Assembly: GCA_030285985.1 (NCBI GenBank)
Contig: CP127384.1
Span: 186,001-250,000, forward strand
Reading direction: 5' to 3'
DNA: 64,000 nt
Source of the DNA: Aquidulcibacter paucihalophilus
Lineage (GTDB): Bacteria > Pseudomonadota > Alphaproteobacteria > Caulobacterales > Caulobacteraceae
Positions 1 through 64,000 of the stretch are shown piece after piece. Both the position numbers and the translations under genes were made by a program. The notes under the pieces were generated by a model. The model was given only the letters and a program-made list of their open reading frames with translations, made no database searches and was not told the DNA's origin. How positions within the stretch are numbered: the first letter of the stretch is position 1; every line of letters starts with the position of its first letter.

Positions 1-457
1 TGCCGTGAAAGCCGTCGAAGCTCTTCAGACGCTGGACATTGGCCTGCACCGCCGGGTGCAGCCACATCCGCACATTCATCGCCGGGGCCAGCAGCACCCG
101 CTTGTCGGTGGCCAGAAGCGTGGTCGAGGCGAGATCGTCGGCCAGGCCGTTGGCCGCCTTGGCGATCAGCCCCGCCGTGGCCGGTGCCACCACCACCAGA
201 TCAGCCCAGCGCGACAGCTCGATATGGCCCATGGCCGTTTCGTCGTCCGGCATGAACAGGTTCTGGCGCACCGGCTGGCCTGTCAGGGCCGCCAGGGACA
301 TCGGGGTCACGAACTCGGACCCCGCCGCGGTGAGCACGCTCATGACCTCTGCACCGGCCTTTTTCAGCAGCCGAACCAGTTCCAGCGACTTGTAGGCGGC
401 GATGCCGCCGCCGACGATCAGCAGGATCTTGCGTCCGGACATCGAGGCTGGGGTCAT
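1..457 (-). CDS. coaBC: Bifunctional phosphopantothenoylcysteine decarboxylase / phosphopantothenate-cysteine ligase, N-terminal part
   Basis: Coenzyme A synthesis: CoaB couples cysteine to 4'-phosphopantothenate and CoaC decarboxylates the product. Only the first ~152 residues of the flavoprotein CoaC half are in the window; the gene runs off the left edge. Visible Dfp/CoaC features are the start MSGRKILLIVGGGIAAYKSL, the APATAGLIAKAANGLADDL segment and the PAMN flavoprotein motif (LLAPAMNVRMW). The start is taken at 457 (MTPASMSGRK), but the internal ATG at 442 is as likely. It is divergent from the lipoprotein gene at 580, with about 120 bp between them for both promoters. Confidence 0.93.
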   Translation of the reverse strand, partial: MTPASMSGRKILLIVGGGIAAYKSLELVRLLKKAGAEVMSVLTAAGSEFVTPMSLAALTGQPVRQNLFMPDDETAMGHIELSRWADLVVVAPATAGLIAKAANGLADDLASTTLLATDKRVLLAPAMNVRMWLHPAVQANVQRLKSFDGFHG

Positions 458-579
458 GCTGCTGATCTAGCGATGCGGCCGGGCGGCGTCGAGAGGAACC
501 CGTCCCGACTGGAACATTGCAGGAACATATGACCTGTGGTTATGCTGCGTTTGGCGGATTTCAATCACGGGAGGATTTC

Positions 580-1086
580 ATGATCGCCAACAAGGGTTCT
601 GCATGGCTGGCGGCAGGATTGCTGGGGCTGGCCGGGTGCGGCAACGGCGGCTCGGCCGTCGAGACGCGGGAGCGCGAGGCACCGGGGGCTGAAGCGTCGC
701 TGACCAGCGCGCCCTCGCAAGCCGCAGAGGCCGTCCCCGAAAAAGCGCGGCCCGTGCTGACCGCCAACCGGCGCGAAACCGTCGACGCCAAGATCACCCG
801 GCTGTTCGAGCGCAACGGTGCCGATTTCGGCGCGGAGACGCCGCGGGACTATCTGGCCAAGGTCCAGGCGTTCATCTCGCGCCCGCCGGCCGGGACGGAG
901 CGGGTCGAGCGTCCCAATGGTGATGTGCTGCTGTATCAGGCCTCGACCAACACCTTTGCGGTGGTGTCGCGGGACGGCGTGCCGAAAACCATGTTCAAGC
1001 CGCGCGACGGCGCGGCCTACTGGGCCGAGCAGAAGGACGCCGCGCCGAATTTCGGCCGGCGACGTTCCGGATCATCAGAAGAATAA
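580..1086 (+). CDS. Lipoprotein with a polymorphic-toxin-like C-terminal domain
   Basis: 168-residue predicted lipoprotein. The start at 580 is chosen for the GGGAGGA ribosome-binding site at 569-575 and because it gives a clean type II signal peptide with lipobox LAGC (Cys about residue 20). A low-complexity Ala/Glu linker (~25-65) follows. The C-terminal ~95 residues contain RLFERNGADFG, a DYLAKVQAFI helix, ERPNGDVLLYQ, ASTNTFAVVSRDG and KTMFKPRDGAAYW. I recognise this pattern from C-terminal toxin modules of the barnase/EndoU/colicin group (K-H-F-x-x-H-G-x-x-F-G ... RPNGD ... TN-F-V ... TxFKP), recalled from memory. The two histidine positions of that pattern are Leu and Asn here. Function unknown. 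Confidence 0.85.
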   Translation: MIANKGSAWLAAGLLGLAGCGNGGSAVETREREAPGAEASLTSAPSQAAEAVPEKARPVLTANRRETVDAKITRLFERNGADFGAETPRDYLAKVQAFISRPPAGTERVERPNGDVLLYQASTNTFAVVSRDGVPKTMFKPRDGAAYWAEQKDAAPNFGRRRSGSSEE

Positions 1087-1119
1087 GTCGGACCGGAGAG
1101 CGACCGGCGGGACGAGGAG

Positions 1120-1536
1120 TCAGTCCTCGTCCTGCTCCTTGCGCTCGGCCATGTCGCGGATCAGTTCCAGGGCCAGCTTCTGCTGACGGGTGGACAGCTG
1201 GGGTGCCAGACGGCTGATTTCGATGGTGTAGCGCGTGGCCGGGAAGTCGTGCTCGAAAGCACCGCCACCCTCTGCCATGCCCGCGATCTGGGCACCGGTC
1301 AGGCCTTCGAAGAAATAGCCGATGTCGACCTTGAAGAAGCGGGCGATGTCCCAGAGCTTGGACGCCGAGATGCGGTTGGCACCCTTCTCGTATTTCTGGA
1401 TCTGCTGGAACGTCAGGCCGAGCGCGCGACCGAGGTCACTCTGGTTATAACCGAGCGCGAGACGTTTCTCGCACACCCGCCGGCCCACATGCCGGTCTAC
1501 GGGATGAGGACCGTCCTCGCCCTTGCCTCTCGCCAT
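1120..1536 (-). CDS. XRE-family helix-turn-helix transcriptional regulator
   Basis: 138-residue Cro/C1-type DNA-binding protein. The HTH spans roughly residues 17-72: RVCEKRLALGYNQSDLGRAL, then GLTFQQIQKYEKGANRISAS, then KLWDIARFFKVDIGYFFEGL. The C-terminal ~60 residues are helical and charged, probably for dimerisation. It resembles the second regulator at 7837-8226 over the HTH (FQQ-QKYE-G-NRISAS-L in both), so the two are paralogs. A 16-bp palindrome lies about 100 bp upstream of its start. Target genes cannot be told from sequence. Confidence 0.9.
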   Translation of the reverse strand: MARGKGEDGPHPVDRHVGRRVCEKRLALGYNQSDLGRALGLTFQQIQKYEKGANRISASKLWDIARFFKVDIGYFFEGLTGAQIAGMAEGGGAFEHDFPATRYTIEISRLAPQLSTRQQKLALELIRDMAERKEQDED

Positions 1537-1635
1537 CGTCCATTCGTCCTTCGGTTGCTTACGGCCAAGCCTGAATGCGCTCGTGATTCGTCGCTGTCAC
1601 CAAAAATTGCAAAAACCGCGTCGCCTGGAACAGCC

Positions 1636-1651
1636 CCGGTTGCGTAACCGG
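1636..1651. promoter_or_regulatory. Palindrome between lnt and the XRE regulator (candidate operator)
   Basis: CCGGTTGCGTAACCGG is an inverted repeat with 6-bp arms and a 4-base centre. It lies 45 bp past the lnt stop and 100 bp before the XRE start, both leftward. No T-rich tract follows on the minus strand, so an operator is more likely than an intrinsic terminator. The role is inferred only from position. Confidence 0.35.
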
Positions 1652-1696
1652 CTCTATTGCTCTCGCAGGGCGTGAATTCAGGCAAAAAGTTGCGAA

Positions 1697-3307
1697 TCAG
1701 TCGGGTGTAACGCCCCGACGCAGGCGGCTCCAGGGCGCGGCGACCGCCAGCCCGGCCAGCACAGCCAACCAGAACAACAGGTCCCCGAAACGCCCGTAGA
1801 AGGTGGCCGCCGTCGGCCGGGGCAGGCGGGCGTCGATCACGCCACTCTCACCCGGCTCAAGCCGCTGGTCGTCAATCACCCGACCCCAGGGGTCGATCAT
1901 GGCGGAAACGCCCGTGGGCGTGGACCGCACCACCGGCAAACCGGTCTCGATGGCGCGATAGCTGGCGAGATTCAGATGCTGGAGCGGCCCGGAACTGCGC
2001 CCGAACCAGGCGTCATTGGAGATGTTGACGATCCACTCGGGCCGGGCCGCCCCGCCCGGCGTGAAGCCCGGATAGAGGCTCTCGTAGCAGATCAGGGGCT
2101 GGGCGCGGGGCGCACCGGGAATGTCGATCGGCGCGGGACGCGGACCGGCGCTGAAATCGGTCGGCATATGCGTCAGGCTGCGCACGCCCAGCGCGCCCAG
2201 AAGCCTGCCGGCCGGGAGATATTCGCCGAACGGCACCAGCCGGTATTTGTCATAGACCGCGCTGATGTTCAGCCCGTCGCCGCCCTGATCGGTCAGGACG
2301 AACAGGCTGTTGAAATAGCGCGCGCCGTCGGGGGCCGACGGGTCGGCAAGGCCCCGGCCCAGCCCCACAATCAAACTCTGGCCCGGCTGAACCGCCCGGG
2401 CGATGGCCACGGCTTCCGGCGATCCGGGGGCGAACACCTGGTTGGCCGAGGCGGGCAGCGCGCCTTCCGGCCAGATGATCAGGTCGGGCGTCACGGCACC
2501 GGGGCGGGCGGTGAGATTGACGTAGCGGTCGACGATGCCGCGATAGGCTTCGGGCGTCCATTTGGACTTCTGGTCGACATCGGCCTGGACGATGCGGACC
2601 ACCGTACCGGTCAGCTCAAGCCGGGCCTGAGACAGCCGGACCGCGCCGCCGATAAGCAGGACGGCTATCGCCAGGCCGCCCAGCACGGCCGCGCCGATGC
2701 GGGCCTTGCGCGGGCCGTCGCCCAGGAGGGGTCCGAAAGCGGCCGCGGCCGCCACGGTGACGAAGCTCAGCCCGTAGACTCCGGCGACCGCCGCAAACTG
2801 GGACGCCGCCGAACCAGCCTTCCAGCTGGCCCCCGCGGGATTCCAGGGGAAGCCGGTCAGGACGTGGCCGCGCAGCCATTCCAGCAGGCAGAACAGGGCG
2901 GCGAAGAACAGGGCCCGCTTGACCCCGCCGGGCAGGAAACGGCGATAGAGAGCTGTCGCCGTTCCCCAGAACAGCCCCAGGCCGATGGGCAGCAGCGAGG
3001 CCGCGAAGGGCGCCATCCAGGCCTGGGCCGGATTGACCAGAAACGCCTCGGCCACCCACCAGCAGCTGATGAAGAAATAGGCGAAGCCGGCGAGCCAACC
3101 CATCCAGAAGCCGCCGCGCACGGAGGTGGCGCGCTCGGTCAGGAACATCAGCAGGGCATAGCCGAGCAGGCCGGGCAGGATGCCGAACGGCGGGTGGGCC
3201 AGCGCCGCCGCCGCCCCGGCGGCCAGCGCCAGGCCGATCCGGCCGAAACGCAGGATCAGCCGCGCGCGCGGGCCATCGTCGTCAAGCGTCGCCGGGAGAA
3301 GGTTCAT
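1697..3307 (-). CDS. lnt: Apolipoprotein N-acyltransferase
   Basis: Inner-membrane enzyme that adds the third acyl chain to the N-terminal cysteine of bacterial lipoproteins. With the start MNLLPATLDD (3307) it is 536 residues. An N-terminal multi-helix membrane region (about 20-235) is followed by a periplasmic carbon-nitrogen hydrolase domain and a last membrane helix near the C-terminus. The catalytic triad is visible: Glu281 (IIWPEGALP), Lys354 (VYDKYRLVPFGEYLP) and Cys407 (PLICYESLYPG). The start overlaps the end of ybeY by 26 bp. No CorC-type gene lies between ybeY and lnt. Confidence 0.96.
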   Translation of the reverse strand: MNLLPATLDDDGPRARLILRFGRIGLALAAGAAAALAHPPFGILPGLLGYALLMFLTERATSVRGGFWMGWLAGFAYFFISCWWVAEAFLVNPAQAWMAPFAASLLPIGLGLFWGTATALYRRFLPGGVKRALFFAALFCLLEWLRGHVLTGFPWNPAGASWKAGSAASQFAAVAGVYGLSFVTVAAAAAFGPLLGDGPRKARIGAAVLGGLAIAVLLIGGAVRLSQARLELTGTVVRIVQADVDQKSKWTPEAYRGIVDRYVNLTARPGAVTPDLIIWPEGALPASANQVFAPGSPEAVAIARAVQPGQSLIVGLGRGLADPSAPDGARYFNSLFVLTDQGGDGLNISAVYDKYRLVPFGEYLPAGRLLGALGVRSLTHMPTDFSAGPRPAPIDIPGAPRAQPLICYESLYPGFTPGGAARPEWIVNISNDAWFGRSSGPLQHLNLASYRAIETGLPVVRSTPTGVSAMIDPWGRVIDDQRLEPGESGVIDARLPRPTAATFYGRFGDLLFWLAVLAGLAVAAPWSRLRRGVTPD

Positions 3308-3755
3308 GAGGCCTGTATGGGTCCGCGACGCCAAGGCTGGCAAGAAGGGTTCGCTCCTCGGCCTCCATCGCCTCGGCCTCGGCGTCCTCGATATGGTCGC
3401 GACCCAGAAGATGGAGCACGCCGTGGACGGTCAGGTGGGTCAGGTGGTCCGCCAGGGTCTTGCCCTGCGCTCCGGCCTCGGTCGCGCAGACCCCGAAGGC
3501 CAGCACCAGATCGCCCAGATGCGGTGCCTGCCCCGGAATCGTCATGTCCGCGGCCGGAAACGACAGGACATTGGTCGGCTGGTCGCGATCGCGGAAGCGG
3601 GCGTTGAGGTCGTGCACTGCCGCATCGTCGGTCAGCAGGACGACGACATCCCCCTCGACCGATCCCAGGGCCGCAGTCGCGGCCCGCTCGACCACGGCGA
3701 CGGCGTCCGGCAGGGCGTCCGTCCATGCCGTGTCCTCGATCTCGACCTCGATCAC
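3282..3755 (-). CDS. ybeY: Endoribonuclease YbeY
   Basis: 157-residue metal-dependent RNase needed for 16S rRNA 3' maturation and ribosome quality control. The family signature H-x3-H-x5-H is present as HGVLHLLGRDH near residue 115-125, preceded by the usual VLSFP strand (PTNVLSFPAAD). The start overlaps the phoH-like stop by 4 bp and its end overlaps lnt, so miaB-phoH-ybeY-lnt read as one translationally coupled operon. Confidence 0.96.
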   Translation of the reverse strand: MIEVEIEDTAWTDALPDAVAVVERAATAALGSVEGDVVVLLTDDAAVHDLNARFRDRDQPTNVLSFPAADMTIPGQAPHLGDLVLAFGVCATEAGAQGKTLADHLTHLTVHGVLHLLGRDHIEDAEAEAMEAEERTLLASLGVADPYRPHEPSPGDA

Positions 3756-4747
3756 GAGTCGGGATCCTCAAGGTCGGCGGCCGGGCGGCGGCTGGCGGCG
3801 TCGGCGTCATAGGCACGCACGATCCGCTCGACCATGGCGTGACGCACCACGTCCCCGGCCTCGAACCGCTGCACCCCGACCCCCTTCACATCCTCGAGGA
3901 TGCGCAGGGCGTGTTTCAGGCCGGAATCGCGCGGGTTCAGCAGATCGACCTGCGATGGGTCGCCGGTGACCACCATCCGCGCGCCCTCGCCCAGCCGGGT
4001 CAGGACCATCTTCATCTGCAGGCGCGAGGTGTTCTGGGCCTCGTCGACGATGATGTAGGCGTGGGCCAGGGTCCGGCCGCGCATGAAGGCGATCGGGGCG
4101 GCCTCGATCTCGCCCTTGTCGCGCCGGCGGCGCACATCGTCGGGGCCGAGGATGTCGTTCAGCGCCTCCCAGATGGGGGCCAGATAGGGGTCGACCTTTT
4201 CATTCAGGTCGCCGGGCAGGAAGCCCAGCTTCTCGCCCGCCTCAACCGCCGGGCGGGTGATGACCAGCCGGTCCACCTGCCCCCGCCGCAGCAGGGAGGC
4301 ACCGTAGGCGGCGGCGAGGAAGGTCTTGCCCGTGCCCGCCGGGCCGACGCCGAAGGTCAGTTCGCACTGGCTCAGCAGGGCCAGGTAGTTGGCCTGGGCC
4401 GCCGTCTTGGGCGCGATGGCTCCGCGCCGTCCGACCGGCAGGGCGATGGCATCCGGGGCCACGCTCCCCTGCCCTGCCCGCGGCTGCGCCATGGCGGCGC
4501 CGAGCGCGGTCCGCACATCCGCTTCGGTGATCTCGGCACCCGTGTCGGCGCGGTCGGCCAAGGTCTCGATGACCCGTTTGGCCTGGGCCCGGTCGCGGGC
4601 CGAGCCGTTGATGGACACCCCGCCACCGGGCGTCTCGACCAAGACCTTGAAGCGGTCCTCGATCAGGGCCAGGTGCCGGCTGCCGGGACCGATGACGGCG
4701 CGAAGGGCGGTGTCGCCCAGGGCCAGAAACTCACTCTCACGCGCCAT
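3752..4747 (-). CDS. ybeZ: PhoH family ATPase (YbeZ-like)
   Basis: 331-residue PhoH-like P-loop protein that usually partners YbeY in RNA metabolism. Walker A is GPAGTGKT at residues 135-142, and Walker B is AYIIVDEAQN near residue 232. The C-terminal ATPase core includes VVTGDPSQVDL. The N-terminal ~100 residues match the extension of the YbeZ subgroup. The start codon overlaps the miaB stop by one base (TGATG) and the stop overlaps the ybeY start by 4 bp. Confidence 0.95.
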   Translation of the reverse strand: MARESEFLALGDTALRAVIGPGSRHLALIEDRFKVLVETPGGGVSINGSARDRAQAKRVIETLADRADTGAEITEADVRTALGAAMAQPRAGQGSVAPDAIALPVGRRGAIAPKTAAQANYLALLSQCELTFGVGPAGTGKTFLAAAYGASLLRRGQVDRLVITRPAVEAGEKLGFLPGDLNEKVDPYLAPIWEALNDILGPDDVRRRRDKGEIEAAPIAFMRGRTLAHAYIIVDEAQNTSRLQMKMVLTRLGEGARMVVTGDPSQVDLLNPRDSGLKHALRILEDVKGVGVQRFEAGDVVRHAMVERIVRAYDADAASRRPAADLEDPDS

Positions 4748-6135
4748 CAGGCCGCCTTCTGTTCAGCAAGACGGCCGGTCAGGGACTTGATCCCGCCGGC
4801 CTCGATACGGACCGGAACGATCTGTCCGATCAGATGATCCGCGCCGTCAACGTGCACCGGCTGCAGCCAGGGCGAGCGGCCGGTGGCCTGGGTCGCGAAC
4901 CGGCCGGACTTCTCGAACAGGACCGGGACCGTCATGCCCACGCGCGAGACATTGAAGGCGGTCTGTTGCTCGAACAGCAGGGTCTGGAGCGCATGCAGGC
5001 GCTCGCGCGCCACCGCCTCAGGAACCTGTCCCGCCATGGTCGCGGCCGGCGTGCCGGGGCGGGGCGAATACATGAAGGAGAAGGCCGAGGCGTAGGTCAC
5101 GCGCCGGACCAGATCCATCGTCTGCTCGAAGTCTGCGTCCGTCTCGCCGGGGAAGCCGACGATGAAGTCCCCGGACAGGGCGATGTCGGGCCGCGCGCTG
5201 CGGATCCGGTCGATCAGATCGAAATATTTCTGCCGCCCGTGCTTGCGGTTCATGAGCCGGAGGATGCGGTCCGAGCCGGACTGCACCGGCAGGTGCAGCC
5301 AGGGCATCAGGGCGTCGAGCGCACCATGGGCGGCGATCAGGTCGTCGCCCATGTCATTGGGATGGCTGGTCGTATAGCGGATGCGGTCGATGCCGGGGAT
5401 CTCCGCCAGCGCACAGGCCAGCCGCGCCAGGGTCGAGGGAGACCCGTCCGGCCCTTCCCCGTCATAGGCGTTGACGTTCTGGCCCAGCAGGGTGACCTCG
5501 CGCACGCCCTTACCGGCCAGTTCGCGCGCCTCGGCCAGCACCGCCGCGACCGGCCGCGACCATTCGGCACCGCGCGTGTAGGGCACGACGCAGAAGGTAC
5601 AGAATTTGTCGCAACCCTCCTGCACCGTCAGGAAGGCGGTCGGGCCGTCCACGCCACGGGCCTGCGGCAGGGCATCGAACTTGTCGACCGGCGCGAAATC
5701 GGCACCGATCCGTTCGCCCCGGGCGCGCGCCGTGCGCGTCAGCAGTTCGGGCAGCTGGTGATAGGCCTGCGGGCCGACGACCAGGTCGACCGCGGGCTGG
5801 CGGCGCATGATCTCCTCGCCCTCGGCCTGGGCGACACAGCCGGCCACGGCGATGGTCATGGCCCCCTGCCCCGCCGCCGCCCGCGCGTCCTTCATCTCCC
5901 GGAGCTTGCCCAGTTCGGAATAGACCTTCTCGGCCGCCTTCTCGCGGATGTGGCAGGTGTTGAGGATGACGAAGTCGGCGCCCTCGGCCGTGTCGGTCGC
6001 GGCATAGCCCAGCGGACGCAGGACATCAGCCATGCGCTCGGAGTCATAGACGTTCATCTGGCAGCCGTAGGTCTTGATGAACAGGCGCTTCGGCGCGGCC
6101 TGTCCGTCCTGCGGCGGGACGAGGGTTTCAGTCAT
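4747..6135 (-). CDS. miaB: tRNA-2-methylthio-N6-dimethylallyladenosine37 synthase MiaB
   Basis: Radical-SAM methylthiotransferase acting on i6A37 of tRNAs. The start [10 protein letters not shown] (6135) is preferred over an upstream in-frame codon because it leads directly to the N-terminal domain. Cluster ligands of the UPF0004 domain are in [29 protein letters not shown] and [10 protein letters not shown]. The radical-SAM CxxxCxxC is [15 protein letters not shown] domain closes the protein (~400-460). First gene of the miaB-phoH-ybeY-lnt cluster, 53 bp after fur. Confidence 0.97.
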
Positions 6136-6188
6136 GGGGCTGTCTGGATAGCGTGGAGACGGGCCGCGCGCCATATCGGCCCGGATGC

Positions 6189-6671
6189 TCAGAGATCCAG
6201 CTTGTCCGGATCAACGCGGTGGGCGTTGCGGGTGAAGATCAGGCCCTCGCGCTTGGACGGCTCGGCACCGTCTATCGGCTTGCCGTAGAGCTCGAGCTTG
6301 TGGCCGATCAGTTCGAAACCCAGCCGTTCGGCAATCTCGGTCTTCAGCCGTTCGATCTCGGCGTCGAAGAATTCGATGACCTCGCCGGTGCGGGTGTCGA
6401 TCAGGTGGTCGTGATGGTCGTCGCCGGCCTCTTCATAGCGGCTGCGTCCGTCGCCGAAATCGTGCTTCTCGACCACGCCGGCCTCTTCGAACAGACGAAC
6501 GGTCCGGTAGACGGTGGCGATCGAGATATGGGGGTCGATGGCGGAGGCCCGGCGGTAGAGCTCCTCGACGTCCGGGTGGTCGTCGGCGCTGGACAGCACG
6601 CGGGCGATCACCCGCCGCTGCTCGGTCATGCGCATGCCGCGGTCGGCGCAGAGTTTCTCGATCCGGTCCAT
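6189..6671 (-). CDS. fur: Ferric uptake regulator family protein Fur
   Basis: 160-residue Fur-family metalloregulator. The N-terminal winged helix includes [20 protein letters not shown] and [19 protein letters not shown]. The dimerisation/metal domain has the His-rich [18 protein letters not shown]. The C-terminal CxxC zinc site of enteric Fur is absent, as in other alphaproteobacterial Fur proteins. The position just before miaB matches Caulobacterales order. The family also contains Zur, Mur and Irr; Fur is favoured by the overall pattern. Confidence 0.9.
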
Positions 6672-6699
6672 GGCGCACAGGATAGGCGGGCCGCCCCCG

Positions 6700-7128
6700 C
6701 TAGGGAAGCGTCGCCGGCAAGTTAAGCGCGAGGATCAGCGCGTCCTGCCGGCCGCCCTCCGGACGGGCGTAATAGCCGCGCCGACGGCCGGCCTCGGTGA
6801 AGCCCGCGCGGGCGTAGAGGGCGAGGGCGGCGTGGTTGTCGTCCGCGACTTCGAGGAACAGCCGTGTGGCCCCGCGCGCCGCAGAGGCCAGGGCCCCCTC
6901 GCGGACCAGGCGGGTGCCGAGACCTTGCCGTCGCGCCGCCGGATCCACCGCCAGGGTCAGGATCTCGGCCTCGTCCGCCACCGAGCGGATCAGGATGAAG
7001 CCCTCCGGCGTCTCGATGGCAAGGACGCCGGCCTGACCGAGCAGGGCCTCGAAAGCCGCTGCGTCCCAGGGGGCGGAAAAGGCCCCGGCGTGCAGATCGG
7101 CCAGACGGGTGGCGGCGGCGGCGGTCAC
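6700..7128 (-). CDS. rimI: Ribosomal-protein-S18-alanine N-acetyltransferase RimI
   Basis: GNAT acetyltransferase that acetylates the N-terminal alanine of ribosomal protein S18. The GTG start at 7128 overlaps the tsaB stop as GTGA and gives 142 residues, the usual family length; the upstream open frame is tsaB sequence in another frame. Acetyl-CoA motif A is LTLAVDPAARRQGLGTRLV, followed by LEVADDNHAALALYARAGF and GRRRGYY. The tsaB-rimI pairing is widespread and supports the name. Confidence 0.93.
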   Translation of the reverse strand: MTAAAATRLADLHAGAFSAPWDAAAFEALLGQAGVLAIETPEGFILIRSVADEAEILTLAVDPAARRQGLGTRLVREGALASAARGATRLFLEVADDNHAALALYARAGFTEAGRRRGYYARPEGGRQDALILALNLPATLP

Positions 7129-7811
7129 GGGACGCGAGCCGGGCCGCGCGCCTGACCCGGCAGGCGGGTCGGCGGAGTCGCATCGGGCGCGCGCAGATAC
7201 AGCGGCCGGGCCGGCGCGGCGGCAGGGTCCGCCGCCGCAGCCAGCCGGGCCAGGGCCTCGGGCGCGGGTCCGTCCAGCGACAGGCACGCCCGCCCCGCGG
7301 CGACATCGGTGAACAGGGCCGCGCCGGACCCGACCAGCACCGCTCCGGTGCTCATCGCCCCGATCCGGGCCGCCGCAGCCTCGAGGATCAGGGCCTCGGC
7401 CGGACCGTCAGCCGCTCCGTCGCGCCAGAACCGGGCATAGACCTGTCCGCGTCGCGCATCGATCAGGGCCGCCACCTCGCCTGCCCCGTGCGCGGAGGCC
7501 GCAAGGGCATCCAGCGCCGAGACCCCGACCACCGGCCGGTCAAGAGCGGCACCCAGGCCCTGGGCGAAAGCCAGGCCGACGCGCAGGCCAGTGAACGAGC
7601 CGGGACCGACGGTCACGCCGATGCGATCGAGGTCCGTGAATGCCACACCCGCCTGCACCGCCGCATCGCGGGCGAAGCCGGCGATCCGTTCGGAATGGCC
7701 CTTCACCATGGGCTCGGAGCAGAGGCCCAGAGGGCTGGCGGTGCCATCGAGAACCTCGAACACCCCGACGGTGCACAGGCCAAGGGCCGTATCGACGACC
7801 ATCAGCTTCAT
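7125..7811 (-). CDS. tsaB: tRNA threonylcarbamoyladenosine biosynthesis protein TsaB
   Basis: 228-residue member of the ASKHA/glycoprotease fold that scaffolds TsaD in t6A37 synthesis. The start MKLMVVDTALGLCTVGV (7811) is followed by the family hallmarks HSERIAGFARDA and GVTVGPGSFTGLRVGLAFAQ. An internal IDARRGQVYARFW segment is also typical. It is translationally coupled to rimI by a 4-bp overlap. The metal-binding residues of TsaD are not expected in TsaB. Confidence 0.94.
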   Translation of the reverse strand: MKLMVVDTALGLCTVGVFEVLDGTASPLGLCSEPMVKGHSERIAGFARDAAVQAGVAFTDLDRIGVTVGPGSFTGLRVGLAFAQGLGAALDRPVVGVSALDALAASAHGAGEVAALIDARRGQVYARFWRDGAADGPAEALILEAAAARIGAMSTGAVLVGSGAALFTDVAAGRACLSLDGPAPEALARLAAAADPAAAPARPLYLRAPDATPPTRLPGQARGPARVP

Positions 7812-7836
7812 GCCGTCACTCCGGCATGGAGGATCG

Positions 7837-8226
7837 TCAGTCGGTCCGGGCCAGGGCCCGCACAATACGCGCCACGGCCCGCCGGACGTCGCGATCCTCG
7901 ATCAAGGGAAAGCCGGACGCCACCGACCGGCCGTCGACGGTCGCGGTGAGAAACCGCAACGTCTCCCAGCCCTCGTCCACCACCCCCTGCGCCGTCTCGA
8001 CCGGCGGGAAGAAGGTGTCGACCGAGGTTCCCAGCACCGTCGCCGCCCGATGCAGCCGCGAGGCCGAGATGCGATTCTGGCCGGTCTCGTATTTCTGGAC
8101 CTGCTGGAAGCTGATGCCCAGCTGCTGGGCGAGCGCGCTCTGGGACAGGCCGAGCGCGGAGCGCCGCAGCCCGATGCGTGCGCCGACATAGGCGTCGATT
8201 TCGTCCCGTCCGCCGATCCTCGCCAT
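7837..8226 (-). CDS. XRE-family helix-turn-helix transcriptional regulator
   Basis: 129 residues from the ATG at 8226 (MARIGGRDEIDAYVGA); an in-frame ATG 30 bp upstream is less likely. HTH at about residues 14-70: LRRSALGLSQSALAQQLGIS, FQQVQKYETGQNRISAS, then LHRAATVLGTSVDTFFPPV. Paralogous to the regulator at 1120-1536. The inverted repeat GTTTC-ATG-GAAAC lies 34 bp upstream of the start, as would fit autoregulation. It follows the other regulator at 8299-8862 in the same direction after 72 bp. Confidence 0.88.
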   Translation of the reverse strand: MARIGGRDEIDAYVGARIGLRRSALGLSQSALAQQLGISFQQVQKYETGQNRISASRLHRAATVLGTSVDTFFPPVETAQGVVDEGWETLRFLTATVDGRSVASGFPLIEDRDVRRAVARIVRALARTD

Positions 8227-8259
8227 GGCCGTCCAGCGCCTCCCTTTCGGAAGCACACT

Positions 8260-8272
8260 GTTTCATGGAAAC
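8260..8272. promoter_or_regulatory. Inverted repeat GTTTC-N3-GAAAC, candidate XRE operator
   Basis: GTTTCATGGAAAC, a 5-bp inverted repeat with a 3-base centre, sits in the 72-bp gap between the two XRE genes. A further GTTTC occurs at 8293-8297 and another at 8908-8912, upstream of the neighbouring regulator gene. The clustering of GTTTC near two regulator genes suggests a binding site. No promoter could be assigned with confidence. Confidence 0.4.
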
Positions 8273-8298
8273 GAAAACGTTGCAATGACTTCGTTTCA

Positions 8299-8862
8299 TC
8301 AGAACTCCAGCCGGGCCGTAACAGCGGAGACGGCGCGGGTTTCGGATCGTGCGATCCGCTCTTCCACCATGAGCCCGCCCGGGCCGCCGCGGACGGTCAG
8401 CGCCTCGGCGTCGGCGCTCTCATAAATCCGGACGCGGACCTCGCCGTCAGCCATCTCGATCACACAGCCCTGGTCGCGGCGCGGCCAGCGGCCGGGCTCA
8501 AACTCGACCACCACGCCGGAAGCGGCCCAGGGCGCGAGGTCGTCATTGGACAGCTGAAGCCGACGGGTCACGGCGGGCGGGGCATGGACAAAGGCCCGCC
8601 CTTCGCTGGCCATGCCGGTCACGGACGAGTCCTGCCGCTGCAGCAGGTCGTCCGGAGTCGCATCGAGGGCGGCGGTCAGGCGGCGCTGGACGTCCGGACG
8701 GTACAGGCCGGAGCGTTTGCCGGTCTCGTACAGGCCCCAGCCCTGGCTGGTCATGCCCGCCCTGCGACCGGCCTCGGCCTGGGACAGGGCGCGATCGCGG
8801 CGCAGGGCCGCGAGGGCCTCGCCGAGACGTCGGGCGTCGCTGTCACTCTGGAACCGGGGCAT
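8299..8862 (-). CDS. XRE-family regulator with C-terminal S24-like domain
   Basis: 187 residues. The N-terminal HTH (~10-65) contains LAALRRDRALSQAEAGRRAG, MTSQGWGLYETGKRSGLYRP and LTAALDATPDDLL. The C-terminal ~90 residues (LSNDDLAPWAASGVVVEF, then PGRWPRRDQGCVIEM, then GEVRVRIYE) resemble the beta-rich peptidase S24/LexA-type domain of phage-repressor-like regulators. I see no clear Ser/Lys self-cleavage pair. A perfect 12-bp palindrome overlaps the place where its ribosome-binding site should be. Confidence 0.8.
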   Translation of the reverse strand: MPRFQSDSDARRLGEALAALRRDRALSQAEAGRRAGMTSQGWGLYETGKRSGLYRPDVQRRLTAALDATPDDLLQRQDSSVTGMASEGRAFVHAPPAVTRRLQLSNDDLAPWAASGVVVEFEPGRWPRRDQGCVIEMADGEVRVRIYESADAEALTVRGGPGGLMVEERIARSETRAVSAVTARLEF

Positions 8863-8870
8863 GGATCGAT

Positions 8871-8882
8871 GATGGCGCCATC
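8871..8882. promoter_or_regulatory. 12-bp perfect palindrome just before the regulator start
   Basis: GATGGCGCCATC is a perfect palindrome beginning 9 bp upstream of the start codon at 8862. A protein bound there would cover the translation start region and any nearby transcription start, so autorepression is plausible. This is inferred from position only. Confidence 0.35.
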
Positions 8883-8923
8883 CGGCGGGTGATGCGAGGA
8901 CGGATTCGTTTCAGGTTGTGAGA

Positions 8924-9013
8924 GCGCTATCGCTCGCCGCGCGGCGGCTCGCTGCCTGAGCGCAGGCTTCGGGGCGCTAACGCTCGCCGCGCGGCGGCTC
9001 GCTGCCTGAGCGC
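8924..9013. repeat. Two tandem copies of a 40-bp palindromic intergenic repeat
   Basis: Copies at 8924-8963 and 8974-9013 differ at one base and repeat every 50 bp. Each unit starts GCGCTAACGCTCGCCGCG, has a CGGCGGCTCGC centre and ends GCTGCCTGAGCGC, so its two halves are largely complementary. The pair fills the gap between the 8299-8862 regulator and the nfuA stop at 9016. Other copies are at 9624, 28619, 45054 and 45102. Confidence 0.85.
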
Positions 9014-9015
9014 GC

Positions 9016-9573
9016 CTAGACCACCTGTTCGACGCTCGTCACTTCCGGGATGTAGTGTTTCATCATCTGCTCGACCCCGGCCTTCAGCGTGGCGGAGGAC
9101 GAGGGACAGCCGGCGCAGGCGCCGCGCATCCGCAGGGTCAGAACACCTGTTTCCTCATTGAAGGCGTCGAACAGGATGTCGCCGCCATCCTGGGCCACGG
9201 CCGGACGGACCCGGCTGTCCAGCAGTTGTTTGATCTCGATCACGATCTCCGAATCCTCGCCGCCGGCGGCGTTGTCGGACGTCGAGCCGTCGCGCATCAG
9301 CGGCGCGCCGGAGACGAAATGGTCCATGATCGCCGCGAGGATCGGGGCCTTCATCTGCGTCCAGTCCGGACCGTTCGGGCTGCGGGTGACCGAGACATAG
9401 TCGTAGCCGAAGAAGATCCCGGCCACGCCCTCGACCTCGAACAGGTCCTCGGCGAGGGGTGAGGCCGCGGCCTCATCCCGGTTCACAAAGTCGCGCGGAT
9501 CGGACGAGACATCCCGCCCGGGCAGGAATTTCAGCGCATTGGGATTGGGGGTCGGTTCGGTCTGGATGAACAT
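9016..9573 (-). CDS. nfuA: NfuA/Nfu-type iron-sulfur cluster carrier
   Basis: 185 residues from MFIQTEPTPNPNALKF (9573), the usual Nfu N-terminus; an ATG 9 bp upstream gives MSA more. The Nfu_N scaffold domain (1-~90) is followed by a NifU C-terminal domain with the cluster-binding CxxC as RGACAGCPSS near residue 150. It carries Fe-S clusters to client proteins. Flanked on both sides by copies of the 40-bp palindromic repeat. Confidence 0.94.
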   Translation of the reverse strand: MFIQTEPTPNPNALKFLPGRDVSSDPRDFVNRDEAAASPLAEDLFEVEGVAGIFFGYDYVSVTRSPNGPDWTQMKAPILAAIMDHFVSGAPLMRDGSTSDNAAGGEDSEIVIEIKQLLDSRVRPAVAQDGGDILFDAFNEETGVLTLRMRGACAGCPSSSATLKAGVEQMMKHYIPEVTSVEQVV

Positions 9574-9623
9574 GGCGCTCAAATGCGCCGCCGTGGCGAC
9601 GGGTTCAAGGGCTACACCTGCAC

Positions 9624-9663
9624 GCGCTCAAGCAGCGAGCCGCCGCGCGGCGAGCATTAGCGC
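9624..9663. repeat. Single copy of the 40-bp palindromic repeat, inverted orientation
   Basis: Starts GCGCTCAAGCAGCGAGCCGC and ends GGCGAGCATTAGCGC, the reverse complement of the 8924 family with small changes. It lies 10 bp beyond the uspA stop and before the nfuA start, which fits a transcript end for uspA. Confidence 0.85.
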
Positions 9664-9672
9664 CTCCTGGCG

Positions 9673-10143
9673 TCAGGCCAGATCCTCGATCTCTTTCTCG
9701 GTCAGCTCGCCCGGCACAATGGTCACCGGCAGTTTGCGACCGGTGAAGGACGCGCCCTGTTTGACCACCGCCGAGACCAGCGGGCCGGGCCCGCGCCCGC
9801 CGCCGCTGGCCGCGAGGACCAGAATCTTGATCTCATTGTCTTCGCCGACGACCTTTCGGATCGCATCCTGGGCCTCGCCACGCTCGATCAGCAGGACCGG
9901 GGTCGCGCCGGACCGTTCCGCCGCCTCGCCCGCCCAGGTGTTCAGCGAAGCCTCCGCCTCGACCCGCGTCTGACGCTCGATCTCCTCGCGGACTCCGGCC
10001 CAGTGGGCGTCAGAGGCCGCGGCGGGGATGACGCGCAGCAGGGCAACGCGACCGCCCGTCGACCGGGCCCGACGCGACGCATAGCGAAGCGCCGCCTCAA
10101 ACTCCGGACTGTCATCGACGACGACCAGAAACTTGCGTGGCAT
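9673..10143 (-). CDS. Universal stress protein (UspA family)
   Basis: 156 residues with the UspA fold: an N-terminal strand (KFLVVVDDSPEFEAALRYA) with the conserved Asp, and a C-terminal GGGRGPGPLVSAVVKQG segment in place of the ATP-binding G-2x-G-9x-G(S/T), followed by LPVTIVPGE. Probably nucleotide-binding; the process is unknown. Flanked by two different intergenic repeat families. Confidence 0.88.
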   Translation of the reverse strand: MPRKFLVVVDDSPEFEAALRYASRRARSTGGRVALLRVIPAAASDAHWAGVREEIERQTRVEAEASLNTWAGEAAERSGATPVLLIERGEAQDAIRKVVGEDNEIKILVLAASGGGRGPGPLVSAVVKQGASFTGRKLPVTIVPGELTEKEIEDLA

Positions 10144-10210
10144 CAGCCTCTCCCTCGGCCCCGGACGCTAGCAGATTGGCGAGCCAAACACCTAAGGCCG
10201 AGCCGCTCCG

Positions 10211-10309
10211 GGTGGTTGGTGATGGGTGGTTGCCGGTTCACCGGCGGATGGCCTTCGGGATCGAACGAATCCGCGTCGGCCACCCGTCACCCGGCACCCG
10301 TCACCGGGT
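10211..10309. repeat. GGTGATGGGTGG-type inverted repeat downstream of gdhZ
   Basis: The arm GGTGATGGGTGG (10218-10229) pairs with CCACCCGTCACC (10280-10291), with one G-T position. An inner perfect hairpin GCCGGT-TC-ACCGGC lies at 10232-10245. The element fills most of the 166-bp gap between the gdhZ stop and the uspA start and resembles elements at 55551-55633 and 59738-59822. Likely a transcript-end structure. Confidence 0.6.
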
Positions 10310-13300
10310 TCACCCCGCCGACGACGCGATCTCCCGAATCACCGAGTTGGCGATGGTCAGCTTGGCGAAGGTCCAGCCCGTGCCCGAGGCCAGGATCTCG
10401 TCGACCGAGGCCCGCAGGCCCTCCACGATCTCGAGGCGCGGCCCCACCCAGGCGTCAACGGCCGCTTCTGCCGCCCCTTCACCGGACCCCGCGGCCGCCG
10501 TCGCGCTCGCGGCGACAGCCCGGGTCAGGGTCATTTGCTCGACCATCAGGTCCTCGATCAGACGCCGCACCGCCAGCCGGTCGAAATGATCCGCCGAGGG
10601 GACCGACCCCGCGCCGGCGCGCAACCGGTCGAAGTCGAAGGCCGCGCCGACCTGGTGATAGAGGGTGGCCATGGCCGGTTCCGGCCAACCGGCCTGGCGG
10701 GCCAGATCGCCGATGTCGGCGGTCGCCACCAGCGGCCGGAGCAGGGCGACGTTGCGCGCCATCGCCTCGGGAGCCCCAAGGCTGACGAACGTCTGCACCC
10801 GGCCCTCAAGACGACTCTGCTCGAAGCGCGACAGGACCGAGCCGCCGACGGCGCGCAGGGCGTCCGCCGCCGGCCGGTAGGCGGCGATCAGGGCCTCGAC
10901 CGTGGAGCCGGGGCGGACCGCCCGGCGGGCCAGCCAGAAGGTCTGGCGGCGCAGCACCATCGAAATCTCCTGGTACAGCGCGGTCTGGGCCTCGGCCGGG
11001 ATCTTCAGGTCCAGCGCCGAAACCTCGTCCCAGGCCTGGTCGAGCCGGAAGATCTGGCGCGCCGCCTCGAAGGCGAGAACCATGGCGGCCGTATCGCAGC
11101 GGGCCGACTGGCGCAGGCGTTCCGGGAAGGTCGGACCGCACATATTGACGATCTCGTTCGACAGGATGGTCGAGACGATCTCGCGACGCAGGCGGTGGCG
11201 TTGCATGTCGGCTTCGAATTTCGCCAGCGGGGCCGGGAAATAGCGGACCAGCGTCTGTTTGAAGAAGGCGTCGTCCGGGGCCGTCGAGGCGACGATCTCG
11301 TCGAACAGCTCCAGCTTGGAATAGGCGGTCAGGACCGCCAGTTCGGGCCGGGTCAGGGCCTGGCCGGTGAGCTTGCGCTCCGCCAGTTTGGCGTCGTCGG
11401 GCAGGCCCTCGACCTTGCGGTCCAGCTTGCCCTTGGCACCCAGCCACAACATGAACTGCTGCTGGGAATCCAGCGCCCCGGCACCGTCATCTTCCTGCAG
11501 CGACACCGCCAGGGTCTGGTCGTAGTTGTGCGCCAGCACCTTGAGGCCGACTTCATCGGTCATCGAGGCCAGCAGGGCGTTGCGATCGCCGGCCTTGAGT
11601 GCGCCCGAGGCGATGGCCGCCCCGGTCAGGATCTTGATGTTGACCTCATGGTCGGAGCTGTCGACCCCGGCCGAGTTGTCGATGGCGTCGGTGTTGATGC
11701 GGCCCCCTGCCTGGGCGAAGGCGATGCGGCCCGCCTGGGTCAGACCGAGGTTGGCGCCTTCGCCGATCACCTTGGCGCGCAGTTCGCCGCCGTCGACGCG
11801 GATAGCGTCATTGGCCTTGTCGCCGACCTGGGCGTCGGTCTCGTTCGGCGCTTTCACATAGGTGCCGATGCCGCCGAAATAGAGCAGCTCGGCCGGGGCC
11901 AGCAGGATGGCCTTCATCAGCGTCGCCGGATCGACGACGTCGTCCTGGATGTCGAGCGCCGCCTTGATCTCGGGGCTCAGTTCGATCGACTTGGCCGAGC
12001 GCGGGAAGATGCCGCCGCCCTTTGAAATCTTCGACTTGTCGTAGTCCTGCCAGGACGAGCGCGGCAGTTTGAACATGCGGTCGCGCTCGACCCAGCTGGA
12101 GGCCGGATCCGGGTTGGGGTCGATGAAGATGTCGCGGTGGTCGAAGGCGGCGACCAGTTTGATCGCCTTCGACAGCAGCATGCCGTTGCCGAACACGTCG
12201 CCCGACATGTCGCCGACGCCGACAACGGTGAAGGGCTCGGACTGGATGTCCTTGCCCATCTCGCGGAAGTGACGCTTGACCGCCTCCCACGCGCCACGGG
12301 CGGTAATGCCCATGACCTTGTGGTCGTAGCCGACCGATCCGCCACTGGCGAAGGCGTCGTCCAGCCAGAAGCCGTAGTCGGCCGAGACGCCGTTCGCGAT
12401 GTCGGAGAAGGTCGCCGTGCCCTTGTCGGCGGCCACGACCAGATAGGGATCGTCGCCTTCAAACCGGATCACGCCGGCCGGATGGGTAACGGCACCCGAC
12501 TTGTCGATGTTGTCGGTGATGTCCAGCAGGCCGGACAGGAAGGTCTTGTAGGCGCGGATGGCCTCGGCCTGCTGGGCGTCGCGGTCGCCACCGGCGCGCA
12601 CAATGGCCGGCAGACCTTTCGGGAAGAAGCCGCCCTTGGACCCGACCGGCACGATGACGGCGTTCTTGACCTGCTGGGCCTTCACCAGACCCAGAACCTC
12701 GGTGCGGAAGTCGTCACGGCGGTCCGACCAGCGCAGGCCGCCGCGGGCGACCGGGCCGAAGCGCAGGTGAACGCCCTCGATATGCGGTGCCCAGACGAAG
12801 ATTTCGCGGAACGGCTTGGGCAGGGGCAGGTCGGCCAGTTCGCGCGAGGCGATCTTGATCGAGATGTGCGGCTTGTGCCCGCCGTCGGCCCCGGTCTGGT
12901 AGTAGTTGGTGCGCTTGATCGCCTGGATCAGCAGGGCCATCCGGCGCAGGGCGCGGTCATGATCAAGGCTCTTCACGTCCTGGAGCAGGGCGTTGATCTG
13001 CTCGACCAGTTTTGCGACCGCAGCCTCGCGGCTGGCGGAGTCGCCGCCGATGGCCGGATCGAATTTCGCCGCGAACAGGGCCAGCAGGGCGCGCGCCACG
13101 GCCGGATAGTCGCGCAGCGCCTCTTCCTGAACCGCCTGGCTGGGATCGAGACCGGTCTGCTGGCGATAGCGGGCGAGAGTCCGCACCAGGGCCGCCTCGC
13201 GCCAGTTGACGCCCAGTTCCAGCACCAGCCGGTTGAACCCGTCGCTTTCGGTGCGACCCGTCCAGACCGCCGAGAACGCCGCCTCGAACGGGCCCTTCAC

Positions 13301-15175
13301 ATCGGAGAATTGAAGGTCGCCGCCGCGCGGGTCCTCCATCAGGAACTCATGAACGTGGATTTCCGCCTCGCCCGTCGGACGCAGGGCGTGGCCCCATTCC
13401 TCGAGCGTCTTGAGACCCATGTCGGCGAGGATCGGCAGCACGTCCGACAGCGGCACCGCCGCCCCCCGCCGATACAGTTTGAAGCGGAAATTCAGCGGGC
13501 CTTCGCCCTCGACGCGGAAGGCGCGCACCGCCACCGGATCGCCACCGTCATTCAGGCCGGTGTCATTCAGCGCATCGACCGCCTGGAGGTCGCGCACGGC
13601 CTCTGTGGCGTCATAGCGGTCACGATAGCCGGCGCCGAAGGCCTCGGCCCAACGGGCGCTGAGCGGCCCGACAGCGACGTCGTCGACATCGGCGTCGCGC
13701 AGGGCGCTCTCGAACCGGTCGACCCAGCTGCGCCCGGCCTCGGTGATCTCGATGTCCAGCGCCGCCTGATCCGGGCACGGATGATCGCCCGGCGTCACGC
13801 CGATGATGTAGTGGATGCGAACCAGCGGCTGGTCCGACAGCTGCGGGTACCAGGCTGACAGCCGCCCGCCCCAGGCCCTGGCCAGGATGGCACCGATCCG
13901 TTCACGGACCGAGGCGTCGAACCGCTCGCGCGGGATGAAGGCCAGAACCGAGACGAACCGGTCGAACGGGTCCTGGCGCGTGAAGGTCTTGATCCGCGGG
14001 CGGTCGTGCAGATGCAGGATGCCGAGCGCGATCGCCAGCAGCTCGCTCTCCTCGATCTGGAAGAGTTCGTCGCGCGGGTAATTCTCAAGGATGTTCTTGA
14101 GCCGCTTTTCGCTGTGGCTGCCGGCCTGCTTGCCGGCCCGGGTCAGGGCGTTGGCGACCTTGCGGCGGACCAGCGGCACCTGGGTCGCGGTCTTGTCATA
14201 GGCCTCGGCGGTGAACAGGCCGACGAACCGGGTCTCGCCCGAGGGACGACCGTCCGGTCCGAACCGCTTGACCCCGATATAGTCCATATAGGCCCGGCGA
14301 TGGACGCGGGAGCGGACGTTGGCCTTGGCCACCGTCACCGGCTCCGACAGATCCAGCTGCCGCTTCATGGATTTGGTCAGCACCGCCGGTTCGTTGGCGC
14401 GTCGCAGGACGGTGCGCTCCGGATCGGCCAGCACGCCCAGGCCGACGCCCGACTGCGACAGGGGTGCCTCGGCCTCATAGCCGCCGTCCTCGCTGCGCGG
14501 ATAGTCGTAGTCGCGGGCCCCGAGGAAGACGAAATGATCCGCCTGCAGCCACTGCAGGAAGGCGATGTGCTCGGCGAGCAGCTCGGGCGCGACCCCGTGC
14601 GGATGCGCTTCCAGATGGGTGATCGACCGGTGCATCAGGGCCGCCATGCCGGCATGGCCGTCGACCGCGCTGGCGACGTCGTTCAGGGTCTGGGCCACGC
14701 CCTCGCCCAAGGCATCGCGGCGCTCCTGCGGCAGGGGGTCGAGGATCACGATGATGGTGGATTCGCGCCCGCCCTCTTCCTCGGTCACCGGATGGTACAT
14801 CGACCGCACGGTGACGCCGGCGTCGGCCAGCTCGCCCATGACGCTGTCGACGAGGAAGGGACGATCGTCCTGGATGACGATCAGGACGTCATAGCCCAGC
14901 GGCTTGCCGTCAGCATCCTGAAGCGGCGACAGGGTGATCCGCGCCGGCTCACCGTGGGCCCGCCCCTCGGCCGCCCGCCACGCCAGGGCGAGCAGGTTGG
15001 CCATCTCGCTTCCGCCGAGTTCCGGCGTCTCGTCAGCGGCATGGTCTTCCCAGGCCTGGCGGACGAAATCCCGGGCCGGGCCACTCAGGGCACCGGGCGA
15101 CAACTGGTCGAAGCTGGCTTCCAGCGCCTCCAGGGTGATTGCCTGAGGGTGCGCGGGGGCCGTTTCGCCGGACAT
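10310..15175 (-). CDS. gdhZ: NAD-specific glutamate dehydrogenase, large (~180 kDa) type
   Basis: 1621 residues, the expected length for the giant NAD-GDH that deaminates glutamate to 2-oxoglutarate. It has a long N-terminal regulatory part with ACT-like stretches (VIQDDRPFLVDSVMGELADA). The catalytic core near residues 800-1250 includes GGLRWSDRRDDFRTEVLGLV, VPVGSKGGFFPKG and VVGVGDMSGDVFGNGMLLS; a C-terminal helical part follows. In Caulobacter the homolog GdhZ also slows FtsZ assembly, linking metabolism to division; whether that holds here is inference. Monocistronic by spacing. Confidence 0.95.
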   Translation of the reverse strand: MSGETAPAHPQAITLEALEASFDQLSPGALSGPARDFVRQAWEDHAADETPELGGSEMANLLALAWRAAEGRAHGEPARITLSPLQDADGKPLGYDVLIVIQDDRPFLVDSVMGELADAGVTVRSMYHPVTEEEGGRESTIIVILDPLPQERRDALGEGVAQTLNDVASAVDGHAGMAALMHRSITHLEAHPHGVAPELLAEHIAFLQWLQADHFVFLGARDYDYPRSEDGGYEAEAPLSQSGVGLGVLADPERTVLRRANEPAVLTKSMKRQLDLSEPVTVAKANVRSRVHRRAYMDYIGVKRFGPDGRPSGETRFVGLFTAEAYDKTATQVPLVRRKVANALTRAGKQAGSHSEKRLKNILENYPRDELFQIEESELLAIALGILHLHDRPRIKTFTRQDPFDRFVSVLAFIPRERFDASVRERIGAILARAWGGRLSAWYPQLSDQPLVRIHYIIGVTPGDHPCPDQAALDIEITEAGRSWVDRFESALRDADVDDVAVGPLSARWAEAFGAGYRDRYDATEAVRDLQAVDALNDTGLNDGGDPVAVRAFRVEGEGPLNFRFKLYRRGAAVPLSDVLPILADMGLKTLEEWGHALRPTGEAEIHVHEFLMEDPRGGDLQFSDVKGPFEAAFSAVWTGRTESDGFNRLVLELGVNWREAALVRTLARYRQQTGLDPSQAVQEEALRDYPAVARALLALFAAKFDPAIGGDSASREAAVAKLVEQINALLQDVKSLDHDRALRRMALLIQAIKRTNYYQTGADGGHKPHISIKIASRELADLPLPKPFREIFVWAPHIEGVHLRFGPVARGGLRWSDRRDDFRTEVLGLVKAQQVKNAVIVPVGSKGGFFPKGLPAIVRAGGDRDAQQAEAIRAYKTFLSGLLDITDNIDKSGAVTHPAGVIRFEGDDPYLVVAADKGTATFSDIANGVSADYGFWLDDAFASGGSVGYDHKVMGITARGAWEAVKRHFREMGKDIQSEPFTVVGVGDMSGDVFGNGMLLSKAIKLVAAFDHRDIFIDPNPDPASSWVERDRMFKLPRSSWQDYDKSKISKGGGIFPRSAKSIELSPEIKAALDIQDDVVDPATLMKAILLAPAELLYFGGIGTYVKAPNETDAQVGDKANDAIRVDGGELRAKVIGEGANLGLTQAGRIAFAQAGGRINTDAIDNSAGVDSSDHEVNIKILTGAAIASGALKAGDRNALLASMTDEVGLKVLAHNYDQTLAVSLQEDDGAGALDSQQQFMLWLGAKGKLDRKVEGLPDDAKLAERKLTGQALTRPELAVLTAYSKLELFDEIVASTAPDDAFFKQTLVRYFPAPLAKFEADMQRHRLRREIVSTILSNEIVNMCGPTFPERLRQSARCDTAAMVLAFEAARQIFRLDQAWDEVSALDLKIPAEAQTALYQEISMVLRRQTFWLARRAVRPGSTVEALIAAYRPAADALRAVGGSVLSRFEQSRLEGRVQTFVSLGAPEAMARNVALLRPLVATADIGDLARQAGWPEPAMATLYHQVGAAFDFDRLRAGAGSVPSADHFDRLAVRRLIEDLMVEQMTLTRAVAASATAAAGSGEGAAEAAVDAWVGPRLEIVEGLRASVDEILASGTGWTFAKLTIANSVIREIASSAG

Positions 15176-15320
15176 GGGCAGGTCTCTTGTAGACGCGACC
15201 TCTCAATCAGGTCGCCGGAGATGGGGGTCAGACTAGGCCGCTTCGCCACTTCGGCAAGGGGTCCATCCGACGGGCGCTGACTAGGCCGTCCCGCGCACGA
15301 CGGGAACCCCCAAACGACAA

Positions 15321-15346
15321 CACCGGCCCCGTTTCCGGGGCCGGTG
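15321..15346 (-). terminator. Hairpin downstream of the outer-membrane protein gene
   Basis: CACCGGCCCCG and CGGGGCCGGTG form an 11-bp perfect stem around a 4-base loop. Reading leftward it is followed by TTGTCGTTT, a moderately T-rich tail. It lies 33 bp past the stop at 15379, so it probably ends that transcript. The same TTGTCGTTT tail follows the hairpin at 16394-16421. Confidence 0.7.
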
Positions 15347-15378
15347 CGGCCGTCGACGTCAACGGATGAACGACCGTC

Positions 15379-16233
15379 CTAGAAGCGGACGTTCATGCCA
15401 ATCTTGATGGCATGCAGCTCCATGTCGTCATTGCCACGGGCGATATCGGTGCCGGTCGTGTTGGGCGGCAGGATGAAGGGGTTGGTCGGCCCCGCCGTGC
15501 CCGGTCCGGCGCGAACGACGTAGTCGCCGGGCTGGAGGTTGGTGAACAGATACTCGCCCGTCAGGGACAGGTTCGGCGCCAGACGCCATTCGACACCGGC
15601 TCCGAGCTGGTAGCCGTCCGCCTTGTCGTCATTGACGGTTTCGGTGAAGCTGTTGGCGCCGTTGGTGGTGCGGAAGCTGTTCTCGACCTTGGCCTGTGCG
15701 CCGCCGCCCGTGACGTAATACAGGGCCGGACCGGCGGCGAAGCCGGCGCGGAGCCGCAGGGCGGCCATGTTCTGCAGGTCACGCGTGAAGACATAGGCCG
15801 CCGGCGTGGTGCTGAACGAGGTGACGGAGTCTTCCACGTTCGCGCCGCTCAATTCGCCGACGACGCCGACCACCAGGGCACCGAACTGCATATCATAGCC
15901 GATACGGACCGAGGCCTCGACGCCGGTCGGATCCAGATCACAGCCGTTTTCTGCGGCCTGGCCGAGGGCGGAGCCGTCGCATGAGCCGGGGGTGAAGGCG
16001 CTGGCGGTCGTGCCGTCCAGGATCACGGTGTCATCGAACTGGCCGTCGAAATCGCGGTCGAACACCAGGGCTTCGCCGGCATCCTCGTTGTTTTCCAGCA
16101 CGCCGCCGTAGACGCCGATGTAGGGACCACTCCAGTCGGGAGCGGCCAGACCTGGGCCAGATTGGGCGAGCGCGGGGGAGGCCACGCCGGCCAGGAGCAG
16201 CGTCAGGGACGCGGCGGAAATCGTCTTCATCAT
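15379..16233 (-). CDS. Outer membrane beta-barrel protein (Omp25/31-like porin family)
   Basis: 284 residues from MMKTISAASLTLLLAG (16233). The signal peptide is cleaved after SPALA. The start of the mature protein (DWSGPYIGVYGGVLENN) is typical of alphaproteobacterial small beta-barrels. Alternating barrel strands include ASVRIGYDMQFGALVVGVVG, MAALRLRAGFAAGPALYYV, YQLGAGVEWRLAPNLSLTGE and a C-terminal IKIGMNVRF ending in Phe, the usual outer-membrane assembly signal. Acidic loop repeats (DRDFDGQFDD) may bind cations. Role unknown beyond envelope structure. Confidence 0.85.
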   Translation of the reverse strand: MMKTISAASLTLLLAGVASPALAQSGPGLAAPDWSGPYIGVYGGVLENNEDAGEALVFDRDFDGQFDDTVILDGTTASAFTPGSCDGSALGQAAENGCDLDPTGVEASVRIGYDMQFGALVVGVVGELSGANVEDSVTSFSTTPAAYVFTRDLQNMAALRLRAGFAAGPALYYVTGGGAQAKVENSFRTTNGANSFTETVNDDKADGYQLGAGVEWRLAPNLSLTGEYLFTNLQPGDYVVRAGPGTAGPTNPFILPPNTTGTDIARGNDDMELHAIKIGMNVRF

Positions 16234-16393
16234 CACAGAGAGTATCCTTCGAGCTGGCGCGGAACACCCGCGGTTCGCCCTTCCGCCGCCGCTAACGCAG
16301 GCAGCGCGCTCCCTGTTCCCGCGACGGGGCCAATCGGCCCCGACCGGGCCGCCCTGTGGCGCCGAAAGCGCGCCCTCGGATCCGGAAACGACA

Positions 16394-16421
16394 AGGCCGC
16401 CGAACTTGCGTTCGGCGGCCT
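16394..16421 (-). terminator. Hairpin downstream of the AI-2E transporter-family gene
   Basis: AGGCCGCCGAA and TTCGGCGGCCT make a perfect 11-bp stem with loop CTTGCG. Reading leftward a TTGTCGTTTCC tail follows. It lies about 135 bp past the transporter stop at 16557 and 160 bp before the omp start, so it separates the two leftward transcripts. Confidence 0.65.
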
Positions 16422-16470
16422 GCTTCGGACCGGCGCCCAGGAGGGGGAGGGTTGGCACCGATCTGTTCCA

Positions 16471-16502
16471 CCGCGGCCTGGGGGGAGGGGGAGGGGCCGC
16501 GG
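16471..16502. other. G-rich hairpin in the 323-bp gap before the omp gene
   Basis: In the 16234-16556 gap CCGCGGCC (16471-16478) pairs with GGCCGCGG (16495-16502) around a loop made of two runs of G. More G runs lie at 16441-16451. The rest of the gap holds the hairpin at 16394-16421 and presumably the omp promoter; I see no gene in it. Confidence 0.5.
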
Positions 16503-16556
16503 CGACAGGTTTGAAATAGGCGCCGGTTGTGGCCAATCAAGGGCACCAGAGAGGTG

Positions 16557-17693
16557 TCAATCGGCCTTTGTCTGCGGCGGGTTGACGCGGTTACGCTTCG
16601 GGCGTTCGGCCGCCGCCGCGGGCTCGTCGGCATAGGGTTCGCCGTCGCCGGACAGCAGGATGGCCATCCAGCGCGAACCCTTGAACTCGGCCAGCACGGC
16701 CATGGCCATGACCGCCAGCGGAGTCGACAGGAACATGCCAACCACCCCCCAGAGCTGGCCCCAGAGCGCCAGTGAAAGCAGCACCACCACCGGGTCGATG
16801 TTCTGGTTGTCGCCCTGCATGCGCGGCTGGATGAAATTGCCGCTGATGAACAGGATGGCCTGGAGCCCGACCAGCAGGATCACGGCGGGCCAGTAGCTCT
16901 CGAACTGGACCAGGGCGAACAGCGGCGGCGCCAGGCCGGCGACCGCCCCGCCCAGCACGGGGATGAAGCCGACCACGAAGATGACGAAGGTCCAGAACTC
17001 GGCGTTCTGAAGCCCCACGGCCCGCATCAGGACCCAGGCGACGGCGCAGATGAGCAGGCCGGTCACGGCCTGGACCCACAGATAGCCCTCCACCCCGCCG
17101 CGCACCCGCTGGAACACGCCCATGGCCTCGGTGCGGGCCCCGCGGTCCGGGAACATCCCGACCAGTTTGCGGCGGAACCCGCTCTGGGAGGCCAGCAGGA
17201 AGCCGAGGTAGATCATGACGAAGATGGCGCCGGTGACCACGCCCTGGGCCTGGAGCGCCACGGTGGCGAAATATTGCGACACGTCGACCCGGGTGATCAG
17301 CTCGCTGGCGGTAGGCGCGGCCGGCATGTCGAACAGCTGGTAGGCGTCCGCCAGGATCTGGTCGAGGCGCGGGCCCAGCAGCACCGCATCGTCCGAGGCC
17401 TGGTTGAAGAAGCCACGCGCGCCCTGGACGATGATGGCGATCGCCGCCAGGAAGCCCAGGATCACCACGATCAGGGCGGCGACGCCGGCCCAGCGCTCCG
17501 GCACCGGCGTCCGCGCCTCGATGGAGCGCTTCACCCCGTCGATCATGATCATCAGGAAGATGGCCATGGCCAGGGGCGTCAGTATGTCCCTCAGCCACCA
17601 GACCGCGGCCCCGGCGGCAATGGTCGCGAGCAGCACCAGGGCGTTGCGCGAGACGGTGGACGTGGGGACGATCAGGGGCGGTTTCATCGGCAT
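16557..17693 (-). CDS. AI-2E family transporter (PerM/YdiK-like permease)
   Basis: 378 residues from MPMKPPLIVPTSTVSRN (17693); the ATG two codons later is also possible. Paired N-terminal membrane helices (NALVLLATIAAGAAVWWLRD, TPLAMAIFLMIMID) are followed by a soluble insertion, then several C-terminal helices with the family stretch VGFIPVLGGAVAGLAPPLFA and FISGNFIQPRMQG. A charged tail (AERPKRNRVNPP) ends it. Substrate unknown: the family includes AI-2 exporters and Na+/H+ antiporter-like members. Divergent from the HerA-like gene with 63 bp between. Confidence 0.88.
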   Translation of the reverse strand: MPMKPPLIVPTSTVSRNALVLLATIAAGAAVWWLRDILTPLAMAIFLMIMIDGVKRSIEARTPVPERWAGVAALIVVILGFLAAIAIIVQGARGFFNQASDDAVLLGPRLDQILADAYQLFDMPAAPTASELITRVDVSQYFATVALQAQGVVTGAIFVMIYLGFLLASQSGFRRKLVGMFPDRGARTEAMGVFQRVRGGVEGYLWVQAVTGLLICAVAWVLMRAVGLQNAEFWTFVIFVVGFIPVLGGAVAGLAPPLFALVQFESYWPAVILLVGLQAILFISGNFIQPRMQGDNQNIDPVVVLLSLALWGQLWGVVGMFLSTPLAVMAMAVLAEFKGSRWMAILLSGDGEPYADEPAAAAERPKRNRVNPPQTKAD

Positions 17694-17756
17694 ATGGTCA
17701 AGGTCCGTGCGGTCGGCGTCAATCCAGCCTTGAACCCGCGACGCCGCCAGTAGAGC

Positions 17757-19367
17757 ATGAGCGCCGCCCCCCCGCCCGGAGTTCCCATGCCCGACGTCGT
17801 CCCCGGCCTGTTTCTCGGCCAATCCTCCGACAACGGGGCTGACAAGCCCGAACAGCTGCTTTTCCACCGCGCCAACCGCCACGGCGTCGTCGCCGGCGCG
17901 ACCGGCACGGGCAAGACGGTCACCCTGCAGATCATGGCCCAGGGCTTTTCTGACGCGGGCGTCCCGGTCTTCTGCGCCGATGTGAAGGGCGACCTTTCGG
18001 GGATCTGCGTCCCGGGTTCGCCGAACGAGAAGCTGCTGGCCCGCGCCGCCGGCATGGGGCTGACCCTGACGCCGAAGGCCGCGCCGGTGGTGTTCTGGGA
18101 CCTGTATGGGCTCAAGGGTCACCCGATCCGCACCACGGTCAGCGAGATCGGCCCCCTGCTGCTGGCCCGGATGCTGAACCTCAACGACGTGCAGGAAGGA
18201 GTCCTGTCGGTGATCTTCCACGTCGCCGACACCGAGGGCCTGCTGTTGCTCGACCTCGACGACCTGCGCGCCATGCTGGTCCATGTCGGGGAAAACGCCG
18301 AACGGATCGGCCGCGAGGTCGGCAATGTCGCCCCGGCCTCGATCGCCGCCATCCAGCGCTCGATCCTTCAGCTGGAGCAGCAGGGCGGCAAGGCCTTCTT
18401 CGGCGAACCGGCCCTGCGGCTGGAGGACATGATGCGCACCGGCCTCGACGGCCGCGGCCAGGTCAATGTGCTGGACGCCACCAAGCTGATGGGCAGCCCG
18501 CGGCTCTACGCTGCCTTCCTGCTGTGGCTGTTGTCGGAGCTGTTCGAACAGCTGCCCGAGGTCGGCGACCCCGAGAAGCCGCGCCTCGTCTTCTTCTTCG
18601 ACGAGGCCCATCTGCTGTTCAACGACACGCCGGATGCGCTGCGTGAGAAGGTCGAACAGGTGGTGCGCCTGATCCGGTCCAAGGGCGTCGGCGTCTATTT
18701 CGTCACCCAGAACCCGGCCGACATTCCCGACAGCGTCCTGGCCCAGCTGGGCAACCGCATCCAGCACGCCCTGCGCGCCTACACCCCGGCCGAACAGCGC
18801 GGGCTGAAGGCGGCGTCCGACAGTTTCCGGCCGAACCCGGCCTTCGACACGGCCGAGGCCATCCAGGGCCTGGGCGTCGGCGAGGCCCTGGTCTCGACCC
18901 TCGATGAGAAGGGCGCGCCCAATATCGTCGCCCGCACCGCCATCCGCCCGCCCGACAGCCGCCTCGGCCCCGCCACCGATGCCGAGCGCGCGGCCGTCAT
19001 GGCCGCCAGCCCGGTGCGCGGCCTGTATGAGGCGGTGATCGACCGCGAGTCCGCCGAAGAAATCCTCGCCGCCCGTCGCGGCGAGGCCGATCAGGCGACG
19101 GCCGAGGCGAAACTGGCCGAGGCTCGCGCCAGGGCCGACGCTTTGGCGGCGAAAGACGCGGAAAAAGCCGCCGCCGCCCGGGACAAGGAGCAGGCGCGTC
19201 AGCAGGCCCAGTACGAGCGCGAAGCCGCCCGCGCCCGCGCCCCGGCCCGCCGCTCGACCCGCGAGACGCCCATCGAGGCCGCCACCAAGTCGGTGCTGAG
19301 AACGGCAGGGAGCACGATTACCCGGGAGCTGCTGCGCGGGCTGCTGGGCGGGTTGCGACGGCGGTAG
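17757..19367 (+). CDS. HerA/DUF853-type P-loop ATPase
   Basis: 536 residues. Walker A is GATGTGKT at residues 47-54, followed by [11 protein letters not shown]. Walker B is [12 protein letters not shown] near residue 285, and [20 protein letters not shown] is the family's sensor-like region. The C-terminus (~430-505) is an Ala/Glu/Arg-rich predicted coiled coil ending in [17 protein letters not shown] and [12 protein letters not shown]. The family is FtsK/HerA-like; its role (DNA translocase or stress ATPase) is not established. One of few rightward genes on this side of the origin. Confidence 0.85.
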
Positions 19368-19371
19368 CCGA

Positions 19372-20514
19372 TCAGGGGCGCGGAATCAGACGCCACATCC
19401 TGAGCGGATGGCGGACCGCGCCCGCCTCTTCACCTGCTGCGTCGCCGCGACCCATGTAAAAGTCAGCCCTCACCGGGCCACGGATGGCCGAGCCGGTGTC
19501 GAGGGCCATGACCAGACCCTGATAGCTGGCCCGCGCACCGACCAGATTGCCGCCGTCGGCGCTGATCCAGACGAGGTCGCCATAGCGCCAGTGGGCCGGA
19601 TCGACGGCGATGGAGCGGCGCGCGGTCAGGGGGATCCCGGCCGCGCCGTTCGGATGGCCGCCGTCGTCCGGCTCGACGGCGAAGAAGATGTAGCGCGGGT
19701 TCAGCGCCATCACCGCCCGGGCCTCCGCACCGCGATGGGCCGCCAGCCAGGCCTGGATGGCCTCGCCCGAGGTTCCGTTGGCCGGCAACAGCCCCTGTTC
19801 CGCCATCGGCCGGGCGATGCCGGTGAACGGCTGGCCGTTGTCGGCGGCATAGGCAGCGCGGGCCCGGGTCCCGTCCTCGAAGGTCAGATAGCCGGAGCCC
19901 TGGATCTGCATGGAGAACAGGTCTTCGGCCCGCATCCAGGCGAGGGCGTCCGGCGCCGGCTCCACCTCGATGTCGGCGCGCACGGGCAGGACCTGACCGC
20001 GCGTCCAGCCCGCAGGGCGCGGCCGGACGGGCATGTCGAACTCCGCGTCCGGCGCGTGACGCGCGGCGAAGTCCGGTGCGAAATAGGAGGTCAGAAGGCC
20101 CGGCCCGCCGTTCGGCGTCTGCGCGGCGACGACCGTGAAACCGCTCTCGAAGAAGGCGCGGGCCATGGAGGGCGTCACGGGCTTCGAGGTCTGTTTGATG
20201 TGCATGGCCCGGGCGCACTGGGTCCGGGAGGCGGCGTCCCGGGTGACGGTGCAGCCGGTCGCCCATGCCTCGAAGGCCGCCAGATGGTCCTCGTCATTCC
20301 AGCCGGGCAGGGTCTCGGGGCTCAGTCCCTCGGAAACCGGGGCAGGCGCGGGGCCGGGAGTCGGCGAGGGCGCTTCCGTGCCGGCATCCGGCGGGACCGG
20401 AGGCGCGGCCGGCGTCGTGGCCGGCGTCGTGGCGCAGGCGGCGAGTGTCAGGGCGAGGCCGAACAGAACGGCCGCGCCGGAAAATCCCCGACGGCGCGCG
20501 CCGCCGCTGATCAT
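19372..20514 (-). CDS. mltA: Membrane-bound lytic murein transglycosylase A
   Basis: 380-residue lipoprotein that cleaves peptidoglycan glycan strands. The start at 20514 overlaps the upstream Tim44-like stop as ATGA. The signal peptide has lipobox LAAC (LALTLAACATTP), followed by a Pro/Ala-rich linker. The MltA core includes LLTSYFAPDF, FSMQIQGSGYLTFEDG and NPRYIFF. The C-terminal 3D domain has LVMALDTGSAIRGPVRADFY with the conserved Asp and GRGDAAGEEAG. Confidence 0.95.
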   Translation of the reverse strand: MISGGARRRGFSGAAVLFGLALTLAACATTPATTPAAPPVPPDAGTEAPSPTPGPAPAPVSEGLSPETLPGWNDEDHLAAFEAWATGCTVTRDAASRTQCARAMHIKQTSKPVTPSMARAFFESGFTVVAAQTPNGGPGLLTSYFAPDFAARHAPDAEFDMPVRPRPAGWTRGQVLPVRADIEVEPAPDALAWMRAEDLFSMQIQGSGYLTFEDGTRARAAYAADNGQPFTGIARPMAEQGLLPANGTSGEAIQAWLAAHRGAEARAVMALNPRYIFFAVEPDDGGHPNGAAGIPLTARRSIAVDPAHWRYGDLVWISADGGNLVGARASYQGLVMALDTGSAIRGPVRADFYMGRGDAAGEEAGAVRHPLRMWRLIPRP

Positions 20515-21149
20515 GCCGCGGCGGGTTCGGTGCGGGCCAGGACCCAGTTGGGATCGCTGGCGCCGAGGGTGCGTTCGAAGGTCCACAGCTCGGCCACCCG
20601 GCGTTCCTCGATCTGCGGCTCGGCGGCGGCGTCGGCCGTGGTGATCGTATTGCGCAGTTCGGCCAGGAAGCGGACCTTGGCCGTGGCGCGGTTCTCCTCG
20701 GCCGAGGCCTGCTCCAGATCGGCGCGCGCGGGGTGGAGGAATTCGGCGACCTCGGTCTCGCCCCGGGTCTCGCGTGCGGCGATGCCGGCCTCGAACGAGG
20801 CCATGACCGTCGGGGTCAGCAGGGGTTTGAGCGTTTCACGGTCGCCGGCGGCATAGGCGCGGACGATGGTCTCGTGGGCCTGACGCGCGCCTTCGAGGAA
20901 CCGCACCGGGTCAAAGGCCGGATCGCGGGCCTTCAGGCCGGCGATCGAGGCCAGGGTGACGGCGTCCAGCACATGCGGATGGCCGCCGGACTGGCCCGGA
21001 GCCTGCGCCGCCGGCGTGGGGGCGGGCTTGGCGCGGGCGTCCTCTTCCGGCTGGCGGCCGACCTTCTTGCCCAGCACATTATAGAGCTGGAACAGGACCA
21101 CCGCGGCGATGACGGCGAAGATGACGATCTGGATCTGAACCGGCGGCAC
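20511..21149 (-). CDS. Tim44/TimA family putative adaptor protein
   Basis: 212 residues from a GTG at 21149, chosen for an AAGG ribosome-binding site 7 bases upstream and because it places the membrane helix at the N-terminus (QIQIVIFAVIAAVVLFQLYN). A disordered linker is followed by a Tim44-like domain (~60-205): DPVRFLEGARQAHETIVRAY, LKPLLTPTVMASFE, LWTFER and a final DPNWVLART. Bacterial members are inner-membrane proteins with an outward-facing substrate-binding fold. Coupled to mltA by a 4-bp overlap and divergent from secB. Confidence 0.88.
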   Translation of the reverse strand: MPPVQIQIVIFAVIAAVVLFQLYNVLGKKVGRQPEEDARAKPAPTPAAQAPGQSGGHPHVLDAVTLASIAGLKARDPAFDPVRFLEGARQAHETIVRAYAAGDRETLKPLLTPTVMASFEAGIAARETRGETEVAEFLHPARADLEQASAEENRATAKVRFLAELRNTITTADAAAEPQIEERRVAELWTFERTLGASDPNWVLARTEPAAA

Positions 21150-21346
21150 TGGCAAACCTTGATGGGCGACCGGCGGGGGGACCGGGCGCGAGGACAGACG
21201 ATTAGGGGCTGATATAGGCACACGCAACCGCAACCGCCTCATCGCGGGGGTGAGCATCGTTGCCGCACCCGGCGCCTCGTGCTAGTCGCCGCGCCTTCCC
21301 GGCGCCTTATTCCGGCGTCGATCACTCTTTCAGACAGACCCGACCG

Positions 21347-21856
21347 ATGACCGACGCCGCGCCTCCTTCCGACGCCAAACCCGCCGACGCCGCGCCGCAA
21401 GGGCCGCAGGGCCCCGGCTTCCGCATCGTCGCCCAGTACGTCAAGGATCTGTCCTTCGAGAACCCGAAGGCCCCCGACAGCCTGCGCGTTGACGGCAAGC
21501 CCGCCATCGACATGGGTGTCGAGATGAACGCCCAGGGCCGTCCCGATGGCCTGTTCGAGGTCGATCTGCGCCTGACCATCAAGGCCACGACCGAAGCCAT
21601 GACGGTGTTCAACGTCGAACTGCTGTACGGCGGCCTCTTTGCCCTGCAAGGCGTGCCGGAGCAGGACATTGAGCCGCTGCTGCTGATCGAATGCCCGCGC
21701 TACCTGTTCCCGTTCGCCCGCGAGATCATCGCCCGCGCAACGTCGGACGGCGGTTTCTATCCGCCCTTCATGCTGGATCCGATCGATTTCGCCGGCATCT
21801 ATGTCGCCCGCCAGCAGTCGATCGCGCGCGGACCGGCCGAAGCGGGTCAGGCCTAA
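21347..21856 (+). CDS. secB: Protein-export chaperone SecB
   Basis: 169 residues from the ATG at 21347 ([12 protein letters not shown]). A short Ala/Pro-rich leader is followed by the SecB fold: [58 protein letters not shown] and a C-terminal [15 protein letters not shown]. SecB keeps preproteins unfolded for SecA. Located next to dnaQ, convergent, as in other Caulobacterales near the origin. Confidence 0.96.
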
Positions 21857-21867
21857 ACGCTCTCATA

Positions 21868-21892
21868 TCGCCTGCCGCCACGCGGCGGGCGA
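21868..21892. terminator. Possible bidirectional hairpin between secB and dnaQ
   Basis: TCGCCTGCC pairs with GGCGGGCGA around a 7-base loop (one G-T pair) in the 57-bp convergent gap. No clear T tract on either side, so terminator function is only suggested. Confidence 0.3.
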
Positions 21893-21913
21893 CAGAGCCG
21901 GATCAGGCGTTCG

Positions 21914-22639
21914 TCAGGCGGCGGACGCCTTTTCCATGTCCAGCCCATAGGCTTCCCACAGCGACCGATCCTTCAGGTTCGCCTGCAGGAAGGCGAGGTG
22001 CGCGGCCTGTTCGGCCTCATGGGTGCGGACCGGCAGGGGCCGGGGGCGCGGTCCGTAGCCCTGGGCCGCGACAGCCGCCGCGGCGGCGACCGTCGCGCGC
22101 GAGGCCGACAGGTCCAGCCGGCGCTCCTTGCCGCCCTTGAGCTCCAGATAGACCTCGGCGAGCAGCCGGGCGTCGATCAGGGCCCCGTGCAGGGTCCGCT
22201 CGACCAGCGACACCTTGAACCGCTTGCACAGGGCGTCGAGCGAATTGGCCATGCCCGGAAACCGGGTCTGGGCCAGTTTCAGCGTGTCGATCCAGCGGTC
22301 TTCGGGGAACAGGGCACGACCGCAGCGGCCGAACTCATGATCGATGAAATTGCGGTCGAACTGGGCGTTGTGGGCGATGATCGGGGCGTCACCGATGAAG
22401 TCGCACAGGTCGATGACGATCTCGGCGAATTTCGGCGCGTCCTTCACCTTGTCATCGGTGATGCCGTGGACCCGGATGGCGTCGGCGGGGATCAGGCGCT
22501 CGGGATTGATCAGGCGGTGGAAGGTTCGCCCCGTCGGCAGCAGATCCTCGATCTCGATACAGCCGACCTCGATCATCCGGTCGCCCGTACGGGGGTCGAA
22601 GCCGGTGGTTTCAGTATCGAGGACGATTTCGCGGGACAT
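21914..22639 (-). CDS. dnaQ: DNA polymerase III epsilon subunit
   Basis: 241-residue 3'-5' proofreading exonuclease. DEDDh motifs: ExoI VLDTETTGFDP (Asp8, Glu10), ExoII IIAHNAQFDRNFID, and ExoIII HGALIDARLLAEVYLEL. The C-terminal part (~180-241) is an alpha-subunit-binding tail ending in SLWEAYGLDMEKAS. Last gene of the leftward ppsR-maf-aroE-coaE-dnaQ cluster next to the origin. Confidence 0.95.
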   Translation of the reverse strand: MSREIVLDTETTGFDPRTGDRMIEVGCIEIEDLLPTGRTFHRLINPERLIPADAIRVHGITDDKVKDAPKFAEIVIDLCDFIGDAPIIAHNAQFDRNFIDHEFGRCGRALFPEDRWIDTLKLAQTRFPGMANSLDALCKRFKVSLVERTLHGALIDARLLAEVYLELKGGKERRLDLSASRATVAAAAAVAAQGYGPRPRPLPVRTHEAEQAAHLAFLQANLKDRSLWEAYGLDMEKASAA

Positions 22640-22645
22640 GGGTCC

Positions 22646-23287
22646 TTATTGCGACCGTTCGCCGCCGCGCGAAAGACCATGCCGGGGCGGCGTCCACCCT
22701 TCGCTCAGAACCATCCCCACGATTTCGTCCACCCGCGCCCGCGCCGCCTCAAGCCCGACGCTGGTGTCGATGACGAAGTCCGCGCGGCGGCGCTTTTCCG
22801 CGTCCGGCAGCTGACGCGCCAGGATGGCCTCGAACCGCTCCCGGCTCATGCCGGGCCGGGCCAGGACCCGGTCGGCCTGGACCGCGGCCGGAGCGGTCAC
22901 GACCACGACGGCGTCCACGGCCGCTTCGCCACCGGTCTCGAACAGAAGCGGGATATCCAGCACCGCCAGCTTCACCCCCCGGGCCTCCGCCGCCGCCAGA
23001 TCCTCCAGTCGCCCTTTCAGGACCAGGGGATGGACGATGGCCTCCAGCCGCGCGAAGGCCTCGCCGTCCCGGCCCAGGGCTTCCGCCAGCCGGGTGCGGT
23101 CGACCGCACCGTCCACGACCACGCCCGGAAACGCCTCGGCGACCGGCGCGACGGCTGCGCCGTCCCTTGCATAAAGGCGGTGCACGGCCTCGTCGGCGTT
23201 CCAGATCACCGCGCCGGCGTCGGCGAACATGGCCGTCGTCGTCGACTTGCCCATGCCGATGGAGCCGGTCAGGCCGAGCACGATCAT
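22646..23287 (-). CDS. coaE: Dephospho-CoA kinase
   Basis: 213 residues; last step of coenzyme A synthesis. Walker A is [12 protein letters not shown] at residues 5-16, then [16 protein letters not shown] (Asp for substrate), [29 protein letters not shown] and [17 protein letters not shown] with the lid arginines. The start overlaps the aroE stop by 4 bp and dnaQ follows after 6 bp. Confidence 0.95.
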
Positions 23288-24081
23288 GGCCTCTCTCCCA
23301 GGGCGGACAGTGCCAGGGAGCGCACATCGATGTCGGGCGCCTCAACGCCGAAGATCGCCCGGAAGGAGGGCCGCGCCTGGCCGATCAGCATGGCCAGTCC
23401 GTCGACGGCCGCCAGCCCGTGCGCCCGGCCCTGGATCAGGAAGGGCGTGATCAGCGGGCGGTAGGTCATGTCCATCAGCACGGCTTCGTCCCGCAACCGG
23501 GACAGGTCGATGTCCGGTGCTACGCTAAGGGCGTTGACCACCAGAACCGCATCGGCGAGGGCCTCCGGATCGACCACCGTCGCGCCGAGATCCCGTGCCA
23601 GGGCCTCGGCCCGCGCGCGAGTCCGGTTCAGCACGCCGACATCCGCGCCGGCGTCCCTGAGGGCCGCAACTGCCGCCCGCGCCGCCCCGCCCGCGCCCAG
23701 CACCACGACGGGTCGGCCGCGCACGGACAATTGCGGGGCCTGCTCGGCCAGCGCCGCCATCAGGCCGGCGCCGTCGGTGCTGTCAGCCCGGACGCGGCCG
23801 TCCTCAAAGACCAGCAGATTGGCCGAGCCGCAGGCCCCGGCCCCGCCGCCGACCGTATCCGCCAGCGCAAGCGCCTGTTCCTTGAACGGGGCGGTGACAT
23901 TGAGTCCCCTCAGCCGGCCAGCGCGCCCTTCCGCGACAAGATCGGCAAAACCCGCCGCGTCCACAGGCCCGAAGGCGCGGTAGTCGGCATCCAGCCCCGC
24001 CGCCGCGATCCAGGCGGTGTGGATCAGGGGGCTGAGCGAATGGGCGATCGGCTGGCCGGCCACGCCCGCCCGGCGCGTCAT
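23284..24081 (-). CDS. aroE: Shikimate dehydrogenase (NADP+)
   Basis: 265 residues; reduces 3-dehydroshikimate to shikimate. Substrate site [20 protein letters not shown] near the N-terminus, [15 protein letters not shown] with the catalytic Lys, [10 protein letters not shown], the Rossmann motif [16 protein letters not shown] and [10 protein letters not shown] for NADP. Both ends overlap neighbours by 4 bp (maf upstream, coaE downstream). Confidence 0.96.
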
Positions 24082-24680
24082 GACCTCAGCACTCCGGCCC
24101 GGCGGAGCTCCGCCAGCACAGGCCAGAGCGGCAGGCCCAGGACGGTGAAATAGTCGCCCTCAATGGCCTCGAACAACTGTGAGCCCATGCCCTCGAGCCG
24201 ATAGGCCCCGACGCAGTGCAGCAGGGCCTCGCCCTCCGCCGCCAGATAGGCGTCGAGGAAGGCGTCCGAAAAATCGCGCACCCGCATGGTCGCCGTGTCC
24301 ACGCCGGACCAGACGATCTGGCCGTTGCGGGCGAGGGCCGCGCCGGAATGCAGTTGATGCGTCCGACCGCGCATGGTGCCCAGCCGGGTGCGGGCGTCGG
24401 CGAGCGAGGCCGCCTTGGAGACGAGACCGCCGTCGAAAGCGAGGGTCTGGTCCGCGCCCAGGACCCAGGCGTCGCCGTCGTGGCGCGACACCGCCAGCGC
24501 CTTGACCCGCGCCAGTTCGACGGCAAGCCCCGCCGCATCGGCCGGATCATGGACAGCCTTGACCGCGTCCTCATCCACATCCGCAACCTGGACAGAGAAG
24601 GTCACGCCGGCGTCGGCCAGCATCGACCGCCGGGCCGCGCTTTTCGAGGCGAGGATCAGGCGTTCCGACGGTGCGCTCAC
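24078..24680 (-). CDS. maf: Maf-family nucleotide pyrophosphatase
   Basis: 200 residues from a GTG at 24680 that overlaps the ppsR stop as GTGA; the longer upstream frame is ppsR sequence in another frame. Maf features: ILASKSAARRSMLADAG, the VLGADQTLAFDG motif with catalytic Asp, MRGRTHQLHSGAALA and YRLEGMGSQLFEAIEGDYF. The family hydrolyses non-canonical or methylated NTPs to restrict incorporation or division; the exact substrate class is uncertain. Confidence 0.9.
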   Translation of the reverse strand: MSAPSERLILASKSAARRSMLADAGVTFSVQVADVDEDAVKAVHDPADAAGLAVELARVKALAVSRHDGDAWVLGADQTLAFDGGLVSKAASLADARTRLGTMRGRTHQLHSGAALARNGQIVWSGVDTATMRVRDFSDAFLDAYLAAEGEALLHCVGAYRLEGMGSQLFEAIEGDYFTVLGLPLWPVLAELRRAGVLRS

Positions 24681-25555
24681 CAGGCCGCTCCCAGACGCCG
24701 TGTGCGGCGCTCGTTCAGAAGGTTGATGATGGCGGCCGCTGTCTCCTCGACCGACCGGCGGGTCACATCGATGACCGGCCAGCCGCGGCGCTCGAAGGCG
24801 CGCCGGGCCTTGACCGTCTCCTCGCGCACGGCGTCGTGGTCGACATAGGCGCTGGCCCGGTTGGCGTTCAGGCCGTCCAGCCGGTTCTTGCGGATCTGCA
24901 CCAGACGGTCCGGCGAGACCGTCAGGCCGACCACCAGAGGATTCTTCAGCCCGACGAGACGTTCGCCATCCTCCTGACCGGGCACCAGGGGCACATTGGC
25001 AGCGCGGATGCCGCGGTGGGCCAGATAGATGCAGGTCGGGGTCTTGGACGTGCGACTGACCCCGCACAGGACCACATCGGCGCCCTCCAGCTGCTCGGAC
25101 GTGCCCTGGCCGTCGTCATGGGCCATGGCGTAGTCCAGCGCCGAGATGCGGTTGAAATAGTCGGTGTCCAGCGCGTGCTGGGCCCCGACCCGCGTCGACA
25201 GGGCCGCGCCGAGATAGCGGGACAGGGCGCCGACCAGCGGGTCGAGCGCCGCGATCTGGGGCATGTCGAGGGTGCGGCAGCCGTCTTCCAGCTGTTCGCG
25301 CAGCTCGCGGTCGACGAGGGTGTGCAGGACCACGCCGGGCGATGCCGCGACCTCTTCCAGCACCCGCTCCATCTGTTTGGCGGAGCGGACGAGGGCATAG
25401 ATGTGCTCGATCGGGATCACGCCGTCGAACCGGGCCACCACGGCCTTGGCCATGGCGTTCAGGGTCTCGCCGGTGGAGTCGGACACCAGGTGGACATGGA
25501 AATAGGTCGCCAGCCGCGAAGGGGCCGGGCCGCGGCCTGATGAACCCGGCGTCAT
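24677..25555 (-). CDS. ppsR: PEP synthase regulatory kinase/pyrophosphorylase (DUF299)
   Basis: 292 residues. Bifunctional enzyme that phosphorylates and dephosphorylates phosphoenolpyruvate synthase (or PPDK). Signatures: HLVSDSTGETLNAMAKAVVA near the N-terminus, the P-loop-like CGVSRTSKTPTCIYLAHRG (~155-175), GLTVSPDRLVQIRKNRL, and AYVDHDAVREE. The ATG at 25555 adds ~15 residues before the conserved part. First gene left of the origin region; in Caulobacter this family gene also flanks Cori. Confidence 0.92.
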   Translation of the reverse strand: MTPGSSGRGPAPSRLATYFHVHLVSDSTGETLNAMAKAVVARFDGVIPIEHIYALVRSAKQMERVLEEVAASPGVVLHTLVDRELREQLEDGCRTLDMPQIAALDPLVGALSRYLGAALSTRVGAQHALDTDYFNRISALDYAMAHDDGQGTSEQLEGADVVLCGVSRTSKTPTCIYLAHRGIRAANVPLVPGQEDGERLVGLKNPLVVGLTVSPDRLVQIRKNRLDGLNANRASAYVDHDAVREETVKARRAFERRGWPVIDVTRRSVEETAAAIINLLNERRTRRLGAAW

Positions 25556-25743
25556 CGGCGGCTGTCCATGATTGCGAGACTCCTGTGGACGGCCCGGGGC
25601 GCCAGTGGTGCGCCGTCGGAGCCGAAGGGTGGGTCTTTTCCTATAGCGGCGCCGGAGACGGGCTGCGAGCGGGGACAGAGGTGGATGAGGCGCCCCGCAT
25701 CGCGGTCTTTCATCCCAAGCCCCTCCCTCGGCGCCGATCCGCC

Positions 25744-25752
25744 TGTGGAGAT
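25744..25752 (-). promoter_or_regulatory. DnaA-box-like 9-mer
   Basis: TGTGGAGAT is ATCTCCACA on the minus strand, 7 of 9 matches to TTATCCACA. It lies directly before the first CtrA box. A weak candidate by itself. Confidence 0.35.
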
Positions 25753-25754
25753 CC

Positions 25755-25769
25755 TTAATGAGACGTTAA
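25755..25769. promoter_or_regulatory. CtrA-type box 1
   Basis: TTAATGAGACGTTAA is an exact match to the Caulobacter CtrA consensus TTAA-N7-TTAA. In Caulobacter phosphorylated CtrA binds such boxes in Cori and blocks initiation. Confidence 0.7.
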
Positions 25770-25815
25770 CGGCGCCCAGCCCCGGATCGACGTGGTCGGC
25801 TCTGCGATCCCGTCG

Positions 25816-25830
25816 TTAAGGCCTCGTTAA
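25816..25830. promoter_or_regulatory. CtrA-type box 2
   Basis: TTAAGGCCTCGTTAA, a second exact TTAA-N7-TTAA match 61 bp from the first. The DnaA-like TTATCCCCG begins three bases after it, so CtrA and DnaA could compete here. TTAA is rare in this GC-rich DNA, so two exact boxes in one gap are unlikely by chance. Confidence 0.72.
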
Positions 25831-25833
25831 GAC

Positions 25834-25842
25834 TTATCCCCG
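25834..25842 (+). promoter_or_regulatory. DnaA-box-like 9-mer TTATCCCCG
   Basis: 7 of 9 matches to TTATCCACA. A related 9-mer, TTGTCCCCG, occurs at 25926-25934 on the same strand, so TTRTCCCCG may be a weak DnaA site class in this origin. Confidence 0.4.
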
Positions 25843-25961
25843 GTTTCACCAGCCCCGTTAAAGCCCGGCGCGCCGACGGTGACAGTTTGCGGAAAACCCG
25901 TCCGCATCCGCTGCAAACCGCCCGTTTGTCCCCGCCATCCCCGGTCCTGCCTTCTACTTCC

Positions 25962-25986
25962 GACTCTCAAGACTCTTTTCTTGAGA
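25962..25986. promoter_or_regulatory. Hairpin with paired GACTC sites in the origin / hemE leader
   Basis: TCTCAAGA (25965-25972) and TCTTGAGA (25979-25986) form a perfect 8-bp stem with loop CTCTTT. Two GACTC sites, at 25962 and 25971, are 9 bp apart and overlap the stem. In Caulobacter GANTC is methylated by CcrM and read by GcrA. Confidence 0.45.
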
Positions 25987-26054
25987 AGGATTGGAAGGGT
26001 GCGACACGGGACGGGGTTGAGCAGGACCCGGCCCCCCGGTAGGACCGGGGTCAC

Positions 26055-27101
26055 ATGACCGTCTCCCCCGATACGCCCCTGTTGCTCAAGGTTCTCGCCG
26101 GCGAGGCGACGACGCGACCGCCTGTATGGTTCATGCGTCAGGCCGGGCGCTACCTGCCGGAATACCGGGCACTTCGGGCGACGACGCCCGACTTCATCTC
26201 CTTCTGCCTCGATCCCGAGAAGGCGGCTGAGGCGACCCTGCAGCCGATGCGGCGGTTTGGCTTCGACGCCGCCATCGTCTTCGCCGACATCCTGCTGATA
26301 CCCCAGGCCCTCGGGCAGGAGGTCTGGTTCGAGGCCGGTGAGGGACCGCGCCTCGGTGCCCTGCCGCCGGTCGAGGGCATGCGCGACCTGACCGCGGGTG
26401 CCGGTGAGGCCCTGGGCCAGATCGGCCAGACCCTGTCGCTGGTGCGGGCACAGCTGGAGCCGGAGCGGGCGCTGATCGGCTTCGCGGGCGCGCCCTGGAC
26501 CGTGGCGACCTATATGCTCGACGGGGAAGCCCGGACGATCGGCAAGGGCGAGCGGGCCCAGGCCCGGACCTATGCCTATGCCGAGCCGGAGAAGGTCGCG
26601 GCCCTGCTCGAGGTCCTGGTCGAGGCCACGGCGCATTATCTGAAGATGCAGGCCGACGCCGGGGCCCAGGTGCTGAAGATCTTCGAGAGCTGGGCCGAGG
26701 GCCTGCCCGAAGACCTGTTCGAAAGTCTCGTCCTGCGGCCGCACCAGAAGCTGGTGGCCCGTGTGCGCGAACTGGGCGTCACCGTTCCCCTGATCGGCTT
26801 CCCGCGGGGCTCGGCGGCGCTGGCGGAACGGTATGCCGCCGAGGTCGATGTTCAGGCTGTGGCGCTGGATACCGCCTGTCCGCTGGAGATCGGCCGTCGC
26901 GTTCAGGCCATCAAGCCCATCCAGGGCGCGCTTGATCCCCTGCTGCTGCGGGCCGGCGGGCCGATGCTGGACCGCCGTGTCGACCAGCTGCTCGAGGCCT
27001 GGGGGCAGGGGCCGTGGATCTTCAATCTCGGACACGGCATCCTGCCCGACGTGCCGATCGCCCATGTCGAGCAGGTTCTGAAACGGATCGGCGCACAATG
27101 A
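26055..27101 (+). CDS. hemE: Uroporphyrinogen decarboxylase
   Basis: 348 residues; converts uroporphyrinogen III to coproporphyrinogen III in heme synthesis. Family signature WFMRQAGRYLPEYRALR with the substrate arginines, FADILLIPQALG with the catalytic Asp region, GFAGAPWTVATYMLDG, KIFESWAEGL, and a C-terminal NLGHGILPDVPIAHVE. First gene right of the origin; in Caulobacter its promoter lies inside Cori. The stop overlaps the hemH start as ATGA. Confidence 0.96.
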   Translation: MTVSPDTPLLLKVLAGEATTRPPVWFMRQAGRYLPEYRALRATTPDFISFCLDPEKAAEATLQPMRRFGFDAAIVFADILLIPQALGQEVWFEAGEGPRLGALPPVEGMRDLTAGAGEALGQIGQTLSLVRAQLEPERALIGFAGAPWTVATYMLDGEARTIGKGERAQARTYAYAEPEKVAALLEVLVEATAHYLKMQADAGAQVLKIFESWAEGLPEDLFESLVLRPHQKLVARVRELGVTVPLIGFPRGSAALAERYAAEVDVQAVALDTACPLEIGRRVQAIKPIQGALDPLLLRAGGPMLDRRVDQLLEAWGQGPWIFNLGHGILPDVPIAHVEQVLKRIGAQ

Positions 27102-28153
27102 CCGCGAACCCCGGGGGCCGCCGCATCGCGGTGGTGTTGTTCAATCTCGGCGGGCCGGACGACCAGGCCTCGGTCAAACCCTTCCTGTTCAACCTGTTCA
27201 GCGACCCGGCCATTATCGGCCTGCCCGATCCGTTCCGGGCGCTTCTGGCACGGCTGATCTCCAGCCGCCGCGAGACGTCGGCCCAGGCCAACTACGCCCT
27301 GATGGGCGGCGGTTCCCCCCTGCTGCCGGAAACCCGGCGTCAGGCAGCGGCCATGGCCGAGGTCCTGGGCGGGATGCTGCCGGGCGACGAGGTGCGCGCC
27401 TTCATCGCCATGCGCTACTGGGGACCGCTGTCTGAAGAAACCGCGGTGGATGTGGCGGCCTTCGGCCCGGACGAGATCGTCCTGCTGCCGCTGTATCCCC
27501 AGTTCTCGACCACGACGACGGAGTCCTCGCTGAAGCGGTGGACCGAGGTCTATGCGGGGTCGGGCATCAGCCGGACGGTCTGCTGCTACCCCGAGGCACC
27601 GGGCTGGATCGAGGCCCAGGCTGACAGCGTGCGCGCGAAACTGGCCGAGGCCGGCGACCGGCCGGTGCGGGTGCTGTTCTCGGCCCACGGCATCCCGGAG
27701 AGCCTGGTCACGAAGAAGGGCGATCCCTATCAGGCGCAGATCGAGGCGACCTGCGCTGCGATCGCCGCCAGGGCCGGACTGGCCGAGGGCGCCTGGACCA
27801 TCTGCTACCAGAGCCGGGTCGGGCCGATGAAATGGCTGGGGCCGTCGACCCCGGACGCCATCGCCCAGGCCGCGCGTGACGGGGTCGGGGTGGTCGTGGC
27901 GCCCGTGGCCTTCGTCTCGGAGCATATCGAGACCCTGGTCGAGCTGGACATTGAATACGCCGAACTCGCCCACGAACTGGGCGTGGCACCCTATCTGCGC
28001 AGCCCCGCCGTCGGCGTGGCCGCGCCCTTCATCAGGACACTGGCGGACGCCGTGGCCGAGGCCCTGTCGCGGACCGGAACGGCACCCTACGGTCCCGGTT
28101 GCCGGTCGGACTGGAAGGCCTGTCCCCGGACCTGCGCGCGGAGGGCGGCATGA
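27098..28153 (+). CDS. hemH: Ferrochelatase
   Basis: 351 residues; inserts Fe2+ into protoporphyrin IX. Features: VVLFNLGGPDDQASVKPFLF, MGGGSPLLPETRRQ, YPQFSTTTTESSL, VLFSAHGIPESLV with the catalytic His, YQSRVGPMKWLGPST and APVAFVSEHIETLVELDIEY with the metal-site Glu. Cysteines near the C-terminus (PGCRSDWKACPRTC) could hold a [2Fe-2S] cluster as in some bacterial enzymes. Both ends overlap neighbours as ATGA. Confidence 0.96.
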   Translation: MTANPGGRRIAVVLFNLGGPDDQASVKPFLFNLFSDPAIIGLPDPFRALLARLISSRRETSAQANYALMGGGSPLLPETRRQAAAMAEVLGGMLPGDEVRAFIAMRYWGPLSEETAVDVAAFGPDEIVLLPLYPQFSTTTTESSLKRWTEVYAGSGISRTVCCYPEAPGWIEAQADSVRAKLAEAGDRPVRVLFSAHGIPESLVTKKGDPYQAQIEATCAAIAARAGLAEGAWTICYQSRVGPMKWLGPSTPDAIAQAARDGVGVVVAPVAFVSEHIETLVELDIEYAELAHELGVAPYLRSPAVGVAAPFIRTLADAVAEALSRTGTAPYGPGCRSDWKACPRTCARRAA

Positions 28154-28617
28154 CCTTCGAGATCGTGCGCGGCCTGCATATCCTGGCGGTGATCGCCTGG
28201 ATGGCCGGCATGCTCTTCCTGCCGCGCCTCTACGCCTATGATGCTGAGCAGGCGGGCAAGGCCGAACCTTTGCGGTCGGAGATGCGGGACCTGCTGCGGA
28301 CCTGGCAGCACCGGCTGCTGAAGATCATCATCAATCCGTCGATGATCGCCGCCTGGATCTTCGGTGTCTGGATGATCGGCATCCACGTCTTCGAATACGG
28401 CGAGGGCTGGGGTTTCCTCGCCCAGCCGTGGATGGTCGCCAAACTGGCCGGGGTCATTGCCCTCAGCGGCTGGCATGGCTTCCTCGCCGGCGAGCTCAAG
28501 CGCGTCCAGGCCGGGACCTCGACCCGGTCAGGCAAATTCTGGCGCATGACCAACGAGATCCCGTTCGTATTCGCTGTCGTTATGGTGCTCTCCGTCACGA
28601 CCCAGTGGACGTTTTAG
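28150..28617 (+). CDS. hemJ: Protoporphyrinogen IX oxidase HemJ
   Basis: 155-residue membrane protein with about four helices: GLHILAVIAWMAGMLFLPRL (with the conserved His near residue 10), IIINPSMIAAWIFGVWMIGI, MVAKLAGVIALSGWHGFLAG and PFVFAVVMVLSVTTQW. HemJ oxidises protoporphyrinogen IX in bacteria lacking HemG/HemY. The start overlaps hemH by 4 bp, making hemE-hemH-hemJ one coupled operon. A copy of the palindromic repeat begins 1 bp after the stop. Confidence 0.94.
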   Translation: MTFEIVRGLHILAVIAWMAGMLFLPRLYAYDAEQAGKAEPLRSEMRDLLRTWQHRLLKIIINPSMIAAWIFGVWMIGIHVFEYGEGWGFLAQPWMVAKLAGVIALSGWHGFLAGELKRVQAGTSTRSGKFWRMTNEIPFVFAVVMVLSVTTQWTF

Positions 28618-28618
28618 G

Positions 28619-28709
28619 GCGCTAACGCTCGCGACGCGGTCGCTCGCTCCTTGAGCGCGCGAAGCGTAAGGCCGCGTCCAGTCGACAAGGCGGAGCCTTG
28701 TGACCGCGG
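28619..28709. repeat. Composite repeat: 40-bp palindrome plus second hairpin
   Basis: The unit at 28619-28658 (GCGCTAACGCTCGCGACG to CTCCTTGAGCGC) is followed by GCGAAGC and a hairpin ACAAGGC-GGA-GCCTTGT (28685-28701) ending TGACCGCG. The reverse complement of 44995-45093 has the same two-part layout and the same end sequence. Probably forms the transcript end of hemEHJ. Confidence 0.8.
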
Positions 28710-28918
28710 CCCACAAGAATGTTGACCTGACCGCCCCCGCGTGGTTTCGCTCAGGCGAACCGCCCTGCAGGAGTCTGGGGCGGTCCCACTCTTTGCGACG
28801 CCCGCCGATTTCGCCGGGACGACCCGTCGCCTTCCCACCCGGCCGCAAGGCCAGACATTGCTGAACTTTTCCGCCCGCGCGACGCCCTGTCTCGCGGCGA
28901 TGCTTTTGATTGCACGCC
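28710..28918 (+). promoter_or_regulatory. rho leader region
   Basis: About 210 bp of the 301-bp gap between hemJ and rho. It holds a hairpin-prone stretch (ACCGCCC ... GGGCGGT around 28760-28790) and must contain the rho promoter, but no -35/-10 pair could be fixed. Long leaders before rho often serve Rho autoregulation in other bacteria; here that is inference only. Confidence 0.35.
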
Positions 28919-30331
28919 ATGACCGACATCACTGACACCCCCGAGACCGATGACGCCGCCGGGGCCGAAGCGCCCGAGGCCGGCAATGAAATGGCCGCGG
29001 CCGACCTGCCCATGGTCGATCAGGAGCACGGCGATGACGACGACGACGGTGAGCCGATCGTTCCCAATGGCCGCATCACGCTGCAGGAACTGAACGAGAA
29101 GACGCCGGAAGACCTGGTCGCCTTCGCCGAAAGCCTCGAGATCGAGAACGCCGGCAACCTGCGCAAACAGGACCTGCTGTTCGCCATCCTGAAGACCCTC
29201 GCCGACGAGGAAGTCGAGATCATCGCCGACGGCGTGCTCGAAATCCTGCCCGACGGCTTCGGCTTCCTGCGCAGCCCGGATGTGAATTATCTTCCGGGTC
29301 CAGACGATGTCTATGTCTCGCCGTCGCAGATTCGCCGCTTCGGCCTGCGCTCGGGCGACACCATCCACGGTGCGGTCCGCGGCCCGCGCGAGGGCGAGCG
29401 CTATTTCGCCCTGCTCAAGGTCGACACGATCAATTTCGAGGACCCCGAGACGGTCAAGACCAAGGTCCTGTTCGACAACCTGACCCCGCTCTATCCCGAA
29501 GAGCGGCTGCACATGGAAATCCAGGACCCGACGCTGAAGGACCGTTCGGGCCGGGTCATCGACATCGTCGCCCCGCTCGGCAAGGGCCAGCGCTGCCTGA
29601 TCGTCGCCCCGCCGCGCGTCGGCAAGACGGTCATGCTGCAGAACATCGCCAAGTCGATCGAGAAGAACCACCCCGAGGTCTTCCTCATCGTCCTGCTGAT
29701 CGACGAGCGCCCGGAAGAAGTGACCGACATGCAGCGCACGGTGAAGGGCGAGGTCATCGCCTCAACCTTCGACGAGCCGGCCACCCGCCACGTCGCCGTC
29801 GCCGAAATGGTGATCGAAAAGGCCAAACGCCTGGTCGAGCACAAGAAGGATGTCGTCATCCTGCTCGACTCCATCACCCGCCTCGGCCGCGCCTACAACG
29901 CCACGGTCCCGTCGTCGGGCAAGGTCCTGACCGGCGGTGTGGACGCCAACGCCCTGCAGCGGCCGAAACGGTTCTTCGGCGCGGCGCGGAATGTGGAGCA
30001 GGGGGGCTCGCTGACCATCATCGCCACCGCCCTGATCGATACGGGCTCGCGGATGGACGAGGTCATCTTCGAAGAGTTCAAGGGCACGGGTAACTCGGAA
30101 ATCGTGCTGGACCGCAAGGTCGCCGACAAGCGCATCTTCCCGGCCATCGACGTGCTCAAGTCGGGCACCCGCAAGGAAGAGCTCACCACGCCGAAGGACC
30201 AGCTGGCCAAGACTTATGTCCTGCGCCGCATCCTCAACCCGATGGGCCCGCAGGATGCGATCGAGTTCCTGATCGACAAGCTGCGTCAGTCGAAGAACAA
30301 TGCGGACTTCTTCCAGTCGATGAATACCTGA
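28919..30331 (+). CDS. rho: Transcription termination factor Rho
   Basis: 470 residues from the ATG at 28919. An acidic N-terminal extension (~1-45, with a run of five Asp) precedes the Rho N-terminal helices ([20 protein letters not shown]). The cold-shock-like RNA-binding domain includes [16 protein letters not shown] and [15 protein letters not shown]. ATPase core: Walker A APPRVGKT at 230-237, [15 protein letters not shown]-loop/Q-loop [20 protein letters not shown] and [20 protein letters not shown]. The hexameric helicase ends untranslated transcripts. Confidence 0.97.
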
Positions 30332-30346
30332 CGGCGGTATGGCCGC

Positions 30347-30362
30347 TGTTTCACGTGAAACA
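30347..30362. other. parS site 1 (perfect)
   Basis: TGTTTCACGTGAAACA, a perfect 16-bp palindrome identical to the widespread ParB-binding parS consensus. Located 16 bp after the rho stop and about 4.5 kb from the origin. Confidence 0.93.
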
Positions 30363-30416
30363 CCCTCAAGCAGCCCAGCGCCGCGCGCAGGGCGTCAGGG
30401 CAAAAGGAGTGGCGCG

Positions 30417-30644
30417 ATGAAGGTCAATGTCGAGGTCGAATGCACACCGGAGGAGGCCCGCGCCTTCCTCGGCCTGCCCAATGTCGAGCCGCTGAACGAT
30501 CATCTCGTCGCCGAGATGAAGCGCCGCATGGACGAGAACATCACGGCCATGCAGCCCGACGAACTGATGAAGACCTGGACCAGTTTCGGCATGCAGGCCC
30601 AGGACCAGTTCCGCAAACTGATGGAAGCGGCCGTCAAGCCGTGA
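30417..30644 (+). CDS. Small conserved protein (DUF6489-like)
   Basis: 75 residues with an AAGGAG ribosome-binding site at 30403-30408 and start MKVNVEVECTPEEARAFLGL. One strand followed by amphipathic helices (LNDHLVAEMKRRMDENITAM and WTSFGMQAQDQFRKLMEAAV). I recognise it as the conserved alphaproteobacterial family tentatively DUF6489; no function is known. It sits between rho and mnmE. Confidence 0.8.
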   Translation: MKVNVEVECTPEEARAFLGLPNVEPLNDHLVAEMKRRMDENITAMQPDELMKTWTSFGMQAQDQFRKLMEAAVKP

Positions 30645-30690
30645 AGGACGGACGCCGGAGGCGTTTCGACGACGCCCACTTCCAGGAGAC

Positions 30691-30745
30691 CCCTCCCGTC
30701 ACGCCGCAAGGGCGGCGTGCCACCTCCCCCATAAAGGGGGAGGGG
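30691..30745. repeat. Double-hairpin element in the mnmE leader
   Basis: First hairpin CACGCCGC-AAGG-GCGGCGTG (30700-30719). Second hairpin CCTCCCCC-ATAAA-GGGGGAGG (30723-30743). An upstream CCCTCCC (30691) could pair with the last G run instead. It ends 10 bp before the mnmE ATG and so adjoins its ribosome-binding site. From memory, the ATAAA-loop hairpin resembles a common intergenic repeat of Caulobacterales. Confidence 0.7.
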
Positions 30746-30755
30746 ACGGCTTGAG

Positions 30756-32063
30756 ATGACTGACACCATCTTCGCCCTCGCCACCCCGCCGGGTCGCGGG
30801 GCGATCGCCATTCTGCGCCTGTCGGGGCCGGGGACTGACGCCGCCCTGACCGCGCTCGGTGCCGGCGGGCTCAAGGCGCGATACGCCGCGCTCCGGGCCC
30901 TCATCCACGATGGCCGGTCCATCGACCAGGCGCTCGTCCTCCGCTTCCCGGCACCGAACTCCTACACCGGTGAGGACTGCGCCGAACTTCACCTGCACGG
31001 CGGCCGTGCCGTGGTCGAGGGGGCGAGTGAGGCCCTTGTCGCCCTCGGCCTGCGTCCCGCGGACCCGGGGGAGTTCACCCGCCGGGCCTTCGAGAACGGC
31101 CGCATGGACCTGGCCCAGGCCGAGGCGGTCGCCGATCTGATCGACGCGGAGACCGCGGCCCAGGCCAGCCAGGCCCTCGGCCAACTCGATGGGGCCCTGA
31201 GCCAGACCTATGCGGGGTTCCGCCGCGACCTCCTGACCGCCCTCGCCCTGGTCGAGGCCGAGATCGACTTCCCGGATGAGGAGGTCCCCGACAATCTCGC
31301 GCGCTCCGCCGGGCCGGTGCTCGATCGCCTGATCGCGGACCTGAAGGCCGCCCTCGCGGACGCCCGCCGCGGCGAACGGGTGCGGGAGGGCTATCGCATC
31401 GTCCTGATCGGTGAGACCAATGCCGGCAAGTCGTCGCTCTTCAATGCCCTCGTCGCCCGTGAGGCCGCCATCGTCACCCCGATCGCCGGGACGACGCGCG
31501 ATGTGCTCGACGCCGACCTGATCATCGGCGGCTATGCCGTGACCCTGTCCGACACCGCCGGACTGCGCGCCAGCACCGATCCGGTCGAGGCCGAGGGTGT
31601 CCGCCGCGCCCGGGCGCGGGCTGAAGCGGCGGACCTTCGGCTGTGGGTCCGCGGTCCCGACGACGCCGAGGGCGACGCAGCGGGTTTCGCGCGGCCCGGC
31701 GACCTTTTGGTCCGTACCAAGGCCGATCTGGGCGCGGCCCCGTCAGTGGCCGGGTACGAAACCCTGTCGATCAGCACCGCGACCGGGCGGGGTCTGGCGG
31801 ACCTCCACGACTGGATCGCCGCACGGCTCGCCCGGGACCTTTACGGCGCAGATTTTCCGGCTGTCACGCGCGAGAGACATCGCCGTCGTCTGGCCGAAGC
31901 CCTGGTAGCGGCCGAGGCGGGGCGGGCGGCGCTCGAGGTGGCAGCCGAAATGGCCGGCGACGACCTCCGCCGGGCGGCCGATGCCCTGGCCCGGGTCACG
32001 GGCGCGATTGGCGTTGAGGATATTCTCGGCGAGGTCTTCTCGACCTTCTGCATCGGCAAGTGA
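30756..32063 (+). CDS. mnmE: tRNA modification GTPase MnmE
   Basis: 435 residues; with MnmG makes cmnm5U34 in tRNAs. N-terminal THF-binding domain (TIFALATPPGRGAIAILRLS ... NSYTGEDCAELHLHGG), helical domain, then an inserted G domain with G1 GETNAGKSS (219-227), TPIAGTTRDVLD (G2) and LSDTAGLRASTD (G3). The C-terminal catalytic CIGK is at 432-435. A parS site starts 3 bp after its stop; mnmG follows. Confidence 0.97.
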   Translation: MTDTIFALATPPGRGAIAILRLSGPGTDAALTALGAGGLKARYAALRALIHDGRSIDQALVLRFPAPNSYTGEDCAELHLHGGRAVVEGASEALVALGLRPADPGEFTRRAFENGRMDLAQAEAVADLIDAETAAQASQALGQLDGALSQTYAGFRRDLLTALALVEAEIDFPDEEVPDNLARSAGPVLDRLIADLKAALADARRGERVREGYRIVLIGETNAGKSSLFNALVAREAAIVTPIAGTTRDVLDADLIIGGYAVTLSDTAGLRASTDPVEAEGVRRARARAEAADLRLWVRGPDDAEGDAAGFARPGDLLVRTKADLGAAPSVAGYETLSISTATGRGLADLHDWIAARLARDLYGADFPAVTRERHRRRLAEALVAAEAGRAALEVAAEMAGDDLRRAADALARVTGAIGVEDILGEVFSTFCIGK

Positions 32064-32065
32064 GC

Positions 32066-32081
32066 CGTTTCACGTGAAACA
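32066..32081. other. parS site 2
   Basis: CGTTTCACGTGAAACA, the parS palindrome with one changed end base, in the gap between mnmE and mnmG. Confidence 0.92.
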
Positions 32082-32132
32082 GACGTCCGGCCAAGGTGGC
32101 GGTTGGGCCGGTTTTGCCCTATGTGCCCGCCC

Positions 32133-33989
32133 ATGAAGGGTTTCGACGTCATTGTCATCGGCGGCGGTCACGCCGGCTGCGAGGCCGCGGCAGCGTCCGC
32201 GCGCGCGGGCGCCCGTACTGTGCTGTTGACCCAGAAGCTCGAAACCATCGGCGAAATGTCCTGCAACCCGGCCATCGGCGGCCTCGGCAAGGGACATCTG
32301 GTCCGTGAGATCGATGCGATGGACGGGTTGATGGCCCGGCTCGGCGACCGGGCTGGGATCCAGTTTCGCCTGCTCAACCGGTCGAAGGGTGCGGCGGTCC
32401 AGGGTCCGCGCAGCCAGATCGATCGCCGCCTGTACCGCGAGGCCATGCAGGCCGAACTGGCCCAGACGCCCAATCTCACGCTGATGGCCGGGACGGCCGA
32501 GCGGTTGATGCTGGACGGTGAGCGCGTCGTCGGCGTGGTGACCGGGGAGGGGACCGAGGTCCGTGCGGCCGCCGTCGTCCTGACCACGGGGACCTTCCTC
32601 AACGGCGTGATCCACAAGGGTGACCAGCGCATCCCCGCCGGCCGACACGGCGAAGCGCCCTCGACCGGTCTCGCCGCAGACCTCTATGGCGCCGGCCTGC
32701 AGATGGGCCGGCTCAAGACCGGCACACCCGCCCGGCTGGATGGCCGAACCATCGGCTGGGACCGGCTGGAGATGCAGCAGGCGGACGCCGAGCCGGTCCC
32801 GTTCAGCTTCCTGACCGACCGGATCGACGTGCCCCAGATCGCTTGCGGCGTGACCCATACGACCGAGGCGACCCACCGGATCATCGCCGACAACCTCGGC
32901 GACAGCGCGGTCTATGGCGGCCATCTCTCCGGTCGTGGGCCCCGCTACTGCCCCTCGATCGAGGACAAGGTGGTCCGGTTCGCTGACAAGACCTCGCACC
33001 AGATCTTCCTTGAGCCCGAGGGACTGGACGATCCGACCGTCTATCCGAACGGCATTTCGACCTCGGTATCGGACGCGACCCAGGCCGCCTTCCTGCGCAC
33101 CATCCCCGGCCTGGAGTCGGTCGAGGTGTTTCGCTTCGGCTACGCCATCGAATACGACTATGTCGATCCGCGCGAACTGACCCCGGCGCTGGAGGTCAAG
33201 AAGCGTCCCGGCCTGTATCTGGCCGGCCAGATCAATGGCACCACAGGCTATGAGGAGGCGGGGGCCCAGGGGCTGCTGGCCGGGCTGAACGCCGCCCGCG
33301 CCGCCGCCGGGTCCGATCCGATCATTCTCGGCCGCGACCAGGCCTATATCGGCGTGATGGTCGACGACCTGGTCACACGGGGTGTGACCGAGCCCTACCG
33401 GATGTTCACCAGTCGGGCCGAATACCGGTTGACCCTGCGCGCCGACAATGCCGATCAACGGTTGACCCCACTGGCAATCAACAGCGGACTCGTCTCGCGA
33501 CAACGTGTTCTTGCCTTCACGGCGAAGGCTGGGCAGTTGGCCGAAGCCTCGGTTGTTTCACGTGAAACGGTGTTCACGCCCAAGCAGGCCGCATCTCTCG
33601 GCATCCACGTCAACGCCGACGGCCAGCGCCGCTCCATCCGCGACCTTCTCGCCTTCCCCGGTGTGACCCTGGAGACCTTCGTGCCGGTCAGGCCGGAGAT
33701 CGCCGGCTGGTCCGCCCAGGTCCGCCAGCAGATCGAAATTGACGCCGGCTATGCGGGCTACCTCGACCGCCAGGCCTCGGACGCTGCGGCGCTGCGGCAC
33801 GAAGAGGCGCTCGCCCTGCCCGTGGACCTCGACTACGCCGCCATCGGCAGCCTCTCCAACGAGGTCCGCGAGAAGCTGACCCTGATCCAGCCGCGTACCC
33901 TGGGGCAGGCCGGCCGCATCGAGGGGATGACCCCCGGTGCCCTGACGGCCCTGCTGTCGCATGTGAAGAAGTCGAGGGTTTCGGCGTGA
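32133..33989 (+). CDS. mnmG: tRNA uridine-5-carboxymethylaminomethyl modification enzyme MnmG
   Basis: 618 residues from [20 protein letters not shown] (32133); an ATG 12 bp earlier is possible and no clear ribosome-binding site decides. FAD-binding [30 protein letters not shown] with the conserved Cys, [22 protein letters not shown], the second Cys motif RYCPSIEDK and [20 protein letters not shown]. Partner of MnmE. Codons 475-479 (V-S-R-E-T) carry parS site 3. The stop overlaps the rsmG GTG start. Confidence 0.96.
33554..33569. other. parS site 3, inside mnmG
   Basis: TGTTTCACGTGAAACG lies in frame within mnmG and encodes Val-Ser-Arg-Glu-Thr (residues 475-479). One end base differs from the perfect palindrome. 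Confidence 0.9.
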
Positions 33990-34618
33990 GCACCCATCCC
34001 GACGCCGCACAATTCCAGAGCCTGCGTGCCGCCACGCCAGCCCAGATGGCCGACCTCGAAACCCTGATCGAGCGGCTGACCGCCGCCAATGCCGTCATGA
34101 ACCTGATCGGGCCCGAAACCCTGCCGGACGTCTGGAACCGGCACATCTTCGACTCTGCCCAACTGCTCGACCTCGCGCCGGAGGCGGCGACCTGGGCGGA
34201 CCTCGGGGCCGGCGCCGGCTTCCCCGGCCTGGTCCTCGCCATCCTGCTCAAGGACCGGGCCGACAGCCATGTCTGGCTGGTCGACAGTCTCGGAAAGCGT
34301 TGCCGGTTCCTGCAGGAGGTGGTCGACGCCCTGTCGCTTCGCGCCACGGTGGTCAACGGCCGGGCAGAGGAACAGCGCATCAAGGTCGACATCGTCACGG
34401 CCCGCGCCCTGGCACCGATGGACCGGCTGCTGGGCTATGCACAGCCTTATCTACAGCGCGGCGCACAGGGGCTGTTTCTCAAGGGGGAAAAGGCCGAGGC
34501 TGAGTTGATCGAGGCCCGCAAGGTCTGGCATTTCGACAGCACCCTCTCCGTCTCGCGCAGCGATCCGCGCGGCCGTATCGTTTCCGTCCGGAGTCTCCGA
34601 CGTGTCCAAGTCCGGTAA
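33986..34618 (+). CDS. rsmG: 16S rRNA (guanine527-N7)-methyltransferase RsmG
   Basis: 210 residues from a GTG at 33986 that overlaps the mnmG stop. SAM-binding [39 protein letters not shown] (motif II) and VNGRAEEQ; the N-terminal [20 protein letters not shown] matches the family. The end overlaps parA by 17 bp. Loss of RsmG gives low-level streptomycin resistance in several bacteria. Confidence 0.95.
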
Positions 34619-35429
34619 GACCCCCCAAGCCCGTACAAGGGTTCTGGCGGTCTCCAATCAGAAGGGCGGGGTGGGCAAGACCACCACGGCGATCAACCTC
34701 GGCACGGCGCTCGCCGCGATCGGCGAGAAGGTGCTCATCGTCGACATGGACCCGCAGGGCAATGCCTCCACCGGCCTGGGTGTTCCACGTGAAACACGAC
34801 GGGTGACCATCTATGACGTCATCGTAGACGGGCGTTCGGTCGATGACTCCGCTGTGCCGACGACGGTCCCCGGCCTCCATATCGTGCCCGCCGATGCCGA
34901 TATGTCCGGCGTCGAGATCGAGCTCAGCCAGGCCGATCGCCGCTCCTTCCGCCTGCGCGACGCGCTGCAGGGGCAGGGGGCCGAAGGGCAGACCCGGTAT
35001 GACTACGTCCTGATCGATTGCCCGCCCTCGCTCAACCTGCTGACGCTCAATGCCATGGCCGCCGCCGACGCCGTTCTGGTGCCGTTGCAGTGTGAGTTCT
35101 TCGCCCTTGAGGGCCTGACCCAGCTGATGAAGACCATCGAGATGGTCCGGCAGAGCCTGAACCCGACGCTGGAGATCCAGGGTCTGGTCCTGACCATGTA
35201 CGACCGGCGCAGCGCCCTGTCGGGCCAGGTGGCGGCGGATGTCCGCAGCCATTTCGGCGACAAGGTCTATGAGTCGGTGATCCCGCGGAACGTCCGGGTG
35301 GCTGAGGCCCCGTCATTCGGCAAGCCGGCCCTGATCTACGATCTGAAATGCGCCGGCAGCCAGGCCTATCTGCGCCTCGCGCGGGAGGTGGTGGCGCGCG
35401 AGAAAACCCGCCGGCTGCAGGCCGCGTGA
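34602..35429 (+). CDS. parA: Chromosome partitioning ATPase ParA
   Basis: 275 residues from a GTG at 34602 inside the end of rsmG. Deviant Walker A QKGGVGKTT (residues 19-27), Walker A' IVDMDPQGNASTGLG, Walker B VLIDCPPSLNLLT, then LTMYDRRSALSGQVAADVR and IPRNVRVAEAPSFGKPAL. Drives segregation of the origin region by its gradient with ParB. Residues 61-65 are encoded by parS site 4. Coupled tightly to rsmG and followed by parB after 28 bp. Confidence 0.97.
   Translation: MSKSGKTPQARTRVLAVSNQKGGVGKTTTAINLGTALAAIGEKVLIVDMDPQGNASTGLGVPRETRRVTIYDVIVDGRSVDDSAVPTTVPGLHIVPADADMSGVEIELSQADRRSFRLRDALQGQGAEGQTRYDYVLIDCPPSLNLLTLNAMAAADAVLVPLQCEFFALEGLTQLMKTIEMVRQSLNPTLEIQGLVLTMYDRRSALSGQVAADVRSHFGDKVYESVIPRNVRVAEAPSFGKPALIYDLKCAGSQAYLRLAREVVAREKTRRLQAA
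34781..34796. other. parS site 4, inside parA
   Basis: TGTTCCACGTGAAACA lies in parA codons 60-65 and encodes Val-Pro-Arg-Glu-Thr. One base differs from the perfect palindrome. Confidence 0.88.
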
Positions 35430-35457
35430 CCACGATTAGAAGAACGGAACCAGTCAG

Positions 35458-36360
35458 TTGAGCGAACGTCAGCGCGGACCCCAGCATCGCGGATTGGGCC
35501 GGGGTCTCTCCGCCCTTCTCGGAGAACAGGTGGCCGAGAGCGCGCCGGTTGACGGCGCCTCGACGCCCGCCGGCGTCCAGATGGCACCGATCGAGAGCCT
35601 CAAGCCCAACCCCGATCAGCCGCGCAAGATCTTCGACCGCGACGACCTTGAGGAACTGGCCGCCTCGATCCGCGACAAGGGGGTGCTTCAGCCCATCCTC
35701 GTCCGGACCCATCCGAAGGAAGACGGCGTCTGGCAGATCATCGCCGGCGAGCGCCGCTGGCGCGCGGCGCAGATGGCCCGGCTCACCGAGGCCCCGATCA
35801 TCGTCAAGGAGATGGACGATGTGGCGGTGTTCGAGGTCGCCATCATCGAGAACGTGCAGCGCGCCGACCTCAATCCGCTGGAGGAGGCCGACGCCTATCG
35901 CCTGCTGATGGAGCGGTTCGGCCGCACCCAGGACGCGGTCGCCGGCGTGGTCGGCAAGAGCCGCAGCCATGTGGCCAACACCCTGCGTCTGCTGCAACTG
36001 CCCGAGGAGGTGCTGCAGCATGTTCGCGCCGGCAAGCTCAGCGCCGGTCACGCCCGTGCCCTGATCACGGCGCCCAACCCGGGCGCGCTCGCCGACCAGA
36101 TCGTGGCCGAGGGGCTGAACGTCCGTCAGGCCGAGGCGCTCGCCCGCCGCGCCGCCGACGGGCCCAGGGCCCGCAAGCCCGGCGCGACGTCCCAGGGCGG
36201 TGAAGGCTCGGCCGATGTCGCGGCGCTGGAACAGGATCTGGCCGACGCCCTCGGGCTCAAGGTCCAGCTCGCTGATCGGGGCGGCAAGGGCGAGCTGACC
36301 GTCAGCTACGGCACGCTGGAGCAGCTCGATGACCTGTGCCGTCGATTGATGCGCGGCTGA
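35458..36360 (+). CDS. parB: Chromosome partitioning protein ParB
   Basis: 300 residues from a TTG at 35458; no ATG or GTG fits upstream of the conserved GLGRGLSALLGE, the ParA-interacting N-terminal motif. CTPase/ParB box: NPDQPRKIF and GERRWRAAQMA (97-105). HTH for parS binding at about 157-181 (QDAVAGVVGKSRSHVANTLR). C-terminal dimerisation domain ends DLCRRLMRG. Binds the four parS sites nearby and loads onto flanking DNA. Confidence 0.96.
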   Translation: MSERQRGPQHRGLGRGLSALLGEQVAESAPVDGASTPAGVQMAPIESLKPNPDQPRKIFDRDDLEELAASIRDKGVLQPILVRTHPKEDGVWQIIAGERRWRAAQMARLTEAPIIVKEMDDVAVFEVAIIENVQRADLNPLEEADAYRLLMERFGRTQDAVAGVVGKSRSHVANTLRLLQLPEEVLQHVRAGKLSAGHARALITAPNPGALADQIVAEGLNVRQAEALARRAADGPRARKPGATSQGGEGSADVAALEQDLADALGLKVQLADRGGKGELTVSYGTLEQLDDLCRRLMRG

Positions 36361-36385
36361 AGCCGGTCCGTGCTAGGCTGATCGG

Positions 36386-36571
36386 ATGACCGACAAGCCT
36401 TCCAATCCGACCGCCGAAGCCATGAAACGTGCGCTTGCCGCCAAGAAGGCGAGCGGCGGCCCTTCGCATGGCGGCGTTCAGGGCTCCGCGCGCGCCGAGG
36501 AAAAGGCCCAGCAGGCCCGCAGCGCCGCCCTCGCCAAACCTGCTTTCCGCAAGGCGTCGAAACGGGGCTGA
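36386..36571 (+). CDS. Small basic Ala/Lys-rich hypothetical protein
   Basis: 61 residues rich in Ala, Lys, Arg and Ser (AMKRALAAKKASGGPSHGG, RAEEKAQQARSAALAKPAF), predicted disordered to helical. It starts 25 bp after parB and could be cotranscribed. I do not recognise a family. It could be nucleic-acid-binding by charge. An alternative is that it is non-coding, but composition and position favour a gene. Confidence 0.6.
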   Translation: MTDKPSNPTAEAMKRALAAKKASGGPSHGGVQGSARAEEKAQQARSAALAKPAFRKASKRG

Positions 36572-36575
36572 GTTC

Positions 36576-36604
36576 GCCTCAAGTCGCGCGAAGCGCGGCA
36601 GGCG
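36576..36604. repeat. Short palindromic repeat, variant of the 40-bp family
   Basis: GCCTCAAGTCGCGCGAAGCGC continues into GGCAGGCG. It shares the CTCAAG flank and AGCGC-rich end of the longer element but has a short GCGCGAAGCGC core. The near-identical copy is at 51689-51718. It lies in the convergent gap between the small gene and holA. Confidence 0.6.
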
Positions 36605-36607
36605 TCC

Positions 36608-37660
36608 TTAAAGCCCGAGCCTTCTCGCGCGGGCGGAGATTTCCAGCAGAAGGCGTTCGGCGATCAGCTGGTCGGGCGAGCCGGTCGTCTTGGTCGCCAC
36701 ATCGGCCGTATTGACGCTGTCCAGCACCCGATCGAGGTCCTCTAGCCGCCAGCTGCGGGCCTGGCGCAGCATTTCGGCCTCCTGTTTCCAGAACACGCCG
36801 GCCGACTTGGCCGCCTCCTTGGCCCCGGCGCCATTGGCCTGAAGCACATTGATGCGCCGCAGCTTGCCGAGGTGGATTGAGGCTTGTCTCACCGCCATGA
36901 CAGGCGATTCCCCTTCGGCCAGGGCGCGTCTAAGCCCGGATTGGGCCGGGGCGGGACGGCCGCCGAAGGCCTGGAGCGCCGCATCCTGCAGGGAGGCGTC
37001 AGCCTCGACGCCCAGATGCCGTTCGAGCTCTTCCACATCGATGGTCTTGCCGGAGCCCGGGCCGATATAGAGGGCCAGGCGTTCGATCTCCTGCCGCATC
37101 AGACCGCGCTCACGGGGCAGGCGGCTGACGAACCGGTCGAGGGCGTCGCCGGTCAGCCCGACCTTGTCGGCGGCGAGGGCCTCGCGCGTCATCCGGGCGA
37201 CATCGCCCGTCTCGTCCTCATAGCAGGCGATGCCGACGGCACCCTGCGACGCCTCCGCCGCCTTGCGCAGGGCGGAGTCACGGCCCAGCGTGCCGGCCTC
37301 GATCACCAGCATGGCGTCGGGATTGTAGCCGCCCTCGGCGTGAACCTTGAGTGCGGCCGCCAGCAGCTTGTCGATCGAGGCCTTTTCCGAGCCGAGCCGG
37401 ACGCGCACCAGACGCCGCCCGCCGATCATCGACAGGGCGGTCAGGGCCTCTTCCAGCCGCGCCTCGTCGCCGTCGATGTCGCTGTCGGTCAGCAGGGTGA
37501 CGTTGAAGGGGTCGTTGAGATCGGGCGTGATCGCCTTGCACAGGATCTCGGCGCGCTCGCCGACGCCCGACCGGTCCTTGCCGTGGATGACGGCGGCGCG
37601 CACGCCCCGGTCCGGTGCCTTGAGGAAGCGGTCGACCTCGGGGCGTTTGGCCAGGATCAT
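36608..37660 (-). CDS. holA: DNA polymerase III delta subunit
   Basis: 350-residue clamp-loader subunit that opens the sliding clamp. AAA+-like N-terminal domain (AVIHGKDRSGVGERAEILCK, then GGRRLVRVRLGSEKA), the YEDETGDVARMTREAL region, RLPRERGLMRQEIERLALYI and a C-terminal collar domain with AVRQASIHLGKLRRINVLQA. The weak P-loop (HGKDRSGVGER) is usual for delta. Follows lptE after 4 bp in the leuS-lptE-holA cluster. Confidence 0.93.
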   Translation of the reverse strand: MILAKRPEVDRFLKAPDRGVRAAVIHGKDRSGVGERAEILCKAITPDLNDPFNVTLLTDSDIDGDEARLEEALTALSMIGGRRLVRVRLGSEKASIDKLLAAALKVHAEGGYNPDAMLVIEAGTLGRDSALRKAAEASQGAVGIACYEDETGDVARMTREALAADKVGLTGDALDRFVSRLPRERGLMRQEIERLALYIGPGSGKTIDVEELERHLGVEADASLQDAALQAFGGRPAPAQSGLRRALAEGESPVMAVRQASIHLGKLRRINVLQANGAGAKEAAKSAGVFWKQEAEMLRQARSWRLEDLDRVLDSVNTADVATKTTGSPDQLIAERLLLEISARARRLGL

Positions 37661-37664
37661 GCCG

Positions 37665-38141
37665 TCACTGGTCCGACAGGGCCCGCATCAGGTCGAGCCG
37701 GATCAGGCGGGCCAGTTCGGCAGCGGCGCGTTCCTCACCATCCTGCTGGGCCGCGATGGCGGCGAAGGGCTGATCGGCGGCGGCATAGGTGGTGGTGACG
37801 GTCTCGACGCCGGTGACGGCGGGCCCACCATTGGAGGGGGTCAGGGTCCAGGTGCCGCGGACGGTCAGCTCATAGCGGGTCGCGGTGTCGTCGATGCGCC
37901 GGCCGAGCGGACGGCGCGACTGTTCGAGCGTGGTCTCCAGCCGCCAGAGCGGCGCCTGGGCACCGTCGCGACCCAGCGCGTCCTCGAGCTGCTCCCGCAC
38001 CCGATAGCCAAGCCGGTCGTCCTGGGTGGTCACGGCGATGCGCGACAGGGACGAGCCCACGGCGGTCTCGCCGTACAGGGGCGTGAAGCCGCAACCCGCC
38101 AGTCCCACAAGCACGACAGCCGCCAGGGCGAGGCGGCGCAT
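37665..38141 (-). CDS. lptE: LPS assembly lipoprotein LptE
   Basis: 158-residue lipoprotein that plugs the LptD barrel for LPS insertion. Signal peptide with lipobox LAGC (VVLVGLAGCGFTPLYGE); the FTPLYG after the Cys is typical of alphaproteobacterial LptE. The ATG at 38141 overlaps the leuS stop by one base (TGATG). Position between leuS and holA is the classical context and supports the call. Confidence 0.9.
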   Translation of the reverse strand: MRRLALAAVVLVGLAGCGFTPLYGETAVGSSLSRIAVTTQDDRLGYRVREQLEDALGRDGAQAPLWRLETTLEQSRRPLGRRIDDTATRYELTVRGTWTLTPSNGGPAVTGVETVTTTYAAADQPFAAIAAQQDGEERAAAELARLIRLDLMRALSDQ

Positions 38142-40741
38142 CAGCCGACCACCAGATTGACGATGCGATCCTTGACCACCACGATCTTCCTCACCGTCTG
38201 ACCCTCCAGCCGCGCCTGGACATCGGCGTCCGCCATGACGATGGCCTCGACCTCCGCCGGCTCCAGCCCGCGGGCGACACGGATCTCGCCGCGGCGCTTG
38301 CCGTTGACCTGGATGGGCAGGGTCACCTCGTCGTCGGCCGCCAGCGCCGGGTCGAATTCCGGCCAGGGCGCGTCCAGCACCATCCCCTCTTCGCCGAGCC
38401 GCGTCCAGCACTCCTCTGCGAGGTGGGGGGTGAAGGGGGCAACCAGCCGGACCAGGGCCGACAGGGCCTGACGGCGGGCGGCGGCACCCGCGGTACTGTG
38501 ATCGCGCACGACGGCGACGAAGGCGTAGAGTTTGGCGATGGCGGAGTTGAAGCGGAAGCCGCTGACGCCTTCGGAGACCGCCTTGATGGCCTTGTGGGTC
38601 TCGCGGATCAGGGCCGCGTCCGACTCATGGGCGGGGGCGTCCGGGTCGAAGCCGTCGACCTCGGTCCAGACACGCTGAACGAAGCGGGCCGCGCCCTCGA
38701 CGCCGCCGGGCGTCCATTGCACGTCGCGCTCGGGCGGACTGTCGGACAGGACGAACAGCCGGCCCGCGTCCACGCCATAGGTGTCGACGATCTCCTGCGG
38801 GGCGACGACGTTCTTCTTCGACTTGGACATCTTCTCGATGTCGCCGATCGTCAGCGTTTCGCCGGTCGAGAGTTGCCGGGCCGAGCGTTGGCCTGCGTCA
38901 TTGGTCAGATCGACATCCGTGGGCTCGACCCAGGCCCCGTCGGCGCGGCGGTAGGTCTCGTGGACCACCATCCCCTGGGTGAACAGGCCGGCGAAGGGCT
39001 CGCGCACCGACATCAGGCCGGCATCCGAAAGCGCGCGGCTGATGAAGCGGGCGTAGAGCAGGTGCAGGACCGCGTGTTCGACCCCGCCGATATACTGGTC
39101 GACCGGCAGCCATTTGTCGGCGGCGGCGCGCGAGATCGGCTCGGCCGCGGTCGGATCGGTGAAGCGGGCGAAATACCAGCTGGAGTCGACGAAGGTGTCG
39201 AGGGTGTCGGTCTCGCGCACCGCCTTGCCGCCGCAGGACGGGCAGGCGACGTGCTTCCAGCTCGGGTGGCGATCCAGCGGATTGCCCGGCGTGTCGAAGG
39301 TCACGTCCTTCGGCAGCTCGACGGGCAGCTGATCGGCCGGAACGCCGACGGGGCCGCACGTGTCGCAGTGGATCACGGGAATGGGACATCCCCAGTAGCG
39401 CTGGCGGCTCACGCCCCAGTCGCGCAGGCGATAGATGGTCGCCCCCTGGCCATGCTCCGACGCCTCGAGGCGGGCGATGGCGGCGGCCTTGGCGGCCTCT
39501 ACCTCCATTCCGTCCATGAAGTCCGAGTTGAACAGACGGCCGGGGCCGACGTAAGCCTCTGTTTCGACGCTGAAATCATCTTCTGCGCCATCGGGTCGCA
39601 CAACCGGGACGACCGGAAGACCGTATTTCCGGGCGAAGTCCAGATCGCGCTGGTCGTGGGCAGGGCAGCCGAAGATGGCGCCCGAGCCGTATCCCGAAAG
39701 CACGAAATTGGCCGCCCAGACCGGCACGGTGCGGTCAGGGTCGAACGGGTGGCGCACCCGGATGCCCAGATCGACGCCCAGCTTCTCGGCCTTCTCGATA
39801 TCCGCCTCACTGGTCCCCGAGCGGGCGCAGGCCGCCACGAAGTCCGCCACGGCGGGCTGGTGGGCCGCGATGGCGCGGGTCAGGGGATGATCCGGGGCCA
39901 GCGCCAGGAAGCTGGCGCCGAACAGGGTGTCGGGCCGTGTGGTGTAGACCTCGACCGGATCCCGCGCATGGTTGGGTTCGCCCGGCGCGGACGCCGGCAG
40001 GAAGGCCGGGGCCTCGGCGATATCCCACCAGAGGGTCGCGCCGCGGCTCTTGCCGATCCAGTTCTCCTGCATCAGCCGGACCTTGTCGGGCCAGCGGCCT
40101 TCCAGTTCCTTGAGGCCCTCGATCAGGTCGTCGGCATAGTCGGTGATGCGCAGGAACCACTGGTTCAGCTTGCGCTTCTCGACCACGGCACCGGAGCGCC
40201 AGCCGCGGCCGTCGACGACCTGCTCATTGGCGAGAACCGTATTGTCGACCGGATCCCAGTTGACCACCGAGTCCTTGCGATAGACCAGACCGCGCTTGAG
40301 CAGCTCCAGGAACCAGGCCTGCTGCTTGCCGTAATAGGCCGGGTCGCAGGTGGCGAACTCGCGCGACCAGTCCAGCGACAGGCCGAGCAGTTTCAGCTGG
40401 TCGCGCATGGCGGCGATGTTGGACCAGGTCCAGTCGCCGGGATGGATACCGCGCTCGATCGCCGCGTTCTCGGCCGGAAGTCCGAAGGCGTCCCAGCCCA
40501 TCGGGTGCAGGACATCAAACCCCTGTGCCCGCTTCGACCGCGCCACCACGTCGCCCATGACGTAGTTGCGGGCGTGGCCCATGTGGATGGCCCCTGACGG
40601 ATAGGGGAACATCTCCAGCACATAGTATTTCGGCCGTCCGGTGCCTTCGGTCGTCATGCGGAAGGCGTCGGCGGCCGCCCAGCGGGCCTGCTGGCGGGGT
40701 TCGGCGGTCTTGGGTTCGTAGCGAACCGGGGTCTTGGCCAC
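38141..40741 (-). CDS. leuS: Leucyl-tRNA synthetase
   Basis: 866 residues, class Ia synthetase. HIGH-type motif [12 protein letters not shown] near residue 55, zinc-like [22 protein letters not shown]1 editing domain with [20 protein letters not shown] and PAHDQRD, and [10 protein letters not shown] near residue 645. Anticodon-binding and C-terminal domains follow ([19 protein letters not shown]). First gene of leuS-lptE-holA. Confidence 0.97.
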
Positions 40742-40805
40742 GGGAGTCTTTCAGGCTGCTCCTTCAGGAACAGGCCCGACGGAGGCTAGTCGATGGGGAG
40801 GGTGA

Positions 40806-41321
40806 TCAGCCGGCGTTGGAAAGGTTGAGCTGGCGCGCCTTGGTCAGGATGGCGTTTTCCAGATCGGTTTCGGTCTGGGCCGCGACGCGGGCTCCGGTCC
40901 AGCAGCCGGCGGTGTCGACTTCGGCGTCGGCGTCGGCCGGGTTGGGCGTGCAGCCGGGGCGCAGGACCTGTTTGGTGATGCTGACGTTCAGGGCGTCGGC
41001 GCGCAGGCGGCGGTCGAGGATGAAGACGGTCGCCTTGAAGCGCTCGTTCGGCGTCTGCGGGTCAACGTACCAGCCGTAGTTGATGACGCCGCCCCAGGGA
41101 TCGGCATTGGCGAGGGGCATGAAGCTCAGCGTGTCGAGCGTGGCGCGCCACAGGAAGGCGTTGACGCCGATTCCCGTCTGCGCATCCGCTGCAGCCTGAG
41201 CGCTGCCCATGCCGCTGAAAACCTCACCCACGGTCGGGCCGAACGGGCGGGTGCCGGAGCAGCTGCCCAGCAGGACGCACGAGGTGATCAGGGCGAACGT
41301 CGCGCCGCGAACCAGCACCAT
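40806..41321 (-). CDS. DUF3576 lipoprotein
   Basis: 171 residues with a lipobox LGSC (ITSCVLLGSCSGTRPF). Conserved DUF3576 block: GIGVNAFLWRATLDTLSFMP, LANADPWGGVINYGWYVD, NERFKATVFILDRRLRADAL and a C-terminal AQTETDLENAILTKARQ. Two extra Cys pairs around residues 130-145 (PGCTPNPADAD ... GCWTG) could form disulfides. Envelope role unknown; in Caulobacter it sits beside leuS as here. Confidence 0.88.
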   Translation of the reverse strand: MVLVRGATFALITSCVLLGSCSGTRPFGPTVGEVFSGMGSAQAAADAQTGIGVNAFLWRATLDTLSFMPLANADPWGGVINYGWYVDPQTPNERFKATVFILDRRLRADALNVSITKQVLRPGCTPNPADADAEVDTAGCWTGARVAAQTETDLENAILTKARQLNLSNAG

Positions 41322-41649
41322 CGAGACTTCTCCATACGGTCATGACGTGCAGCGGACCGGTTCCGGCGCACGCGCTGGCTCTGCCGGATACGGTCCGAGC
41401 CGAAGCGTCGCTCTATAACACGGCGAAAAGGGGCTATGACAAGGCGAAGACGCATTCGAGCGATCACCCGTCGGCCCCGGACGGCCAGGACGGCTCTCTG
41501 GCGAAGGATTCGCGTGACGCTCGCGCCACAGGAGTCTTCCAGAGTCGCCCGGAACCCACTTGCGGGGGCGCCGTTTCGTTGACCGGGTTGGCCAGCGGTG
41601 TCTTACTGATGGCGATCGCGACGTCTCGTCGTGATGTGAAGGGCAGGAC
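41322..41649. other. Divergent intergenic region between DUF3576 and ntrZ-like genes
   Basis: 328 bp with no tRNA, repeat or convincing gene found. Several GANTC matches lie between about 41500 and 41550 (GATTC, GAGTC), as often seen upstream of cell-cycle genes in Caulobacter. Both promoters must be here; none was resolved. The AGGGCAGGAC before 41650 is the probable ntrZ ribosome-binding site. Confidence 0.5.
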
Positions 41650-42072
41650 ATGCGCAAAATGACGCGCAAGACAGGCGCTCTGATCGCCGGACTGGCTGCG
41701 GGGCTTACGCTCCTGGCCATGGCCGACGTCGCCTCGGCCCAGGCCGCCGGCACGTCTGCGCGCGCCCGTGCGCCCGCCGTCTCCCTCACCGACGCCCAGG
41801 CGGCCCGCGCCGCCGCGGCCCAGCCCGGCTCGTCCCGTCTGCGCTTTACCGAGCGCGGCCGCTGGGGGCTCGATCTGAACCTCAACCAGCCCGTCGGCCG
41901 TGAGAGCAATCTCGGCGACGTCGAGGCCGGTGCCTATTACCGCGTCAACCCGCGCCTGCGCGTCGGGGCCGCCGCGGGCCTGGCCGAACCTGAGAGCGAT
42001 CCGGCGCGCGCGCCCCAGACCGACCGCCGCGCCGCGCCCCGCTTCCGGCTGGAATCGATCTTCCGCTTCTAG
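41650..42072 (+). CDS. ntrZ: NtrZ-family periplasmic regulatory protein
   Basis: 140 residues. Signal peptide GLAAGLTLLAMADVASA then cleavage. The mature protein has a conserved C-terminal half (FTERGRWGLDLNLNQPVGRE, then VEAGAYYRVNPRLRVGAAAG) ending in RLESIFRF. In Caulobacter NtrZ is a periplasmic inhibitor of the NtrY histidine kinase, and its gene lies in the same leuS-parB neighbourhood; the name is based on that synteny and pattern. Its TAG stop lies in a CTAG shared with the convergent thiE-like gene. Confidence 0.75.
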   Translation: MRKMTRKTGALIAGLAAGLTLLAMADVASAQAAGTSARARAPAVSLTDAQAARAAAAQPGSSRLRFTERGRWGLDLNLNQPVGRESNLGDVEAGAYYRVNPRLRVGAAAGLAEPESDPARAPQTDRRAAPRFRLESIFRF

Positions 42073-42719
42073 TCCGGCCCGAACGCCGACTGGATCGCCG
42101 ACACACCCGCAATTCCACACGCGCCGGAGCCGATAAGGCCCTGCGCGTTCGCGCCGTCGATTCCGCCGAGGGCGTAGACCGGGCAGGGTGCCGCCCCGAC
42201 CCACTCTGAAAGGGTCTTCAGACCCAGCGCCGGCCGGGCCGCGGAAGCGCCGCCGGCCGGGAACACGGGCGACACGACAAGGGCGTCCAGTCCGGGCGTT
42301 TCCAGTCTTGCGCGGGAATGCGCCGCCCCGATGATGATCCAGTCAGGCCGGGCGGTCGCCAGGGCCGCCGCCTGATCCAGCGCCCGCTCTGGCAGGTGGA
42401 CGCCGTCGGCCCCGACCGCTTCGGCCAGCGCCGCGTCGAGTCCGATCAACAATCGTCCACCGCGTTCCAGCGTGGCGTCGCGCAAGCGCTGCGCCGTTTC
42501 GAGAGCGTCGGTCCGGCCGAAATGCCGGAACACCACGCCGCACCCCGCTGGCAGTCGCGCCGCTGTCTCCCATGGCCGCGGCGTCCGCTCCGGATCGGTG
42601 AAGAAGAGGAGGGGCGGCAGGTCCGGACCGGCGCGACGGCGTGCCCGGCTGACTTTGGCCGCGTCCCGTGCGAGGACGCTGGCGGCTTCCCACAGGATTT
42701 CGGCGTCCGCCCGGTTCAT
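42069..42719 (-). CDS. Thiamine-phosphate synthase family protein (ThiE/TenI-like)
   Basis: 216 residues with the TIM-barrel pattern of the TMP synthase/TenI superfamily: LLIGLDAALAEAVGADGVHL, ARPDWIIIGAAHSRARL, LDALVVSPVFPAGG and CPVYALGGIDGANAQGLIGS. It could make thiamine phosphate or be a TenI-type aminase; a separate thiE elsewhere would favour the latter. The start codon overlaps the divergent yggS start by two bases, and its stop shares CTAG with ntrZ. Confidence 0.82.
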   Translation of the reverse strand: MNRADAEILWEAASVLARDAAKVSRARRRAGPDLPPLLFFTDPERTPRPWETAARLPAGCGVVFRHFGRTDALETAQRLRDATLERGGRLLIGLDAALAEAVGADGVHLPERALDQAAALATARPDWIIIGAAHSRARLETPGLDALVVSPVFPAGGASAARPALGLKTLSEWVGAAPCPVYALGGIDGANAQGLIGSGACGIAGVSAIQSAFGPD

Positions 42720-43437
42720 GACCTCCTCATCTCCCGAACCCGTTCCGCCGTCCAGCACCGTCGCTGCGCGGCTTGAAGCCATCCGGCTGCGCATTGCCGC
42801 CACCGGCCGCGCCGCGGGCCGCCCCGAGGGCGGCGTGATCCTGACGGCCGTGTCCAAGACGCAGCCTCCTGAAGCCATCGATGCGGCGCTCGCCGCGGGC
42901 CAGCGGGTCTTCGGGGAAAACCGGGTGCAGGAAGCCCAGACCCGCTGGACCGACCGCCGGGACAGGATCGCGGGCCTCGAGCTCAGGCTGATCGGGCCGT
43001 TGCAGTCGAACAAGGCCGCCGATGCCGTCGCCCTGTTCGATGTCATCGAGACCCTCGACCGGCCGAAACTGGTGGACGCCCTCGCCGCCGCCGGCGCGCG
43101 CGCCGGCAAGACCGTGCGCGTCCTGATCCAGGTCAACACCGGCGCCGAGCCGCAGAAGGCCGGCGTCCTGCCGGGCGAGGTTGCGGCGCTTCTCGACCAC
43201 GCCCGGGCCGCGGGCCTGATCGTCGAGGGCCTGATGTGCATACCCCCGGCCGACGAGGCCCCCGGCCCGCATTTCGCCCTGCTGCGCAAGATCGCCCGCC
43301 GGCACGGACTGGAGACCCTCTCGATGGGGATGAGCGGCGACTATGAGACCGCGATCCGCTTCGGCGCGACCCATGTGCGCGTCGGATCGTCGCTCTTCGG
43401 GGAACGAAAAGCCCCCGAAACACCCTCTAGGGACTGA
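42718..43437 (+). CDS. yggS: PLP homeostasis protein YggS/PROSC
   Basis: 239 residues. PLP-binding barrel protein: VILTAVSKTQPPEAIDAAL with the PLP Lys, GQRVFGENRVQEAQTRW, ELRLIGPLQSNKA, VLIQVNTGAEPQKAGVLPGE, EGLMCIPP, LSMGMSGDYETAIRFGATHV and RVGSSLFGER. Controls cellular pyridoxal-phosphate and amino acid balance. No other in-frame ATG, GTG or TTG fits a later start, so the divergent start-codon overlap with the thiE-like gene looks real. Confidence 0.94.
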   Translation: MTSSSPEPVPPSSTVAARLEAIRLRIAATGRAAGRPEGGVILTAVSKTQPPEAIDAALAAGQRVFGENRVQEAQTRWTDRRDRIAGLELRLIGPLQSNKAADAVALFDVIETLDRPKLVDALAAAGARAGKTVRVLIQVNTGAEPQKAGVLPGEVAALLDHARAAGLIVEGLMCIPPADEAPGPHFALLRKIARRHGLETLSMGMSGDYETAIRFGATHVRVGSSLFGERKAPETPSRD

Positions 43438-43499
43438 AAACCGCACCGCTTGCGGTCCAACCCTTGGCGGAACCGCCGACGCTCGCCATTCTGGTACCC

Positions 43500-44186
43500 A
43501 TGCCCACGCCCAAGACCATATTGATCATCGACGACGACGACGACCTGCGCGAGGCCCTGGCCGAACAGCTGGCGTTGCACGAGGCCTTCCGCCCGGTCCA
43601 GGCCTCGACGGCGGCCGAGGGCGTGCGGATGGGCCGCGAGGTCCGCGCCGATCTGATCCTGCTGGACGTCGACCTGCCCGATATGGACGGCCGCGAGGCC
43701 TGCCGGCTGCTCCGCAAGGACGGCGTCTCCACCCCGATCATCATGCTGACCGGCCAGTCCTCGGATTCCGACACCGTCCTGGGGCTGGAGTCGGGGGCCA
43801 ATGACTATGTCACCAAGCCCTTCCGCTTCGCGGTCCTGCTGGCCCGGATCCGCGCCCACCTGCGCAGCCATGAACAGTCCGAGGACGCCGTCTTCCGCAT
43901 CGGCCCCTATGAGTTCCGTCCGGCCGCCAAGGTCCTGATCGATGACAAGGCGAAGAAGGTCCGCCTGACCGAAAAGGAAACCAACATCCTCAAATACCTC
44001 TACCGCGCCGGGGCCAAGGCCGTGTCGCGCGAGGAGCTGCTGACCGAGGTCTGGGGTTACAACGCCGGGGTCACCACCCACACGCTGGAAACCCACATCT
44101 ACCGCCTGCGCCAGAAGATCGAGCCCGAGCCGGGCCAGGCGCGGCTGCTGCTGACGGACGCGGGCGGGTACCGGCTGCAGCCGTGA
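43500..44186 (+). CDS. cenR: OmpR/PhoB-family response regulator, CenR-like
   Basis: 228 residues. Receiver domain (1-~120): acidic DDDDD at 11-15, phospho-acceptor Asp56 (LILLDVDLPDMDG), the Thr in IIMLTGQS and Lys in YVTKPFRF. Winged-helix DNA-binding domain (~130-228): KKVRLTEKETNILKYLYRAG, SREELLTEVWGYN, VTTHTLETHIYRLRQKIEPE. Start MPTPKTILIIDD (43500) preferred over upstream codons. In Caulobacter the essential envelope regulator CenR has the same neighbourhood; the name rests on that. No kinase gene adjacent. Confidence 0.78.
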   Translation: MPTPKTILIIDDDDDLREALAEQLALHEAFRPVQASTAAEGVRMGREVRADLILLDVDLPDMDGREACRLLRKDGVSTPIIMLTGQSSDSDTVLGLESGANDYVTKPFRFAVLLARIRAHLRSHEQSEDAVFRIGPYEFRPAAKVLIDDKAKKVRLTEKETNILKYLYRAGAKAVSREELLTEVWGYNAGVTTHTLETHIYRLRQKIEPEPGQARLLLTDAGGYRLQP

Positions 44187-44187
44187 C

Positions 44188-44982
<795 letters not shown>

Positions 44983-44994
44983 GTTTTCCGGGGG

Positions 44995-45141
44995 CGCGGT
45001 CAGAAGGCTCCGCCTTCTCGACCCGACGCGCCCCTGGTGCAAGCACGGGCTTCGCGCTCAAGCAGCGAGGCGCCGCGCGGCGAGCGCTAGCGCCCAAAAC
45101 GGCGCTCAAGCAGCGAGCCGCCGCACGGCGAGCGTTAGCGC
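44995..45141. repeat. Composite repeat plus a second 40-bp palindromic copy
   Basis: Contains hairpin AGAAGGC-TCC-GCCTTCT (45002-45018), a variable linker, a 40-bp unit (45054-45093) and a further unit (45102-45141), repeating at 48 bp. In reverse complement the first part matches 28619-28709 in layout, including the TGACCGCG end. It occupies the gap between lolA and xthA (44983-45314) together with the terminator at 45155. Confidence 0.85.
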
Positions 45142-45154
45142 CCTCAAATAAAAA

Positions 45155-45182
45155 AGCGCCCGGTCGGGGGGGACCGGGCGCT
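45155..45182 (-). terminator. Intrinsic terminator after lolA
   Basis: AGCGCCCGGTC and GACCGGGCGCT form a perfect 11-bp stem with a 6-base loop. Reading leftward it is followed by a T-rich tract (TTTTTATTT), the best intrinsic terminator in the window. It lies about 130 bp past the lolA stop. Confidence 0.85.
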
Positions 45183-45314
45183 GGAAGGTTCGTCTCTCTC
45201 GCCGCCGGGAAGGGGATGAAATCCGTAGCGGTTCAGGTCGGCTCCCGCCGACCTGTGATGAAAGTGCCACGGTCGACAAAAAATGTCAAACCGCTGCTCG
45301 CCCCTCAGGCGAAA

Positions 45315-45947
45315 TCAGTTCCGGCCCGGACGACGGGTCGGATCGCGCAGCTGGAACAGGCTGGCGGCGAGGTTCGAGGCCGGGGTCAGCGAGGTCAGCT
45401 GGGTCCGGGTGCTGCCGCCCTGGGCGTCGCGGATAGTCCATTCGTGCAGGCGGATCGGGTTGCCTGCGAAGGACAGGATGACCGAGCCCTCCTCGGGGCG
45501 ACGCGCATCGCGGGCGATGATGGCGAAGGCCCCGGACGCCATGCGGGTCACACGGTCGACGCGCACGCCCTGATCGAAGCGGACATTGCGGGCGAGGAAG
45601 GTCGAAAGCGGCGTCGCGCCGAGCGGCACCTGACGGAAGACGTTCAGGCGCGGGTCGTAGCGTTTGACGTTCGAACCGTCCGACACGACCAGAAGGCCGG
45701 AGGGATTGGTGTATTCGAACCGCATCTTGCCGGGGCGTTGCAGCCAGAAACGCCCTTCGCGGCGCTGGGCCCCCGAGGTCTCGACGAAATTGCCCTGGGC
45801 CGACGTCAGCCCCTGCAGATAGGCCTGGGCCTGGGCCAGGACGGCGCGATCCTCGGCCGACAGGTTGCTCTGGGCGGAGGCGGGCATGGCGGCGAGGGCC
45901 GCGATGGCGGCGGTTCCGAGTGCAAAGGCGCGGCGCGAGACTGTCAT
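45315..45947 (-). CDS. lolA: Outer-membrane lipoprotein carrier protein LolA
   Basis: 210 residues; periplasmic shuttle of lipoproteins from LolCDE to the outer membrane. Signal peptide with a twin-arginine-like motif (TVSRRAFALGTAAIAALAAM) and cleavage after PASA. LolA fold: FVETSGAQRREGRFWLQRPG, KMRFEYTNPSGLLVVSDGSN, VKRYDPRLNVFRQVPLGATP and a C-terminal LASLFQLRDP-type end. Next to ftsK, as in Caulobacter. Confidence 0.9.
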   Translation of the reverse strand: MTVSRRAFALGTAAIAALAAMPASAQSNLSAEDRAVLAQAQAYLQGLTSAQGNFVETSGAQRREGRFWLQRPGKMRFEYTNPSGLLVVSDGSNVKRYDPRLNVFRQVPLGATPLSTFLARNVRFDQGVRVDRVTRMASGAFAIIARDARRPEEGSVILSFAGNPIRLHEWTIRDAQGGSTRTQLTSLTPASNLAASLFQLRDPTRRPGRN

Positions 45948-46117
45948 AGGGTCTTCTCCCGTTCGGGATGGTTGTTGATCATGCCGTCATGCGGAACGGG
46001 AAAGGCGCAGGCATGGCCCGAGCCTGACCATATTCCGGCGCTGCGATGAAGCCCTGTTCAGCTTCAGGCGGCGACAACGGAGCCCTAACGCAGCAGGAGC
46101 GGCTCGCGTTGCCCGCC

Positions 46118-48472
46118 CTACATAGGCGGCGGGCCGGCGAGGATGTCGCGCTTGCCGGCGTGGTTGGCCGGACTGACGACGCCCTCCTGTTCCATTCGCT
46201 CGATCAGGGAGGCGGCGCGGTTGTAGCCGATCTGCAGGCGACGCTGGATGTAGCTGGTCGAGGCCTTGCGGTCGCGGGTGACCACGGCCACGGCGCGATC
46301 ATAGAGGTCGTCGCCCGAGCCGCCGCCCTCATCGTCGAACCCGGCCGCGTCGCCGTCGCCGTCCGGATCGTCGGTGATCAGGTCGAGATAGTCGGGCTCG
46401 CCCTGGCTGCGCAGGTGTTTGCAGACCTCGTCGACCTCCTGGTCGGTCACGAACGGGCCGTGCAGGCGGGTGATACGGCCACCGCCGGCCATGTAGAGCA
46501 TGTCGCCCTGGCCCAGCAGCTGCTCGCCGCCCTGTTCACCAAGGATGGTGCGGCTGTCGATCTTGGAGGTGACCTGGAAGCTGATCCGGGTCGGGAAGTT
46601 CGCCTTGATGGTGCCGGTGATGACATCGACCGACGGGCGCTGGGTGGCCATGATCAGGTGGATACCGGCGGCGCGGGCCATCTGGGCCAGACGCTGGACC
46701 GCGCCCTCGACGTCCTTGCCGGCGACCAGCATCAGGTCGGCCATCTCGTCCATGACGACGACGAGGAAGGGCAGGGGTTCGGGGCGGATCTTCTCGGATT
46801 CATAGACCGGGCGGCCCTGTTCGTCGAAGCCGGTCTGGACGGTGCGTTCGAAATGCTCGCCCTTGGCCACGGCCTCGCGGGCGCGCTCGTTGTAGGAGGC
46901 GATGTTGCGCACGCCGAGCTTGGACATCCGCCGGTAGCGGTCCTCCATCTCGCGCACGGTCCATTTCAGCGCGACGACCGCCTTCTTCGGATCGGTGACG
47001 ACCGGGGCCAGCAGGTGCGGGATGCCGTCATAGACCGACAGTTCCAGCATCTTGGGGTCGATCATGATGAAGCGGCACTCCGCCGGGCTGTGCCGGTAGA
47101 GGATCGACAGGATCATGGCGTTGACGCCGACCGACTTGCCCGAGCCGGTGGTGCCGGCGATCAGCAGGTGGGGCATGCGCGCCAGATCGGCGACATAGGG
47201 TTCGCCGCCGATGGTCTCGCCCAGCGCCAGGGGCAGCAGGTGGGCGGGCTTGTCGTATTCGGTCGAGGCCAGCAGGTCGCGCAGATAGACGGTCTCGCGC
47301 TTGGCATTGGGCAGTTCGATGCCGATGGCGTTGCGGCCTGGCACGACCGAGATACGGCAGGCGCGGGCGCTCATCGAGCGGGCAATATCATCGCTCAGGG
47401 CCACGACGCGGCCGTGTTTCACGCCGGGCGCGGGCACCAGTTCGTACAGGGTGACGACGGGGCCGGGGCGGATCTGGTCGATCACCCCGCGCACGCCGAA
47501 TTCCTGGAGCACGCCTTCCAGCATCTTGGCGTTCTGCTTCAGCGCCTCCTCATCGACCGAGGCCACGCGCTTGGCCGGCTTGGTCAGCATCGACAGGGGC
47601 GGCAGGTCGAAGCCGGTCGAGGGGCGGACGAAGTCGAAGGCGGCCTGGCTGTCGTCGGCCTCGCGGCGCGGCTTCGGCGCCTTGGCGGCGGCGACCTTGG
47701 GCTCGGGGGCACCGCGCACAGGGTCCGGTGCCTCCCACGGCGGGGACGGCTCAAGCACGGCGGGACCGTCGTCCAGCTCCAGCGCGGGGCGGGGACGCGG
47801 CGGGGCCTTGGCGGCGACGGGCCGGCGGGCCTTCGGGGCCGGCGGCGCGGGCGTGCGGATGCCACGAACCCAGGCCAGGCCATCGGCCAGGTCGGCGACT
47901 CTCAGACCGACGGCGTAGCCGATGCCCCACAGGGCCAGCGGCAGGAACAGCAGGCCGGCGATGACCGGCGCGCCGGGCAGGCGCAGGCCGCTGCAGATCA
48001 GGCGGATCAGGCCGACGATGGCGTCGCCCCACAGGCCGCCGAGGCCGGCGGCCAGGGGCCAGGCGGCGGGTGCCGCGAGGGCCGACAGCGCCGCCGACAG
48101 GGCGAGAACGCCGCCGGTGGCGGCAAGCGCCTTGAGCGCCGTGGGTTTCAGGCGCTGCTGGATGGCGTCGCCGATGGCCGCCGCAAGTCCGAAGGCGATC
48201 AGCAGGATGGCGGCCGGCCAGGCGGCCAGGCCGAGGGACTGCATGAACAGGTCGGCGAACAGCGCGCCGTTCAGGCCCAGCCAGTTGGTCGGTTCCGCGC
48301 CGGAGGCCGCATTCAGGCTGGGATCGGCCGGATTCCACGAGATCAGCGCCACCAGCAGCAGGGCGGCGAGCAGGGCCTGGAGCACGCCGCGGAATTTCAC
48401 CGTGATCGGCGCGCCCCACAGGATGCGGGCGCTGACCCAGGCGCGCTGGCCGATGGCGAGGGCGGCGGACAT
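46118..48472 (-). CDS. ftsK: DNA translocase FtsK
   Basis: 784 residues. Four N-terminal membrane helices (~25-190) anchor it at the divisome. A Pro/Ala-rich linker (~205-275), shorter than in E. coli, precedes the alpha/beta motor: [10 protein letters not shown], Walker A GTTGSGKS at 440-447, [20 protein letters not shown] (Walker B) and [20 protein letters not shown]. The gamma domain (~715-770; [20 protein letters not shown]) reads KOPS. Pumps the terminus region through the septum. Confidence 0.97.
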
Positions 48473-48526
48473 GCGGCGACGAACTCCGGACGGACGGGAC
48501 AGTCCGCTGTTGTCGCGCGAGGAGGG

Positions 48527-48541
48527 TTAAGGGGCTGTTTA
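48527..48541. promoter_or_regulatory. Near-match to a CtrA box upstream of ftsK
   Basis: TTAAGGGGCTGTTTA matches TTAA-N7-TTAA at seven of eight specified bases. It lies 55 bp upstream of the ftsK start in the 134-bp divergent gap with the hydroxylase gene. A single mismatched site in short DNA is weak evidence. Confidence 0.3.
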
Positions 48542-48606
48542 CCAGCCGACGACCGACCTCATTTGCCGCACTGGACGTTCCGCCCTTGCGGCGCGACAAC
48601 CCCTCC

Positions 48607-49860
48607 ATGAGCCAGACCGACCGTTATGACGTCATCATCGCCGGCGCCGGCCTCGCCGGGGCCACGTTTGCGCTGGCGGCGGCGCAGGGCGGGCTGAAGG
48701 TGGTTCTGGTCGATCCCCAGCCGTTTGACGTCCAGCTGGCACCGAGCTTCGACGGGCGTTCGACCGCCATCGCCTTTTCAACCTTCCGCATGCTGGACGC
48801 CCTGGGCGTCGGCGCGGCCCTCCGGCCCCATGCCTGTCGGATGGACCGGATTCTGGTCACCGACGGCCGGTGTCCGGGCGCGGCGTCGCGGCCGCAGTCC
48901 TCTGCCTTCCTGCGCTTCGATGCCGACGAGATCGGCGACCGGACCGACGGCGAGCCGCTGGGCTATATGGTCGAGAACCGGCGCATCCGCGTCGCCCTCT
49001 CCGAAGCGGTGACGGCGGCGGGCATCGAGGTGCGGGCACCGGCGGCGGTCGCCAGGGTCGAGGCCGGCCCGGGAATGTCGCGGGTCACCCTCGTTGACGG
49101 CTCGGTGATCGAAGCCCCGCTGACGGTCGGCGCCGAGGGCCGGGGGTCGACGGTCCGCACGGCCGCCGGAATCGAGACCGTCGGCTGGAGCTATGAACAG
49201 AGCGGGGTCGTCGCCACCGTGTCCCTCGGCCGGGACCACGGCAATGTCGCCCATGAATATTTCCTGCCCTCGGGCCCCTTCGCCATCCTGCCGCTGACCG
49301 AACGCCGGGCCAGCCTGGTGTGGACGGAATCGACCCGGCGCGGCGAGGCGCTGCGGGCCGCGTCCGATGAAGCCTTCCAGTCTCATCTGATGCGACGCTT
49401 CGGTGACTTCCTCGAGGACGTCACAGTGGTGGGACCGCGCTTCGTCTATCCCCTGTCGCTGCAACTGGCCCAACAGCTGACCGCCCCGCGCACCGCCCTG
49501 ATCGGCGACGCGGCCCATGCGGTCCATCCGGTCGCCGGCCAGGGCCTGAACATGGGTCTCAAGGACGCCGCCGCCCTTGCCGAGGTGCTGGTCGAGGCCC
49601 TGCGGCTGGGCGAGGACATCGGCTCGGAGATCGTGCTGGACCGCTACGCCCGCTGGCGGCGGTTCGACAACGCCGCCCTGGCCGCGGGCTTTGACGGCTT
49701 CGTGCGGCTGTTCTCCAACGACATCGCGCCGGTTCGACTGGCGAGGACCCTCGGTATCGCCGCCGTCAACCGTATCGCCCCCCTGCGCCGCGCCTTCATG
49801 CACGAGGCGGGCGGTGCGACGGGGGATCTGCCGCGGCTGTTGAGGGGTGAGGCGGTCTAG
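48607..49860 (+). CDS. UbiH/UbiF/VisC-family ubiquinone biosynthesis hydroxylase
   Basis: 417 residues; FAD-dependent monooxygenase of the ubiquinone pathway. FAD motif [52 protein letters not shown], and the second FAD motif [20 protein letters not shown] followed by [12 protein letters not shown]. Which ring position it hydroxylates (UbiH, UbiF, UbiI or UbiL type) cannot be told. Its TAG lies in a CTAG shared with the convergent Trm112-like gene. Confidence 0.92.
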
Positions 49861-50051
49861 TCCAGCGCCCGCGCCTCTTCCGGCAGCATGATCGGCACGC
49901 CCTCGCGGATCGGGAAGGCCAGTTTCGCGCCCTTTGACACCAGCTCCTGCCGCTCGCGGTCATAGGTCAGCTTGCCGCGCGTGACGGGGCAGACCAGCAC
50001 CTCAAGCAGGCGGGGATCAACGGACGGCGGGGTGTGGAAGGCGTCGCTCAT
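49857..50051 (-). CDS. Trm112-family small protein (YcaR-like)
   Basis: 64 residues from [16 protein letters not shown] (50051). [20 protein letters not shown] and [20 protein letters not shown] match the bacterial Trm112/UPF0434 family, which in other organisms binds and stabilises methyltransferases. Only one Cys of the usual pair is seen (VCPVT). Eight bp follow the LON-domain gene, suggesting cotranscription cnoX-like - LON - trm112-like. Confidence 0.9.
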
Positions 50052-50059
50052 GATCACAC

Positions 50060-50719
50060 CTATTGCATGGACGGCGCGTCGCCGTCTCCGTCCACTGCCG
50101 CGTCGATGGTCAGCAGGGCGGTCAGGACGCCCGAGCGGTCGGTCAGGCTGACGGCTTCCAGCAGGGCCTGTTTCTCGGGCGGGTCGAAGGGCAGGGCCAT
50201 GGACAGGCTGTTGATCAGCGCCTCGGGCGGGGCGCTCTCGGCCGTGTCCCAGTCGATGTCGAGGCTGCGCGCTTCCAGATAGGCGCGCAGGGCGTCCAGC
50301 AGACCATCGCGGTCGAGGCCGACGTCATCGACGGCCGGCGGGCTCAGATCCGCCTCGAACGACGTGAAATCGGCACGGATCTGGCGATAGGGCGTCTGGG
50401 TCGGGATCTCGCTGCCCAGCCGGAATCGGGCGCAGCCGGTCAGGGTGATCAGATAGCGGCCGTCTGACGTTTCGGCGAAACTGGTGATCCGTCCCGCGCA
50501 GCCGATCGGCGACAGGCCCGGCAGACGCTGCGGCCCGCCCTGGGGCTGGAGCATGCCGATGATCCGGTCCCCGGCCATGGCGTCGTCGATCATGTTCAGA
50601 TAGCGCGGCTCGAAAATGTTCAGCGGCAGCTGGCCGCGCGGCAGCAGGATCGCGCCGGGCAGGGGAAAGACAGGGATCACCTGCGGCAGGTCGGCGGCCT
50701 TCACATATCCCTGCGCCAC
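50060..50719 (-). CDS. LON peptidase substrate-binding-domain protein
   Basis: 219 residues resembling the Lon N-terminal domain without a protease: [55 protein letters not shown] and [13 protein letters not shown]. Stand-alone members are common in alphaproteobacteria, role unknown (possibly substrate recognition). Nine bp separate it from the upstream thioredoxin-like gene. Confidence 0.92.
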
Positions 50720-50728
50720 GCCCGTCTC

Positions 50729-51625
50729 CTATGCGAACAGGATGGAGGACAGGCGTCGACGCCCGTCCCGCGCCACGTCCGACGCCGCGCCGGCCGCCTC
50801 GAACACGACCAGCAACTGTTTGCGCGCGGCCTGCTCGTTCCATTCGCGGTCGGCGGCGACGATGGTCAGAAGGCTGTCGACCGCCCCTTTCAAATCGCCC
50901 GACGCGGCCTGGGCCAGCGACAGGTCGAAGCGGGCCTGGCGGTCGGCCGGGTTGGCCGCGACCTTCGCCTTCAGGTCGTCGTCCGCGCCCGTCGGGGCGG
51001 CGGACAGCAGCGACAACTGCGCCCGGACGGACTGGACCGTGGCGTCCTTCGAGTCCGGTGCGGCCATGGCGATGGTCTGACGCGCCTGGTCGACGTCGCC
51101 GTCGGCCAGATAGACCCGCGCCATGCCGGCGATGGCCCGCTCATGCGCCGGCTCCAGCGTCAGCACCTGGGCGAAGGCCTGGGCCGCGCCGCCGAGATCG
51201 TGGAGCGTCAGGGACTCCTCGCCCAGCGACATCAGCTGTTCGATATCGGCGTTGGCGCTCGTGCCGCCCGTGAGCTTGTCGATGAAGGCCTTGAGCTGGC
51301 TGTCCGGCACCGCGCCCTGGAAGCCGTCGACCGGCTGGCCGTTGACGAAGGCATAGACGGTCGGGATCGACTGCACCCGAAGCTGGCCCGCATAGGCGGG
51401 GTTCTTGTCGACATCGATCTTGACCAGTTTCACCGCCCCGCCGGCGGCGCGGACGGCCTTTTCGATCGCCGGCGTCAGGGTCCGGCACGGCCCGCACCAG
51501 GTCGCCCAGAAATCGACCAGCACCGGCTGCGACTTCGAGGCCTCGATGACATCGGTCATGAAGCCGGCGTCGGAGCCGTCCTTGATCAGGTCTTCGGGCA
51601 GGGCGGTCGGGTCGGCGAAGCTCAT
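50729..51625 (-). CDS. cnoX: CnoX-like thioredoxin with C-terminal TPR-like domain
   Basis: 298 residues from the ATG at 51625, placed 7 bases after AGGA. Thioredoxin domain with active site FWATWCGPCRTLTPAIEKA (~45), PTVYAFVNGQPVDGFQGAVP; then ~170 residues of TPR-like helices (LGGAAQAFAQVLTLEPAHER, KAKVAANPADRQARFDLSLA, LLTIVAADREWNEQAARKQL). CnoX/YbbN chaperedoxins protect substrates from oxidation and pass them to GroEL; the WCGPC here suggests redox activity as in Caulobacter CnoX. Confidence 0.9.
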   Translation of the reverse strand: MSFADPTALPEDLIKDGSDAGFMTDVIEASKSQPVLVDFWATWCGPCRTLTPAIEKAVRAAGGAVKLVKIDVDKNPAYAGQLRVQSIPTVYAFVNGQPVDGFQGAVPDSQLKAFIDKLTGGTSANADIEQLMSLGEESLTLHDLGGAAQAFAQVLTLEPAHERAIAGMARVYLADGDVDQARQTIAMAAPDSKDATVQSVRAQLSLLSAAPTGADDDLKAKVAANPADRQARFDLSLAQAASGDLKGAVDSLLTIVAADREWNEQAARKQLLVVFEAAGAASDVARDGRRRLSSILFA

Positions 51626-51688
51626 CAATCGATCCTGTATCGGAAAAGGCGGAACGCGGCAGGCTCCAGATGGTCGCGGGCAAGCCCC

Positions 51689-51718
51689 GTCTCAAGTAGC
51701 GCGAAGCGCGGCAGCGCC
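51689..51718. repeat. Short palindromic repeat, second copy
   Basis: GTCTCAAGTAGCGCGAAGCG continues into CGGCAGCGCC. It closely matches 36576-36604 and ends 1 bp before the stop of the heparinase-like gene. Confidence 0.6.
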
Positions 51719-51719
51719 C

Positions 51720-53531
51720 CTAGGTGGGGTCGGTTCCCGCGCCTGCCGGGCTCAGCTTCCAGCGGATCTTGGTCTCGGAGTCGGTCCGGGCCGAGCCGCG
51801 CACCACGATCTGCAGCGACCGCCGGGTCAGGCCCTCATCGATATGGACCGAGGGTTCTATGGCGACGTCGGGGCCGTCGGTGCGGAACCACCAGCCCCGG
51901 CCCGAATGGCCGCGCAGCAGGATCGAGCGACGATCGCGCGCCAGCGAGGCCTGCACGCCGGGTTCCAGCTGGAAGCGCACGGCATAGGGCGCCGCAATGG
52001 CGCGGACGACGTCCTTCTGGCCCGGTGCGGGGTGCAGCCGCTCCTCGGCGCGAAGTTCGTCCAGACGCTGGTCGAGATAGAGCCGGCGCTGGTGCAGCAG
52101 GCCGTAGTCGTGAACCCAGCCGTCGTGCTCGACTTCCAGCCACACCGCGCCCTCGCCGTCGCGCTGCTGCACCTCGAGGTGCAGCGGCCGGCCCATCAGG
52201 CGGTGGCCCATCAGCTCGGCCTTCCAGCCCCCCAGGGGTTCGCCGGTCGAGCCTTCGCCGAGCGTGAGGGTCGAGTGGCCGGGCGGCAGGCGCAGGCCCT
52301 GACGCTCGCCCGCGCGGGGCGTCCAGCCACAGCCCGTGACCAGCCGGTCCTTGCCGCAAACGATCTCCAGCGCCATCGGCTGGGCGCAGGCGGCGAGGGA
52401 CCAGACCCCGCGTGCCGGTCCCGCAACATCCGCCGCTATGGTCAGCAGCGGGCTGCGGATGCGGGCAATGCCGGCCACGATCCGGCTTTGCAGATCGGCG
52501 GCGGGCGTCTCGTCATGGGCGCGGGCAGCGGCGATCCGGGCCTGGGTCGACGGCCCGCCGCCCTGCATGGTCACCAGCCGCCCATCGGGCAGGGTCAGCA
52601 GGCGCAGGGCCACGGTCAGCCGCTGGATGGCCGCGCGGACCGCGTCCGGGCCGGCTTCCGACAGTTGCGAGAGGGCGTCGTCGAGGGTCAGCAGGTCGAG
52701 CAGCAGTTCCAGCCCGGCCTCGGGGCTGCGCGAGGCGTGACCGCCGTCGGCATCGACGGTGCGGTCCAGCGCGCCGGGCAGGCGGCGCAGGGCGGCACGG
52801 CGCAGCGAGACGCCGGGCGGGCCGGCGAGGACACAGCCGGCCACGGCCGCGGCGGTCAGCCGTTCGGCGCTTCCGGCCAGGCCGCCGGGCGGACGCAGCA
52901 GTTGCCGTCCCTGACGGCCGAGGATGTCCGCCAGCCGCAGCCGTTCGGCCTCGGTCGCGACCTGCCCCATGCGCCGGGCGGCGCAGGCGAGATTGAGGGT
53001 CCGCCGCGCCAGCACCTCGGGACCCCAGGCGAACGGTGACCAGCGCGCGAAGGCGGAGCCCCAGGCAAGGGTCAGGCGCACGGCTTCCCGGGCCCCGCGC
53101 TCGCCCTGCAACATCATGGACGGCAGCCAGGCGAAGGCATGGAGTTCGGTGGCGAAGGCGCGGTTCGGGCTGGGGCGGTTCCAGGGGTCCTCGGGCGCCG
53201 CGGCCTCGAGACTGGATCCGGCGAGGATGAAACGGCCATCCACGGCGGCCTTGCCCGGGGCCGGATCAACCGGCCGGAAGTCACGGGGCGTCGCCGCGAA
53301 GGCCTGCACGGGCGGCCCCTTCAGCGTCAGACTGTAGCCGGGAAGGCCGTAGAGCTCGATCCAGAGCTGGCGGACCAGCATCCGGCTGATCACCGTCGGC
53401 CACAGGCCGGGCCCTGTCGCGGCACCGGCGCTGCGGACCGGCGTGCGCATCGGCGCACCGCGCAGGCCCGGGATTTCACCCGGTGGCGGGGCGTCGGCCT
53501 CGGTGCGGGAGAAGGCGGCGAGCGGATTCAC
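51720..53531 (-). CDS. Heparinase II/III family protein
   Basis: 603 residues. N-terminal alpha/alpha toroid (~50-300: RQLWIELYGLPGYSLTLKGP, FAWLPSMMLQGERGAREAV, TLAWGSAFARWSPFAWGPEV, DGGHASRSPEAGLELLLDLL) and a C-terminal beta-sandwich (SIVAGIARIRSPLLTIAAD ... MGHRLMGRPLHLEVQQRDGE, VWLEVEHDGWVHDYGLLHQR). No signal peptide is visible, which is common in this alphaproteobacterial subgroup. Substrate unknown. Coupled to rpe by a 4-bp overlap and near purH, an arrangement often seen in this order. Confidence 0.86.
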   Translation of the reverse strand: MNPLAAFSRTEADAPPPGEIPGLRGAPMRTPVRSAGAATGPGLWPTVISRMLVRQLWIELYGLPGYSLTLKGPPVQAFAATPRDFRPVDPAPGKAAVDGRFILAGSSLEAAAPEDPWNRPSPNRAFATELHAFAWLPSMMLQGERGAREAVRLTLAWGSAFARWSPFAWGPEVLARRTLNLACAARRMGQVATEAERLRLADILGRQGRQLLRPPGGLAGSAERLTAAAVAGCVLAGPPGVSLRRAALRRLPGALDRTVDADGGHASRSPEAGLELLLDLLTLDDALSQLSEAGPDAVRAAIQRLTVALRLLTLPDGRLVTMQGGGPSTQARIAAARAHDETPAADLQSRIVAGIARIRSPLLTIAADVAGPARGVWSLAACAQPMALEIVCGKDRLVTGCGWTPRAGERQGLRLPPGHSTLTLGEGSTGEPLGGWKAELMGHRLMGRPLHLEVQQRDGEGAVWLEVEHDGWVHDYGLLHQRRLYLDQRLDELRAEERLHPAPGQKDVVRAIAAPYAVRFQLEPGVQASLARDRRSILLRGHSGRGWWFRTDGPDVAIEPSVHIDEGLTRRSLQIVVRGSARTDSETKIRWKLSPAGAGTDPT

Positions 53532-54187
53532 GCGGTTTTCAGCGCCTGGATATTGGCGGCATAGGCCGAAGGCCCGCCCCGGAACACGGCAGTGCCCGCC
53601 ACAAGGGCGTCCGCGCCCGCGGCCACACAGGCCCCGGCGTTGACGGCGGTGACCCCGCCGTCCACCTGCAGATGGGCTTTCGATCCCGCGGCGTCGAGCA
53701 GGGCGCGGGTCCGTTCGATCTTGCGCAGCGTGGTCCCGATGAAGGACTGGCCGCCGAAGCCCGGATTGACCGACATCAGCAGCACCAGATCGACCAGATC
53801 GATGACCTCCTCGAGCACGGTCAGCGGGGTCCCCGGGTTCAGCACCACCCCGGCCTTCGCCCCCAGTTGGCGGATGCGGCCCAGCGTCCGGTGCAGGTGC
53901 GGCCCGCTCTCGGGGTGGACGGTCAGGATGTCGGCGCCCGCCTCGCGATAGGCCTCCAGCCAGGGATCGACCGGGGCGACCATCAGATGGACGTCGAAGG
54001 GCAGGGCGGTGTGGGGCCGCAGGGCCTTCACCACATCGGGGCCGATGGTGATGTTCGGCACGAAATGGCCGTCCATGACGTCGACGTGGATCCAGTCCGC
54101 GCCGGCGGCGTCCAGCGCGCGAATTTCTTCGCCCAGCTTCGCGAAGTCACTGGCGAGGATGGACGGACAGATGAGGGGGGCGGCCAT
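53528..54187 (-). CDS. rpe: Ribulose-phosphate 3-epimerase
   Basis: 219-residue TIM barrel interconverting ribulose-5-P and xylulose-5-P. CPSILASDFAKLGEEIRAL, DWIHVDVMDGHFVPNITIGP with the metal His/Asp, PFDVHLMVAPVDPWLEAYRE, LLMSVNPGFGGQSFI with the second Asp region, and LQVDGGVTAVNAGACVAAGA. All catalytic segments present. Confidence 0.96.
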   Translation of the reverse strand: MAAPLICPSILASDFAKLGEEIRALDAAGADWIHVDVMDGHFVPNITIGPDVVKALRPHTALPFDVHLMVAPVDPWLEAYREAGADILTVHPESGPHLHRTLGRIRQLGAKAGVVLNPGTPLTVLEEVIDLVDLVLLMSVNPGFGGQSFIGTTLRKIERTRALLDAAGSKAHLQVDGGVTAVNAGACVAAGADALVAGTAVFRGGPSAYAANIQALKTA

Positions 54188-54289
54188 GGACCGGGGATAA
54201 GGCGGGTCGCGGGCGGGAGCAAGGCGTGCGCGGGGTTTCGCCGCCGCGACGTGCTACACGCTTCGGTCATTGCCCACTGGAGAACCGTC

Positions 54290-54751
54290 ATGAGCGAACA
54301 TCTGGCCACCGTGGAATGGAGCCGCGGCGATCAGGATTTCACCGGCAATCGCTATTCCCGCGCCCACGACTGGCGGTTCGATGGCGGGGCGGTGGTGCGC
54401 GGGTCCTCGGCGCCGACCAGTGTGCCGGAACCCCTGTCCGATCCCGCCGCGGTGGATCCCGAAGAGGCGCTGGTGGCGGCCCTGAGCAGTTGCCACATGC
54501 TGTTTTTCCTCGCCTTTGCGGCCAAGGGCGGGTTCACGGTCGACTCCTACCGCGACGAGGCGGTCGGGATGTTGGGCCGGGACGAACGGGGAAAAACCTC
54601 GATCACCACCGTCGCCCTGCGGCCGGCCGTGGTTTTCTCGGGCGAGACCCGTCCGGACGCCGCCGCGATCGACGCCCTGCATCACCGGGCGCATGAGGCC
54701 TGCTACATCGCCAATTCGATCCGGGCGGATGTGACGATCGAGGCGCGCTAG
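54290..54751 (+). CDS. OsmC family peroxidase
   Basis: 153 residues. OsmC/Ohr fold with the reactive Cys in VAALSSCHMLFFLAFAAKGG and a second conserved Cys in HRAHEACYIANSIRADVTI. The N-terminal ATVEWSRGDQDFTGNRYSRA and PTSVPEPLSDPAAVDPEEAL fit the YhfA/OsmC subgroup that reduces organic hydroperoxides. Its TAG lies in a CTAG shared with the convergent hydrolase gene. Confidence 0.92.
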   Translation: MSEHLATVEWSRGDQDFTGNRYSRAHDWRFDGGAVVRGSSAPTSVPEPLSDPAAVDPEEALVAALSSCHMLFFLAFAAKGGFTVDSYRDEAVGMLGRDERGKTSITTVALRPAVVFSGETRPDAAAIDALHHRAHEACYIANSIRADVTIEAR

Positions 54752-55515
54752 ACCGCCGGGGCCACCGCGACATCATTCAGCAGGGCCACGAACCGCCGCT
54801 CGGCCTCGGCCGCCAGTTCGGGGTGGTAACGCATCGGCGGGGCGGTCATCGGCTCGTCGAAACTGTGGGTGCCGTCGGCAATCCAGGTCTCCACATCAGC
54901 CCCGCAGTTGCGGACCATGTCGTGCACCTGCTGGGCATTGCGGACGGTGGTCAGGTGGTCGGTGCGCGAGATCACCGCGACGGTCTTCGGGCAGTGCCGC
55001 CAGGGCCGCATCCGGTTGAAGGCGCCGATGCCGACATAGGGATAGGCCAGCCAGGTCCCGATCACCCCGTCCAGCGAGACCGCGCCGGGGTCCGTGACGC
55101 CCAGCTGACCCGGTGCCCGGTCGGAGCTCATTGCCTCCATGATGCCCCAGCCGCCGTGGCTCCAGCCGGCCAGAACGATTTTCGACGCATCCACATCGGC
55201 TCGCTGCGACACGCCGAGCAGGGTGGCCAGAATGTCGCCCGCCCGCTGCGAACCGTGCAGCAGGATACCGGTGCAGACCGTGGCCATGGCGAACCCGCGG
55301 CTCCAGCCGCGGGGCCCGTAGGAATCGACGATGAAGGCGCGCCAGCCGGCCGCCCTGGCCGCCGCGGCATATTTGGGCAGATGGCCGCGCAGGCCGCCGC
55401 AGCCGTGGAACAGGATGACCGCCGGGCGGGGGCGGTCATCGTCCGGGCCGACGACCGTGACGGCCGGTTCAAGCATCGACCAGCGTTGGGAGAGGGTTTG
55501 CATGAGTGTGACCAT
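54748..55515 (-). CDS. Dienelactone-hydrolase-like alpha/beta hydrolase
   Basis: 255 residues (or 251 from MQTLSQRW at 55503; no ribosome-binding site decides). AVILFHGCGGLRGHLPKYAA with oxyanion turn, nucleophile Ser in LAGWSHGGWGIMEAM, acid region VISRTDHLTTVRNAQ and His in DGTHSFDEPM. A full catalytic triad is likely. Substrate unknown. Bounded by the CTAG stop shared with osmC and by the GGTGATTGG-type repeat upstream. Confidence 0.85.
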   Translation of the reverse strand: MVTLMQTLSQRWSMLEPAVTVVGPDDDRPRPAVILFHGCGGLRGHLPKYAAAARAAGWRAFIVDSYGPRGWSRGFAMATVCTGILLHGSQRAGDILATLLGVSQRADVDASKIVLAGWSHGGWGIMEAMSSDRAPGQLGVTDPGAVSLDGVIGTWLAYPYVGIGAFNRMRPWRHCPKTVAVISRTDHLTTVRNAQQVHDMVRNCGADVETWIADGTHSFDEPMTAPPMRYHPELAAEAERRFVALLNDVAVAPAV

Positions 55516-55550
55516 AGCCGGAGCCGCCGGTGCGTCGAGGTGATTAGTGG

Positions 55551-55633
55551 TTGGTGATTGGTGGTTCGCAGCTGCAAGCGCCGGTGTTCGCGAGCAGGGC
55601 GTGGAGCCCGATCCCGCAACCACCAATCACCAA
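55551..55633. repeat. GGTGATTGG-type inverted repeat before the purH stop
   Basis: TTGGTGATTGGTGGTT (55551-55566) and AACCACCAATCACCAA (55618-55633) form a perfect 16-bp stem around a 51-base loop, with extra partial pairing outside. It lies downstream of purH. The family recurs at 59738 and more loosely at 10211 and 58359. Confidence 0.8.
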
Positions 55634-55647
55634 TCACCAATCACACC

Positions 55648-57252
55648 TCAGTGCCGGAACACCCGCACGCCCGTGAACGCCATCGCCACGCCCGCCTCGT
55701 CCGCGGCCGCAATGACCTCATCGTCGCGGATCGAGCCGCCGGGCTGGATCACCGCCGTGGCGCCCGCCGCGACCGCTTCCAGCAGGCCGTCGGCGAAGGG
55801 GAAGAAGGCTTCGGAGGCGCAGGCGGACCCTTGCGCCAGCGAATGGGCCAGACCCTTGGCCTCGCCGGCTTCGCGGGCGCGGATGGCGGCGATGCGGGCC
55901 GAGTCGCGGCGATTCATCTGGCCGGCGCCGATGCCGGCGGTCTGGCCGTCCTTGGCATAGACGATGGCGTTGGACTTCACGTGCTTGGCCACGGTGAAGG
56001 CGAACAGCATGTCCTCGATCTCCTGCGGCGTCGGCTGGCGGCGGGTCACGATCTTCAGGTCCGCGGGGGCGATGCGGCTGCGGTCGCGCGACTGGACCAG
56101 GAAACCGCCGGCCACCGAGCGGAACACCTCGCCGGCCGCCAGCGGGTCAGGCAGGCCGTCGGTCAGCAGCAGGCGCAGGTTCTTCTTGGCGGCGAAGATG
56201 GCCTGGGCCTCCTCGTCGGCGCCGGGGGCGATGACGACCTCGGTGAAGATGTCGGTGATCAGCCGGGCGTCGGCGCCGGTCAGGGTCCGGTTGACGGCGA
56301 TGACGCCGCCGAAGGCCGAGACGGCGTCGCATTCCAGGGCCCGGGCATAGGCGGTCGCCAGATCGGTTCCGACGGCGACGCCGCAGGGGTTAGCGTGTTT
56401 GACGATGACGCAGGCGGGGGCCTCGAACTCCGCGACCAGCTCATAGGCGGCGTCGGCGTCGGCAATGTTGTTGTAGCCCAGCTCCTTGCCCTGCAGCTGG
56501 CGGGCGTGGGCGACGCCGGGGCGGGCATCCCCGGTGCGGTAGAAGGCGCCCGTCTGGTGCGGGTTCTCGCCGTAGCGCAGGGTCTGGGCCAGCGAACCGG
56601 CGATGGATTTGCGCGCCGGGGCGGCGTCCCCGACCTGGCCGGCGAACCAGCCCGAGACGGCGGCGTCATAGGCGGCGGTGCGGGCGAAGGCGCGGGCGGC
56701 GAGCCGCTTGCGCAGGGCCAGATCGGTCGTCCCGTCGGCCTTCAGCCCTTCCAGCAATTCGGCGACCGAGGCCGGATCGACGCAGACGGCGACATAGCCG
56801 TGATTCTTGGAGCCCGAGCGGATCATGGCCGGGCCGCCGATGTCGATGTTCTCGACCACGGCGTCGAAACCGGCGCCCGAGGCGACGGTGGATTCAAACG
56901 GATAGAGGTCGACCCAGACGATATCGATCGGGCCGATGTTGTGCGTCGCCATGGCCTCGGCGTGGTCGGCCGCGTCGCGCACGCCCAGCAGGCCGCCGTG
57001 CACCACGGGGTGCAGGGTCTTGACCCGGCCGTCCATCATCTCGGGGAAGCCGGTCAGGTCGGTCACGTCCTTCACCGGCAGGCCGAAACCGGCGATGGCG
57101 GCGCGGGTGCCCCCGGTCGAGACCAGTTCGACGCCGAGCCCGTGCAGGGTCCGGGCGGCGTCCTCCAGCCCGGTCTTGTCGCTCAGCGAGATCAGGGCGC
57201 GCTTCGGCGCCACGCGGTCGGGCGCGGGGGGAAAGTCGGGAGCGGCGGGCAT
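55648..57252 (-). CDS. purH: Bifunctional AICAR transformylase / IMP cyclohydrolase
   Basis: 534 residues; last two steps of IMP synthesis. Cyclohydrolase half: [56 protein letters not shown] and [11 protein letters not shown]. Transformylase half: [49 protein letters not shown] with the catalytic Lys-His, and [17 protein letters not shown]. Complete. Confidence 0.97.
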
Positions 57253-57498
57253 GGCGGCGTCCGTATCTGGCGTGGGGTCGGGGGAGACGCGCGCCCTCTA
57301 GCATTCCACGAGGCGGGATAGAACCGTCGCGGTCGATCAATACAACGAACCGACGCATGGAGGGCGGAGATCGCAATCGGTCCGCGCCGGACCGCCCGGC
57401 CGATCTCTCCAAGATTTAATGTTCGGCCGCTCTTCCGGGGCATCGCCCTGCCACTTGTTGCATTATGATATGAAAATCGAACAAGTCGGGAGGTGACG

Positions 57499-58347
57499 AT
57501 GCTGAAGTTGAAACTGTTGGCCGCCCTGGCGGTCCTGTGTCTGCCCCAGACGGCGTGGGCGCAGACACCCGCGCCCGCGCCGGTCCAGGTGATGGTGGTG
57601 GGGTCCTTTCACATGAATAATCCGGGTCGGGACATGCATAATATGCAGATCGATCCCGTGACCACGCCGCAGAAGCAGGCAGAACTGGCGGCCGTGGCCG
57701 AGGCCCTGGCAGCCTTTCGGCCAACCGCTGTGGCGATCGAACGGGTCGCCCCGGACCAGACCACCATGCTGGACGCCAACTGGCCCGCGTTCCGGCCCGA
57801 GCAACTGCTGACAAACGCGGACGAGCGGGTTCAGATCGGCTACCGCCTCGCCGCCCGCGCAGGAATCGACCGCGTATACGGGATCGACGAGAAGGACCGC
57901 GAGGGGCAGCCGACCTATTTTCCGATGGGCCCGGTCATGGCCTGGGTCCAGGCGAACGGCCGGATGCCGGAATTCCAGGCGGTGAGCGCGACCATCCAGT
58001 CCTCGATCGCCGAACTGGAGGTCCGCCAACGGGAGCGCACGATCGGTCAGCTGCTGGCCGAGATCAACGCGCCCGACCACCCGATGGTCGGGCCCGCCGG
58101 GCAAGAAGCCATTTATTACGCCATGATCGGCTTCGGCTCCGGCGACAACCAGGCGGGAGCTGAACTGAACGCGCGCTGGTATGCCCGAAACGCACAGATT
58201 TTCGCCCGACTGGTCCAGGTCGCCCGACCCGGCGATCGTATCGTGGTCGTTTACGGCAGCGGCCACGCCTACTGGCTGCGTCACTTTGTCGAGACGACCC
58301 CGGGATTCGAGTTGGTTGAACCGACGGCCTGGTTGTCCGCGGACTAG
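57499..58347 (+). CDS. Secreted DUF5694 (TraB/GumN-like) protein
   Basis: 282 residues from an ATG 5 bases after GGGAGG (57488-57493). Signal peptide LLAALAVLCLPQTAWA then cleavage. QVMVVGSFHMNNPGRDMHNM, AVAIERVAPDQTTMLD, AGIDRVYGIDEKDREGQPTY and RIVVVYGSGHAYWLRHFVE are the DUF5694 conserved segments. The HMN and GSGH His positions resemble the TraB/GumN fold of possible metal-dependent enzymes. Envelope location; function unknown. Confidence 0.88.
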   Translation: MLKLKLLAALAVLCLPQTAWAQTPAPAPVQVMVVGSFHMNNPGRDMHNMQIDPVTTPQKQAELAAVAEALAAFRPTAVAIERVAPDQTTMLDANWPAFRPEQLLTNADERVQIGYRLAARAGIDRVYGIDEKDREGQPTYFPMGPVMAWVQANGRMPEFQAVSATIQSSIAELEVRQRERTIGQLLAEINAPDHPMVGPAGQEAIYYAMIGFGSGDNQAGAELNARWYARNAQIFARLVQVARPGDRIVVVYGSGHAYWLRHFVETTPGFELVEPTAWLSAD

Positions 58348-58358
58348 CTTGCCGTGAT

Positions 58359-58401
58359 GGGTGTGGGTGGTTCCGGCGCGCAGGGAGCCACCCCGCCACC
58401 C
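58359..58401. terminator. Imperfect hairpin between convergent genes
   Basis: GGGTGTGGGTGG (58359-58370) faces CCACCCCGCCACCC (58388-58401), followed by TTTGG. It is a looser member of the GGTGG-arm hairpin class and a candidate bidirectional terminator for the DUF5694 and ProX-like genes. Confidence 0.45.
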
Positions 58402-58406
58402 TTTGG

Positions 58407-58934
58407 TCAGGCCGTTGGTTGACCGAAGTCCACCACCATCGCCTCGCGCCCGATGAGCGCGAGGAATCGCCGGAAGTCCGCCTGCGCCAGCGCTGTCGTC
58501 GCCGTATTGGTCAGCGGATGGAAATTGACGATGGCCGCGTCCCACAGCGCCTTGTCGATGACGAAGGTGACGCGGTGTTCGGGGTCGTTGATCAGGCCCA
58601 GGGCCGTGACCGAGCCGGGGCGGACGCCGAGGGTTTCGTACAGCAGGGTCTCATTGCCGAAGGACAGCCGCGCCGAGCCGATCCATTTGTCGGCCCGCTT
58701 CAGGTCCACCACCGTGTCCTGCCGCGCCGAGATCAGCCACAGCCGGCCCTTCTTGTCCTTGAGGAACAGGTTCTTGGTGTGGGCGCCGGGCATGGCGGCC
58801 TTGAGCTCCAGCCCTTCCTCGACGCGGAAGACGGCGGGGTGGTCGTGCGTCGTCCCGGCCACATCGTTGGCCGCCATCCAGTCCAGCAGGCGGTCGCGAT
58901 CAAACGCGGGTTCGGTCGGCTTGTCTTCGGTCAT
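58407..58934 (-). CDS. YbaK/ProX-like aminoacyl-tRNA deacylase
   Basis: 175 residues. YbaK fold: [40 protein letters not shown] with the conserved Lys, [40 protein letters not shown] and [19 protein letters not shown]. Stand-alone ProX/PrdX proteins hydrolyse Ala-tRNAPro or Cys-tRNAPro made by ProRS. Divergent from the DUF6065 gene by 19 bp. Confidence 0.92.
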
Positions 58935-58953
58935 GCGGCGCCGCTAGGAGGGA

Positions 58954-59730
58954 ATGGAGACGTCCCTCGATACCGCCCGGAGGCCCGCCGTGGAACTGGA
59001 ATGCTATCCGATGACGGCGACCCCGCCCGACCTCGTGCCGGGGCGGCAGTCGCGCAACTGGATGGACGCCTTCGCCAGCCGCCACCCCTATCGCTGCCTG
59101 CCGCTGAACATGGCCAACACCACGGGCTGGGAGATCCTGTGCCCGCTGACCTTCACCGCCGAATGGAACGGCGGGCCCAGCCAGGCCGACATCGTCATCA
59201 CGCCCGAGCGGCCGAACGCAAATCTGACCCATGTGGTGACCTCGCATTTCTCGCGCGGGGTCCTGACCATGCATCCGCAGTATCTGTTCCGGACGCCGCC
59301 CGGCTGGGGCCTGCTGGCCGGCGGTTCGCCCAATCACATGAAGGACGGCATCCAGCCGCTGGTCGGGCTGATCGAGACCGACTGGCTGCCCTTCCCCTTC
59401 ACCATGAACTGGCTTTTCACCCGCCCCGGCCGGGTCAAGTTCGAGAAGGGCGAGCCCTTCTGCTTCATCACCCCGATCGAGCACCGCAAGGCTGAACAAT
59501 TCCAGCCGGTGATCCGTTCGCTGGAGTCCAATCCGGTCATGCACGGCCAGTTCGAGGCCTGGAACCGCGCCCGCACCGACTTCAACAAGCGCCTCGCCTC
59601 GGGCGACCCCGACGCGGCCAAGGAGGCGTGGCAGCGCTATTACTTCAAGGGCGAGGTGCCCGAGGACCTCGGCGTCGCGCCGGAGACGCATGTCAACAAG
59701 CGGCGGCTGAAGTCGCCGAGGATCGGCTAG
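58954..59730 (+). CDS. DUF6065 family protein
   Basis: 258 residues, no signal peptide. Conserved: RQSRNWMDAFASRHPYRCLP, LNMANTTGWEILCPLTFTAE, SHFSRGVLTMHPQYLFRTPP, GWGLLAGGSPNHMKDGIQPL, TPIEHRKAEQFQPVIRSLES and FEAWNRARTDFNKRL. I recognise it as DUF6065, also found near secondary-metabolism genes and possibly an oxygenase; not established. The 59738 inverted repeat follows. Confidence 0.88.
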   Translation: METSLDTARRPAVELECYPMTATPPDLVPGRQSRNWMDAFASRHPYRCLPLNMANTTGWEILCPLTFTAEWNGGPSQADIVITPERPNANLTHVVTSHFSRGVLTMHPQYLFRTPPGWGLLAGGSPNHMKDGIQPLVGLIETDWLPFPFTMNWLFTRPGRVKFEKGEPFCFITPIEHRKAEQFQPVIRSLESNPVMHGQFEAWNRARTDFNKRLASGDPDAAKEAWQRYYFKGEVPEDLGVAPETHVNKRRLKSPRIG

Positions 59731-59737
59731 GTTTTTG

Positions 59738-59822
59738 GGTGGTTGGTGATTGGTGGTTGGTGATCAGGGTTTGAGTCGCCATCGATCACTCGCCAGCCAC
59801 CAATCACCAATCACCAACCACC
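59738..59822. repeat. GGTGATTGG-type inverted repeat between convergent genes
   Basis: GGTGGTTGGTGATTGGTG (59738-59755) pairs perfectly over 18 bp with CACCAATCACCAACCACC (59805-59822). It sits in the convergent gap between the DUF6065 and CC0125-type lipoprotein genes and could terminate both. Confidence 0.85.
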
Positions 59823-59827
59823 GCTTC

Positions 59828-60376
59828 TCACATCGCCCGCGTCACCCGCGGCCCGAGGTTCTGGATCACTTCGCGGGCGTCGAAGGCATTGGCGTCGCCG
59901 GCCGGCTTGGCGCCGCGGCCCATGATGATCTCGGCCGAGGCCTCGAACCGGTCGATCTCGCGCACGTCGAAATCGCGGCCGAAGGGATCGCCCCACAGGC
60001 TCCAGGAACCGCCACGGTAGTAACGCCATGACGGACCCCAGAACGGGCTGTAGCGGTCGCGGTAGAAGGGGTCGGGGATGCCCTGCAGGCGGACGTCGCG
60101 GTCGGTGGCGCGGTTGACGGTGGAGAACCAGTCATAGCCGCTCTCGGCCGTGACCTCGGCGGCGCGCAGCAGCAGGGCCATTTCGACCTGTTCGCGCGAG
60201 GTGACGGAGTTGCCGGCGAAGCTGACCCGATAGCGGTCGGCGTCCACGCGCTGGTCGGAATAGCCGTAGCGGCTGTCGACGCCTGCCGGACCATAGGGCG
60301 TGGCCGTGGCGCAGGCGGACAGGGCCAGGGCTGCCGCCGTCGCCAGCAGAACGGGCTTGAGGAAACGAAGTCTCAT
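59828..60376 (-). CDS. CC0125/CC1285-type lipoprotein
   Basis: 182 residues with an AAGGAGAG ribosome-binding site and start MRLRFLKPVLLATAAALALS leading to lipobox LSAC. YRVSFAGNSVTSREQVEMAL and LRAAEVTAESGYDWFSTVNR are the conserved core of the Caulobacter CC0125/CC1285 family. A Tyr/Trp/Arg-rich middle (YSPFWGPSWRYYRGGSWSLW) may face the envelope. Function unknown. Confidence 0.88.
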   Translation of the reverse strand: MRLRFLKPVLLATAAALALSACATATPYGPAGVDSRYGYSDQRVDADRYRVSFAGNSVTSREQVEMALLLRAAEVTAESGYDWFSTVNRATDRDVRLQGIPDPFYRDRYSPFWGPSWRYYRGGSWSLWGDPFGRDFDVREIDRFEASAEIIMGRGAKPAGDANAFDAREVIQNLGPRVTRAM

Positions 60377-60458
60377 GGAAACTCTCCTTGGCGCGACAGG
60401 GCGCACCCTGTCGGCTGAACGGGACATGATCGGCGTGGTTCCTGTTGCCGGCAAGTCC

Positions 60459-61091
60459 CTATAAACGCGACACAATAAGTACGGCGGCGGCCAGCAGAAG
60501 GATGCCGGTCAGGAGGGCGAAACCCTTGCGGAAACGCGGCTCGCTCATGCGCCGGGCCAAGGCTGCGCCGCCCAGACCGTAGGCGGACATGGTCAGGACG
60601 TCCATGCCGATGGTGGCCAGGGCGAACAGGGCCAGCTGCGGGGCCGCGGGGCGGGTCACATCCATGAAGGGCGGCAGGACGGCGGTGAAGAACAGGATCG
60701 CCTTGGGGTTGGCGATCTGCACCATGAAGCCGTCCACCAGGGCGCTCCGGCCCATCCGGATAATCGGCGCGTCCGGATCCGCGGCGTCGCGGAAGGCCCC
60801 GCGCAGGGCGCTGATCCCCAGCCAGGCGACATAGAGGGCGCCGCCGATCGAGATCAGGCGGAAGACCTGCGGAAAGGCGACGACCAGCGCGCCGAGCCCC
60901 AGGGCCGCGGCCCCGAACCAGACCAGGGTCGCGGCATTCATCCCGACCACCCCGGCCATGGCGGCGGCCTTGCCGCGCTGCACGCCATTGGCGACCGAAA
61001 ACAGATTGGCCGGCCCCGGCGTGACGGCCATGACCATCATGACGCCGAGAAAGGTCAGATACAGGTGTGGATCGACGGGCAGGCTGGCCAT
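60459..61091 (-). CDS. LysE/RhtB-family amino acid exporter
   Basis: 210 residues, six predicted helices. MMVMAVTPGPANLFSVANGV (conserved PGP in helix 1), GKAAAMAGVVGMNAATLVWF, GALYVAWLGISALRGAF, and VQIANPKAILFFTAVLPPFM are the LysE family hallmarks. Substrate unknown. Monocistronic, leftward. Confidence 0.92.
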   Translation of the reverse strand: MASLPVDPHLYLTFLGVMMVMAVTPGPANLFSVANGVQRGKAAAMAGVVGMNAATLVWFGAAALGLGALVVAFPQVFRLISIGGALYVAWLGISALRGAFRDAADPDAPIIRMGRSALVDGFMVQIANPKAILFFTAVLPPFMDVTRPAAPQLALFALATIGMDVLTMSAYGLGGAALARRMSEPRFRKGFALLTGILLLAAAVLIVSRL

Positions 61092-61170
61092 GGCCGTCCT
61101 GTCGGGCCGGCGACGGCGCGGGTCAAGCCTGCAAGGCGTTCAGGCCGCGGAGGGGCGGGTTGGGCGGGCC

Positions 61171-61743
61171 TCAGTCGTCCCGGTCTTGGTCGGGGCCCGC
61201 CTTGGCGGCTTCGGCGGCCGCTTCATTGGCTTCCTCGACGGCGGCCTCGACCTCGCCCTGGGCCTCTTCGATCGAGTCCATGGCCGTGCCGAGCGCGTAA
61301 TCGGCCATCAGGCCGTAGGTGGCCATGTGCTCGGGGTCGTTCGACGCCCAGGCCCCGTTGGCGACCATGCCCTGTGCGCTGGCGAGGGCACCGGACTCCT
61401 CGACGGCCGACAGGGCTTCGGCGACAAGCGCCTCGACATCGATGCCGGCGAGGGCCTCGGCGGCGATGGTCGAGGCGTGTTCGGCCACCACGGCGGTGAA
61501 GGCGTTGAGGTCAGGCTGGTATTCGGCCCAGAGGGCGGCAATCCGCGTTTCGCGCTGGGCCTCGGTCAGGCTGGCGTCTTCGGAAATGGCCTCGGCGCGT
61601 GTGCCGAAGGCTTCCATCCGGGCCTCGAAGGCGGCGGCGGCGGCTTCGATGGCGTCTTCCGACGGTCCGCGCGCGTCTTCCGCGACGGCGGCCGACATCG
61701 GCAGCAGGGCGAGGGCGGCGGCGAGTGACAGGGCCTTGATCAT
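61171..61743 (-). CDS. Secreted Ala/Glu-rich helical protein
   Basis: 190 residues. Signal peptide with cleavage about SAAVAED. Mature part is long amphipathic helix: AAAAAFEARMEAFGTRAEAI, IAALWAEYQPDLNAFTAVVA, then a very acidic Glu/Ala tail ending in DQDRDD. Related in pattern (A-YQP-x3-AF) to the next gene. Envelope location likely; function unknown. Confidence 0.75.
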   Translation of the reverse strand: MIKALSLAAALALLPMSAAVAEDARGPSEDAIEAAAAAFEARMEAFGTRAEAISEDASLTEAQRETRIAALWAEYQPDLNAFTAVVAEHASTIAAEALAGIDVEALVAEALSAVEESGALASAQGMVANGAWASNDPEHMATYGLMADYALGTAMDSIEEAQGEVEAAVEEANEAAAEAAKAGPDQDRDD

Positions 61744-61853
61744 GGCGGCGCTCCGTATGAGGTCGCCACAAACGTCCGCCGAACACCGTCCGGCCTCAAG
61801 TGAAATCGCGGTAAGGCGGCGGGGCTGGCCCGCCGCCCTTCCGGATCAATGGC

Positions 61854-62285
61854 TTACTGGGCGGCGGCCTGCTGGAGCAGTCCGGCCTTGATTGTCGCCG
61901 GGGCACCCATGATCTGGGCGCGCACCATCGGACCCATCTGCGCCATCTGGGCCTGCTCCGCCGCCGGCATGACGGGCAGCTGGGAGGTGATGAAGGCGTC
62001 CAGTTCATTGGCGAAGGCGTCGGCCTGCGGCTGATAGCGGGCGGCGATGGCGTCCATGTCGGCATTGGCCCTGGCCCGGTCCGCGCCGGCGGCGGTGAGG
62101 GCGGCCTGCATCTCCCCCTGCATGGCCGTCATGGCCTGCTGGAAGGCCTGACCCTTGGCCTCGAAGGCGGCCTGCGCCTGCGCCGCTGCGGCGGCGGCAG
62201 GATCGGCGGGCGGCGCGTCCTGGGCAAAGGCGGGGGTCGCGAGCGCCAGGAAGGCGGCGGCGGCGAGGGCGGTACGAAGAGACAT
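61854..62285 (-). CDS. Secreted Ala/Gln-rich helical protein, paralog-like
   Basis: 143 residues from MSLRTALAAAAFLALATPAF with AGGA 7 bases upstream. Signal peptide cleaved after TPAFA. Mature part: AQAAFEAKGQAFQQAMTAMQ, ANADMDAIAARYQPQADAFA, then MPAAEQAQMAQMGPMVRAQI. Shares the A-YQP-x3-AF segment and spacing with the neighbour at 61171. Function unknown. Confidence 0.8.
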   Translation of the reverse strand: MSLRTALAAAAFLALATPAFAQDAPPADPAAAAAAQAQAAFEAKGQAFQQAMTAMQGEMQAALTAAGADRARANADMDAIAARYQPQADAFANELDAFITSQLPVMPAAEQAQMAQMGPMVRAQIMGAPATIKAGLLQQAAAQ

Positions 62286-62399
62286 GTCGGGGTCCTGAAA
62301 GAGGTCGGTGGAGCCCATGCTCCTGTCCACAGGGTGGCGCCGATCCGGCGAAAGCGCGAGGCCGTTTGTGCCGCCGCCGGTCCGGGTTAGCGTAGCCGG

Positions 62400-63701
62400 A
62401 TGCTGAAGACGCCGATGATCCGGGCCCGCCTCGCGCTCGCCGCCCTGTTCCTGATCGGGCTCGCCGGCCCGGCTGCCAGCCAGGGCGCGAGCCGGGCCTA
62501 CGCCGTCGACGGCGACTGCGGCGGACGGCCCCGTACCCTTGTTCCGATGGTCGCCGGTTCCTGTCTCGGTCGGGTCTGGCAGCGCGCCGACGGCGAGGGC
62601 CCGCGCATGCCGCGCGGCCTGCTGGAGTTGCCCGACGGCGACTGGCTGGTCACCGACCTCGGCTCATGGGACGCGGGCCGGGGCGCGCTCTGGCGGATGT
62701 CGCCGGATGCGAACGGTGCGGTGTCGTGGACCCGGCTGATGCGCGGCCTGTCGATGCCGCACACGCTCGCGCGCGGCCCGGACGGCCGCATCTACCTGGC
62801 CGAGATGAGCCGGATCCTCGCCTTCGATCCGGCGCGGCCCGAGGCGGCGGTGACGGTGATCGACGGCCTGCCCGACAACCGCCTGCACGAAAACCGCCAC
62901 CCGTTGTCCAGTTTCATCTTCGACGGCGACGGTGCCTTGCTGGTCAATGTCGGTGCCCCCTCGGACCGCTGCCTGACGCCGGCCGGCGCGCCGCAGCGGG
63001 ACGCGGGCGGACAGTGCGCCGAGAGCGCCGAACAGGGGATGGTGCGCCGTTATGCGCCGGAAGGCCGTGGCCGCTGGAGCCGGACCTGGACGGTCCATGC
63101 CTCCGGCCTGAGGAACTCCGTCGCCCTGGTCCGGCACAGTTCCGGCGCCGTCTACCAGGCCGAAAACTCGGTCGATCTGACCACGCCCGACCGGCCGTTC
63201 GACGAAATCAACCGGTTGACTCCGGGCGCCCACTACGGCTGGCCCTACTGCACCGACATGGCGACGGTGCTGCCGGGCTGGACGGCGGCCCAGGCGCGCT
63301 GCGGCGCACGAGCCGCGCCCGTTTCCCTGCTGCCGCCGCATGCCGCGCCGCTGGCGATTCTCTACTACGACGGGGCGATGTTGCCGGAACTGCGCGGCCG
63401 GATGCTGATGAGCTGGCACGGCTATCGCCGCGCCGCCGGTCGGGTCGTGGCGGTGGAGACGGACGCTGCCGGCGGGCCCCTGACCGACCGCCGCGCCCGT
63501 TACGCCATCTATCCGCGCGGCTCGATGCCCTATCCGGTGGAGGCCCCGGCCCCGCGCGCGCGGGTGCTGACGCCGGGCTGGAGTGCGCGGCCCGGCCGCC
63601 ACCCGCAGGGCTCGCCCGCGGGCCTGGCGGTCGCGCGAGATGGTTCGATCTGGATCGCCGACGACCGCGCCGCGGCCATCCTCAGGATCGCGCGGGACTG
63701 A
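62400..63701 (+). CDS. PQQ-type sugar (sorbosone) dehydrogenase-like protein
   Basis: 433 residues. Signal peptide FLIGLAGPAASQGA. Beta-propeller of the soluble aldose/sorbosone dehydrogenase family: MPRGLLELPDGDWLVTDLGS, MPHTLARGPDGRIYLAEMSR, ENRHPLSSFIFDGDGALLVN, ASGLRNSVALVRHSSGAVYQ, GAHYGWPYCTDMATVLPGWT and GSPAGLAVARDGSIWIADD. PQQ is the usual cofactor; no pqq genes are in view. Periplasmic, convergent with argG. Confidence 0.85.
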   Translation: MLKTPMIRARLALAALFLIGLAGPAASQGASRAYAVDGDCGGRPRTLVPMVAGSCLGRVWQRADGEGPRMPRGLLELPDGDWLVTDLGSWDAGRGALWRMSPDANGAVSWTRLMRGLSMPHTLARGPDGRIYLAEMSRILAFDPARPEAAVTVIDGLPDNRLHENRHPLSSFIFDGDGALLVNVGAPSDRCLTPAGAPQRDAGGQCAESAEQGMVRRYAPEGRGRWSRTWTVHASGLRNSVALVRHSSGAVYQAENSVDLTTPDRPFDEINRLTPGAHYGWPYCTDMATVLPGWTAAQARCGARAAPVSLLPPHAAPLAILYYDGAMLPELRGRMLMSWHGYRRAAGRVVAVETDAAGGPLTDRRARYAIYPRGSMPYPVEAPAPRARVLTPGWSARPGRHPQGSPAGLAVARDGSIWIADDRAAAILRIARD

Positions 63702-63714
63702 TTCAGATTTCGGT

Positions 63715-64000
63715 CTAGCTTCTGTCGCGCGCATCCCGCTTGCCCAGCACCCGCAGGCGCAGGGCATTCAGCTTGATGAAGCCGGCGGCGTCCTTCTGGT
63801 CATAGGCGACGGCGCCGTCCTCGAAGGTGACCAGCTCCTGGTCGTAGAGGCTGTTCTCGCTCTCGCGGCCGATGACGGTCGCATTGCCCTTGTACAGCTT
63901 GACCCGGACCGTGCCCGACACCTTCAGCTGGGAATGGTCGATGGCGGCCTGGAGCATCTCGCGCTCGGGCGAGAACCAGAAGCCGTTGTAGACCAGGTGG
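63715..64000 (-). CDS. argG: Argininosuccinate synthase, C-terminal end
   Basis: The last ~95 residues of ArgG (arginine synthesis, citrulline plus aspartate to argininosuccinate); the gene continues beyond the right edge. [49 protein letters not shown] and [20 protein letters not shown] are the family's conserved end. The product ends KRDARDRS. Confidence 0.93.

Follow-up and report, generated by a model that had tools for sequence, protein, structure and literature searches.

Genomic Context of the ppsR–hemE Gap

The window, i.e., the whole stretch of DNA analysed (64,000 nucleotides), corresponds to bases 186,001–250,000 of a 3,097,386-bp genome, which consists of one contig with a completeness of 100% and was handled as a circle. 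The closest named hemE relatives of the host genome belong to Brevundimonas. According to the ORF coordinates of the window, the divergent genes ppsR (minus strand) and hemE (plus strand) are separated by a gap of 499 bp (25556..26054). An origin had been predicted here at the position of Cori, and the gap does lie exactly between the two genes, with the coordinates being correct. The expected divergence of the surrounding genes was also found: a rough gene finder placed all 10 genes with a low end at 26–36 kb on the plus strand and seven of the eight genes at 19–25.6 kb on the minus strand. The ppsR product scored 158 with the model NF049928 (PpsR), under its cut-off of 350, and passed the cut-off of NF003742. 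The features of the region are as follows.

24677..25555, minus strand: ppsR, left boundary gene, encoding a PPDK/PEP synthase regulator (called COG1806/DUF299 in older papers); 320.8 bits with NCBIfam NF003742 (cut-off 225)
25556..26054, no strand assigned: predicted Cori-type chromosome replication origin, the ppsR–hemE gap (motifs, polarity, parS, conservation)
25584..25589, minus strand: TCCACA core near the ppsR start (motif match)
25670..25675, minus strand: TCCCCG core, in the same place in 9/16 aligned gaps (by eye)
25744..25752, minus strand: DnaA-like box A, ATCTCCACA, 2 bp from CtrA box 1
25755..25769, no strand assigned: CtrA box 1, TTAATGAGACGTTAA, exact TTAA-N7-TTAA
25816..25830, no strand assigned: CtrA box 2, TTAAGGCCTCGTTAA, exact TTAA-N7-TTAA, 3 bp ahead of DnaA-like box B
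25834..25842, plus strand: DnaA-like box B, TTATCCCCG, a TTRTCCCCG 9-mer, 3 bp after CtrA box 2
25926..25934, plus strand: DnaA-like box C1, TTGTCCCCG, a TTRTCCCCG 9-mer, first member of a tandem pair
25935..25943, plus strand: DnaA-like box C2, CCATCCCCG, second member of the tandem pair
25944..25995, no strand assigned: AT-richest segment of the gap (AT content reaching 54% within 50 bp), beside pair C; candidate unwinding region, by position only
26017..26045, plus strand: candidate promoter of hemE, TTGAGC-N17-TAGGAC, whose end is 9 bases ahead of the ATG; TTGAG in 16/16 aligned gaps
26055..27101, plus strand: hemE, right boundary gene; NCBIfam TIGR01464, 362.5 bits, cut-off 303
30347, 32066, 33554 and 34781 (span 30347..34796), no strand assigned: four parS-like sites, the only ones of the genome at two or fewer mismatches

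The G+C content of the gap is 65.3%, and the majority of the sampled 20-kb stretches of the genome have 65–70%. Two stretches with a low G+C content, at genome positions 1,040,000–1,059,999 (0.580) and 1,560,000–1,579,999 (0.608), are perhaps acquired islands.

Sequence Elements inside the Gap

Both the exact CtrA boxes and the DnaA-like 9-mers that had been predicted were found, and both are rare in the genome. Two of the six exact CtrA boxes of the genome are located in the gap, at 25755 and 25816, where about 0.001 would be expected per 499 bp at the genome rate; the reversed control of this box gave three matches genome-wide versus the six real ones. The gap also contains two of the 16 genomic TTRTCCCCG sites, TTATCCCCG at 25834 and TTGTCCCCG at 25926 (about 0.003 expected), the reversed control of the 9-mer giving 47 matches genome-wide versus 16. 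As anticipated, a perfect TTATCCACA box is absent from the gap and from the entire window. A search of the gap for the G-box TGATCCACA, the W-box TCCCCA and, at zero mismatches, the IHF consensus WATCAN5WTR also gave no matches. The predicted GANTC sites are present (three in the gap), but compared with the 90 sites of the entire window this is a mild enrichment.

The location of TTGAGC-N17-TAGGAC directly ahead of hemE suggests a promoter and a leaderless hemE transcript. The TCCACA core at 25584..25589 is perhaps a counterpart of the ppsR-proximal G-box of some relatives. An inverted repeat at about 25965–25987 was considered as a conserved hairpin and rejected, the best stem being 4.49 versus 4.69 in shuffles (65 gaps).

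parS Sites and Strand Polarity

The genome scan, at two or fewer mismatches, placed all four parS-like sites at genome positions 216,347–220,796, i.e., 4.3–8.7 kb from the gap. The same arrangement was found in all eight relatives with one- or two-contig genomes, where every listed parS-like site is located 4.2–8.9 kb from the hemE start; the reversed parS control matched once in each of two of these relatives. The dnaA gene is 137–530 kb from hemE in the same eight genomes (single contigs taken as circles), and in the host genome it is found at 556 kb, 344 kb from the gap. This bears on the possibility that the true origin is at or near dnaA, as in many bacteria, the gap being a CtrA/DnaA-controlled hemE–ppsR promoter region. 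The parS cluster sits at the gap, however, and the dnaA–hemE distance varies among the relatives, whereas the parS–hemE distance does not.

The parS-like sites at 30347 and 34781 are situated inside reading frames (30339–30644 and 34602–35429, the latter ParA-like by inspection), where they encode V-S-R-E-T and V-P-R-E-T, respectively. It seems that parS is written into the coding sequence here.

The two strands contain 302 and 303 copies of the sequence GGGCAGGG, which is strongly polar by position. Its sign change-point was fitted on the matches listed, up to 801 kb, and among these matches the best flip is at 198,750 (190.5–206.25 kb), 13 kb left of the gap. Within the same set, the fit at the gap is 2.2 lnL worse than the best one, just outside the 1.92-lnL interval, and the fit at dnaA is 20.9 lnL worse, which argues against an origin there. 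Among the matches listed, the change-point of the terminus falls at 1,739–1,764 kb; the position opposite the gap on the circle is 1,760,498. An equal-replichore scan with GGGNAGGG also disfavours dnaA: the score peaked at 225 (170 kb) and was 223 for the gap and 79 for dnaA, and the 200 permutations reached at most 111. The gene-orientation scan gave 117,753 for the gap versus 79,743 for dnaA.

For one of the relatives, G059, the equal-replichore scan with GGGNAGGG showed a tied maximum of 120 over an interval including its own gap (287 kb), with 78 at its own dnaA; a free-breakpoint fit placed the flip at 456–530 kb, off its gap.

The best GGGCAGGG flip, better by 2.2 lnL than the gap among the matches listed, would also agree with an origin that is outside the gap and no more than about 20 kb from it, for example leftward at this sign change. 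However, the difference in lnL hangs on two GGGCAGGG sites, 198,818 and 206,305, and the conserved boxes described below are within the gap. A k-mer strand classifier, trained elsewhere, found the local flip at window positions 26,094, 26,076 and 25,233 for k = 6, 7 and 8, respectively; it carries little weight, because it confounds replication polarity with gene direction and assigned an incorrect sign to the positions 104 and 468 kb. An origin in the neighbourhood of the gap, rather than in it, seems highly improbable.

GC Skew

The cumulative GC skew, a check suggested in the original prediction, did not agree with it. With 60 sampled stretches the minimum falls at about 582 kb and with 64 at about 602 kb, close to dnaA and away from the gap, an outcome that the prediction had itself named as contrary evidence. 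This displaced minimum counts against the gap as the origin. Gene direction was considered as the cause of the skew and rejected, since the correlation with the net coding strand was −0.01 over 64 sampled stretches.

Coding-strand-corrected four-fold sites gave a divided picture. The leading-strand G excess fits an origin in the gap on both replichores (right, −0.077 versus −0.161; left, −0.117 versus −0.172), but the contrast is greater for an origin at 480–630 kb, reaching 10,112 at 620 kb, with about 8,500 at dnaA and 7,063 at the gap. Together with the cumulative minimum, this is the evidence in favour of dnaA. With equal replichores, however, raw GC skew gave a score of 1.24 for an origin at 70 kb, 1.04 for the gap and 0.92 for dnaA, and since the gap outscores dnaA in this comparison, GC skew was judged to be a poor discriminator here. 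The cumulative minimum of the relative G059 is located at 2.835 Mb, away from its gap, and the equal-replichore GC scan of this genome has its top at about 190–230 kb (0.69), with 0.64 at its own gap and 0.50 at its own dnaA.

Weighed against the parS clustering, the polarity of GGGCAGGG and GGGNAGGG and the GGGCAGGG terminus, an origin at dnaA has very little probability. The same observations, along with the genome-wide rarity of the boxes and the conservation of the gap in relatives, support the original claim, and the ppsR–hemE gap can be regarded with high confidence as the predicted replication origin of this chromosome.

Conservation of the Gap in Brevundimonas

In 59 of the 80 hemE loci, including all 30 of L002–L031, ppsR was found upstream of hemE at a distance of no more than 842 nt. 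An alignment of 16 Brevundimonas-type gaps showed the conservation of CtrA box 2 with a TCCMC core, the tandem TCCCC pair and CTGTGGA, as well as of the minus-strand TCCCCG at 25670 and the TTGAG before hemE, at the frequencies listed above. A larger set comprised 75 gaps (the window, 59 of 60 other genomes and 15 named loci), from which eight duplicates were removed to leave 67 distinct ones; the genome G022 was excluded because its hemE match was incomplete. These 67 gaps are related to each other, and the counts given below are non-independent.

Exact CtrA boxes numbered 41 and were present in 35 of the 67 gaps. The 9-mer TTRTCCCCG was found 60 times in 42 gaps, compared with 1.1 in shuffles, and the longer core TCCACAG 58 times in 43 gaps, compared with 1.7. 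Among the shorter cores, TCCCCG occurred 236 times versus 73 in shuffles (3.2-fold), TCCCCA 54 times versus 29–30 (1.8-fold) and TCCACA 72 times versus 7–8. GANTC gave 211 versus about 164 in shuffles (counts halved, the site being palindromic), and the G-box TGATCCACA was absent from all 67 gaps. The hemE-proximal tandem pair was detected in 65 of the 67 gaps with a loose pattern (shuffle mean 5.3) and in 58 with a strict one (shuffle mean 0.7).

The arrangement of the boxes is conserved as well. A CtrA/DnaA-like pair was defined as a CtrA box (exact or TTAA-N7-TTA) followed after 0–8 bases by a TCCMC box, on either strand. Such pairs were found in 46 of the 67 gaps (74 instances) and in none of 30 shuffles, with a spacing of 3 (40 instances), 2 (24), 1 (6) or 0 (4). 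Both CtrA boxes of the window are paired in this way, box 1 with box A on the minus strand at 2 bp and box 2 with box B on the plus strand at 3 bp. The commonest CtrA-adjacent boxes are TTATCCCCG (18), TTTTCCACA (13) and TTGTCCACC (12); ATCTCCACA has this position six times.

Comparison with Caulobacter and Other Caulobacteraceae

Excerpts of the published accounts place the Cori of C. crescentus between hemE and COG1806 (PMC1914354) and report five CtrA sites there, together with two G-boxes (moderate) and a set of W-boxes (weak), with CtrA thought to exclude DnaA (PMC4468827, PMC4285127). Relative to Cori as presented in these excerpts, the gap has the same boundary genes, CtrA boxes by probable DnaA sites and parS within about 8–9 kb. 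It differs in having two exact CtrA boxes versus the five sites reported there, and in the use of TTRTCCCCG, TCCCCG and TCCACA cores instead of the TGATCCACA G-box, the TCCCCA W-box and the IHF consensus. The gap is very probably an origin in the location known from Caulobacter, with likely initiator sites spelled otherwise than the published Caulobacter ones. A contrast with textbook origins had been predicted, and it holds with respect to E. coli, but not within this family: degenerate weak DnaA sites, namely G-boxes with a T-to-G change and weak W-boxes, are already published for C. crescentus in the excerpts of PMC4468827 and PMC4285127.

The excerpted description of the basal unwinding system (PMC8287927) offers another comparison. 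The gap resembles it in its tandem DnaA-like boxes, which are followed after a short spacer by CTT-CTA-CTT (window positions 25951–25959), and differs from it in that the boxes have at least two mismatches to TTATCCACA. Runs of DnaA-trios in 65 gaps, with the orientation of the trio assumed, exceeded shuffles by the strictest of three definitions alone (1.25 versus 0.97, shuffle maximum 1.11).

For the outgroup, 40 of the 66 genomes matched outside Brevundimonas were combined with 16 named loci; after the removal of three without ppsR in reach and three duplicates, 50 gaps remained. TCCCCA is the most enriched TCCCC core here (122 versus 23 in shuffles, 5.3-fold), TCCCCG occurred 71 times versus 41, and TCCACA, with 62 versus 7, was similar to Brevundimonas. 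TGATCCACA was found four times. TTRTCCCCG is present in 15 of the 50 gaps, compared with 42 of 67 in Brevundimonas; it is commoner in Brevundimonas, yet not exclusive to the genus. The suggestion that this lineage uses degenerate DnaA sites of the TTRTCCCCG type stands insofar as the 9-mer is strongly conserved in the genus, but not as a peculiarity of it.

CtrA/DnaA-like pairs were detected in 17 of the 50 gaps (shuffles 0.03), with a spacing of mostly 4. The paired boxes are mostly of the TCCACA type (CTTTCCACA, five; TGATCCACA, four), and a CtrA box close to ppsR has TGATCCACA after it in three of nine gaps of the genus g21 and in the locus L015 (named Caulobacter). The plan is therefore common to both groups, but the spelling, strand and place of the sites differ.

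Nature and Spelling of the Putative Initiator Sites

The recognition segment of the host DnaA, GGRDHTTVLH, is identical to that of 1j1v, which we take to be E. coli DnaA; an altered recognition helix, considered as a cause of the respelling, was not seen in this comparison. It is therefore more likely that the respelling concerns the affinity of the sites than the specificity of the initiator. The same identity, together with the fact that positions 7 and 9 of the sites do not match TTATCCACA, would also suit another interpretation, namely that the TCCCCG sites of the origin belong to another conserved protein and not to DnaA. Yet the TTRTCC core is retained, and the CtrA-adjacent box varies (TTATCCCCG, TTGTCCCCG, TTGTCCACC, TTTTCCACA and others) while all of its forms are DnaA-box-like. 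Moreover, the W-boxes of Caulobacter (TCCCCA) bind DnaA weakly, according to the excerpted text of PMC4285127. Binding by a protein other than DnaA appears unlikely, though it deserves consideration.

It can be tentatively proposed that Brevundimonas dropped the G-box/W-box set of Caulobacter for its own mix of weak initiator sites, chiefly TTRTCCCCG (replaced by TTGTCCACC in certain relatives) and cores of the TCCACA type, located 2–3 bp from CtrA boxes, the DnaA recognition segment being unchanged. This proposal is slightly less likely than not, because TTRTCCCCG also occurs in the 15 outgroup gaps. If it is true, the origins of the family evolve by the respelling of low-affinity sites around a kept CtrA–DnaA spacing with the initiator unchanged. 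Since weak DnaA sites beside CtrA are known and the DnaA segment is standard, the gap would represent a respelled Cori-type origin and no new kind.

Proposed Functioning of the Origin

The functioning of the gap, including DnaA binding, exclusion by CtrA, unwinding and initiation, can be inferred by analogy with Cori. DnaA-ATP would bind the weak sites, i.e., boxes A and B (ATCTCCACA and TTATCCCCG), the tandem boxes C1 and C2 (TTGTCCCCG–CCATCCCCG) and additional cores of the TCCCCG or TCCACA type, and the resulting oligomer may open the AT-richer stretch between the tandem pair and hemE. Each of the two CtrA boxes has an outward-facing DnaA-like box at a distance of 2–3 bp, and phosphorylated CtrA (CtrA-P) could exclude DnaA until CtrA is removed. 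A CtrA orthologue, 88% identical to an approximate query sequence, is encoded at 803,630. Segregation of the newly formed origins would follow through ParB on the parS cluster, at a distance of 4–9 kb.

The excerpts of PMC7987155 and PMC9437464 do not treat the Brevundimonas origin, and no title among the best matches of the literature search names one; a computed prediction for one or another member of the genus (e.g., in DoriC) may exist. The natural series of weak DnaA-like sites by CtrA boxes is useful for asking if deliberately poor sites control initiation. The present analysis also places a probable origin for a common genus, in which four of the eight relatives examined have records starting at dnaA. 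These single-contig records (G035, G038, G052 and G059) start within 250 bases of dnaA, 255–530 kb from the ppsR–hemE gap.
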